The notes below the pieces were generated by a model. That model had not been told where the DNA came from, ran no database searches, and saw only the letters and a program-made list of their open reading frames with translations. The translations under genes were made by a program, and so were the position numbers. Shown one piece after another: positions 1 to 38,920 of a DNA stretch of 38,920 nt. Positions within the stretch are counted from its first letter, which is position 1. The number at the start of each line of letters is the position of its first letter. Origin of the DNA: Desulfurellaceae bacterium (GTDB taxonomy: Bacteria > Desulfobacterota > Binatia > Bin18); assembly GCA_021296095.1 (NCBI GenBank), contig JAGWBB010000015.1, positions 28,426 through 67,345 on the forward strand, read 5' to 3'.

Positions 1-316
1 GGGGTCCGACAAAGGTGAGGCCGGCCTCGGCACACCGGCGGGCAAAGTCGGCATTCTCACTCAGAAATCCGTAGCCCGGATGAATGGCCCCACAGCCGGC
101 CTGTTTGGCCAGCTCCACAATCCGCCCGGCGTCGAGGTAGGAGGCCGGCCCGGTCCCACCCAGCGGTTGGGCATCATCGGCCTTGCGGGTATGTAGCGAC
201 TGGGCGTCGTCCTCGGAAAACACGGCCACGGTCCGCACGCCCAGCTCGGCCGCGGCCCGCGCAATACGAATGGCGATTTCGCCTCGATTGGCGATTAAAA
301 GGCTGCTCAGACTCAT
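1..316 (-). CDS. Biotin carboxylase N-terminal domain (partial)
   Basis: The window edge cuts this gene; only its first 105 codons are present, reading leftwards from an ATG at 316. The protein opens with [17 protein letters not shown] and continues with [16 protein letters not shown], the signature of the biotin-carboxylase N-terminal (pre-ATP-grasp) domain of acetyl-, propionyl-, methylcrotonyl- and pyruvate-carboxylases. Family members carboxylate biotin with ATP and bicarbonate. The nearby CoA-transferases would suit an acyl-CoA carboxylase, but which carboxylase this is, and whether it is fused to BCCP or carboxyltransferase domains, cannot be decided from the fragment. The ribosome-binding site is weak (GTGAG about 5 nt upstream). 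Confidence 0.9.
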
Positions 317-371
317 ATGGCTCACTTGTCAGGATTCGAAATGGTAGATACTGAAGCTCCCATCTCATACG

Positions 372-857
372 TCACGCTTTTCTCCTATATACGCTCCCCG
401 TAGTGAAGAATTCTCTCGGTGGATCGACTAGGACGCTATCCCGCTCCAGTTCGTAGCCGCGCCCTTCAAGTATCTGACGTATCATGCGACCGATCATCTG
501 TTTGAATAGGTCCACTTGTCCACATTGGTCGAAATCTTGTTTATACCGTCCGGGGAGGCGCTGATTCAGAGGCTCCACAGCCGGTTTTCCATTATCGCTC
601 GCATTCTCCATGAGACCGATGATTTCATCTTGGGTTAAGAAGTCGTACCACAGCCTGTGTCCGAAGGAGGTAGCGTAGATGTTCTTATCGAAAGTAGAGG
701 GGGAGTAGTCCATAGATTCACTCTTTCCGGTGTGTGCGTAGCCTTTAACTTTGGTCTTCCCTTCCTTAAAAACGAGCTGCTCGGGCGGTGGCAAAAAATC
801 CTCTATGACTTGGACATTGCCCAGAGGTTCATCCGTGTATGTGATTTTCTTCATCAT
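372..857 (-). CDS. BrnA-like antitoxin N-terminus fused to an unknown domain
   Basis: This 161-aa protein starts at ATG 857 (a second ATG follows directly). Its first 35 or so residues (KKITYTDEPLG, then VIEDFLPPPEQLVFKE) are typical of CopG/BrnA-type antitoxins partnered with BrnT. Where a BrnA would continue into its ribbon-helix-helix DNA-binding part (roughly KVTxSLSKxSxxFFK), the sequence changes abruptly to an unrelated stretch of about 120 residues ending in FKQMIGRMIRQILEGRGYEL and FFTTGSVYRR, which I do not recognise. The gene overlaps the 3' end of the brnT remnant by 29 nt, the usual toxin-antitoxin order. I infer a chimera in which the antitoxin lost its DNA-binding half. Whether it is still expressed is unknown. 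It could instead be an uncharacterised antitoxin subtype. Confidence 0.6.
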   Translation of the reverse strand: MMKKITYTDEPLGNVQVIEDFLPPPEQLVFKEGKTKVKGYAHTGKSESMDYSPSTFDKNIYATSFGHRLWYDFLTQDEIIGLMENASDNGKPAVEPLNQRLPGRYKQDFDQCGQVDLFKQMIGRMIRQILEGRGYELERDSVLVDPPREFFTTGSVYRRKA

Positions 858-1116
858 AGGTCTGTTTTCCTTTTCGCCAATACCCGGCGCCGATAATGCG
901 AATGACACTACCCCGGTAGGTAAACCGAACGGTGAGAATCCCAGCGCCGACCTTGCCGAAACAATAATATCTTTCCTCTTCCTGGCTATGGGACAGATCT
1001 TTGGCGATCACACGCTGCGGATCAGCGAAGGCGTACTGCGCAGCTTCAAACGCGACTCCATGCTTCAATTGGTTTTCGCTGTTCTTTTTCTCGTCCTACT
1101 CGAAGCTCTGATCCAC
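829..1116 (-). pseudogene. brnT: BrnT family toxin (DUF497), nonsense codon near N-terminus
   Basis: The downstream part reads KHGVAFEAAQYAFADPQRVI, LSHSQEEERYYCFGKV, LTVRFTYRG and GAGYWRKGK, the hallmark blocks of BrnT, a RelE-fold ribonuclease toxin. Read upstream in the same frame, the conserved opening FEWDEKKN appears as F-E-stop-D-E-K-K-N, because the Trp codon is TAG at 1096-1098. A plausible original start is GTG 1114-1116 (VDQSFE). The only start left after the stop is TTG at 1068, which would remove the first beta-strand. All later family motifs are intact, so the lesion looks recent. The 3' end overlaps the following BrnA-like gene. I conclude the toxin is probably inactive, unless the TAG is a sequencing error or is suppressed. 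Confidence 0.75.
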
Positions 1117-1180
1117 CGAGAGAGGATAGCACGAATGATAGCTATCAATACAGCCATGCCCGCATACGCACGGGTCAGGA

Positions 1181-1203
1181 GGAGCAGGTTTCAGACCTGC
1201 CCC
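1181..1203. repeat. Short palindrome, GGxGCAGGT/ACCTGCCCC type
   Basis: An intergenic hairpin with arms GGAGCAGGT and ACCTGCCCC (one mismatch) around a 5-nt loop. It lies between brnT and the amidohydrolase gene. Its layout, G-rich arm ending in TGCCCC followed by CTA, is like that of the hairpin at 4989, so the two may belong to a REP-like class. It has no T-tract, so it is unlikely to be a terminator. The rest of 1117-1330 holds nothing recognisable except the RBS of the next gene. Confidence 0.4.
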
Positions 1204-1330
1204 CTATCCTTTTTGTCGCAGTTCAAAAACCCCTACTATGGGTTCGGTCATCAACGATATCTTTTTTCCGTTGACAGACGGAAAGCGGGTGCGGGATAAT
1301 CGGGTTTTCTCTTAGCCAGGAGGGACGACG

Positions 1331-2428
1331 ATGGCAAACGGTGCAATTTTCTCGGCGGACTCGCATACCATGGAACCGGCCGACCTGTGGCTGGAGCGTA
1401 TTGATCACACCTTTCGTGACCGCGCCCCACGCGTGATCAAAAACCACGAGGGCAAACCGGGCAGCTTTTTTGTGGCTGAGGGCCTGACCCCATTTCCGGT
1501 CGGCGGCGGCTTTGCCGCAGGCAAAGACCCCAAAGACCTGGAGACCAACCAGAATGTCGGCTACGAGGAAGCCCGGCCCAGCGGCTGGGACCCGGTCGAG
1601 CGCCTCAAAGATCAGGATATCGACGGAGTCGAGGGCGAGGTGCTGTACACCACGCTGGGCATGTTTCTGTTTCACCTCAAAGATGTCAATCTCCAGTGGG
1701 CCAGCTTTCGGGCCTATAACGACTGGATGGCAGAGTTTTCCGGCCACGACCCGAAACGGCTGATCGGGCTGGGCCTGATTGCCATGCAGGATGTCGATCA
1801 GGCTGTTCATGAACTCCAGCGGCTTGCCGACAAGGGACTCCGGGGAGCCATGATCAACGCAGCCGCTCCCGGCGACGTGCCGTTCAGCGACACCCATTTT
1901 GATCCGTTCTGGGCGGCGGCTCAGGACTTGCAGATGCCGGTCAGCCTCCACATCCTGACCGGCAAGCAGAACATTCGGCTCAAGAAGGGCCGGGTAGCCT
2001 CCAATATGTCGATCATCCACGAGGTCCAGTATTCGCTGACCGATCTGATCTACAACGGCGTGCTTGAGCGCTTTCCCGGCCTCAGGCTGGTATCGGCCGA
2101 AAACGACATCGGCTGGGTCGCCCACTATCTCAACCGGCTGGACATCTCCTACGAGACGCTGCGCTATATTGACCCGACCCCCATCAGCATGCTGCCCAGC
2201 GAGTACTTCACGCGCCAGGTCTACGCCACCTTCCAGGATGACCGGCCCGGCGTGCTGACCAGCCAACTGATCGGCCAGGACAACTTCATGTGGGCGTCCG
2301 ACTTCCCCCACCGGGCCTCAACCTGGCCCAACTCACGGGCGATTATCGAGCAGAACTTTGCCGACGTGTCAGACGAGATCAAGCGCAAGATCACCTACGA
2401 GAACATCCATCGGCTGTACGGCTTCTAA
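1331..2428 (+). CDS. Amidohydrolase family 2 metal-dependent hydrolase
   Basis: A 365-aa protein that opens with FSADSHTMEPADLWLERI, the form of the N-terminal motif common in amidohydrolase-2 (TIM-barrel) proteins, and near the end has FMWASDFPHRASTWPNSR, which carries the conserved Asp of the barrel active site (SDFPH). Internal PVSLHILTG and SAENDIGWVAHYL also match family metal-site and core segments. The family includes decarboxylases and hydrolases of aromatic or xenobiotic acids; the substrate here is not evident. The HxH pair of the classical family is replaced by DSH, as in many members of this subgroup. The start is well supported by AGGAGGG 6-8 nt upstream. It converges on the CoA-transferase gene with a 9-nt gap and no obvious terminator. 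Confidence 0.9.
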   Translation: MANGAIFSADSHTMEPADLWLERIDHTFRDRAPRVIKNHEGKPGSFFVAEGLTPFPVGGGFAAGKDPKDLETNQNVGYEEARPSGWDPVERLKDQDIDGVEGEVLYTTLGMFLFHLKDVNLQWASFRAYNDWMAEFSGHDPKRLIGLGLIAMQDVDQAVHELQRLADKGLRGAMINAAAPGDVPFSDTHFDPFWAAAQDLQMPVSLHILTGKQNIRLKKGRVASNMSIIHEVQYSLTDLIYNGVLERFPGLRLVSAENDIGWVAHYLNRLDISYETLRYIDPTPISMLPSEYFTRQVYATFQDDRPGVLTSQLIGQDNFMWASDFPHRASTWPNSRAIIEQNFADVSDEIKRKITYENIHRLYGF

Positions 2429-2437
2429 AACCGCTAC

Positions 2438-3652
2438 TCAGTTCAGGACCTCTTTGTCCTGCAGTCCGGCCACCTCGGTCGGGCTGAGGCCCAGCACCTC
2501 GGTCAGCACGTAGTCGTTATCCTGGCCAAAGGTCGGGGCGTGTCGCCACACCTCACACGGGGTGTGGGACATCTTCCACGGAATCCCCAGGTGGCGGCGC
2601 ACGCCGATCTCCGGGTGGTCGTGCTCGACATAGGTGCTGCGGGATTCGACCTGCGGGTCGGTCAGCATTTCCCGACCGTTCAGAGCCGGATAGGCCGCCA
2701 CCCCAACCGCTTGGAGCGTCTCGGTCGCCTCCTGGGCGGTCCGCTCCTGGGTCCAGGCGGTCACGATCTGTTCCAGCTCGTCTTCGTTGGCCTTGCGGGC
2801 GGCGGCACTGGCAAAGCGCGGATCGTCGGCCAGACCGGGCTGACCGATCGCCGCGCAGCACTGCCGCCATTCGTCCTCAGTCCCGACCACAATGCTGACC
2901 CAGGCGTCGTCGCCCTGGCTGCGAAAGACGCCGTGGGGCGCCATGTACGGATCGCGGTTGCCCATGCGCGGCGGCTGATTGCCGTTCATGGTGTAGTCCA
3001 TGATGGCTTCGGGCAGCAGCATGGCGCAGGCTTCACGCTGGGAGAGATCGATATACTGGCCGTGGCCGGTCTTTTCGCGGTACAGCAGGGCGCACATGAT
3101 GGCGTACGAGCCGTGGACACCGCCGTTCGGATCGCCGTACGAAAAGCCGGCCTGGCGCGGCCCGTCGTCAATATAGCCGGTCAGGGCCGACATGCCGCTC
3201 AGCGCCACCTGGGGTGGCCCGTACGACACATAGCCCTTCTCCGGGCCGGTCTGACCGTAGCCCGACAGCGAGGCCATGATGATGTCGGGCTTGAGCGCGC
3301 GCAGGACCTCATAGCCCAGGCCCATTTTTTCCATCACCCCGCCGGCAAAGTTTTCGATCACAATATCGCTTTTGGCGACGAGCTGTTTGGCCAGCTGTAT
3401 CCCCTCGGGCTTCTTCAGATCGAGCGACAGGGAACGCTTGCCCTGATTGTACTGGTTGAAATAGCCGCAGCGGTTGATGCCCGTTTCATTGTCGGCCCAG
3501 GGGGGAATCATACGCGACGGACACAGCCGCGTCTGGCTCTCAATCCGAATGACTTCGGCGCCCAGATGGGCCAGCTGCAGCGCCCCGTAGGGTCCGGCCC
3601 AGGCCCAACAAAAGTCGGCAACACGAATTCCGTCCAGTGGTGGTTTGCTCAT
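2438..3652 (-). CDS. CaiB/BaiF family III CoA-transferase (copy 1)
   Basis: A 404-aa protein of the usual length for family III CoA-transferases (formyl-CoA transferase, CaiB, BaiF type). Visible motifs are ADFCWAWAGPYGALQLAHLG at the CoA-binding N-terminus, GAEVIRIES, NFAGGVMEKMGLGYE and GHGQYIDLSQREA, whose Asp (about residue 202) matches the catalytic aspartate that forms the acyl-CoA anhydride. The substrate is unknown. It lies 14 nt downstream of a second CoA-transferase on the same strand, so the two are probably co-transcribed and may act on one acid or form a heteromer. The start is ATG 3652. Confidence 0.92.
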   Translation of the reverse strand: MSKPPLDGIRVADFCWAWAGPYGALQLAHLGAEVIRIESQTRLCPSRMIPPWADNETGINRCGYFNQYNQGKRSLSLDLKKPEGIQLAKQLVAKSDIVIENFAGGVMEKMGLGYEVLRALKPDIIMASLSGYGQTGPEKGYVSYGPPQVALSGMSALTGYIDDGPRQAGFSYGDPNGGVHGSYAIMCALLYREKTGHGQYIDLSQREACAMLLPEAIMDYTMNGNQPPRMGNRDPYMAPHGVFRSQGDDAWVSIVVGTEDEWRQCCAAIGQPGLADDPRFASAAARKANEDELEQIVTAWTQERTAQEATETLQAVGVAAYPALNGREMLTDPQVESRSTYVEHDHPEIGVRRHLGIPWKMSHTPCEVWRHAPTFGQDNDYVLTEVLGLSPTEVAGLQDKEVLN

Positions 3653-3666
3653 GGCGTGTCTCCCAA

Positions 3667-4875
3667 TTAGATGATGCCGGCCTGCTGAAGCTGCGCCAGC
3701 TCCTGCTCAGCCATGCCCAGCTCGGCATATACCTCGGTGTTGTGCTGGCCCAGACACGGCGCCGGGCGACGCAGCGTCCAGGGTGTTTCGGACATGGTGT
3801 GGGGGGCGGTCGGGTAGGTATGGGTGCCAGCCTCAGGATGGGCGACTTCGGCAAAAAAGCCGCGGACTTTCAGATGCTCGGAGTTCAGCAGGTCGCCCAT
3901 GGTCGAGACCGGGGCAAACGGAATACGACGAGACTGGGTCAGATGGTACAGCTCGTCGACCGACTGCTCTTTGACCCACGGCTCCAGAAACAGCTGGAGT
4001 GCGTCCCAGTTCTCGGCCCGGTCCAGCCGGGTCTTGAAGATCTCCTCGTTGGCCCAGTCCGGGTTGCCCATCAGATCGACAAAGCGCTGCCACTGGTGTT
4101 CCTCAACGCAGGCGACATAGATCCAGCCGTCTTTGCACTCTATGATATCGAGCGGCCGGATGGCTTTATTGCCGGTAAAGCGCACCACGACCTGATCGGC
4201 ATAGGTCGGCATGATGCCGGCAAACTCGGAGATGCCCATCAGACACTCCTGGATTGAAAAATCGATGTGCTGGCCGTGGCCGTCCTGAAAGCGCGAGAAC
4301 AGGGCGGCCAGCGAGGCTGTTGCGGCGTGGATGCCGGCCTGAAAGCCCGACTGCTGGCCAAACACCCGCAGCGGCGGCAAATCCTCGCTACCGGGGCCAC
4401 CGCCGTTCAGGTAGCACAACCCACCCGCGTTCCAGGTCGTCAGGTCATAGGCTGCGTAGTCCTTGCGCGGTCCGGTGAGACCAAAGGGCGTGATCGAGGT
4501 CATGACCAGCCCGGCGTTCATCCCGGCCAGGCGCTCATAGTCCAGGCCCTGGGCGGCCATGCGGGTCGGATGGACGTTGTGAATCAGCAGGTCGGCTTTG
4601 GCGACCAGCCGGTCGAACACCGCCCGGCCGCGGCCGTCGGTCATATCCAGGGTCACGCCCCGCTTATTGGTGTTCAGATACAGGTACAGACCGCTTTTTT
4701 CAGGGTGGGGGGTGCCGCCCGGAAACGGTCCGCGCTGGCGAGCCGTATCGCCGCCGGGCGGTTCGATCTTGATCACCTCAGCGCCCATATCGGCCATCAG
4801 TTTGGCCGCATAGGACGCGCCGACCATATCGCCGCATTCGATAATCCTAAAGCCTTCCAGTGCAAGCCCCGGCAT
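3667..4875 (-). CDS. CaiB/BaiF family III CoA-transferase (copy 2)
   Basis: Starting at ATG 4875, which has a clear GAAGGAGGG about 6 nt upstream, the product is 402 aa. An upstream extension in the same frame is not supported. It shares the family layout with the downstream gene: MLADMGAEV-type CoA-binding region (AKLMADMGAEVIKIEPPGGD), HNVHPTRMAAQGLDYE, SITPFGLTGPRKDYAAYDLT and GHGQHIDFSIQE with the predicted catalytic Asp near residue 205. Identity to its neighbour looks modest, so this is an old duplication or a two-subunit arrangement rather than a recent copy. It is the first gene of the pair; the region upstream holds a palindrome and the divergent DUF4911 gene. Confidence 0.92.
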   Translation of the reverse strand: MPGLALEGFRIIECGDMVGASYAAKLMADMGAEVIKIEPPGGDTARQRGPFPGGTPHPEKSGLYLYLNTNKRGVTLDMTDGRGRAVFDRLVAKADLLIHNVHPTRMAAQGLDYERLAGMNAGLVMTSITPFGLTGPRKDYAAYDLTTWNAGGLCYLNGGGPGSEDLPPLRVFGQQSGFQAGIHAATASLAALFSRFQDGHGQHIDFSIQECLMGISEFAGIMPTYADQVVVRFTGNKAIRPLDIIECKDGWIYVACVEEHQWQRFVDLMGNPDWANEEIFKTRLDRAENWDALQLFLEPWVKEQSVDELYHLTQSRRIPFAPVSTMGDLLNSEHLKVRGFFAEVAHPEAGTHTYPTAPHTMSETPWTLRRPAPCLGQHNTEVYAELGMAEQELAQLQQAGII

Positions 4876-4988
4876 GAAACCCTCCTTCTTCCGGCCGCCG
4901 CTCGGTGCGGCGCGGACTGGCGTCCGCCAACTGTAGTCAGCCGTGCTCAGGCCGTCAAGCTGAGAGGCCACAGCTGGTCCCCCGCCCC

Positions 4989-5010
4989 GGGCAACCACGG
5001 GGGGTTGCCC
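4989..5010. repeat. REP-like palindrome GGGCAACC/GGTTGCCC
   Basis: A perfect 8-bp inverted repeat with a 6-nt loop (ACGGGG), followed by CCTAC. It sits between the divergent CoA-transferase and DUF4911 genes. Palindromes of this general form occur widely in environmental bacterial genomes as intergenic REP-like units; I see only this copy and the related hairpin at 1181 in the window. No T-run follows, so it is not an obvious terminator. Confidence 0.5.
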
Positions 5011-5046
5011 CTACAGGTCCCAGACCGCACAGTAGGCCCAGCGCCT

Positions 5047-5319
5047 ATGGACGTCATCGAAATCTATCTGCGGGTCCGGCGGACGGACATCGCCTATATC
5101 AAATTCATCCTCGAATCCTACGAGGACCTCGGCATTGTGCGGACGGTTGACCGCAAAAAAGCCACGATTGTGGTCCTGGCCATGCCAGACTTTATCGACC
5201 ACGTCCGGGCGGTCCTGCACGCCCTCGGTCAGGAACTGGAGCTGTACGAGATTACTCCGCCGGCCGAGCAGGAGACGGACGGGGACTGGCTGGTGGAGAA
5301 GATCCGGCGCGGAGAATAG
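5047..5319 (+). CDS. DUF4911 family protein
   Basis: A 90-aa protein from ATG 5047. It begins with IEIYLRVRRTDIAYIKFILE and then SYEDLGIVRTVD, which I recognise as the DUF4911 pattern, a short alpha/beta domain of unknown role found mainly in Deltaproteobacteria-like genomes. It has no signal peptide or membrane segment. A longer reading frame continues upstream but is only the antisense of the CoA-transferase. The gene converges on tatC with a 4-nt gap. In relatives such genes often lie beside housekeeping genes, but no function can be inferred from this sequence. Confidence 0.8.
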   Translation: MDVIEIYLRVRRTDIAYIKFILESYEDLGIVRTVDRKKATIVVLAMPDFIDHVRAVLHALGQELELYEITPPAEQETDGDWLVEKIRRGE

Positions 5320-5323
5320 CGGT

Positions 5324-6067
5324 TCAGGTGTCGGCGTTCTCGTCCGGCGCTCTGGCAAACACATAGGCCACCCCGATGCTCAGCCCGTACAGCAGGAGCA
5401 GCGGCCCGGCCAGCAGGAGCTGGGAAATGGCGTCGGGCGGGGTCAGCACCGCAGCCAGGACAAAGATCGCCAGGATGGCATAGCGGAAGGCGCCAATCAG
5501 GGTGCGGTGGGTCAGCAAACCGATCCGGGCAAAGAAAAAGCTCAGAATCGGGAGCTGAAAGGTCACGCCAAAGGCCAGCAGGGTGCGCGCGCTGAAGCTC
5601 AGGTATTCGCTGATACGCAGGGTCGCCTCAACGTCAATGCTCTCGAACTGCTCAATAAAAAAGGCGTAGGCAATGGGCAGGACGATTGTGTAGCAAAACC
5701 CACCGCCCAGAACGAAAAAGAACGAACAAAAGCCGACAAACGGCCACACGTAGCGCTTTTCATTGGCGTACAAACCCGGCGCCACAAAGCGCCACAGCTG
5801 GTAAAACACCCCGGGGCTGGCCAGGAACAAGGCGGCGATGAACGCGACCTTGATCTTGGTAAAAAAGGCTTCGGTCGGGCTGGTGCCGATCAGGCTGCAG
5901 TCGGGACAGGCGTGCAGCAGCGGCTCGCGCAGAAAGCCGAACAGCCAGTCGGCAAACACATAGGTCGGCACGAACGCCACGGCGATGGACAGCAGAGCCT
6001 TGACGATGCGGGAGCGGAGTTCTTCCAGATGACCCATGAGCGACATCGTGGTGTCGTCAGGGGTCAT
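5324..6067 (-). CDS. tatC: Sec-independent translocase subunit TatC
   Basis: A 247-aa integral membrane protein with six hydrophobic segments. The N-terminal signature [15 protein letters not shown], including the functionally essential Glu, is intact, as are [33 protein letters not shown] with the family Pro and the Phe-Tyr-Gln core, and the later [10 protein letters not shown] and [20 protein letters not shown]. TatC binds the twin-arginine signal peptide and nucleates the folded-protein exporter of the inner membrane. Its ATG overlaps the tatA stop codon by 4 nt (ATGA), indicating translational coupling in a tatA-tatC operon. No separate second TatA/TatB gene is present in the window. Confidence 0.96.
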
Positions 6068-6405
6068 TGAACGGGCTTCTCCTTGTCGGGCTGGGAGGCG
6101 GGGTCGGGGAGCGGCGGAGCGGCGGCCGGAGCGGGCACAGTGGACGATGCTCTCTTCTCGATCTGATGGTCATCCTCGTCGTCCGCTTTGTCACCGGCCC
6201 GCGCGCTGTGTTCGGCCTGGCGGACCTCCTCTTCGAGCAGCACGCGGGCGTTGTCCAACTCTTCGCTCACCCCGCTGGTGGCGCGTCGAAACTCGCCCAG
6301 CGTCCTGCCCAGCCCCCGGGCCAGCTCGGGCAGGCGTTTCGGGCCCAGCACGACAAGGGCAACCACGAGAATCACAATCAATTCAGGCGCACCAATACCG
6401 AACAT
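6064..6405 (-). CDS. tatA: Tat translocase pore protein TatA/TatB family
   Basis: A 113-aa protein with the classical fold order: short periplasmic start MFGIGAPEL, one hydrophobic helix, the [20 protein letters not shown] hinge and amphipathic helix, then a hydrophilic tail. The acidic residue at position 8 and the long tail leave TatA versus TatB undecided. Residues 74-89 ([16 protein letters not shown]) are encoded entirely by a copy of the dispersed palindromic repeat described at 6140, inserted in frame in the variable tail where it should be tolerated. The tail then becomes Ala/Pro-rich. The gene overlaps tatC by 4 nt and is divergent from the deacetylase-like gene, with promoter-like sequence between them. 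Confidence 0.94.
6140..6186 (-). repeat. Palindromic repeat copy R1, inside tatA
   Basis: This 47-bp copy reads, along the minus strand, GCGGACGACGAGGATGACC at the left, ATCGAGAAGAGA in the core and GCATCGTCCAC at the right. It aligns with copies R3, R4 and R6 across both arms and the core AAGAAGAG-type box. It is in frame with tatA and adds about 16 strongly charged residues to the cytoplasmic tail. Confidence 0.8.
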
Positions 6406-6414
6406 CGCTCACCC

Positions 6415-6443
6415 TTAGCTTTCGCCAGCCACGCTAGTATAAT
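6415..6443 (+). promoter_or_regulatory. Candidate sigma70 promoter in tatA/deacetylase divergent region
   Basis: A perfect TATAAT lies at 6438-6443 with a weak -35 (TTAGCT) 17 nt upstream, placing transcription start about 25-28 nt before the deacetylase ATG. The same site read on the other strand gives TATACT, which could serve the divergent tatA gene. Found by eye only. Confidence 0.4.
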
Positions 6444-6476
6444 CGGACAAGCGACGCAAGCGAAGGGGGACCCAGC

Positions 6477-7511
6477 ATGCTCCGGACAGGCCTCGTTATT
6501 GACACACGCTATCAGGACCACCAACCCGGCCAGCAGCATCCGGAACGGCCGGCCCGGATCGGCAGCCTGTTGCGGGCGGTCGAGTCCTACCGGCGACCCG
6601 GCCTGACCTCGGTGGCTCCCCGCCTGGCCAGCGAGGACGAAATCGGCCTGATTCACGACACGGCTCATATCGGCCGGGTGGCGGCAACAGCCGGCCGACC
6701 CAGCTTCACCTTTGACGCCGATACCCAGGTGTCGGCCCTGTCCTACGACACCGCCCGCCTGGCCACCGGCGGCCTGCTGGCCATCCTCGACGCGGTCATG
6801 GACGGCGAGGTGGATAACGGCTTTGGCCTGGTCCGCCCGCCGGGCCATCATGCCGAGCGCAACCGGGCGATGGGCTTTTGCCTGTTCAACAGCGCGGCCA
6901 TCGGCGCCCAGTACCTCCGCGAGCGCTTCGGCCTCAGCCGCGTGCTGCTCATGGACTGGGACCTGCACCACGGCAACGGCAGCCAGCACAGCTTTTACGA
7001 CGATCCCGGCGTGCTGTACGCCTCGACCCACCAATACCCCTACTATCCGGGCACGGGCGCGGCCGAGGATGTCGGCCAGGGCACGGGCGCGGGCTATACG
7101 GTCAACCTGCCCATTCCGGCCGGCTGGGGCGACGCCGAATACCAGCACCTGTTCGAGACGATTCTTGATCCGATCTGCCGCCAGTTCGACCCCCAGTTCG
7201 TGCTGATTTCGGCCGGCTTTGACGCCCATGTCCGCGACCCCCTGGGCGGCCTACGAATGACCGAGGCGGGCTTCGGCGCCCTGGCCCGGGTGTTGCTGCG
7301 GGTCGCACGCGACCACGCCGGGGGGCGTTGCGCGGCCCTCCTGGAAGGCGGCTATGATCTCATCGGGCTCGAAAAATCCACCCTGCGGGTCCTGGACGAA
7401 ATGGGCGGCGCACAGCTCGACACGCCGCTGCCCGAGGTCGACAGCCCGCCCCTGTTGCCCCAGGTCGTGACCGTGCAGCGCAGCTACTGGGAGCTGGCAG
7501 ACAAATCCTGA
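6477..7511 (+). CDS. Histone deacetylase/AcuC family deacetylase
   Basis: A 344-aa protein of the arginase-deacetylase fold, closest in motif style to class II-like bacterial deacetylases (acetoin utilisation AcuC, acetylpolyamine amidohydrolase, HDAC-like). Catalytic and metal residues are all visible: the His pair in RPPGHHAERN (about 124-125), the Zn ligands in DWDLHHGNG (Asp162, His164) and AGFDAH (Asp249), and EGGYDL near the C-terminus. The expected reaction is Zn-dependent hydrolysis of an acetamide; the substrate could be acetyl-lysine, acetylpolyamine or another N-acetyl compound. An AGGGGGA RBS precedes ATG 6477. The last 15 codons resemble a remnant at 13318, suggesting a lost paralogue. 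The stretch 7512-7752 downstream holds no gene I can support. Confidence 0.93.
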   Translation: MLRTGLVIDTRYQDHQPGQQHPERPARIGSLLRAVESYRRPGLTSVAPRLASEDEIGLIHDTAHIGRVAATAGRPSFTFDADTQVSALSYDTARLATGGLLAILDAVMDGEVDNGFGLVRPPGHHAERNRAMGFCLFNSAAIGAQYLRERFGLSRVLLMDWDLHHGNGSQHSFYDDPGVLYASTHQYPYYPGTGAAEDVGQGTGAGYTVNLPIPAGWGDAEYQHLFETILDPICRQFDPQFVLISAGFDAHVRDPLGGLRMTEAGFGALARVLLRVARDHAGGRCAALLEGGYDLIGLEKSTLRVLDEMGGAQLDTPLPEVDSPPLLPQVVTVQRSYWELADKS

Positions 7512-7752
7512 TGGGCAACCACCGGGTCGGCTGAACGGCCCTCCGCTCTTCAGGCCCGGCCGGAGAGGTTCGGGCAGGACCGAGTCGGGACGCTTCCACG
7601 CCGTCTGTCACCGCAAACCCCGGTTCCAGAAACGAGGAATTGACTGTACCATTCGGGAAGTTTCTTCCCTGTCGAACAGCGTAGACGCTTTTTAGCAGGG
7701 CTTTTGAAGTGCCCTGGCCCTGATTTTTCAGGCTTGTGAGGAGGACAGACAC

Positions 7753-8283
7753 ATGGCGAACAGAGGATTTTCTCATATTGGTCTTTCGACGCTCGACCTT
7801 GACAAAACGCGCGAGTTCTACGAGGACCTGCTCGGTTTCGAGCCGGTGGTGTGCGACACGATCGAGATAGAGGAAGGGGGGAAGATCCGTCACATCTTCT
7901 TCGATACCGGCCATCACCAGCTGATGGCCTTCATGGAAGCGCGCGAGGTCCCCGGCGTGCCGCGTGAATATGATGCCGGCATCAACAGCGGGCTCGGCGT
8001 GCCGGGCGGCTTTTATCACTTCGCGTTCGAGGCCGGTAATGAAGCCGCCCTGGCCCAGAAACGCGACGAACTCCGTTCCAAAGGCGTCGAAGTCAGCGAT
8101 GTCGTCGATCACAACTGGGCCAAATCGATCTACTTCAAAGATCCGAACGGCATCTCCTTAGAGTATTGCTGCCTGGTGCGGGAGTTCACCGCGGATGACG
8201 CGCGCATGCAGGATCGTTTCAAACTCCCGCTCGGAGCGCTCGCTGATCCGGTCAAGGCCTTGTCGTCGCCGGATAAGCACTAA
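7753..8283 (+). CDS. VOC family glyoxalase/dioxygenase-like protein
   Basis: A 176-aa protein with a single vicinal-oxygen-chelate domain. The N-terminal FSHIGLSTLDLDKTREFYED carries the first metal ligand (His8), GGFYHFAFE carries His89, and DPNGISLEYC carries Glu137, the usual His-His-Glu facial triad. The typical substrate class is an aromatic or lactoylglutathione-like compound; the exact reaction cannot be read off. GAGGAGGAC about 8 nt upstream supports the start. It lies 59 nt ahead of an LLM-family oxidoreductase gene on the same strand; the pair may form a small catabolic operon. Confidence 0.9.
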   Translation: MANRGFSHIGLSTLDLDKTREFYEDLLGFEPVVCDTIEIEEGGKIRHIFFDTGHHQLMAFMEAREVPGVPREYDAGINSGLGVPGGFYHFAFEAGNEAALAQKRDELRSKGVEVSDVVDHNWAKSIYFKDPNGISLEYCCLVREFTADDARMQDRFKLPLGALADPVKALSSPDKH

Positions 8284-8342
8284 GCTTGAGACAGCCAACC
8301 CTGCACCCTCATGCTCACACATAGGGACAGGAGAGAGACAAG

Positions 8343-9419
8343 ATGAAAATCGGCGTGTTTTGTATTTTCGATCACTGGCCCGAGGTCAAGTCAGCCCAAC
8401 AGTATCTGACAGATTTTCTTGATCTCACCCAGCGAGCCGAGGAGCTGGGCTTTGATTCCGCCTGGGTGTCTGAGCATCATTTCACCCGCTATGGCGGCAT
8501 CCTGCCTCGCCCTCAGGTGCTCTTGGCGGCCATGGCCGAACGTACCAAACGGATTCGCCTGGGCACGGCGGTGAGCCTCGTGCCCTTTGACAACCCCATC
8601 CGCGCAGCGGAAGATTTTGCCCTGGTTGACGTGCTGAGTGGTGGGCGGCTGGACTTTGGGGTTGGGCGCGGTCTGTTCCCGTTTGAATACGACGGGATCG
8701 GCGTGTCACAAAACGAGGGCCGCCAGCGACTTGAAGAAGGGGTCGAGATGATTCTGCGGGCCTGGCAGGAGGCCCCTCTCAGCTTTGAAGGACAATTCAC
8801 CAAGGTCACCGACCTCACGATCTTGCCGCGGCCCCTCCAAACCCCGCACCCTCCCCTGTACGCGGCTGCGCTCAGCCCCGAAAGCTATGACTGGGCCGCG
8901 CGCAAAGGCTATAGCATTCTCCAGGTGCCCTATCCGCTGCCCATCGAAGTGACGCAGGGCCAGATTGCCGACTACAAAGAGAAACTCGGCCAGCATGGCC
9001 ATGGCGGCACAGAGGTCATCGCCCTGTTCCACACCTATGTGGGAGAGACCGCAGCCAAAGCCAAGGCCGAGGCCGAGCAGGCGGTGATGAACTGTGTGAA
9101 CCTGGCCGGCTCGCTCTTTCCCAAAAAGATCAAATCCGAGCAGTACAAATCGTACGCCCAGTTTGCTCCGACGATGCAAACGCTCACGTATGATGTCCTG
9201 TACAATGAGCGCACGCTGATTGGCGATCCCGACCAAGTCATTGCCAAGCTGGAACGCTTTCAAAAAGACTTGCAGATGGACCAGTTCATCTATTTCCTCA
9301 ACTGGGGTGGGATGAACCACGATCTGGTGCTGCAATCCATGCAGCGCTTTGCCAAATATGTCCTGCCCCATTTCCAAAAAGGCGATGCCCAGGCTGAGAA
9401 AACGCTGGCCGCACTGTAA
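8343..9419 (+). CDS. LLM class flavin-dependent oxidoreductase (1)
   Basis: A 358-aa luciferase-like TIM-barrel protein of normal length. Family features include LGFDSAWVSEHHFTRYGGIL near residue 40, RIRLGTAVSLVPFDNPIRAA, the loop DVLSGGRLDFGVGRG, and TILPRPLQTPHPPLYAAALS. Such enzymes use FMNH2 or F420 to oxygenate or oxidise small organic substrates; the cofactor is not determinable here. A GGAGAGAGACAAG RBS precedes ATG 8343. It follows the VOC gene. Immediately after its stop comes a fused pair of gene remnants, marking the start of a disturbed region. Confidence 0.93.
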   Translation: MKIGVFCIFDHWPEVKSAQQYLTDFLDLTQRAEELGFDSAWVSEHHFTRYGGILPRPQVLLAAMAERTKRIRLGTAVSLVPFDNPIRAAEDFALVDVLSGGRLDFGVGRGLFPFEYDGIGVSQNEGRQRLEEGVEMILRAWQEAPLSFEGQFTKVTDLTILPRPLQTPHPPLYAAALSPESYDWAARKGYSILQVPYPLPIEVTQGQIADYKEKLGQHGHGGTEVIALFHTYVGETAAKAKAEAEQAVMNCVNLAGSLFPKKIKSEQYKSYAQFAPTMQTLTYDVLYNERTLIGDPDQVIAKLERFQKDLQMDQFIYFLNWGGMNHDLVLQSMQRFAKYVLPHFQKGDAQAEKTLAAL

Positions 9420-9423
9420 GGAA

Positions 9424-9741
9424 ATCTTTCTCCCCGATAATGCCAAGCGGCTCCAGGCCGACGGCTATACCACCCTCAACTTTGACTACCGCTATTTTGG
9501 CGAAAGCGGCGGGGAGCCTCGCTCGCGCCTTTTTGAGCTGATCCACTCCCTGCCCGACAATCTGAAGGAGCGGACCAGCGTGGGCAACCCGTCCGACTGC
9601 CGACGGCGGCTGGGGGAGCTGCGGGACGAGTTCGGCATCGAGCAGGTGGCCTTCTCCCTGCACGCCGGGGCGCAGGATACGGCCCGGGCCAGACGTGGGC
9701 TGGAGGTCTTCGCCCAGGAAGTGATGCCCGAGTTTGTCTAG
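9424..9741 (+). pseudogene. Mosaic remnant: alpha/beta-hydrolase piece joined to LLM C-terminus
   Basis: An open frame begins with no credible start just after the LLM stop. Its first part, LQADGYTTLNFDYRYFGES then GGEPRSRLF, matches the strand-helix segment of alpha/beta-hydrolases of the dienelactone-hydrolase/esterase kind, with the family NFDYRxFGESxGEPR motif. From about 9535 the frame continues into ELRDEFGIEQVAFSLHAGAQ and ends ARRGLEVFAQEVMPEFV, typical of the last 60 residues of luciferase-like oxidoreductases. Neither half has its catalytic core. I infer successive deletions that joined the relics of two genes in frame. 9742-9955 downstream shows no gene. Confidence 0.65.
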
Positions 9742-9955
9742 AGGGTGTTCTGCACTCTGGGATCGGTCCGGGTCACATCCCCATTACCCGGATTAGGCGG
9801 CTTGAAGGGCTGGGGCTCACGTCTGTCGCATCGTCATACAGTCCAGCATGAGTTGACCCGGCACCTCAGCAGTCTGTCCTCCTTTGGTTTCATTCCAGAC
9901 TGTCCTGTCTTGCCATCATCAACGAAGAGAGCAAGGAGCCTGCGTTGCTGCCCCG

Positions 9956-10717
9956 TTACTGCGCCACATAACCGCCATCCACCGCCATGGGATGGCCAGT
10001 CACAAACGAGGCCGCTTCAGAACACAACCACGCCACGGCTTCGCCGATCTCACTCGGTTGGGCCATACGACCAACGGGTTCTGCGGCGCTAATCCCTTCG
10101 GCCATTTCGGGCACTTTTTCAAAGGCGCGCTTGAGCATCGGCGTCTCCACAGCGCCTGGACAGACCGCATTCACCCGAATGCCGGACTTGGCATACTCAA
10201 GCGCTGCGGTCTTGGTGAGTCCGACCACCCCATGTTTGGCTGCGACGTAGGCGGACCCGGCTGGTATACCTTGTAAACCTGCCACTGAGGCAGTGTTTAC
10301 AATCGCGCCTCCGCCTTGGCTGAGCATCTGCTGGATTTCCGCTTTCATGCTGAGCCATACGCCCTTGAGGTTAATACCGATCACCCGATCCCAGGTGGCT
10401 TCAGGATAGTCCGGCGTTGGCACGAAGTCGCCTTCGATGCCAGCATTATTAAAGGCGCAGTCCAGCCGGCCATAAGTCTCCACCACTTTTTTGACCATGG
10501 CTTCTGTCTCAGCCGCTTGGGATACGTCAGCCTGTATAAAGATCGCGTCGCCCCCAGCGTCTTTGATCAAGCGCACGGTTTCCTCGGCGCCTTCGGCATT
10601 CACATCCGCTACCGCAACTTTTGCGCCTTCCCGAGCAAAAACCTGAGCGGTCGCCCGGCCAATTCCGGTACTCGCGCCCGTGATTAAAGCGACCTTTCCG
10701 TCTAAGAGTCCTGCCAT
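9956..10717 (-). CDS. SDR family NAD(P)-dependent oxidoreductase
   Basis: A 253-aa classical short-chain dehydrogenase. Visible elements are the Rossmann glycine motif TGASTGIGRA (about residue 14), NNAG near residue 90, the catalytic Ser in NTASVAG, the YxxxK pair in SAYVAAKHG (about 155-159), VNAVCPGAVETPM, and the C-terminal FVTGHPMAVDGGY. An acidic Asp (ADVN) after the second strand suggests NAD preference. ATG 10717 is chosen because AAAAGGAGG precedes it by 8 nt; the longer in-frame reading has no RBS. The substrate is unknown. It follows a small remnant gene that contains a diverged piece of another SDR C-terminus. Confidence 0.94.
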   Translation of the reverse strand: MAGLLDGKVALITGASTGIGRATAQVFAREGAKVAVADVNAEGAEETVRLIKDAGGDAIFIQADVSQAAETEAMVKKVVETYGRLDCAFNNAGIEGDFVPTPDYPEATWDRVIGINLKGVWLSMKAEIQQMLSQGGGAIVNTASVAGLQGIPAGSAYVAAKHGVVGLTKTAALEYAKSGIRVNAVCPGAVETPMLKRAFEKVPEMAEGISAAEPVGRMAQPSEIGEAVAWLCSEAASFVTGHPMAVDGGYVAQ

Positions 10718-10731
10718 GTATGACCTCCTTT

Positions 10732-10959
10732 TCAAAAGGATTTCACTCTTGAACCATCTTCTGGATGATTGAGAGTTCGACTAAAGGACGCCGCCTCCGA
10801 GCACATCCAGACGACGGCTTCGTTTGCTGCGCCTTCCGGGTCGAAAATATAATCGTGGAAGACGAGTTCGCCGATGACGATAGCGGGTGGACCGGCGCCC
10901 TCGATCCGGTATTGAAGCGTGAAGCCGGCGGCGGCGGTAGTCCCGCTCTCACTGCTCAT
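10732..10959 (-). pseudogene. Mosaic remnant: alpha/beta-hydrolase start joined to SDR tail
   Basis: This 75-aa frame has a good RBS (AGGAGG, 6 nt before ATG 10959), so it may still be translated. It opens like an alpha/beta-hydrolase (FTLQYRIEGAGPPAIVIG), but after about 30 residues turns into DPEGAANEAVVWMCSEAASF, which matches the GEAVAWLCSEAASF segment of SDR enzymes such as the one next door, then ends in unrelated residues. Both catalytic cores are gone. It is a deletion product rather than a functional small protein, as far as can be seen. Confidence 0.6.
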
Positions 10960-10990
10960 GGTTGCCTCCTGTCGTGGGTGGGGACGTCCG

Positions 10991-11785
10991 TCAGCCGGTC
11001 GCCAAAAACTCACGCACCAACTGTGAAACTTGGGTGTGCTGTTCGACGTATGGGACATGCCCGGCGTTGTCGATCAGCCGAACCTGCGCGTCTGCAATCC
11101 GCGAGGCGAACTCGTCTGCGTAGACAACCGGCACCAGGCGGTCTTGTTTGCCCCAGACAATGAGTGTTTTTGCTCGGACGCGGCGGAGTCGTTTGGCTAA
11201 ACCCCGTTCCGGAATCGGCCAGATAAAATGTGAGGTGCTGGCGAGAGAACTCACGCGGTGGACCAGCGCGTCCACTTTTTCATCCGGGTCTTCCGGCAGA
11301 CTCAGTCGGGCGGCGACCTCAGGCGTATTGGGATTACGGTACAAGAGTTCCACCTGGGTTTCCGGTGCGACCATGACATGGTCACTGACCGGAGCATCGT
11401 CCCGCCACAGTCCCAGGGCATCGATCAGCACAAGTTTGCCAACACGATGGGGAAAGCTTGCCGCCAGCTCTGCCGCCACCATTCCCCCAAAGGAGTGGCC
11501 AATCAGATCGACCTGATCGAGGCCCAGCGCAGCCAACACGTCATCGTAATACAGCATCAGGTCCCACAAGTTATCGAGCTGGTGTAAATCCTTGGGCTCG
11601 ACAGCGCCCGGATGCGCCGGGGCAAAGACGGTGTGCTGGGCGGCCACATCATTCAGAAAACCGCCCCATTCCTGGCCAAACGGACCGTGCAGAAAAACGA
11701 CGGGTGAGCCCTCGCCGCGGACGAGCGTCGTATTCGGCGCAAAGCCGCCGGGCAGGCTGACAGACTGTGAAGCGGGCGCGCTCAC
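10991..11785 (-). CDS. Alpha/beta-hydrolase fold protein
   Basis: A 264-aa protein if translation begins at GTG 11785, whose GTGA overlaps the stop codon of the upstream LLM gene; the longer in-frame reading would run through that gene. The fold is shown by SPVVFLHGPFG (oxyanion loop), DLIGHSFGGMVAAELAASFP with the nucleophile Ser in GHSFG, TLIVWGKQDRLVPVVYADEF with the acid Asp, and DNAGHVPYVEQ with the catalytic His. The triad is therefore complete. Members hydrolyse esters, C-C bonds or epoxides; the substrate is unknown. Coupling to the LLM gene suggests the two act on the same compound, as in ring-opening catabolic pathways (inference). Confidence 0.92.
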   Translation of the reverse strand: MSAPASQSVSLPGGFAPNTTLVRGEGSPVVFLHGPFGQEWGGFLNDVAAQHTVFAPAHPGAVEPKDLHQLDNLWDLMLYYDDVLAALGLDQVDLIGHSFGGMVAAELAASFPHRVGKLVLIDALGLWRDDAPVSDHVMVAPETQVELLYRNPNTPEVAARLSLPEDPDEKVDALVHRVSSLASTSHFIWPIPERGLAKRLRRVRAKTLIVWGKQDRLVPVVYADEFASRIADAQVRLIDNAGHVPYVEQHTQVSQLVREFLATG

Positions 11786-13104
11786 GAGTGGGCTCCCTTC
11801 GCCGTCATGTGCGGAGCTTCGCTCTCGTTCCGGGTCGCGCCACGGGCAGCGTCGCTGCCATTCACCTGCGGACTGCGGGCTTGGGCGTTGCGGGTTGCCC
11901 CTTGCGGCCACCAACGATCCTCATAGCCTTGCTCATCCCAGATACCGCGAATGCGGGGCAGGACCTCTTCGGCGAACAGACGCGTGTTCTTGGCCGTCAA
12001 TTCCGGCTCCATTGACTGGATCTGGAGAATCACCATCAAATGGCCAACTCGGAGGTTCTTGACCGCCTCAGTGAGACGATCAGCGACCGTTTTGGGGCTC
12101 CCGCCAATGACAATGCCCTGCTTTTCGACCTGTTCCTGCCAGGTCATGTCTTTCCCCGAGACTGCCCCAAATGGAGTCGCTCCACCTGAACGCTTGAGAT
12201 TAAATTCCAGGCTGTGTTTGGTCATATAGCCGGGCACAACGGCATGGTGACCGGCGATATACAGCGACTTATCGAAGAAATTACGGATATGCGGCAGATA
12301 CTCTTTCTCGGCTTGGGCGTCGGTTTCGCTGACCACAACGAGTTGCGCAAAACCGGCCCGGTACGGATTATCATCGCGCCCCGAGGCGGCCACGGTATCC
12401 CAGTACCGATTCATCATATTTTGCGCAGCCTTATGGCCCAGAAAGCTCAGATAGCTATAGGTGTAATCATTCTCAGCCGCAAACTTCCACGTCTCAACCG
12501 ACCCGCCGCCTGCACACCAGATCGGCGGATGGGGTTTCTGAATCGGCTTCGGCCACAAGTTGACATAGCGCAGCTTGGTAAACTTGCCGTTAAACGGAAA
12601 CGGGCCAGGCTTGGTCCACGCTTGTTTGATGAGATCATGGGCTTCGTAGTAGCGTGGCCGCACTTCGGTCGGCGTAATGCCATAGCAGCCGGCTGTGTCC
12701 ATGGCCGAGCCAACTGGCCAGCCAGCGACCAGGCGTCCACCACTCAGACAGTCGAGCAGCGCCATCTCTTCGGCCACTCGGAGAGGCGGATTGTAGAGCG
12801 GCAAGGTATTGCCCAACATGACAATCGCGGCATCAGATTTGCGACGGGCCAGATTGGCCGCGATCAGATTGGGCGAGACAGGAAAGCCATACGCGTTCTG
12901 ATGATGCTCGTTCAGGCCGAGCCCGTCAAAGCCGAGATCGTCGGCCAGCTCCAATTCGTCCAGATTCCAGTTCAGATACTTGCCGACCGTTTCCGGATCG
13001 CACAGTTCGTCAGTCGGAGGGGTGACCCAGATACTCTCATACCGATCACGGAAGTCATCCGGCAGATCCCGGTAGCCTTGCATGTGAAACCAAATCGTCT
13101 TCAT
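11782..13104 (-). CDS. LLM class flavin-dependent oxidoreductase (2)
   Basis: A 440-aa luciferase-like protein. Family signs are the first strand IWFHMQGYRDLP, ADDLGFDGLGLNEHHQNAYG, VMLGNTLPLYNPPLRVAEEM, LSGGRLVAGWPVGS, and VNLWPKPIQKPHPPIWCAGG. The body ends near GIWDEQGYEDRWWPQG; the last 40 residues are a low-complexity tail rich in Arg, Ala and Ser that is unusual for the family and may be a run-on extension. The gene is translationally coupled to the downstream hydrolase by a 4-nt overlap. It differs clearly from the LLM gene at 8343, so the two are not a recent duplication. The 213 nt upstream of it show no gene. Confidence 0.92.
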   Translation of the reverse strand: MKTIWFHMQGYRDLPDDFRDRYESIWVTPPTDELCDPETVGKYLNWNLDELELADDLGFDGLGLNEHHQNAYGFPVSPNLIAANLARRKSDAAIVMLGNTLPLYNPPLRVAEEMALLDCLSGGRLVAGWPVGSAMDTAGCYGITPTEVRPRYYEAHDLIKQAWTKPGPFPFNGKFTKLRYVNLWPKPIQKPHPPIWCAGGGSVETWKFAAENDYTYSYLSFLGHKAAQNMMNRYWDTVAASGRDDNPYRAGFAQLVVVSETDAQAEKEYLPHIRNFFDKSLYIAGHHAVVPGYMTKHSLEFNLKRSGGATPFGAVSGKDMTWQEQVEKQGIVIGGSPKTVADRLTEAVKNLRVGHLMVILQIQSMEPELTAKNTRLFAEEVLPRIRGIWDEQGYEDRWWPQGATRNAQARSPQVNGSDAARGATRNESEAPHMTAKGAHS

Positions 13105-13317
13105 AGATATTCCTCTCGCCAGTTGCCTCAGACCCGCCAGGCGCGTGCCGAATAATCATGCCGATATCGATCAGTCCCGCAGGCCATCACGCCGGACATG
13201 AGGTCCGGTCCGTTCTCCCGTTTGTCAGACAGGAATATGCACCGTCGGATAGGACATCGCAAGAGGAGGACACGCTGGACACAAGCGTACACCAGCGGAC
13301 CCAGCCCGTTGAATCGG

Positions 13318-13365
13318 GTCGTGACCGTGCAGCGCACCTATTTGGAAGCTGGCGGGCAAATCGTG
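13318..13365 (+). pseudogene. Remnant resembling the 3' end of the deacetylase gene
   Basis: These 48 bases match the last 15 or so codons and stop of the deacetylase-like gene at 7467-7511 (shared stretch GTCGTGACCGTGCAGCGCA, then CTA, GGA, GCTGGC and CAAATC). The encoded VVTVQRTYLEAGGQI corresponds to VVTVQRSYWELADKS. No other part of such a gene is present, so this is best read as the tail of a deleted paralogue. Confidence 0.5.
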
Positions 13366-13371
13366 ACAGGA

Positions 13372-13500
13372 GTCAACGAAGCGTCCGCCACTAGGCACTC
13401 TTGTCGGGCACCCATTCGCGTGTTGCAAAAACTCGGCATGCAAAAGAGGGAAGAGCGCGAATTTGCCGGCCTCCACGCGGTGATGTACGAACTGTGGCGG
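13372..13500 (+). pseudogene. GNAT acetyltransferase C-terminal remnant
   Basis: The frame reads VNEAS, then nine unrelated residues, then IRVLQKLGMQKREEREFAGL followed by HAVMYEL. This is the NxxSIRVLEKLGF acetyl-CoA-binding/C-terminal motif of GNAT N-acetyltransferases, interrupted by an insertion of about 27 nt. No N-terminal part or start is present. It directly follows the deacetylase-tail remnant and precedes the ABM pseudogene. Confidence 0.5.
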
Positions 13501-13593
13501 ACACGGTTTGTCGCCAGACTGCAATCTTCCGAACCGAACGGCCTGACAGGCGCACGCTACGGCTCGTAACGGACAGGTATCCAGGGGGGGATT

Positions 13594-13924
13594 ATGGTTA
13601 TTGTCATAGTTCGTACCCGACTTCGGGCGGGAGCGGACCAGGCTGCCTTGGGGCAGCTCACGCAGGAGATGCGGACTCTGGTGCAGACCATACCGGGCTT
13701 TGTTGCCGTGCTTTGTTGCCGTCAAGGACTTTACAGCCAGCGACGGTGAAGGCGTCTCTCTTGCAGAATTTCAGACCCTGGCGGCGGCCAAAGCGTAGCG
13801 GGAGCATCCTGACCACCGACGCGCCCAGGAGAGGGGCAGGAAAGAGTTCTTCTCGTCCTACCATGTCCAAGTCTGTGAAGTCGGGCGGGAGTACTCGTTT
13901 CCCGGCGAACGGGTGTCCTCATAG
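13594..13924 (+). pseudogene. ABM-domain (antibiotic biosynthesis monooxygenase) protein, frameshifted
   Basis: From ATG 13594 (G-rich RBS just upstream) the frame gives [19 protein letters not shown] and MRTLVQTIPGFVAV, a typical ABM ferredoxin-like opening. A 13-bp exact tandem duplication (13697-13709 and 13710-13722, GCTTTGTTGCCGT) then shifts the frame. With one copy removed, the protein continues VKDFTASDGEGVSLAEFQTL, then REHPDHRRAQERGRKEFFSS and YHVQVCEVGREYSFPGE, ending at 13924. A second lesion, TAG at 13796-13798, stands where the family has Trp before REHP. Intact relatives are about 100-aa dimeric cofactor-free monooxygenases or stress proteins. This copy is clearly broken. Confidence 0.8.
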
Positions 13925-14145
13925 CGCATGCCGCGTACGGCAGAGAGGCCAGATATGCGCAGCCTGAGCTGCTCAATTTTGGGTATATATCGGGTTCACT
14001 CCAGTGCCTTCATTTTCTCTTCCTCGCTCATCAAACCTGTCGGGCAGATGTGTTCCTAGTTTGTTCCTCACCTCGCCATTCTGCAACGTGTTCCCCATCC
14101 CTGTATCTTTTGTCCTGTTGTCTGCACTACCAGGACGTAGCAAGA

Positions 14146-15669
14146 CTAATACGACTTGGCGAAAACGACCCGCCGCTTGCTGGCTTGACCGCTCATCACG
14201 CAGCTGCCGTCTTCTTCCGGGGCGTCGAGCGGAATGCACCGAATCGTGACGTTCAGGTCATTCTTGATCGTCTCTTCGACATCGGGCTGGCCGTTCCAGT
14301 GGCTGAGGGCAAAGCCGGCGTGGATCTCCGGTTTGTCACGATTGTGGGGGGTAAAGAAGTCGTACAGGTCGGCTTTTGAGTCAATGCGGTGGGTATGTTG
14401 ATCGCGGAAGCGGCGAGCGCGGTCAAACAGGCCGTGCTGGATGTCGTCGAGTTGGGCGCCAAGCGTTGCCACAAACTCGGCCCGCGACTGGCTCACCCGC
14501 TCCGACTGCTGTCGGTCACGGCGGCCGACAAAAACGGTGTGGTCTTCAAGCTCGCGCTGTCCGATCTCGAGTCGGATGGGCACGCCTTTTTTAATCCACG
14601 ACCAGACCTTTTCTCCGCCTGAGGCGTCCCGCACGTCAAGTTCGACCTGCAGGGGCTGGTCGTCGTAGCGCAGCGCCCGCAGTTCCTGGGCCAGACTCTC
14701 GCAGTAGGCCAGGATTTCGTCCCGGTTTGTCTTCTTGCGCAACAGGGGCAGGATCACGACATGGCGGGGAGCCAGTTTGGGCGGCAGGATCAGGCCGTTA
14801 TCGTCGCTATGGGTCATGATCAAGCCGCCGATGAGACGGGTCGAGACTCCCCACGAGGTGGTCCAGGCGTAGGCTTCCTGGCCGCTGGGGTCGGAGAAGC
14901 GAATCTCGGACGAACGGGCAAAGTTCTGGCCCAGAAAATGTGAGGTGCCGGCCTGGAGCGCCTTGCGGTCCTGCATCATGGCCTCGATGGAATAGGTGGA
15001 GACGGCGCCGGGGAAGCGCTCGCCCGGGGTCTTTTCGCCCTTGATAACCGGAATCGCCATGTAGCGCTCGGCAAAATCGGCGTATACGCCAAGCATACGG
15101 TCGGTCTCTTGCTGGGCGTCCTCGGCGGTGGCGTGAACCGTGTGACCCTCCTGCCACAGGAATTCGGCGGTGCGCAGAAAGATACGCGGCCGCATTTCCC
15201 AGCGCACGACATTGGCCCACTGGTTGATCAGCAGCGGCAGGTCGCGGTAGGACTGCACCCACTTGGCAAACGTCGCGCCGATAATGGTTTCAGAGGTGGG
15301 GCGGACGACCAGGGGCTCGGTCAGTTCTCCAGACGGGACGAGCCGACCGTCCGGTCCGGCCTCCAGCCGATGATGGGTCACAACCGCGCATTCCTTGGCA
15401 AAGCCTTCGACGTGCTCGGCCTCTTTTTGCATGAAACTGAGCGGAATGAAGAGCGGGAAATAGGCGTTTTGATGGCCGGTGGCCTTGAACATGCCGTCCA
15501 GGACCCGCTGGATGTTCTCCCACAGGCTGTAGCCCCACGGCTTGATGACCATACAACCCCGGACCGCCGAGGTTTCTGCCAGGTCGGCGGCCCGAATGAC
15601 CTGCTGGTACCACTCGGTGTAGTCTTCGTCTCGGGTTGGAGAAATCGCCGTCTTTCGGGCTCGGTTCAT
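14146..15669 (-). CDS. proS: Prolyl-tRNA synthetase, type 3
   Basis: A 507-aa class II synthetase that charges tRNA-Pro. The length, the absence of the bacterial editing insert between motifs 2 and 3, and the C-terminal zinc-like domain ending in a Tyr (VVFAKSY) identify the archaeal/eukaryotic-type enzyme found in some bacteria. Motif 2 is RPRIFLRTAEFLWQEGHTVH and motif 3 region is GLIMTHSDDNGLILPPKLAP; PLVVRPTSETIIG binds ATP and proline. Start ATG 15669 has GGAGGAG 5 nt upstream. It lies downstream of ispD, with a copy of the palindromic repeat filling the 56-nt gap. The 221 nt between the ABM pseudogene and this stop hold nothing recognisable. Confidence 0.96.
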   Translation of the reverse strand: MNRARKTAISPTRDEDYTEWYQQVIRAADLAETSAVRGCMVIKPWGYSLWENIQRVLDGMFKATGHQNAYFPLFIPLSFMQKEAEHVEGFAKECAVVTHHRLEAGPDGRLVPSGELTEPLVVRPTSETIIGATFAKWVQSYRDLPLLINQWANVVRWEMRPRIFLRTAEFLWQEGHTVHATAEDAQQETDRMLGVYADFAERYMAIPVIKGEKTPGERFPGAVSTYSIEAMMQDRKALQAGTSHFLGQNFARSSEIRFSDPSGQEAYAWTTSWGVSTRLIGGLIMTHSDDNGLILPPKLAPRHVVILPLLRKKTNRDEILAYCESLAQELRALRYDDQPLQVELDVRDASGGEKVWSWIKKGVPIRLEIGQRELEDHTVFVGRRDRQQSERVSQSRAEFVATLGAQLDDIQHGLFDRARRFRDQHTHRIDSKADLYDFFTPHNRDKPEIHAGFALSHWNGQPDVEETIKNDLNVTIRCIPLDAPEEDGSCVMSGQASKRRVVFAKSY

Positions 15670-15693
15670 GCCGCTCCTCCGTGTCTGTCAAAA

Positions 15694-15736
15694 GAAACGC
15701 TGCTCTCTTCTCGATGAGGTGATTCTCATCGTTCAC
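15694..15736 (-). repeat. Palindromic repeat copy R3, ispD/proS junction
   Basis: Along the minus strand this reads GTGAACGATGAGAATCACC, then CATCGAGAAGAGAGCAGCGTTTC. The left arm and core match R4 and R6; the core and following bases match R1 (ATCGAGAAGAGAGCA). The right arm is degenerate. Its left arm supplies the last codons and stop of ispD (AGT GAA CGA TGA). Confidence 0.75.
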
Positions 15737-16472
15737 TTCCGTGAGCGCTGAGCAGGGCCTCTGCCATACGCAGGTCGTCTGGAGTGGTAATCTTAAAATT
15801 CCGCCGCTCGCCAGGCACAATCTGGACTGTCCCACCGAATTTTTCAATAAGCGCCGCGTCGTCGGTGACCTGAATCGCCTCATCCAGGGCACGTTGGTGG
15901 GCCGCTCTGATCAGCGGAACACGGAAGGTCTGGGGGGTCTGGGCCAGCCACACGTCCTGGCGCGACAGCGTCTCGACCACCGTCCGAACGGGAGAGGTGA
16001 CCGATGATTGCTTGCTGAGGGGGGTCTCATCGTCCACCTGTTCAACACGTTTGAGGGTATCGGCCGCGGGCACCGCAACCAGCGCCGCCCCGGCCCGGCT
16101 GGCGACCCGAATGCTGGCATGAATGACGTCCGGACTGATAAATGGGCGGGCGGCGTCGTGGATCACCACGATATCGCACTCGGTATCCAGCGCGGCGAGG
16201 CCGAGGCGGACCGAGTCCTGGCGTTGGGGGCCGCCGTGGGCCAGGCGGATGGTACACCGAAACGGCCCGTGGGCCTTGAGCAGCTCCCGGCACAGCGCTT
16301 CGCGCTCAGGTGCGACCACGACAACGAGGCTGGACAGCAGTCGCGCCCGGTCGAGGCTGCGCAGGGTATGGACGAGGAGGGGCAACTCAGCCACGGGCAG
16401 GAACGGCTTGGGCACCCGCGTCCCCAGGCGCTCGCCCTTGCCGGCTGCAACAATCACTGCGTTTGCGTGCAT
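15726..16472 (-). CDS. ispD: 2-C-methyl-D-erythritol 4-phosphate cytidylyltransferase
   Basis: A 248-aa enzyme of the non-mevalonate isoprenoid pathway, transferring CMP from CTP to MEP. Diagnostic parts are VIVAAGKGERLGTRVPKPFL at residues 6-25, HGGPQRQDSVRLGL, VVIHDAARPFISPD with the Mg-binding Asp, LAQTPQTFR, VTDDAALIE and ERRNFKITTPDDL. Between KRVE (about 141) and VWLAQTPQ (about 174) there are about 15 more residues than in typical IspD; residues 146-159 are encoded by repeat copy R2. The C-terminal SER-stop comes from repeat copy R3. No Shine-Dalgarno is visible: the T-tract of the carD terminator ends only 3 nt before ATG 16472. Confidence 0.95.
   Translation of the reverse strand: MHANAVIVAAGKGERLGTRVPKPFLPVAELPLLVHTLRSLDRARLLSSLVVVVAPEREALCRELLKAHGPFRCTIRLAHGGPQRQDSVRLGLAALDTECDIVVIHDAARPFISPDVIHASIRVASRAGAALVAVPAADTLKRVEQVDDETPLSKQSSVTSPVRTVVETLSRQDVWLAQTPQTFRVPLIRAAHQRALDEAIQVTDDAALIEKFGGTVQIVPGERRNFKITTPDDLRMAEALLSAHGSER
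15996..16038 (-). repeat. Palindromic repeat copy R2, in frame inside ispD
   Basis: A 43-bp copy bounded by GGTGACCGATGAT and ATCGTCCACC on the plus strand, forming imperfect inverted arms. Along ispD it reads GGTGGACGATGAGACC, then CTCAGCAAGC and ATCATCGGTCACC. It encodes VDDETPLSKQSSVT, a segment that appears to be an addition relative to the family. The core box is more diverged than in R4 and R6, but both arms are clear. Confidence 0.7.
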
Positions 16473-16476
16473 GGCA

Positions 16477-16506
16477 AAAACAAAGGCTGGGAATATCCCA
16501 GCCTTT
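16477..16506 (-). terminator. Rho-independent terminator after carD
   Basis: An 11-bp perfect stem (AAAGGCTGGGA / TCCCAGCCTTT) with a 3-nt loop at 16482-16506, followed on the minus strand by G and five T. It lies 35 nt after the carD stop and immediately before the ispD start, so ispD either has its own initiation arrangement or depends on read-through. Confidence 0.8.
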
Positions 16507-16541
16507 GCCGTTCAGAGTGAATCGAGAACAGGGGCGAAAGC

Positions 16542-17024
16542 TCAGTGGGTGAAGATGGTTTTCAGATCATCCATGATCTTCTCTTCGGTGTGCGCACTGG
16601 CGATGGACAGCTCTTTGACGAGCAGGTTGCGGGCCGTGTCGAGCATTTTCCGCTCCCCAAACGACAGCTCTTTGTCGGCTTTCAGCACAAACAGGTCGCG
16701 CAGCACCTTGGCGATTTCCAACACCGAGCCGGTTTTGATCATCTCGGTATACTCGCGATAGCGACGGTTCCAGGTCTGTTGATCGACTTCGACTTTTTTG
16801 GTGCGCAGGATGCGATAGACTTTTCTGACCATTTCCTTGCTGATGACCGGGCGGAGGCCTGCCGCTGCCACGTTGGTGGTCGGTATCATGATGGTCATGT
16901 CGCTTTCCAGGATCCGCAACACGTAGAACTTCTGCTCGTGGCCGGATATGCTCTTCGCCTGCATCCCCTCGATCACTCCTACACCATGGCCGGGATAGAC
17001 GACCTTCTCCCCAATCTTGAACAT
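16542..17024 (-). CDS. carD: CarD family transcriptional regulator
   Basis: A 160-aa protein from ATG 17024, which has AGGAGGG 6-8 nt upstream. The N-terminal RNA-polymerase-interacting (Tudor-like) domain reads FKIGEKVVYPGHGVGVIEGM, and ILESDMTIMIPTTNVAAAGL continues it to about residue 65. The C-terminal helical part contains WNRRYREYTEMIKTGS and the Trp-containing surface that wedges into the promoter minor groove. CarD stabilises open complexes at housekeeping promoters by binding the RNAP beta subunit. A good sigma70-type promoter precedes it and a strong terminator follows, so it is probably a single-gene transcript. Confidence 0.95.
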   Translation of the reverse strand: MFKIGEKVVYPGHGVGVIEGMQAKSISGHEQKFYVLRILESDMTIMIPTTNVAAAGLRPVISKEMVRKVYRILRTKKVEVDQQTWNRRYREYTEMIKTGSVLEIAKVLRDLFVLKADKELSFGERKMLDTARNLLVKELSIASAHTEEKIMDDLKTIFTH

Positions 17025-17058
17025 CGGCTTCCCTCCTAGCGGCACTCAGAATCGGAAA

Positions 17059-17087
17059 ATGGTAACGGATTCGGGCGCTGTCGTCAA
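17059..17087 (-). promoter_or_regulatory. Candidate sigma70 promoter of carD
   Basis: On the minus strand TTGACG (17087-17082) and TACCAT (17064-17059) are separated by exactly 17 nt. Transcription would start near 17052, leaving a leader of about 28 nt before the carD RBS and ATG. Confidence 0.6.
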
Positions 17088-17118
17088 ATTTCTAACTATC
17101 CGAAAACAGGCAAGTTTT

Positions 17119-17634
17119 TTAAAATGGCAGTTCAATCTCGACCACTCTGCCGTGCCCGACTTGCGATCCGACCCAGGCTGCGAGGCGTGCTCTCAAGTAC
17201 TTACTGCGGAACATCTCATGGATTCGTTCCGTTTCTGTTCGATCATCAATGAACCGAGCCGTGCCACTGAAAGCAAGATCTCCGATCTTCAAGCCTATCT
17301 GATTATTTTTCTTCAGGTTTCGATACCAGGCGGTTTTGCCGTCATTCCCGGCTTGGATGTAAAAGCGGTCGTGTTCATAAATGAACCAGATCGGGATCAT
17401 GCGCGGCTTGCCGCTTTTTCGGCCAATCGTCGTGATCTCGACAATTGACTCCGAGGCGCGCGCCTCAAGGGCTGGCCGGCTGGGACTGGTCTCCTGGGCC
17501 GAACTCGGCACCGCCCAGCCGGCCAGCATGAGGGCTAGGCCGCAGCATAGCAAGAACCGGTGTTGCCGGGCCGACAAGGTGAACGATGATACCCACCTCA
17601 TCAAGAAGAGATCATTGTTCACCTTGCGTGTCAT
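17119..17634 (-). CDS. Exported split-barrel (deazaflavin-type nitroreductase/PNPOx-like) protein
   Basis: A 171-aa protein. The mature part has the motif EITTIGRKSGKPRMIPIWF, then DRFYIQAG, TAWYRNLKKNNQIGLKIGD and FSGTARFID, typical of the F420/FMN split-beta-barrel superfamily (Ddn/DUF385 or PNPOx-like). A signal peptide is visible (RFLLCCGLALMLAGWAVPSS then AQ), which is unusual for this mostly cytoplasmic superfamily. ATG 17634 has an excellent AGGAGGAAG RBS. Directly after the first codons, residues 4-19 (KVNNDLFLMRWVSSFT) are encoded by repeat copy R4, so the signal sequence carries an inserted extension. Translation could also restart at the ATG inside the repeat, which would give a more normal signal peptide. 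Cofactor and substrate are unknown. Confidence 0.75.
   Translation of the reverse strand: MTRKVNNDLFLMRWVSSFTLSARQHRFLLCCGLALMLAGWAVPSSAQETSPSRPALEARASESIVEITTIGRKSGKPRMIPIWFIYEHDRFYIQAGNDGKTAWYRNLKKNNQIGLKIGDLAFSGTARFIDDRTETERIHEMFRSKYLRARLAAWVGSQVGHGRVVEIELPF
17578..17623 (+). repeat. Palindromic repeat copy R4, at the start of an exported-protein gene
   Basis: The best-preserved copy: arms GGTGAACGATGAT and ATCATTGTTCACC pair along 13 bp with one G-T type mismatch (15 bp if flanking AA/TT are counted), around CACCTCATCAAGAAGAG. It is in frame with the minus-strand gene, beginning at codon 4. Confidence 0.85.
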
Positions 17635-17795
17635 GGCTTCCTCCTGTCAGGCGCATCTGCCAAGCCGGGCCGTCGCCCGATCTCCCCATATTGCCGTTCT
17701 GGTCTGCTGACACAATCCCACCGGGCGATTTAGTTCCCAAAAGACAGAGAGTGTGGTAGCCTTTGGCGACCTTATTTCCCAGAGGAGGAATCCGC

Positions 17796-18134
17796 ATGGC
17801 TACCCAGTATTACTTTCACATCGCTAATGAGGCCATTGAGGTGCAGACCGGTGCGCACGCCTCGCCCAATATCACGATTTCCATGAAGGAGAGTGATTAT
17901 CTGGATATGATAAACGGAAAATTGAACGGCCAGATGGCCTTTATGAGCGGCAAGCTCAAGATTACGGGAGATATGGGGCTGGCGATGCGCCTGCAAGGGC
18001 TGTTCACGGCCCGCGGCTCGGATGATCCCGAGGTCACCTCGATCCAGCAGGTGATTGATGGTTCAGCCGAAAGCTTCAACAAGGCGGGTGCAAAAGGCCT
18101 GGATGCGGTTTTTCAGTTCGACCTGAGCGACTGA
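17796..18134 (+). CDS. SCP2 sterol-binding-like protein, apparently circularly permuted
   Basis: A 112-aa protein from ATG 17796, with AGAGGAGGA just upstream and an in-frame stop (TAG 17757) before it, so the N-terminus is real. Residues 1-70 ([40 protein letters not shown]) match the second two-thirds of the SCP2 lipid-binding domain. Residues 77-112 ([32 protein letters not shown]) match the first third of that domain, which normally comes before. The order is therefore swapped while one complete domain is kept. SCP2 domains bind sterols or fatty acyl-CoA. It may derive from a tandem SCP2 gene trimmed at both ends. It lies 26 nt before anmK on the same strand. Confidence 0.8.
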
Positions 18135-18160
18135 GTCGCCACCTCCCCGCCCGAGTCCCT

Positions 18161-19345
18161 ATGCCGACCCACACCCTGATTGGCCTGATGTCCGGCACCT
18201 CGCACGACGGGGTTGACGCCGTGCTGGTCGATATCACCTTTGCCCGCCACCGTTTGCAGACGCACCAGCGTACGTTTCGCGCGTTTCCGTATACCCGCCC
18301 GGTTCGTGAGCGTTTATTGCGGCTCAGTCAGGGCGCTGCGGTGCCGGCCGCTGAGGTCGCCCAGGTCAATGTGCTGTTGGGTGAGCTGTTTGCCAAAGCC
18401 GCCCTCAAGCTGTGCCAGGCGGCCGGCCTTTCGTGTGAGCGGGTGACGGCGATCGGTTCGCACGGCCATACGATTTACCATCAACCCCGCCAGCGACCGG
18501 GCCCCGGCTCCACCTTGCAGATCGCTGAGCCGGCCGTTATTGCCGCCCGGACGGGTATCACGACGGTGGCCGATTTTCGGCCCGCGGATGTGGCCATGGG
18601 CGGGGAAGGCGCTCCTCTCGTCCCGTATGTCCACTACGCCTTGTTTCATCGGCCCCGGCGGTCGGTCGCCGTCCACAATATCGGCGGGATCGCCAACCTG
18701 AGCTATCTGCCCGCCCAGCACGGGCTTGACGGCGTCCTGGCCTTTGATACCGGCCCCGGCAATATGGTCATTGACGGGGTCGTTCAGGCGGTCAGCCAAG
18801 GCAAAAAGCTGTACGACCGCGGGGGGCGTCTGGCCCGTCGGGGCCAAGTCCACCAGCCCTTACTGGCCGAACTCTTGCGCCATCCGTATTTTCGACGCCG
18901 TCCGCCCAAATCGACCGGCCGCGAGGAGTTTGGTGAGCCGTATATCCGCGATTTTCTCAGCCGAGCATCGCGGCTGAGCGCCGAGGATCAGGTTGCCACG
19001 GCCACGGCCCTGACGGTCGAAAGCATGGCCCACGCCTACCGTAGGTTTGTGTGCCCGCAGGGTGGGCTGGATGAGATTATGCTGACCGGCGGCGGAAGCC
19101 TCAACCCGGTGCTGGGTGAGTGGCTGGCCCGGGCCCTGCCCCAGGTCCAGATCCGCAGCCTGGAAGACCTCGGCTTTGAGAGTCAGGCGCTTGAAGCGCT
19201 GGCCTTCGCGGTACTGGCCTACGCCACGCTGCACGGCATGCCGTCAAATGTACTCGGGGCAACCGGCGCCCGGGCACCGGTCGTCCTGGGCAAAGTGGTG
19301 CCGGGACGCAACTATCGCACCACCCGGCTCCAAAGTGGACGATGA
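18161..19345 (+). CDS. anmK: Anhydro-N-acetylmuramic acid kinase
   Basis: A 394-aa sugar kinase of the ASKHA fold that opens 1,6-anhydroMurNAc and phosphorylates it during peptidoglycan recycling. Family motifs are LIGLMSGTSHDGVDAVLVDI at the N-terminus, IGSHGHTIYHQP, VADFRPADVAMGGEGAPLVP, HNIGGIANLSYLP, FDTGPGNMVIDGV and the adenosine motif MLTGGGSLNPVL. The length is slightly above the usual 370. The last three residues and stop (SGR, AGT GGA CGA TGA) come from repeat copy R5, so the natural C-terminus may have been replaced. Start ATG 18161 has only a weak upstream purine run. Confidence 0.94.
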   Translation: MPTHTLIGLMSGTSHDGVDAVLVDITFARHRLQTHQRTFRAFPYTRPVRERLLRLSQGAAVPAAEVAQVNVLLGELFAKAALKLCQAAGLSCERVTAIGSHGHTIYHQPRQRPGPGSTLQIAEPAVIAARTGITTVADFRPADVAMGGEGAPLVPYVHYALFHRPRRSVAVHNIGGIANLSYLPAQHGLDGVLAFDTGPGNMVIDGVVQAVSQGKKLYDRGGRLARRGQVHQPLLAELLRHPYFRRRPPKSTGREEFGEPYIRDFLSRASRLSAEDQVATATALTVESMAHAYRRFVCPQGGLDEIMLTGGGSLNPVLGEWLARALPQVQIRSLEDLGFESQALEALAFAVLAYATLHGMPSNVLGATGARAPVVLGKVVPGRNYRTTRLQSGR

Positions 19346-19375
19346 CGACCGCCTGAGCGAGGAGATACGTTGACC
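19335..19375 (+). repeat. Palindromic repeat copy R5, 3' end of anmK
   Basis: GTGGACGATGACGACCGCC, then GAGCGAGGAGATACGTTGACC: a 41-bp copy, shortened by a few bases, with arms GTGGACG and CGTTGAC. It supplies the terminal codons and stop of anmK in the same frame as R3 does for ispD. Confidence 0.65.
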
Positions 19376-19398
19376 AGCCGGGTCGGATCGCAGCATAT

Positions 19399-19429
19399 GG
19401 GGGAGGCGAGCCGCAGGAGCGCCTCCCCC
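19399..19429. terminator. Hairpin between anmK and the dehydrogenase gene
   Basis: A perfect 10-bp G/C-rich stem (GGGGGAGGCG / CGCCTCCCCC) with an 11-nt loop, followed by GTGTTT. It probably ends the anmK transcript, but the T-run is short, so it could also be a structured leader of the next gene 30 nt downstream. Confidence 0.5.
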
Positions 19430-19458
19430 GTGTTTGACCGATAGAGGAGGGCAATCCC

Positions 19459-20580
19459 ATGCCGAAACGTGTCGTTATCATTCCCGGCGATGATGCTGCC
19501 CCGGAGGCCATGGCGCCGACGCTCGACCTGCTGAAGAGTTTGGCCCTGGATATCGAGTTCACCGAATTCCCCATAGGACAAGACGGGGTCAAGCAGTACG
19601 GTTCGCGACGGGATTTTCATCAGGCTTTGTGCCGAGCGATTGATCAGTCTGACACAACCCTGTTCGGGTCGACAAACGGCACGACCGGTGGGATCAGTTA
19701 TCTGCGCTGGGGCAAGCAGACCTATGCCAACGTGCGTCCGACCCGCTGGCTGCCCGGTTTCCAGAGTCCCTTGAAACAGCCCGAGGGCATAGATTTGGTC
19801 ATCGTGCGCGAAAACCTCGAAGACCTGTATATGGGCATTGAGGGAGACCTCGGTGTGCTGTCGGCCCTGCCCGAGACGAGTGTGACCAGCTATTTGACCA
19901 AGAAACCCCTGGATACGACGCCCGTCGGCAAATTCGCCATCAAGGTGATCACCGTCCAGGCCACCCAGCGGGTCGTCCGCTTTGCCTGCGAGCTGGCCCG
20001 CAAACGCAAGGCCCGGGGTGGCCGGGGGCTCGTCACCTGCACCTGCAAGTACAATATGCTGCGGAGCAGCGATGGCCTGTTTCGGCAGGTCGCCGAAGAA
20101 ACGGCCAAAGCCTACCCCGATATCGAGTATAACCAGTATATTGTTGACGATTTTGCCCACCGTCTGGTGGCAAACCCGAGTCAGTTTGACGTTGTGGTGA
20201 TGCCGAATCTATACGGTGACCTGCTCTCGGACGCGGCGGCCGGCACGATTGGCGGTCTGGGGCTGGCGCCCAGCGGCTGCTACGGCGAGGACTACGCCTA
20301 TTTCGAGTCCGCCCACGGCACAGCCCCGGATATTGCCGGCCGCAATATCATTAATCCGACTGCAACCCTGCTGTCGGCCGGCCTGATGTTGGAATATCTT
20401 GGCTGGCAGGACGTGGCGGACCGTCTCGAAGCGGCCATCGCCCGCGTCTATGCCGAGGGGCAGGTTCTGACCCCCGACCAGAGCGGCTCGTCCTCAACCA
20501 CCGACTTTTGTCGGGCGGTCAAAGACGCCGTTCTCGATAGCGAGAGGCAGCCCGTGCGGACAACACCGGCGCGTCAGTGA
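19459..20580 (+). CDS. Isocitrate/isopropylmalate dehydrogenase family protein
   Basis: A 373-aa beta-decarboxylating dehydrogenase. The family is shown by VVIIPGDDAAPEAM at the start, LVIVRENLEDLYMGIEGDL, the Asp-rich metal site FDVVVMPNLYGDLLSDAAAG, and the NAD-binding loop FESAHGTAPDIAGRNIINPT. The typical substrate-contact segment ANLRPVR.YP appears as ANVRPTRWLPGFQSPL, so substrate choice (isocitrate, isopropylmalate, homoisocitrate, tartrate) is uncertain. Absence of leu genes nearby gives no help. RBS AGAGGAGGG precedes ATG 19459. It is on the same strand as anmK but separated by a hairpin. Confidence 0.9.
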   Translation: MPKRVVIIPGDDAAPEAMAPTLDLLKSLALDIEFTEFPIGQDGVKQYGSRRDFHQALCRAIDQSDTTLFGSTNGTTGGISYLRWGKQTYANVRPTRWLPGFQSPLKQPEGIDLVIVRENLEDLYMGIEGDLGVLSALPETSVTSYLTKKPLDTTPVGKFAIKVITVQATQRVVRFACELARKRKARGGRGLVTCTCKYNMLRSSDGLFRQVAEETAKAYPDIEYNQYIVDDFAHRLVANPSQFDVVVMPNLYGDLLSDAAAGTIGGLGLAPSGCYGEDYAYFESAHGTAPDIAGRNIINPTATLLSAGLMLEYLGWQDVADRLEAAIARVYAEGQVLTPDQSGSSSTTDFCRAVKDAVLDSERQPVRTTPARQ

Positions 20581-20613
20581 AATCGCAGGTGTCCGGCGGG
20601 AAGGTGTCAGCCT

Positions 20614-20775
20614 CTATTGGACGCTGTTGAGTTTGCTGCGGCCGCGTTTGATGACAATCACGTCTTGGCCGTTGACGCGTAGAGTACGCCGGTCGGCCGG
20701 GGCCTGGGCCGGCCCTTTGCGGGCGCGGTCTTCGCGCCATTTTTTCAGCTGCTTCTCGAGATTTTTCTGACTCAC
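20614..20775 (-). CDS. Small basic protein of unknown function, GTG start
   Basis: A 53-aa frame that starts with GTG 20775 preceded by a strong AGGAGG about 5 nt away. The product opens SQKNLEKQLKKWREDRARKG and ends TLRVNGQDVIVIKRGRSK then LNSVQ. It is rich in Lys/Arg, has a probable N-terminal helix and a short beta-hairpin-like end, and no Cys or membrane segment. I do not recognise the family. It lies downstream of rpoD on the same strand, separated by repeat copy R6, and converges on the dehydrogenase gene. Codon use and the RBS favour a real gene. Confidence 0.6.
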   Translation of the reverse strand: MSQKNLEKQLKKWREDRARKGPAQAPADRRTLRVNGQDVIVIKRGRSKLNSVQ

Positions 20776-20796
20776 ATATCCTCCTCGGTACTTCGA

Positions 20797-20842
20797 GGTG
20801 AACGATTATCTCTTCTTGATGACGTGGTCATCATCGTTCACC
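20797..20842 (-). repeat. Palindromic repeat copy R6, downstream of rpoD
   Basis: A 46-bp copy with arms GGTGAACGAT and ATCGTTCACC (10 bp perfect, 12 of 13 in the longer arm). Read on the minus strand its core is CATCAAGAAGAGA, nearly identical to R4 in the opposite orientation. It lies 15 nt after the rpoD stop and could form a strong hairpin in the transcript. Confidence 0.85.
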
Positions 20843-20857
20843 GTGCCGGTGTCAGGC

Positions 20858-22612
20858 TCAGCCGTCAATAAACGCTTCGAGGCTCTTGGCCCGGGTCGGA
20901 TTGCGTAATTTCCGCAGCGCCTTGGCCTCAATCTGACGGATGCGCTCGCGGGTGACCGCGAAGCGCTGGCCCACTTCTTCCAGGGTGTAATCGGTCTTTT
21001 CGTCAATGCCGAAGCGCATGCGCAGAATCTGCTCTTCGCGCGGGGTGAGCGTCGCCAGCACTTTGCGGGTTTGCTCTTCAAGGCTCAGTGCCATGGCGGC
21101 GTCTGCCGGAGACAGGGTCTGGCGGTCCTCAACAAAATCGCCCAGCGAACTCTCTTCGTCATCGCCAATCGGGGTTTCCAGGGACACCGGCTCTTTGACA
21201 ATCTTGAGGACCTTGCGGACCTTGTCGGCCGGGACCTCCATCTGGGCCGCGATCTCCTCAGGCGAGGGTTCGCGTCCCAGCTGCTGGACCAGATAGCGCG
21301 AGGTGCGCAGCACTTTGTTGATCGTTTCAATCATATGGACGGGGATGCGGATCGTGCGGGCCTGGTCGGCAATAGCGCGGCTGACCGACTGGCGGATCCA
21401 CCAAGTGGCATAGGTCGAGAATTTGTACCCGCGTTGATACTCGAATTTTTCCACCGCCCGCATCAGGCCGATATTCCCCTCCTGGATGAGGTCCAAAAAG
21501 CCCAGACCGCGGTTGACGTAACGTTTGGCAATACTGACAACCAGGCGCAGATTGGCCTCAATCAAACGCCGTTTGCCCTCTTGGGCCTGGGCTTCGCCAC
21601 GAGCGATGCTGTACAGCGAGCTGTGTAAATCCTCGCTGCTAATGGCCAACTCGACTTCGATTTTCTGGACCTTGCGCCGCGCGGTGTGGATCACCTGGCT
21701 CGCGTTTTGGATTTTCTGGATCTGGGTTTTGCTCAGCTCTTCGGGTCGTCTGCCCGCCCGCTGGACGCCGGATTTCAGACCGCGCGACAGAGAAACGATC
21801 TCGGACGCCTTGCGGTGGACGATTTCCTCCTGAAAGCGGACCGCCCGTTGGCACTCCTCTATCAGATCGCCGACTTCTTTGAGCTTGGCGGCAATAACGC
21901 CGATATGACGCCGACCGAGGGGAACGCTTTCCAGGGCGAGTTGCGTTTTATGCTTCACATCGCTCGCCTTTTTGACCGCTTTTTGACGTTCTTTGGCCGG
22001 CAGGCGTTTGCGCCTCAGCTGATCGAGCTTGGCCATCTCGCCGGCGATACGTTTCAACGAGGTCAGCTTGTTGAGGAACAGGGTAATCCGGTGGTCTTCC
22101 TTGCCGGCCGCTTCGACCTCGTCGTCATCGCCAAAGATATAGCGGGGTTCGATTTCTTCTTGTTTGAGCTTTTCGCCCAGAGAGACGACGTAGCGGAGGG
22201 CCAGCGGCGACGAGAAGACTTCCTGCTTGATGCGTTTTTCGCCCGCCTCAATCTCTTTGGCAATCGCCACCTCTTCTTCACGGCTCAACAGCGGGATATT
22301 GCCCATCTCCTGAAGATACATGCGAACCGGATCTGAGGTGTCGGTGATCTGCGGCTCTTCGACCGCAACTGTCTCTTCCTCCCAGTCGTCCTCTCTACGC
22401 TTGGGAATCTCGATGCTGATATTATTCTCGTCATCGAGCACGTCGGCCGCTTCGACGTCTATTTCCTCAAGGATGGACATGACGCCGTCAATGTCTTCTG
22501 CCGGTGCGGCTTTTGGAGCGGAAAGGACATGGGCGTCTGTCGCGGTGCGGGCACCCGTTCCTTTTGAGGCGGAAGGCGGCTTTTTCCTGCTGGTTTCTTT
22601 CCGTTTTTCCAT
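20858..22612 (-). CDS. rpoD: RNA polymerase sigma factor RpoD (sigma-70)
   Basis: A 584-aa primary sigma factor from ATG 22612 (GAGG RBS 4 nt before). The N-terminal 80 residues are a Lys/Ala-rich and then acidic region that replaces a full region 1.1. Region 1.2 is [20 protein letters not shown]; region 2 contains [20 protein letters not shown] and the -10-binding [19 protein letters not shown]; region 3 has [15 protein letters not shown]; region 4 ends with [20 protein letters not shown] and [10 protein letters not shown], the -35 helix-turn-helix. A non-conserved helical insert lies between 1.2 and 2. It directs housekeeping transcription. CarD, its functional partner at promoters, is encoded in the same window. 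The 182 nt upstream hold no gene. Confidence 0.97.
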
Positions 22613-22794
22613 AGGACCTCTATATGTGCGATCTGGTGGCACAGCACGGGTGAACGGCGCCGGTAGCAGTCCGGGCGAGAATGAGGGGCACAGAACGTGC
22701 CGGTGGAATAGTGTCGCCTAAACGGTACAAATTGGTTAGGAAGGCTCCCCAATTAGGCGCTACATCCTGGTCCGCGATGGAGCGCCCCCCCATC

Positions 22795-23676
22795 CTAAGA
22801 ACGCTTGGCCGAGAAGTCAAGAGACGGATTGGCACCTGGCTCGGCAGAAGCGCCCTCGGTCTGGGCGGTCCTGCTGACGGTCCGGGCCGCGCCAATAGCG
22901 GTCGCATACTCGGCGTGGGGAGGGATGCTGAAATCTACGCCACGACGGGGCGTCAGAGCCGCGAGCCGTTTTTTGAACGCCTCCAAGCGGGTCAGTTTTC
23001 CGGTAAAGACGATATGTTCATGCTGACGGGTCTGGGCCGCAAACATGCTCAGGGTGAGGGTAATCCAGGCCACCATGTTGACCAGACCCAGGGCTTTGTC
23101 GGCTTGAGACGGGTCGGTCTGAAGTTTGCCGAAGTGGCTGGCCACCGCTTTGGCCGAGACAATGCCGACCGGTCCCCCCGCAATATCGCCGACGGTCAGG
23201 TCAATCTGGCTTAAATCTCCCTGGGCGGCCAGCTGCTCAAGCGTCTCCAGCTGGGTAATGCCGAGAAAATGGCGTGCCAGACCGCGCAGCGTGCCGCCGC
23301 CTATGCCGGTACCGCCCAGATGCAGGATCTGGTTCTGGCGCACGGAAACCAGGGCGGTTCCCGTGCCGAGGGAGACGACGAGCGCGTCCGACCGTCCGGC
23401 CAAGCTGCTCCCACCGACCCCGATAGCGGTGATTTCCGGAACCTTGACCACCGGTACCCCGAAGATCTGGTCCGCCAACTGGTGGCTGCCCCCACCGCTG
23501 GCGGCAATCGCCCGAATGTCGGTCAGTTTCTGTCCGGCACTGTTCAACAGCTTGCCCAAAGCCCCGGCCGCCGCCGCTAGCGGGTCGCCGGTCTCCAGGG
23601 TTTCGACCCGGATCGTTTCTTCGTCCAGCAGAACGGCGTCGGTTGTTGACCCGCCAATATCAATGCCGACAATCAT
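22795..23676 (-). CDS. coaW: Type II pantothenate kinase
   Basis: A 293-aa ASKHA-fold kinase starting at ATG 23676. The phosphate loop IVGIDIGGSTTDAVLLDEE at the N-terminus, the second motif DALVVSLGTGTALVSV, and GGTGIGGGTLRGLARHFLG are those of type II (eukaryotic/Staphylococcus-like) pantothenate kinases, which start CoA synthesis and are less usual in Gram-negative bacteria than types I and III. Its ATG overlaps the stop of the upstream acetyltransferase gene (ATGA), so translation is coupled. The C-terminal 20 residues (EGASAEPGANPSLDFSAKRS) look disordered. A related kinase acting on another pantothenate-like substrate cannot be excluded. Confidence 0.85.
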   Translation of the reverse strand: MIVGIDIGGSTTDAVLLDEETIRVETLETGDPLAAAAGALGKLLNSAGQKLTDIRAIAASGGGSHQLADQIFGVPVVKVPEITAIGVGGSSLAGRSDALVVSLGTGTALVSVRQNQILHLGGTGIGGGTLRGLARHFLGITQLETLEQLAAQGDLSQIDLTVGDIAGGPVGIVSAKAVASHFGKLQTDPSQADKALGLVNMVAWITLTLSMFAAQTRQHEHIVFTGKLTRLEAFKKRLAALTPRRGVDFSIPPHAEYATAIGAARTVSRTAQTEGASAEPGANPSLDFSAKRS

Positions 23677-24824
23677 AGGTCCGCCTGTCTGACCGTGAGG
23701 TCTGTCCGATACACCTGTATGATCTTTTTCCTGGCCGGCTCGTAGTGCTGCCATTTGTCGGCCGGGACCTGTTCGGCCGTCACCCGCCGAAAACCACAGC
23801 GTTCGAACAGCCGGCTCGCCCCAGCCTGGGAGGTACAGGCAAACACATAGCCCAAACCGGCCGTCCGGGCCCGTTCTATCATCGTGCCGACCAAACGGCC
23901 ACCGATTCCCTCACCCTGAAAACGGGTGATGGTGTACAGCCCCACGATTTCTCCAGCCTGTTCTCCGGGATAGGGCAGCAGGGCACAGAATCCGGCCAGC
24001 TCTCCGCCCACCGCTCCGAGCCGGGCACCGTAGCCGTGCAGCAGCAGTTGCACCGTCTCTTGCTGGCTCCGAGGTTTGAGGTAACCCTCGAGTTCGCCGC
24101 GCTGGATCAGCCGCTCGGCCTCGTAAAAATCGTCGAGTCCCAGCGGCTCGACCCGACAGTAATCGGTCAGAGTCAAGAGCGTGCCCCTCCCTTCATAGGT
24201 GAACAGCTCCCGTGCGATATCCGCAGGCCGACACAGTGATACCGAGCCGACCCCACCCTCCAAAGCCGCCCGGATCGAGTCCAACAGCGGGCGGTGGACA
24301 TCCGGGCCGGCCGCCTGGGGCCGACGCAGGAGTTCGTTCAGCACGCTTCCGTTCATGAAAGACACCCGGCCACCCCCGGCGCTGAGACCACCGTCCGGGT
24401 CGAGGATGACGAGCTTGTGCACCTTGAGACGAACGGCCAGGCGTTGCCCGGCGATGCGCCCCTGAGGGGCTGGCCACAGGCCGACAAAGATCGGGCGGGT
24501 TCTGAGCACCGTCCACACGTGTTCCAGGATAAGCCTGTCCTCAGCTCCAGCCGGCAGCGAAACAAACCGGACCGCCATGGCCGTACGCAGGCGTTCCAGC
24601 CAGCGCTGGTCCGAGTCGTCAGTTTCGATGAGCACAATCAGCCGTGCTTCATTGCGCGTCAGCTGGTGGCACACCTCGGCCAGCGTCTCGACCGCTGCCG
24701 CGTCTCGCAAATCTCTGGCTCGCAGGCTGAACAGGAAGCTCTTGCCGCGAAATTCTTTGAGGTAAAATTCCTGTTCAGGAAACGTAGCGGTTGTCACGGT
24801 CTGGCTCATCTCTGGCAAAGGCAC
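23673..24824 (-). CDS. N-acetylglutamate-synthase-like protein (AAK-like + GNAT)
   Basis: A 383-aa two-part protein starting at GTG 24824 with AAAGGAG 7 nt upstream. Residues 15-210 resemble the amino-acid-kinase-fold domain of ArgA-type N-acetylglutamate synthase (KEFRGKSFLFSL; VHKLVILDPDGGL; ELFTYEGRGTLLT). Residues 220-383 form a GNAT domain with GEIVGLYTITRFQGEGIGGR, the RxxGxG-type acetyl-CoA loop, and ASRLFERCGFRRV. The kinase-like part lacks clear kinase residues, as expected for ArgA. It would acetylate glutamate as the first step of arginine synthesis, though another acceptor is possible. It is coupled to the pantothenate kinase gene downstream and lies 76 nt after addA. Confidence 0.75.
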   Translation of the reverse strand: MPLPEMSQTVTTATFPEQEFYLKEFRGKSFLFSLRARDLRDAAAVETLAEVCHQLTRNEARLIVLIETDDSDQRWLERLRTAMAVRFVSLPAGAEDRLILEHVWTVLRTRPIFVGLWPAPQGRIAGQRLAVRLKVHKLVILDPDGGLSAGGGRVSFMNGSVLNELLRRPQAAGPDVHRPLLDSIRAALEGGVGSVSLCRPADIARELFTYEGRGTLLTLTDYCRVEPLGLDDFYEAERLIQRGELEGYLKPRSQQETVQLLLHGYGARLGAVGGELAGFCALLPYPGEQAGEIVGLYTITRFQGEGIGGRLVGTMIERARTAGLGYVFACTSQAGASRLFERCGFRRVTAEQVPADKWQHYEPARKKIIQVYRTDLTVRQADL

Positions 24825-24865
24825 TCGCGGTCTCCTTTCATCCGTCTGTTATCACGATTGCCTTT

Positions 24866-24900
24866 GTGAACGATGCTTCTTCCAGGGCAATTGCTTATCG
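24866..24900 (-). repeat. Possible degenerate palindromic repeat copy R7
   Basis: The addA/acetyltransferase gap contains GTGAACGATG, CTTCTTC and, at the far end, TTATCGTCAGG, in the order and spacing of the repeat, but the middle and right arm are poorly conserved. It would be a decayed copy; I hold this one lightly. Confidence 0.35.
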
Positions 24901-27900
24901 TCAGGGCCTGGGTTGGGTCTGGTCGAGCAGGGTCTGGACGTCCGCCCGGGCTCGGTCATTCCAGGCAAGGTGTACGTCTGTGGCCGAACGGGCGAACAGC
25001 ACCACGAGATCCTGTACCGGATAGACGCTCAATTGCTCAAGGGCAAGGGCATACACGGACAGCTCGGAGCGGTAGCGGGCAGCCCGGGGCTCGGCCTGCC
25101 CGTCAGAAAGTACGTCGTCCTTCAGGCCGACAATGACCCAGGCCCCGTTCTCAAGAAAGGCCAGGTCAATCACGCCGTTCAGAACCGTGCCGGTGTGGGA
25201 CGGCGTCTGGTAGTGCAGGCTGAACGGCAGCTCGGCAAAACATTTCTGGGCAGCCCGGGCTCTGCTCAGCAGCGGGCTGTTCAGGACTTGGAGGTTCGGC
25301 TCGGCACCCTGCTTCAGGGCCATACGTACGGCGTGACCGAGCGACCTGGGAACAGCGGTGTGGGCGCCGTGGATGAGAGACTCAACGCTCAGCTCAGACA
25401 CGGTCTGCGGCCGTTTGCCGTGTTGCCTGATCGCCCGCTGCTCCGCCTGCCAGGCTTGGTAGCGCGCCAACGCGGACTGATCAGGCAGGATAGGCGGCAG
25501 CGTGAGTCCTGGGGTAAGCTCTGGGGTAAGCCCTGGGCGGTCTGCAGCGGGTATATCGGTTTGCAGACCTGGGGAGTCCGGCCGGGGTTCAGTGATCTGG
25601 TCCTCGAAGACTCGCCACAGGCTCTGGCCGGTAGTACCGTCCAACTCGGGCAACGCGGGCACAATGAGCTGGTCGCGTGCCCGGGTTGCCGCGACATACC
25701 ACAGGCGTCGCTCTTCGGCCTCCTCGCGGGCTCCCTCACGGGACAGGACCTCCTGCCAGCCGAGCGTTTGCCAGGCCAGGGAGTGTGGACCGAGTCGCAG
25801 CTCAAGACGGCCCTGGGGCTGGGAGAGCCGGCCTGACTCTCCCTCCGCGTGTGTCAGTGACGTCGGTGTGTGGCCGCGTTCAATCAGGCCGGTTCGACTC
25901 GGGCGGCTCGGAGCGAGGACCGCATCGGCAAGAATCACGACCGGAAACTCGAGCCCTTTGGCCTTATGAATGGTCAGGAAGCGAACGGTCGGATGATGCT
26001 CTTCGGCAATCACCGCTTCGCCCTCTTCGGTCGCCTGGTGGTGATGGCTCAGAAAACGGTTGAACGCGCTCAAGCTGTAGATGCCCTGGTCGGCCAGGCT
26101 GTGGGCCAGCTCGATCAGTTTGAGCAGGTTGGCTGTCCGTTGGTTTCCCTGTGGGCGAAGCGCGAACAGGGGCACAAGATGGGTCCGGGTATAGAGTTCG
26201 TACAGCAATGTTGACGGGCTGGACTGCCGAGAGCGGGCGTGCAGCTCGCGCAGCAGCGCAAAAGCCGCCGCAAAACGGTCCGCGTCCGGCGGCCCGTCCG
26301 GCAATGGCCCAGCGGTGTACTGCAAGACTCCCCCCGCCCCGACGAAGTGGGCCAGCGCCTCATCGGAAAAGCCGAACAGAGACGACCGTAAGCTTGCCAC
26401 CAGGGCGGTGCTGTCAGCCGGACTGTCGATGGCGCGCAGCAGGACGCGCAGCTCCTCAACCTCGTCACGCGTCATATACTGACGCCCGCCCAGAATCTGA
26501 TACGGAATGGCAGCGTTCTGAAAGGCTTCCTCGTAGGCGTCCATGGCGCGATAGGTCCGAAACAACACAGCAATGTCGCCAGGGCTGAGCGTTTGGTCTC
26601 CCTCCCCGAGGCGGCGGGTGAGGAAGTCGGCCACGGTTTGGGCCTCGACCCGGCGCAGGTCTTCACGTCTTGGCCGGGACGACAGCAGGGCTACGGGGAC
26701 CGGCACAGGGATGACCGCCGGTCCCGAGTCGAGGGTGTCCGACGGGTTGTCCTGGGGCTCTTCGTGGCGGGTTGGGTGGAGTGGACGGTAGCGCAGGCCG
26801 TCTTCAGCCGCGGCGGGGGCAAAGACGCGGGAAAACGTGTCGTTGATCCAGTCCAGAATCGGTGCCCGGGTGCGGAAATTGCTCGACAGGCCAAGAACCT
26901 TGCCCTGGCCTTCGATAATGGTCCGGACGAGCCGATAGACGTCTAAATCGGCCCGTCGAAAACGGTAGATCGATTGGTGCGGATCGCCGACCAGAAACAG
27001 CTTGCCGGGTTTCAGCACGACCTGGTTCCAGTCGCGCGCCCGGGGCGTGTGCTCGGCCAGAAAAAAGACAATTTCGGCTTGCAGGGGATCGGTATCCTGG
27101 AATTCGTCCACCAGCAGAAAATCGAATTTGTGCTGAAAATACCGCCGAGCCTCCAGGTTGTTGGCCAGCAGGTCCCGGGTGGAGAGCAGCAGATCGGGAA
27201 AATCCAGACACGTTCGTTGGCGTTTCGTGTCGTCATACACCGCCAGATAGCTGCCGAGCCAACGGACAAGCCCAAGCGTATGGTTGTGCACCCAGGCCGC
27301 GCGGGCCTGGCGGTGGGCAACACGCAGCTGGGCAAAACAGCTGCGGACCTCATCCAGGCTGGAGGCCGGGTGCCAGTGCGTTTTGTTGCCAAGCCGCTCC
27401 GAGAGATCCAGCGGGCTGTACAGCAGCCGCTCCCAAAGCGGGTCAGCGTCGTGGTCGGGCAGCTGTTGGCTGAGATCCATCAGCTGTACAAAGGCCCGGT
27501 CGCTCCGCTCGCTGCACGCGAACCCGAGCTGAGACAGCCGCTCGATAGCCTGCCGAAAGGTGTGCCGGAATTGTGGCAGGGGGGAGGCCAGCGGCTCGGG
27601 CAGGAGCGTCAAACAGTCGCGCTGTTCAACCATGAAGTCGCGCAAGGCCCGCACATGGGCCAGGCTGAGACCGGCTCGCAGGGCGGTTTTGAGGCTGTCG
27701 GGTCTCGACTCCATCTCCTGGGCCAGCCAGTCCCGCCAGGTTTGATCCTGAATGACCCGCCTGCCGACCCCGTCCAGGACGCTGAAGTTCGGATTGACCC
27801 GTGCCTCAAGCGGCCGCTCACGGAGCAGCAGCGCGCAAAAGGCGTGCACGGTCAGAATCGAGGCCCGCTCAAGCTGTAGACGAGCCGCGCGCAGATTGTC

Positions 27901-28179
27901 CCGCTCTGCCTGGCTGAGCTGGGTGCTCAGGGCGGCGTCAATCTCGGTCCGTAGCCGTAGGCGGAGTTCGGTCGCGGCCTTTTCGGTGAAGGTGATGGCG
28001 GCTATCCGTTCCAGGCGACTCCGACCAGTCCGCAGCACCGTCAGCAGCCGCTGGAGCAGCACGCTCGTCTTTCCCGTGCCTGCCCCGGCTTCGACCAGAA
28101 AGCTGGTGTCGAGTTCGGTCGCCGCCCGCTGACGCGGCTCGGCGTCCGTCTCGCCCCTTTGTCGAGTGCCGTCGGCCAC
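24901..28179 (-). CDS. addA: AddA-like helicase/nuclease (UvrD superfamily)
   Basis: A 1092-aa SF1 helicase from GTG 28179 (GAGGAGAG RBS). All helicase motifs are present: I VEAGAGTGKTSVLLQRLL, II LLVDEFQDTDPLQAEIV, III LFLVGDPHQSIYRFRRAD, IV LSSNFRTRAPIL, V TIHKAKGLEFPVVIL, VI RRLWYVAATRARDQLI. The C-terminal RecB-type nuclease region has GVIDLAFLENGAWVIVGLKD, where relatives have the catalytic D-Y-K; here the Asp is Gly at about residue 1018 (GGC codon, 25126-25128). So strand unwinding in double-strand-break repair is likely but this subunit's nuclease looks inactive. It follows addB by 9 nt, one operon. Confidence 0.9.
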   Translation of the reverse strand: MADGTRQRGETDAEPRQRAATELDTSFLVEAGAGTGKTSVLLQRLLTVLRTGRSRLERIAAITFTEKAATELRLRLRTEIDAALSTQLSQAERDNLRAARLQLERASILTVHAFCALLLRERPLEARVNPNFSVLDGVGRRVIQDQTWRDWLAQEMESRPDSLKTALRAGLSLAHVRALRDFMVEQRDCLTLLPEPLASPLPQFRHTFRQAIERLSQLGFACSERSDRAFVQLMDLSQQLPDHDADPLWERLLYSPLDLSERLGNKTHWHPASSLDEVRSCFAQLRVAHRQARAAWVHNHTLGLVRWLGSYLAVYDDTKRQRTCLDFPDLLLSTRDLLANNLEARRYFQHKFDFLLVDEFQDTDPLQAEIVFFLAEHTPRARDWNQVVLKPGKLFLVGDPHQSIYRFRRADLDVYRLVRTIIEGQGKVLGLSSNFRTRAPILDWINDTFSRVFAPAAAEDGLRYRPLHPTRHEEPQDNPSDTLDSGPAVIPVPVPVALLSSRPRREDLRRVEAQTVADFLTRRLGEGDQTLSPGDIAVLFRTYRAMDAYEEAFQNAAIPYQILGGRQYMTRDEVEELRVLLRAIDSPADSTALVASLRSSLFGFSDEALAHFVGAGGVLQYTAGPLPDGPPDADRFAAAFALLRELHARSRQSSPSTLLYELYTRTHLVPLFALRPQGNQRTANLLKLIELAHSLADQGIYSLSAFNRFLSHHHQATEEGEAVIAEEHHPTVRFLTIHKAKGLEFPVVILADAVLAPSRPSRTGLIERGHTPTSLTHAEGESGRLSQPQGRLELRLGPHSLAWQTLGWQEVLSREGAREEAEERRLWYVAATRARDQLIVPALPELDGTTGQSLWRVFEDQITEPRPDSPGLQTDIPAADRPGLTPELTPGLTLPPILPDQSALARYQAWQAEQRAIRQHGKRPQTVSELSVESLIHGAHTAVPRSLGHAVRMALKQGAEPNLQVLNSPLLSRARAAQKCFAELPFSLHYQTPSHTGTVLNGVIDLAFLENGAWVIVGLKDDVLSDGQAEPRAARYRSELSVYALALEQLSVYPVQDLVVLFARSATDVHLAWNDRARADVQTLLDQTQPRP

Positions 28180-28188
28180 GCTCTCTCC

Positions 28189-31100
28189 TCAGTCGATCGC
28201 GCCCAGCTGGTGCATCACGGTCCAGCGCGGGTCGTGGCGTTTGTGCCGCATGCGTTGCTCGACCTGGCTGCCGCAGATGTCCGGAAAGGGACACGGGCGA
28301 CAGGTGGCCGGGTGTGGAAAAAAGCAACCCGAGCGCATCCCCTTCAGTACGATGGTCAGGATCTGCCGGAGCACCCCTGTTGCCTCCGGCCAGGTCTCTG
28401 AGCGGAAGGCCGGAGCCGGGGTGTGGACCCGCTGGCCCAGTCCGACATAGCCGGCCGATTCCCATACCAGGTCGGGCCGCAGGCTGCAGGCCGCAAACAG
28501 ATATAGCGGGAGTTGCAGGGCTGTGCCGCGGGCAAATCGACCGCGCGACGCGCGGCCGGTCTTATAGTCAATGATCCGGGCCTGTGGTCCGGCGCTGGAC
28601 ACATCGATCCGGTCAATCCTGCCCCGTAGGCGAATGGACTCCCCGTCCTCCAGGCTGAAGCTGACCGGTCGGTCGGGAAAAAATCGCTCCTCAGCCGACC
28701 CGTGCTGCTCAGCGTCGGGTGTTGAACCAAAGTCAAGCTCAAAGGCCTGGGGCACAAATTCCGATTGGTCCGCGACCTCGTGATACACCAGACGAATCAA
28801 ACGTTCACGCAGACGTTCCTGTTCCAGCTCCCACATCAGGGACGGGCCAGTAGGCTGGGTGTCGGCAAAACGGCTGAAATGCGTGTCCGCAATATGCATC
28901 AGCCGTTGGATCAAAAGCTGGGGATCTTGGCCGTGCACGGGCAGCTGCCCAGTCCTCCTCAGCTGAGAGAAGAAGTCGGACACAATAGCGTGCAGCAGCA
29001 GGCCGCGCTGGCGGGGACTGAGGCCCGCCAGCCCTTCAGTCTCATCCCTCGGAGTCAGGCCCAGCACCTGACTGAGAAAGTACTGGAAGGGACACCGGGC
29101 GTAGGTTTCGAGGGCGCTCGGCGAGAGGCACACCCCGGTCGGAAAGAGCTGACGCAGCCGGTGTCTGACCTGAGGAGCTTCGAGCAGGCCGTCAAAGGCG
29201 GTCAGACGCGGACTGTCCAGGCGTTGGCCGACCGCTTGGCGGGCTGCGGCAAAGGCGGGCAGGGCGAGCGGCAGATAGCCCAGGGCCGCCATATCGCCGC
29301 CGGCCAGCGCCTGTTCGACCGTTGCCAGGTGGAACTCGAGGGGATCCTGGGCCTGCTGAACGGGTCCGGCATACACCGGAGCCAGCGGGACGCGCTGACT
29401 CCAGGCTTCGAGATCGGTAAAGGTCTGCACCCGGCCGCGCAGCGCCTCAAGAACGCGCAGCAGATACCAGGACGGCAGCTGCGGCCGACCGCTCGGCCGG
29501 TCGTGGCTGGGATAGCTCAGGATGAGATGCTCGACCGCGGTCTGGGTGGCCAAGCAGAAGAGCAGACGTTCCTCCTCGTTCCGCTGTCCGCGCTGGGCCA
29601 GCTCGCAGCCGAGCGTCTCGGCCAGGTGCTGGCGTTCGGCGTCGAGCAACAGCGGATCTTGTCGGACGCTGCGTGGAAAGCCTCCGTCAAGCATGCCGGG
29701 AATAATGACAGCCCGGAAACGCCGGCCACGGGCGGTGGCCAGCTCTCCGATGAAAACACCGTCGGTCTGTCCCGTGGGGTGGGGTGTAGCCAGGGCTCGG
29801 CTGACGGCTGTGGCCCAGTCTTCGAGGCTTGGGCTGGACATGTTGAAGCGGTTTGGATCACCCGCCTCAGCGCTCCGCTGGTGGCTGCCGATAAGATCGA
29901 GCTGGGCCAGGTCAAGCAGAAGCGCTTCGATTTGATCGGTATACGACGTCGGGCTGCTATAGGTACGGTACAGTCGCAGGCTGTAGTCCGCCCAGGCGTG
30001 CCAGCTCAGCTGGCTCGGCCGCTGCTCGGCCATGGCAAACAGTCCCCGCATAAAAGCCCGACACGCCCGCACAACGGACAGCTCGGCTGCGGCTTGGTTC
30101 GAGGAACGGGCTTCGGCTCGGTAGGCCGTTTCAAGCCGGGCCAGACCGTCTTGCCAGGCCGTGACGCCGCCCACAATCCCTGCCTGCCGGACCAGGGCCT
30201 GCCAGCGGTCGAGCTGGGCGGGCCGAGCCATCGCGTCGGGCGGCCGGCTGACGGTCAGGAACTCAAACACCCGGTCCGGCGCGTAGTCTTCAACCAGCAT
30301 GCGGCACAGCAGGTGCAGGGTTTGGCCGGCTGCGGTGTGGAGCAACGGCAGACCGCTAGACAGCCAGCTCGGGATGTCCAGGTTGTCGAAGGTCTCGGTC
30401 AGCAGGCGGCCGTAGCGGTCCGGGTCGCGCAGGACGATACCAATTTCGGAAAAACGGAGCTGGTGATCACGGACAAGAGACAATACCGTCCGACTGATTT
30501 CACGCGCCTCACGGCTGTCACTCGGCGCGGCCAGGCAGCGGACGGAAGGGCTAACAGCGCCAGCCGAGGCGGCACGAGGCAGCGCTTCTTCAAAAAGGGA
30601 CTGGTGGAGCCGCGACAGCTCCGACTCGGCCGCCCGGGCCAGCGGGGTGTAGGTCAGGCCCAGGCTGCGCAGCCAACTCAGCGTCGGCGTGGCAGAGGCG
30701 TACGCCTGGCCCGCCCGCCAGGGAAAGAATACCAGGCCATCACGGTCTTGCAGCGCGGCCGCAATCAGGCGGCGCTGGAGCGGGCTGAAGTCGTAAAACC
30801 CGTAGACGAACACGGCGCCGGGCGGGGCATCACACCCAAGCGCGGCTTGGTCCAGCAGATCCTGCTCGTCGTACAGCCGCCGCTCGGTGAGAAAGCGCTG
30901 GTAGTGGTGGTACAGCGTGGCGAGACTTTCAATCTTAGCGCGGTAGGCGCCGGTCAGCCGAGCCCGGGGCACAAAGGTCTGCAAATGGTCTGCGGAGATG
31001 CCGGCGTCTTTACACTCGGCCAGGGTTGTCAGCACACTTGCAGGGAAGCCGGGTTGGTCGGCCAGACCACCGAACAGGTGCTCGGGCCCGAGTTGGGCGA

Positions 31101-31398
31101 GCAGGTGTTTCATGATCAGCGGAGCCGCCAGTCGTGGCAGCGGCCGCCAGCCATGTCGGGCCAGGCGGTCTTCGGCACACTCGCGGGCAAAATCGGTCAG
31201 AGTAAAAAATCGCACGCCAAGATGGCCGCGCGCGGCCCGGGCAATGGCCTGGCGCAGGTGGTCAGCCAGGGAATCATGCGGCACAAGAATGGTCAGGGGG
31301 CTGAGGGACTGGGCCGTCTGGACGGCTTGGACTGCGGCAATGCAGGCGTCTTGCAACACGCCAAACGCATCGGTCACAAACACGCGCCGTTGGGGCAT
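28189..31398 (-). CDS. addB: AddB-like nuclease subunit with Fe-S cluster motif
   Basis: A 1069-aa protein from ATG 31398, preferred over an upstream TTG because an AGGA box lies 5 nt before it and it falls 10 nt after the rimI stop. It has a degenerate helicase-like N-terminal part (no Walker A; TILVPHDSLADHLRQAI at that position). The C-terminal nuclease keeps GRIDRIDVSS and ARIIDYKTGR, with Asp and Asp-x-Lys intact. Cysteines of the AddB Fe-S cluster are visible: one in ETYARCPFQYFL and three in CRPCPFPDIC. With AddA it would process DNA ends for RecA loading. Between the two nucleases, only this one appears active. Confidence 0.88.
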   Translation of the reverse strand: MPQRRVFVTDAFGVLQDACIAAVQAVQTAQSLSPLTILVPHDSLADHLRQAIARAARGHLGVRFFTLTDFARECAEDRLARHGWRPLPRLAAPLIMKHLLAQLGPEHLFGGLADQPGFPASVLTTLAECKDAGISADHLQTFVPRARLTGAYRAKIESLATLYHHYQRFLTERRLYDEQDLLDQAALGCDAPPGAVFVYGFYDFSPLQRRLIAAALQDRDGLVFFPWRAGQAYASATPTLSWLRSLGLTYTPLARAAESELSRLHQSLFEEALPRAASAGAVSPSVRCLAAPSDSREAREISRTVLSLVRDHQLRFSEIGIVLRDPDRYGRLLTETFDNLDIPSWLSSGLPLLHTAAGQTLHLLCRMLVEDYAPDRVFEFLTVSRPPDAMARPAQLDRWQALVRQAGIVGGVTAWQDGLARLETAYRAEARSSNQAAAELSVVRACRAFMRGLFAMAEQRPSQLSWHAWADYSLRLYRTYSSPTSYTDQIEALLLDLAQLDLIGSHQRSAEAGDPNRFNMSSPSLEDWATAVSRALATPHPTGQTDGVFIGELATARGRRFRAVIIPGMLDGGFPRSVRQDPLLLDAERQHLAETLGCELAQRGQRNEEERLLFCLATQTAVEHLILSYPSHDRPSGRPQLPSWYLLRVLEALRGRVQTFTDLEAWSQRVPLAPVYAGPVQQAQDPLEFHLATVEQALAGGDMAALGYLPLALPAFAAARQAVGQRLDSPRLTAFDGLLEAPQVRHRLRQLFPTGVCLSPSALETYARCPFQYFLSQVLGLTPRDETEGLAGLSPRQRGLLLHAIVSDFFSQLRRTGQLPVHGQDPQLLIQRLMHIADTHFSRFADTQPTGPSLMWELEQERLRERLIRLVYHEVADQSEFVPQAFELDFGSTPDAEQHGSAEERFFPDRPVSFSLEDGESIRLRGRIDRIDVSSAGPQARIIDYKTGRASRGRFARGTALQLPLYLFAACSLRPDLVWESAGYVGLGQRVHTPAPAFRSETWPEATGVLRQILTIVLKGMRSGCFFPHPATCRPCPFPDICGSQVEQRMRHKRHDPRWTVMHQLGAID

Positions 31399-31408
31399 GC
31401 TGTCCTGC

Positions 31409-31900
31409 TTACGGGGTTTGTCCCGCTTTTTCAATCGCTTTCACCATGAGCAGCCCGTCTTCGCCGTCGGCATAATACCCGCGCCGCACGCTGACCGTCT
31501 CAAAGTCGAATTGTTGGTACAGCCGAATCGCGGCTCGGTTACTGCGGCGGACCTCAAGATTTGCTGTCCGGGCTCCGGCCTGGCCGGCCTGGACCAGGAT
31601 CTGGCCCAGCAGGGCGTGGCCAATCCCGTGCCGGCGACACGCGGGCTGAACAGCAATGTTCAGGATATGGACCTCGTCAATAATCAGCCAACTGCACACA
31701 TAGCCGACAACCCGGCCGTGTTGCTCGGCGACCACAAAACGCCCGTGCTGGTTGTGGAGTTCGTGGACAAAAGCGGTGCGCGTCCAGGCGGTCGGATAGC
31801 TGGCGCGTTCGATGTCGAGGATGGCCGGCAGGTCTGCCTCGGTGCAGGCGCGGAGCGATACTGTCCTGCCCCTGCACCGAGCCGTGTCTTTGGCATTCAC
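31409..31900 (-). CDS. rimI: Ribosomal protein S18 alanine N-acetyltransferase
   Basis: A 163-aa GNAT protein of RimI length. The sequence VSLRACTEADLPAILDIERA and SYPTAWTRTAFVHEL is the RimI N-terminus; IDEVHILNIAVQPACRRHGI and GHALL give the beta-4 and RxxGxG-type acetyl-CoA loop; ANLEVRRSNRAAIRLYQQFD then FETVSVRRGYY gives the conserved Tyr and C-terminal strands. It acetylates the N-terminal Ala of S18, or a similar target. GTG 31900 is the only start near the domain border because an in-frame stop lies at 31913-31915; the RBS is poor. It is 23 nt after the ferredoxin-fusion stop and 10 nt before addB, so likely part of one operon. Confidence 0.9.
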   Translation of the reverse strand: MNAKDTARCRGRTVSLRACTEADLPAILDIERASYPTAWTRTAFVHELHNQHGRFVVAEQHGRVVGYVCSWLIIDEVHILNIAVQPACRRHGIGHALLGQILVQAGQAGARTANLEVRRSNRAAIRLYQQFDFETVSVRRGYYADGEDGLLMVKAIEKAGQTP

Positions 31901-31923
31901 ACCGCGCGCATCTCAGGCCGACG

Positions 31924-33282
31924 CTAGCGTTGAAACAGGATCACTTCGAGGGTCTTGTCCCGATAGCGGTGCTTGAAGCTCGAGACCGGACGGTCAAACG
32001 TGATGCGCTTGGTGAAATCGGGCGGAAAAGCGGGCGAGATGGCCGCCAATTGCCGGATCTCGGGGTCGGTCAGACTGCCCTTGACCAGAAAGTGATCTTC
32101 CTGCAGGGACAGCTCGTACTCGTAGTCGGGCATCTCATCGCCAATGCCCAGTTCGCGTTTCCTGGCAGAGACCGGCACGCGACGCGGCAACTCCAGGCGC
32201 AACAGGTAGGCATTATTCTCGGTTTCCACGCTATACGCCTCGCCATAGCGACGTGAACGCTCTGTCTTTTCGTCAAACTCGCCGCTGTAATAGCCCTCGA
32301 CCGGGATGGCACCCTGCTCTTGCGAACGCTTGGCGCGCATGCCGAGAAACGGGGCGGTCAGGGGCGCCAGAGCCAGGCCGTAGGGTGCGCCGCGGAAGCG
32401 CGCCTCATCGCTGGACACGCCTTGAAACAGGGCTTCCCGCAGGCGGACGACGGTTTCGCCCGAGGCGATCAGCAGGCCGATAAAAATACTCGCGTTGGCC
32501 TGCTGGCTGAACAACTCGCCGCCCATCGCGGAATAGGCGGCCAGACACACGACCGGATACAGAACCATGTTCAGCAGGACGTTCATGCCGGTGGACGAGG
32601 CAGCGCTGAAGTAGCGCGGATCATCCAGGGCTTCTTCCAGGGAGTTTTTGGTCGAAGCGGGCAGCGCACCGAGCAGCGGTTGCAGGAGAGCAACGACAGA
32701 GCCGAGCCCGATATTCGCCCGAGCCGGGGCAATACGGGACAGGGCGGCCTCATAGCTCTCGGCCAGCTCACCGGGAAAGAGGCGCTCGCGCAGCTCCCTT
32801 TTGGGGACGGGGACGGCCACAGGTTTTGGGGCGACCGTCGCTGGGGCCGCCGGAGCAGGAGCCGCGACCGGGGCCGGTTCGGCCGCGCCGTTGGCCTGTG
32901 GAGCGGGAGCTTCGGCGGATTCAGCCGGTTCAGCCGGGGCTTCTTCCCCACCGACCTTGAACCGGGACGGGAAGTCCCCCTCAAAGCTCTGGTCGGGGTG
33001 CAGCTCTTTGGCGCGCGCAATCAGGACGTCTTCGGTCTCCGGGATGTCTGGGTCGGGAATGCAGCAGTCGACCGGGCAGACCGCAGCACAGGCTTCCTGC
33101 TCATAAAACCCCACGCACTCGGTGCATTTCTGGGGCACGATATAGAATATATCTTCCGAGATGGCTGGCGACGTGGCGTCCCCGAGTTCCCAGTCCACAC
33201 CGCCCTGGTAGATGGCGGTATTGGGGCACTCCGGCTCGCAGGCTCCGCAGTTAATGCAGTCGCTTGTGATCAGTGTAGCCAT
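31924..33282 (-). CDS. 2[4Fe-4S] ferredoxin fused to helical and Hsp20-like domains
   Basis: A 452-aa protein from ATG 33282 (AAGGAGA RBS about 10 nt upstream); the longer open frame runs through upstream repeats and is not supported. Residues 1-78 are a YfhL-like ferredoxin with cluster Cys at 9, 12, 15, 19 and 53, 56, 65, 69. An Ala/Pro/Glu-rich linker covers 113-160. Residues 175-320 are helical with two hydrophobic stretches (about 232-255 and 264-275), perhaps membrane-associated. Residues 345-452 look like an alpha-crystallin/CS beta-sandwich (AYLLRLELPRRVP, DHFLVKGSL, TKRITFDRPVSSFKHRYRD). I know no family with this order; an electron-transfer protein with a chaperone-like or protein-binding tail is a guess. 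Ferredoxin part is certain. Confidence 0.7.
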   Translation of the reverse strand: MATLITSDCINCGACEPECPNTAIYQGGVDWELGDATSPAISEDIFYIVPQKCTECVGFYEQEACAAVCPVDCCIPDPDIPETEDVLIARAKELHPDQSFEGDFPSRFKVGGEEAPAEPAESAEAPAPQANGAAEPAPVAAPAPAAPATVAPKPVAVPVPKRELRERLFPGELAESYEAALSRIAPARANIGLGSVVALLQPLLGALPASTKNSLEEALDDPRYFSAASSTGMNVLLNMVLYPVVCLAAYSAMGGELFSQQANASIFIGLLIASGETVVRLREALFQGVSSDEARFRGAPYGLALAPLTAPFLGMRAKRSQEQGAIPVEGYYSGEFDEKTERSRRYGEAYSVETENNAYLLRLELPRRVPVSARKRELGIGDEMPDYEYELSLQEDHFLVKGSLTDPEIRQLAAISPAFPPDFTKRITFDRPVSSFKHRYRDKTLEVILFQR

Positions 33283-33362
33283 GGCAGACGAATCTCCTTC
33301 ATCAAGACATGTGTCCACTTCGTATCGGTTTTGCCGGAGGCGGTCAACGAGGAGCGGGGGCG

Positions 33363-33410
33363 GTCGTATGGCGTGTTGACAAACAGGTCGTATAGCATGT
33401 TGACAAACAG
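33363..33410. repeat. Two-copy 24-bp tandem repeat
   Basis: GTCGTATGGCGTGTTGACAA plus ACAG, then GTCGTATAGCATGTTGACAA plus ACAG: two 24-bp units differing at 2 positions. Each contains TTGACA on the plus strand. They lie in the divergent space between the ferredoxin-fusion gene and the ComEA-like gene, so they could act as a regulator site or promoter elements. A weak -10 (TATGAG) follows the second TTGACA by about 16 nt. Confidence 0.6.
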
Positions 33411-33426
33411 AATGAATGCGATATGA

Positions 33427-33795
<369 letters not shown>

Positions 33796-33811
33796 TCTGC
33801 GCATACGGCAC

Positions 33812-33832
33812 GGGCGGGGATGAGACCCGCCC
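33812..33832. terminator. Hairpin between convergent genes
   Basis: A perfect 7-bp stem GGGCGGG / CCCGCCC with a 7-nt loop, located in the 44-nt gap between the ComEA-like gene and the convergent lipoprotein gene. There is no T-run, so intrinsic termination is uncertain. Confidence 0.45.
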
Positions 33833-33839
33833 ATCGGCG

Positions 33840-34121
33840 TTATGATCCCGCGTGTTTGGCATCGCATTCGGCCCGGCACTGGTTTGAGTACTCGTCGGCC
33901 TGGGTGCCGCACTCGCTCAGCCGATCAAACGCCTCCTGGGCGCGCAGTCTGTCGATACATTCCTGATTGAGCTGCTCCGAGGCCGACCGACACTCGCTCC
34001 GACACGCCGCCAAGGGACTCAGCGGCCTCGGCTTGGGCGGCGGTTCTTCTTCCTGGCAGGCGGCCAGAAACACGAGGCCAACGCCGAACAGAAGCCCTGC
34101 GATTGGTTTCCAGTGATTCAT
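33840..34121 (-). CDS. Small Cys-rich lipoprotein
   Basis: A 93-aa protein from ATG 34121 (GGAGGACACAGG upstream). The N-terminus HWKPIAGLLFGVGLVFLAAC is a type II signal peptide with lipobox LAAC, so the mature protein would start at Cys22 and be membrane-anchored. The following Glu/Pro-rich linker leads to a small helical domain with six more cysteines spaced in CxxxC pairs (ACRSECRSASEQLNQEC; SECGTQADEYSNQCRAEC), suggesting disulfides or a paired-helix CxxxC fold. I recognise no family and cannot give a function. It converges on the ComEA-like gene. Confidence 0.75.
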   Translation of the reverse strand: MNHWKPIAGLLFGVGLVFLAACQEEEPPPKPRPLSPLAACRSECRSASEQLNQECIDRLRAQEAFDRLSECGTQADEYSNQCRAECDAKHAGS

Positions 34122-34298
34122 CCTGTGTCCTCCATCAATACACCGCCGGCATCTTCATCAGGAAAAACTCAGCGTTTCCCTTGATGCGCGTTCCGTGCTC
34201 TCATACCATTGACGTTGCAGCACGAAAAGGGGAGGAGTCGGCCGTCTTGCGGATTGCCGATGACCCGGACGCAGCGGGATACACGGCCAGGACAACCC

Positions 34299-36209
34299 AT
34301 GGATAGCGAAGCAAAACAGGCGCCGTCCGCGTCCGGGCAGGCGGGTGATTTTGCCACCAAGCTGGCCACCCTGCCGACGCAGCCCGGGGTGTACCTGTTC
34401 AAGGATAAGCACGGCCACGTCATCTATGTCGGCAAGGCCAAAAATCTCCGCGCCCGCGTCCGACAGTACGCCCGGGGGGGGGATGGGCGGCCCCAGATCC
34501 GCTTTTTGCTGGCCCAGTTGGTCGATATGGAAGTCGTGGTGACCCACAGCGAAAAAGAAGCCCTGCTGCTCGAAGACACGCTGATCAAACAGTACACACC
34601 CCGCTACAATATTCAGCTCAAAAACAATACCGGCTACTGGCACGTCAAAATCACCAGCCAAGACGCCTGGCCGCGCGTGCTCCTGACGCGCCAGGTGGTC
34701 AAGGACGGCAGCAAATATCTGGGGCCTTTTCATTCCAGTAGCGCGGTACAGGACACCCTGGAGATTATTCGCAAGGTGTTCCCCCTGCGGACCTGTTCCG
34801 ACACGGTCTTCCGCAACCGGACCCGCCCGTGCCTCGAATACCAGATCAAGCGCTGTCTGGGACCGTGCGCACTGCCGGTCGAGCCGGACGAATACCAACG
34901 CCAGCTCAGGGGGGCGCAAATGCTCCTCGAAGGCAAGGATACCCAGCTGGTCCAGCAACTGACCGTCCGCATGAACGAGGCGGCCGCAGACCTGCGCTAC
35001 GAGGCGGCCGCCCGCCTGCGGGATCAAATTCAGGCCATTACCCGGACTACTGAAAAACAGCAGGTCGCCGCCCCCCTGGGCAATGATCAGGACGTGTTCG
35101 GCCTGTACCGCGAGGGCGGCCTGATCGAGGGCCAGGTGCTGTTTGTGCGGGCCGGCAAGCTGGTCGGCAACCTCGGCTACAGCTTTGACGACAACGAGTT
35201 TCCGGACGCACAAGTCGTGTCCGAACTGCTGACCCAGTTTTATCAGGGCGGGCGGTTTGTGCCGGATGCGGTCGTGCTGCCAGTGCGGCTCGAAGACGCT
35301 GCGGTACGGGCCGAGTTGCTGGCCGAGCGCAAGGGCAAGAAGGTCGAGCTGGTGTGTCCCCAGCGGGGCGCAAAGCTGCGTCTGGTCGAGATGGCGGTCG
35401 AGAACGCCCGGCACAGCTTTGTGGAAAAACGCCGGGGCAGTGACCAACGCGAAAAGGCGCTCGAAGGTTTGCGGACCGGCTTGCGGCTGCGGACCGCTCC
35501 CAAGCGCATCGAGTGTTTCGACATCTCCAACATTCAGGGCAATCTGGCCGTTGGCTCCCTGGTCGTGTTTGACGAGGGCGAGCCGGACAAGAGCCGCTAC
35601 CGCCGTTTTCGGATTAAAACCGTAGATGGGGCGGATGATTTCGCCATGATGTACGAGGTCCTGACCCGCCGTTACACGCGCGCCGTGGCTGATAATGACC
35701 TGCCCGACCTGCTGATGGTCGACGGCGGCAAAGGCCAGCTCGGCGTTGCCGTCACGGTGTTCAAGGAACTGGCCATCAGCCAGGTCGATCTGATCGGTCT
35801 GGCCAAGATGCGGACCAAGCGCGACCCGTTCAGCGAGGAAGTGGACCGGTCGGCCGAGCGCGTGTTCGTGCCGGGCCGCAAAAACCCGATTGTGCTCAAA
35901 CAAAACTCCAGTGCGCTGTTCCTGCTCCAGCGCGTCCGGGACGAGGCTCACCGGTTTGCGATCAGCTATCACCGTCGGCTGCGGGCCAAGGAGCGGCTGA
36001 GTTCGTCGCTCGACGCCATCCCGGGGATTGGTCCCAGCCGGCGCAAGGCCCTGCTGCGCCATTTTGGCAGTGTGAAACGGGTCCACGCAGCCAGCCGTGA
36101 GGAACTCGCCCAGGTGTCGGGCATCACCCCCGCGCTGGCCGACACCATCGTGCGTCATGTGGATTCCTCGCTGGCGACGGACACGGACGCGAGCCGAGCG
36201 GGCGGGTGA
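34299..36209 (+). CDS. uvrC: Excinuclease ABC subunit C
   Basis: A 636-aa nucleotide-excision-repair endonuclease. ATG 34299 has AGGA about 6 nt upstream and is preferred over upstream TTG extensions. The GIY-YIG nuclease is at the N-terminus (PGVYLFKDKHGHVIYVGKAK, residues 29-48). A Cys cluster region reads RPCLEYQIKRCLGPC. The UVR/UvrB-binding motif is AAADLRYEAAARLRDQIQAI. The RNase-H-like C-terminal nuclease follows (RIECFDISNIQGNLAVGSLV; LPDLLMVDGGKGQLGVA). The tandem HhH is IPGIGPSRRKALLRHFGSVK and VSGITPALADTIV. It cuts on both sides of a lesion with UvrA/UvrB. Its TGA overlaps the GTG of comEC by 4 nt. Confidence 0.97.
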   Translation: MDSEAKQAPSASGQAGDFATKLATLPTQPGVYLFKDKHGHVIYVGKAKNLRARVRQYARGGDGRPQIRFLLAQLVDMEVVVTHSEKEALLLEDTLIKQYTPRYNIQLKNNTGYWHVKITSQDAWPRVLLTRQVVKDGSKYLGPFHSSSAVQDTLEIIRKVFPLRTCSDTVFRNRTRPCLEYQIKRCLGPCALPVEPDEYQRQLRGAQMLLEGKDTQLVQQLTVRMNEAAADLRYEAAARLRDQIQAITRTTEKQQVAAPLGNDQDVFGLYREGGLIEGQVLFVRAGKLVGNLGYSFDDNEFPDAQVVSELLTQFYQGGRFVPDAVVLPVRLEDAAVRAELLAERKGKKVELVCPQRGAKLRLVEMAVENARHSFVEKRRGSDQREKALEGLRTGLRLRTAPKRIECFDISNIQGNLAVGSLVVFDEGEPDKSRYRRFRIKTVDGADDFAMMYEVLTRRYTRAVADNDLPDLLMVDGGKGQLGVAVTVFKELAISQVDLIGLAKMRTKRDPFSEEVDRSAERVFVPGRKNPIVLKQNSSALFLLQRVRDEAHRFAISYHRRLRAKERLSSSLDAIPGIGPSRRKALLRHFGSVKRVHAASREELAQVSGITPALADTIVRHVDSSLATDTDASRAGG

Positions 36210-38659
36210 CGCTCAGGCATACCGCGCAAGACCTGTCCCGCCGTCTGCTTATCGGACTGAGTCTGGCCTGTCTGCTGGGTCAGGCCTGGGTCGGCTGGGG
36301 CTGGTCGGGCTGGTGGCTGGTCGGGCTGGCGGCCTGTCTGGTGGGTGTGACGTGGGTCTGGGCCGGACTCCGGTCGGCCGGGCTGGTCGGGTGTCTTGTG
36401 CTGAGCCTTGCCGCCGGTCATCTTTCCCTGCTGCGCGTTCTTGAGCCGCCTCTGCCGGCCGAGCATGTGGGCCGTCTCAGCCTGCCACAAAAAACCGTGC
36501 TTGCAGGCTGGTTGTACCGGGAGCCGGAACGCCTGCCCCATCGGACCCGCCTCTATCTCGCAGTGACGCAACGTGACGTTCAGGGTGCGGCTCGGCCGGC
36601 TGTCGGGCGGGTGCTGGTAAGCGTCCGCCACCCGTCCGGTGCGTGGCAGTATGGAGATGTCGTCCGTCTGCCGGTGCGACTGCGGGCGCCGCGCAATTTT
36701 CGCACCCCGGGCAGCTTTGACCATGAGGGCTATCTGGCCCGCCGCAGCATCTATGTCACCGCTTTTGTCTGGAACGACGACGAGATTGAGAAAATCGGTA
36801 CGCGCGGGAGTTCGATCCGGCACTGGCTTGAGCAGGTCCGACGGAGGATTGGGGCCTTCTTTGACGCCCATCTGGACCGCCATAATGCGGCCGTTCTGCG
36901 GGCGCTCATCATTGGCGACAGGAGCGGCATAGACCGCAGTCTCCAAGACGCTTTTGCCCGGGCCGGGGTGGCCCATGTCTTGGCGATTTCCGGTCTGCAT
37001 ATCGGGATCGTCGCTGCGGCAGCCTACAACGCGTGGTGGTGGCTGCTGGGTCGCAGCCGGCGTCTTTTGCTGAGTTGGACCATGCCCAGGCTGGCGGCTC
37101 TGCTCGCCATCCCGTCGGTACTGTTGTACGCCGGTCTGGCCGGAGGGCGGGTGGCAACCTGGCGGGCGGTTGTCATGGTCCTGGTCTATCTGGGCTCGAT
37201 TCTGATCGGGCGTCAGCACGAAGTCTATCGCAGCCTCGCCCTGGCCGCCCTGCTGATCTCGGCGATCTGGCCCGGCGCGGTGTTTGAGGTGTCGTTTCAG
37301 CTCTCGTTTGTGGCCGTGCTGGCCATTTTTGCCGGCCTGAGTCGTCTGTCTGCGTGGTGGGAAAAATTCAGCGCTATTCAACTACTCCAGCTTCAGCCGT
37401 GGCGGGGCCGGGTGTTACGGTGGGGACTCCTGTCCGGTGCGGTGTCCGGCTGCGCGATCCTTGGGACCGCCCCGGTTACCGCCGCTCACTTCAATCAGAT
37501 TTCGATTGCGGGATTTGTGACCAATCTTGTCATCATCCCCCTGCTGGGCAGTGTGGCGGTGATTTCTGGTTTGGCCGCCGCAGGGCTGCTTTTTGTCCAC
37601 GAGGGGCTGGCCCGCCTGCTCGTGCTGGCAGCGGGCGGTGTCGTCCAGATCTCCACCTGGATCGTAGAGGTGGTCGGCGCCTGGCCGTATGCCGCCTTTG
37701 ATGTCGTCACCCCAAACCTGTTTGAGCTGGCTGTGCTCTATGGCATGGGGGCGTGTCTGTTCCTCGGCTTTCGGTCCTCACAGCCGGTCCGATATGTGCT
37801 GCTCGTTTTATGCGCCGTGCTGCTGGCCGACGGCACCTACTGGACCTGGCAGCGCTTCTTTCGACAGGATATGCGGGTCACATTTCTGGACGTGGGGCAG
37901 GGGGACGCCGCAGTGATCGAGTTTCCGGGCTCGCGGGTCATGGTCGTTGATGGCGGCGGCTTTGCCAGCCCGACATTTGACTCGGGCGAGGCGATTATCG
38001 CGCCTTTCCTATGGGGCCGGAAGATCGGGCGGATTGATACCCTGGTGATGAGCCATCCCCAGCTCGACCATTACGGCGGGCTGGCCTACGTGGTCGCCCA
38101 CTTCGGACCGAGCGAGTTCTGGTCCAGCGGTGGGGAGGCGGACAGCGAGCGGTTTGGGCGCTTGCAGCACGCCCTTGGGCAGGCCGGGGTGGCCAGCCGA
38201 GAGCTGTGTCGGGGCAGTGTGGTGGAGTCGGTATCCGAGGTGTGGATTGAGATTCTCCACCCGCCTTGCGGGGCGCGCGGCCTGGATGCCAACAACGCCT
38301 CTCTCGTCCTGCGACTCAGCCACGGCACCGTCGACTTTTTGCTGCCGGGCGATATAGAGGCGGCTGGCGAGAGGAGCTTGCTCGCATCGGGCCAGCCGCT
38401 CCAGAGCGAGATTCTGAAAATTCCCCATCACGGCAGCCGCAGTTCGAGCACCAACGCGTTCGTCCGCGCTGTCTCGCCGCAGCTGGCCGTTGCCTCGCTC
38501 GGCTCCTTCAACCGTTTTGATTTCCCGGCCCCCGAGATCGTGCAGCGCTACCTCGGGTATGAGGTCAAACTGTTACGGACGGATCGGGACGGGACGGTGC
38601 GGGTGAGCAGCGACGGAGCAGGCCATACGCTTACGCTGCCGTTTGCCGACAACGATTGA
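36206..38659 (+). CDS. comEC: DNA internalization competence protein ComEC/Rec2
   Basis: An 817-aa polytopic membrane protein starting at GTG 36206 inside the uvrC stop (GTGA). The N-terminus has two or three hydrophobic segments and an OB-like periplasmic region (VLAGWLYREPERLPHRTRLY). The central competence domain starts near residue 245 with HVLAISGLHIGIVAAAAYNA and continues through several membrane helices (FEVSFQLSFVAVLAIFAGLS). The C-terminal metallo-beta-lactamase domain has DVGQGDAAVIEFPG, SHPQLDHYGGL with the altered HxxxDH metal motif common in ComEC, and KIPHHGSRSSS. It forms the inner-membrane channel for single-stranded DNA in transformation. Length and domain order are normal, so it is probably functional. 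Confidence 0.95.
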   Translation: MTLRHTAQDLSRRLLIGLSLACLLGQAWVGWGWSGWWLVGLAACLVGVTWVWAGLRSAGLVGCLVLSLAAGHLSLLRVLEPPLPAEHVGRLSLPQKTVLAGWLYREPERLPHRTRLYLAVTQRDVQGAARPAVGRVLVSVRHPSGAWQYGDVVRLPVRLRAPRNFRTPGSFDHEGYLARRSIYVTAFVWNDDEIEKIGTRGSSIRHWLEQVRRRIGAFFDAHLDRHNAAVLRALIIGDRSGIDRSLQDAFARAGVAHVLAISGLHIGIVAAAAYNAWWWLLGRSRRLLLSWTMPRLAALLAIPSVLLYAGLAGGRVATWRAVVMVLVYLGSILIGRQHEVYRSLALAALLISAIWPGAVFEVSFQLSFVAVLAIFAGLSRLSAWWEKFSAIQLLQLQPWRGRVLRWGLLSGAVSGCAILGTAPVTAAHFNQISIAGFVTNLVIIPLLGSVAVISGLAAAGLLFVHEGLARLLVLAAGGVVQISTWIVEVVGAWPYAAFDVVTPNLFELAVLYGMGACLFLGFRSSQPVRYVLLVLCAVLLADGTYWTWQRFFRQDMRVTFLDVGQGDAAVIEFPGSRVMVVDGGGFASPTFDSGEAIIAPFLWGRKIGRIDTLVMSHPQLDHYGGLAYVVAHFGPSEFWSSGGEADSERFGRLQHALGQAGVASRELCRGSVVESVSEVWIEILHPPCGARGLDANNASLVLRLSHGTVDFLLPGDIEAAGERSLLASGQPLQSEILKIPHHGSRSSSTNAFVRAVSPQLAVASLGSFNRFDFPAPEIVQRYLGYEVKLLRTDRDGTVRVSSDGAGHTLTLPFADND

Positions 38660-38861
38660 TCGGCTGGCATCGTTTCCGCTCCCAGCGCCGGACGCCCGGC
38701 GGCAGGCCGTGTAGTGGGAAAATTCGGCACACTCCGGGCGGCACTTGATCGCCCGGCAGGCGCGGCCTCAGTTCGCGTAACCAGGAACGACAAGCCCTTG
38801 CAACGACAATCTCTGCGTGCCATGATCGGCCGTCCTTATATCTTTAACTGAGAGGTATGCT

Positions 38862-38920
38862 ATGCAGACAGCTTCATCGGCCTATGTGCCTCCCTTCCAA
38901 CTCACAAAAGGGCAGCCAGC
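38862..38920 (+). CDS. Possible 5' end of an unknown gene
   Basis: From ATG 38862 the frame stays open to the window edge (MQTASSAYVPPFQLTKGQP). A GAGAGG box lies 5-8 nt upstream and a TATATC stretch lies further up. Nineteen residues are too few for recognition. The 202 nt between comEC and here show no gene I can support. Confidence 0.35.
   Translation, partial: MQTASSAYVPPFQLTKGQP

What the first reader, a model, noticed from the sequence alone, without database searches (positions are those of the whole stretch)
17796..18134. Circularly permuted SCP2 domain in a stand-alone 112-aa protein
The segment order is C-terminal two-thirds of SCP2 (ending [19 protein letters not shown]) followed by the N-terminal third ([20 protein letters not shown]). 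The total length equals one domain. A strong RBS and an upstream in-frame stop show the ORF is complete. A permutation of a lipid-binding fold could change the tunnel opening; it may have arisen from a tandem SCP2 gene by loss of both ends. I am not aware of a described permuted SCP2.
Basis: partly seen in the sequence, partly recalled or inferred. Interest (0 to 1): 0.75.

Follow-up and report, generated by a model that had tools for sequence, protein, structure and literature searches.

The report
Circularly permuted SCP2 lipid-carrier protein
A small bacterial relative of the sterol carrier proteins has its front end moved to its back, so that it should fold into the same lipid-holding shape from a reshuffled chain, and this rearranged version is fixed in all 16 genomes held of one order of Candidatus Binatota.

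Summary
The 112-aa ORF at 17796-18134 (+) is one complete SCP2 domain in circularly permuted order: residues 1-70 match the C-terminal two-thirds of SCP2, residues 83-111 its N-terminal helix and first strand. Rotating the sequence in silico raises the Pfam SCP2 score from 73 to 87 bits, and the score against a Binatia SCP2 profile by 38-51 bits. The last 42 residues alone score 29.6 bits; the best of 2000 shuffles scores 6.7.

It is not an assembly error. All 16 held genomes of the order (7 genera, two of them single-contig chromosomes) carry it, with the same start, ribosome-binding site and end, under purifying selection. None of the other 83 hit-bearing genomes of the class shows it. A tree makes it one derived clade inside canonical Binatia SCP2s.

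AlphaFold2 folds it confidently (pLDDT 91.7, pTM 0.83). Its secondary-structure elements match a canonical control in length, rotated by two elements. The cut lies in the beta1-beta2 turn; a variable linker of about 12 residues joins the old termini. Lipid binding is inferred from homology, and the tandem-duplication origin was not observed. No described permuted SCP2 was found in the papers library.

The parts
17796..18134 (+). Gene of the circularly permuted SCP2 protein, 112 aa plus TGA stop
17796..18005 (+). Segment A, residues 1-70: canonical SCP2 from strand beta2 to the C-terminal helix
   Evidence: Pfam SCP2 residues 3-70 to profile 33-100; elements E3-10 to H60-69
18006..18041 (+). 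Linker, residues 71-82: joins the old C-terminus to the old N-terminus; variable in sequence, one-residue indel among relatives
   Evidence: Alignment A1; pLDDT about 81 for residues 71-80
18042..18131 (+). Segment B, residues 83-112: canonical N-terminal helix alpha1 and strand beta1
   Evidence: 29.6 bits to canonical profile 5-36; H83-93 and E103-111
17783..17788 (+). AGGAGG ribosome-binding site; an AGGAGG-type site precedes the start in all 15 complete relatives
17757..17759 (+). In-frame TAG stop upstream of the start
17119..17634 (-). Neighbour, divergent: F420H2-dependent quinone reductase-like protein; next to the gene throughout the order where the contig allows
18161..19345 (+). Neighbour, downstream: anmK, present in only part of the order
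19459..20580 (+). Neighbour, downstream: isocitrate/isopropylmalate dehydrogenase family gene, co-directional with the SCP2 gene in all members examined

Best explanation
The gene encodes a complete, stand-alone SCP2 domain that was circularly permuted once, in the ancestor of one order of Candidatus Binatota. The chain now begins just after the beta1-beta2 turn of canonical SCP2 (GDGGGK in relatives) and ends just before it. The old C-terminal helix is joined to the old N-terminal helix by a variable linker of about 12 residues. The chain is expected to close into the ordinary SCP2 alpha/beta fold, with helix alpha1 and strand beta1 back in their usual places and the hydrophobic cavity kept. 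It then most likely works as a small soluble carrier of a fatty-acyl, isoprenoid or similar lipid, as its canonical Binatia orthologues presumably do. Shown: segment order, conservation, single origin, purifying selection, predicted fold elements. Inferred: lipid binding and ligand, placement of the moved segment in the fold, and origin by in-frame tandem duplication followed by loss of both ends.
For: Rotation gains in Pfam and in a Binatia profile. 16 of 16 genomes of the order, 7 genera, with conserved start, ribosome-binding site and end. dN/dS about 0.13 and 0.16 for the two segments. One derived clade next to canonical Binataceae SCP2s; identities of both segments to relatives rise and fall together. 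AlphaFold2 pLDDT 91.7, pTM 0.83, with element lengths identical to a canonical control after rotation. In 9 of 16 genomes it is the only SCP2 match. Ten of eleven mappable cavity positions are hydrophobic.
Against: Rotation does not raise the phmmer score against human SCP2 (50.8 before, 50.3 after), although the matched stretch grows. No tandem intermediate in Binatia. No functional data, and gene neighbours do not point to lipid transfer.
Confidence: 0.87

Rival explanations
1. The protein is a domain-swapped dimer or oligomer: each C-terminal segment completes the sheet of a neighbouring chain rather than its own.
For: The linker is variable and probably flexible, so the C-terminal segment could in principle reach a neighbour; no experimental structure exists.
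Against: The monomer is predicted with pTM 0.83 and linker pLDDT about 81; all members keep the one-domain length.
Confidence: 0.08
2. A truncated SCP2 gene that lacks its N-terminal third and carries an unrelated or decaying C-terminal tail.
For: Pfam alone reports only profile 33-100, and residues 71-112 alone match nothing in Pfam.
Against: The tail scores 29.6 bits to the canonical N-terminus against at most 6.7 in 2000 shuffles, is conserved in 16 genomes, is under purifying selection and is predicted as the matching helix and strand.
Confidence: 0.02
3. An assembly or frameshift artefact of a tandem SCP2 gene.
For: Tandem SCP2 domains exist in the wider phylum, and public assemblies can collapse repeats.
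Against: Same gene in 16 independent genomes, two of them single-contig chromosomes; no second copy of either segment nearby in any frame.
Confidence: 0.01

Closest known systems
Canonical stand-alone SCP2 proteins of Binataceae (for example L045, L018)
   Same: About 65-73% identical in the long segment and 44-54% in the short one; same elements, same length, stand-alone gene.
   Different: Canonical order with an uncut GDGGGK turn between beta1 and beta2; different gene neighbours.
SCP2 / nonspecific lipid-transfer protein (PF02036; human and rabbit SCP-2, MFE-2 SCP-2L domain)
   Same: Residues 1-77 superpose on SCP2 structures; cavity positions stay hydrophobic.
   Different: Linear order rotated; here the last and first helices are covalently linked.
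Tandem SCP2 proteins of the wider phylum (L112-L115)
   Same: They contain the same A-linker-B junction with linkers of similar length.
   Different: Two or three whole canonical domains in long multidomain proteins, not one permuted domain; not the closest relatives by sequence.
Natural circular permutations such as saposin/swaposin (PMC3320104)
   Same: Same kind of rearrangement and same expected evolutionary route.
   Different: A different fold; here no surviving intermediate was found.

Membership tests
SCP2 (PF02036) | Match to the family profile above the curated cut-off | tested here: met
   73.1 bits native, 87.3 rotated; cut-off 21.3
SCP2 (PF02036) | All secondary-structure elements of the domain present | tested here: met
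   Nine elements with lengths identical to the canonical control
SCP2 (PF02036) | Canonical linear order alpha1-beta1-beta2 to C-terminal helix | tested here: not met
   alpha1-beta1 lie at the C-terminus; hence filed as a permuted variant that descends from within the family, not as an ordinary member
SCP2 (PF02036) | Hydrophobic ligand cavity | tested here: inconclusive
   10 of 11 mappable HaSCP-2 cavity positions hydrophobic, by sequence only and for segment A only
SCP2 (PF02036) | Binds or transfers lipids | not testable with these tools
   Needs purified protein
UbiT (NF047962) | Score above the NCBIfam cut-off | tested here: not met
   20.7 bits, cut-off 46.9
Alkyl sulfatase C-terminal domain (PF14864) | Score above the Pfam cut-off, within an alkyl sulfatase | tested here: not met
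   24.2 bits, cut-off 27; stand-alone 112-aa protein
Circularly permuted proteins (general kind) | Both segments homologous to one single-domain family, in swapped order, each present once, total length of one domain | tested here: met

The most novel reading that the evidence does not exclude
The permutation is functional rather than neutral. In HaSCP-2 one tunnel opening is surrounded by helices alpha1, alpha2, alpha3 and alpha5 (PMC4674756). Tying the last helix to the first with a short linker may tether that helix and gate the opening, while the cut beta1-beta2 turn frees another edge. The order would then have a lipid carrier with altered ligand choice or release.
Probability: 0.2. Interest if true: 0.72.

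Novelty: new variant of a known kind. Interest (0 to 1): 0.58.

Why it matters
It appears to be an undescribed natural circular permutation of the SCP2 lipid-binding fold. It is unusually clean: one origin, fixed in an order, intact canonical sisters at high identity, and no other SCP2 match in 9 of 16 genomes. That makes it a natural experiment on which chain ends matter for the SCP2 tunnel. It also warns that annotation by linear profiles reports such proteins as N-terminally truncated.

Tried and rejected
A truncated gene or unrelated tail was rejected. A second copy of the N-terminal segment upstream, or a frameshifted tandem, was rejected: tblastn found no further significant copy. Apparent read-through matches past the stop in G022, G091 and G355 were examined as possible tandem remnants and look like chance: canonical proteins followed by unrelated sequence. 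Long matches in G128, G162, G359 and G362 are ordinary tandem SCP2 domains in larger proteins. Structural comparison by Foldseek and VIA-align could not test the swapped part, because the alignments follow chain order. UbiT and alkyl sulfatase assignments fell below cut-offs. Gene context gave no clear pathway: the neighbours are not found next to canonical SCP2 genes elsewhere, apart from weak or distant matches. No sigma-70 or terminator consensus site and no Rfam match. Literature searches for SCP2 with circular permutation returned no papers.

Full report
What is there. The ORF at 17796-18134 (+) encodes 112 aa. AGGAGG lies at 17783-17788 and an in-frame TAG at 17757-17759. Pfam SCP2 (PF02036) matches residues 3-70 to profile positions 33-100 with 73.1 bits (cut-off 21.3). 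When the last 42 residues are moved to the front, the match becomes profile 11-100 with 87.3 bits.

Is it more than chance? An HMM built from ten canonical-order SCP2 proteins (alignment A2) was scored against every rotation of seven permuted proteins. In all seven the best rotation begins at residue 73, gaining 38-51 bits; five canonical controls are best unrotated or within 0.1 bit at a shift of 1-2 residues. Residues 71-112 alone score 29.6 bits to profile 5-36, against at most 6.7 in 2000 shuffles. Shuffling the tail inside the rotated protein gives at most 125.3 bits, against 150.8 for the true one.

Is it real biology? The same protein occurs in 16 of 16 held genomes of the family, from 7 genera; this family is all that is held of the order. 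Fifteen copies are complete and one is cut by a contig end. Two lie on single-contig chromosomes (OX638322.1, OY282457.1). All complete members start MA-x-Q after an AGGAGG-type site and end QFDL plus one or two residues. Median dN/dS among unsaturated pairs is 0.13 for segment A and 0.16 for segment B, so the moved segment is under purifying selection too. tblastn found no further significant copy of either segment in these loci. In 9 of the 16 genomes it is the only SCP2 match; the others also carry divergent SCP2 genes, and the three read in full (L116, L117, L119) are in canonical order.

Where did it come from? In the class, 99 of 148 genomes have a strong match to the permuted profile. 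The 16 genomes of this family are the only ones with an uninterrupted match across the junction. Nearly all others end near position 70-85, usually at or just past a stop; the one longer match reads through a stop and was checked as canonical. A draw of 395 genomes from the phylum gave no other stand-alone permuted protein. In the loci read in full, relatives outside the family have the short segment before the long one wherever it could be recognised. A tree of 92 sequences, with permuted proteins rotated for alignment, places the permuted forms in one clade (100/99), joined with canonical Binataceae SCP2s (97/85) inside canonical diversity; with 107 columns, deeper forks are weak. Identity of the two segments to canonical relatives rises and falls together (Spearman 0.73). 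Hence one gene was most likely permuted once, and the canonical order is ancestral. The likely route is in-frame tandem duplication and loss of both ends (general model: PMC3320104). Tandem SCP2 domains with linkers of similar length do exist in the wider phylum (L112-L115), but no intermediate was seen in Binatia. The route is an inference.

Fold. AlphaFold2 on 13 permuted sequences gives pLDDT 91.7 and pTM 0.83, with elements E3-10 E13-18 E26-31 H32-39 H45-50 E55-58 H60-69 H83-93 E103-111. The canonical control (10 sequences; pLDDT 88.2, pTM 0.80) gives H8-18 E28-36 E41-48 E51-56 E64-69 H70-77 H83-88 E93-96 H98-107. The lengths are identical after moving the first two elements to the end. 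The moved segment has block pLDDT of 91-96. Foldseek finds SCP2 structures for both, but for example 67 columns (TMq 0.55 to 1c44) for the permuted model against about 105 columns (TMq up to about 0.8) for the control, as expected of an aligner that follows chain order. VIA-align superposes residues 1-77 on residues 44-120 of the human SCP-2L domain at Z about 7.4.

How it probably works. The cut falls in the beta1-beta2 turn (GDGGGK in relatives), where a break should be cheap. The old termini are joined by a variable linker, residues 71-82. Ten of eleven mappable cavity-lining positions of HaSCP-2 are hydrophobic here (alignment, mapped by hand; positions from PMC4674756), so a lipid cavity is likely kept. 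I infer a cytosolic carrier of a fatty-acyl or isoprenoid-type lipid; the ligand is unknown. One HaSCP-2 tunnel opening is surrounded by alpha1, alpha2, alpha3 and alpha5. The linker joins the helices equivalent to the last and the first, so it probably runs near that opening. Whether this changes ligand exchange is open. The context (divergent F420H2-dependent quinone reductase-like gene; downstream anmK in some members, then an isocitrate/isopropylmalate dehydrogenase gene) is conserved within the family but not shared with canonical SCP2 genes. It does not name a pathway.

Novelty. No paper in the held library contains SCP2, SCP-2 or sterol carrier protein together with a circular-permutation term, in the combinations tried. 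All solved SCP2 structures matched by sequence cover one contiguous part of this protein. The library is open-access only, and the collection scan depends on short peptides of this query, so other permuted SCP2s elsewhere are not excluded. I rate it a new variant of a known kind.

Noticed in passing
L122 (G046:C163:4500-7500): A canonical Binatia SCP2 gene lies inside a direct tandem repeat of about 1 kb (period 1007 bp, 94-100% identical over about 1000 bases): a recent tandem gene duplication or an assembly artefact; if real, the first step of permutation by duplication.
   Followed up: partly
L112, L113, L114, L115: Two or three tandem SCP2 domains in long proteins of the wider phylum; in L115 three follow an AMP-binding acyl-CoA ligase-like part (domain call by eye).
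   Followed up: partly
L116, L117, L119: Some genera of the same order also carry a divergent canonical-order SCP2 paralogue that forms its own long-branched clade in the tree.
   Followed up: partly
window 18161-19345 (+): anmK sits between the permuted SCP2 gene and the dehydrogenase gene in the window's genus and one other genus, but gave no match there in L039-L042 and L070, where the dehydrogenase follows the SCP2 gene directly.
   Followed up: no
window 17119-17634 (-): The divergent F420H2-dependent quinone reductase-like protein has an N-terminal hydrophobic, signal-peptide-like stretch (by eye), which would put it outside the cytosol.
   Followed up: no
L042 (CAMBFS010000039.1) and L061 (CAMBZJ010000001.1): Public records titled Klebsiella pneumoniae MAG carry Binatia-type SCP2 genes, and L042 also the order's gene neighbourhood: the records look mislabelled.
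   Followed up: no
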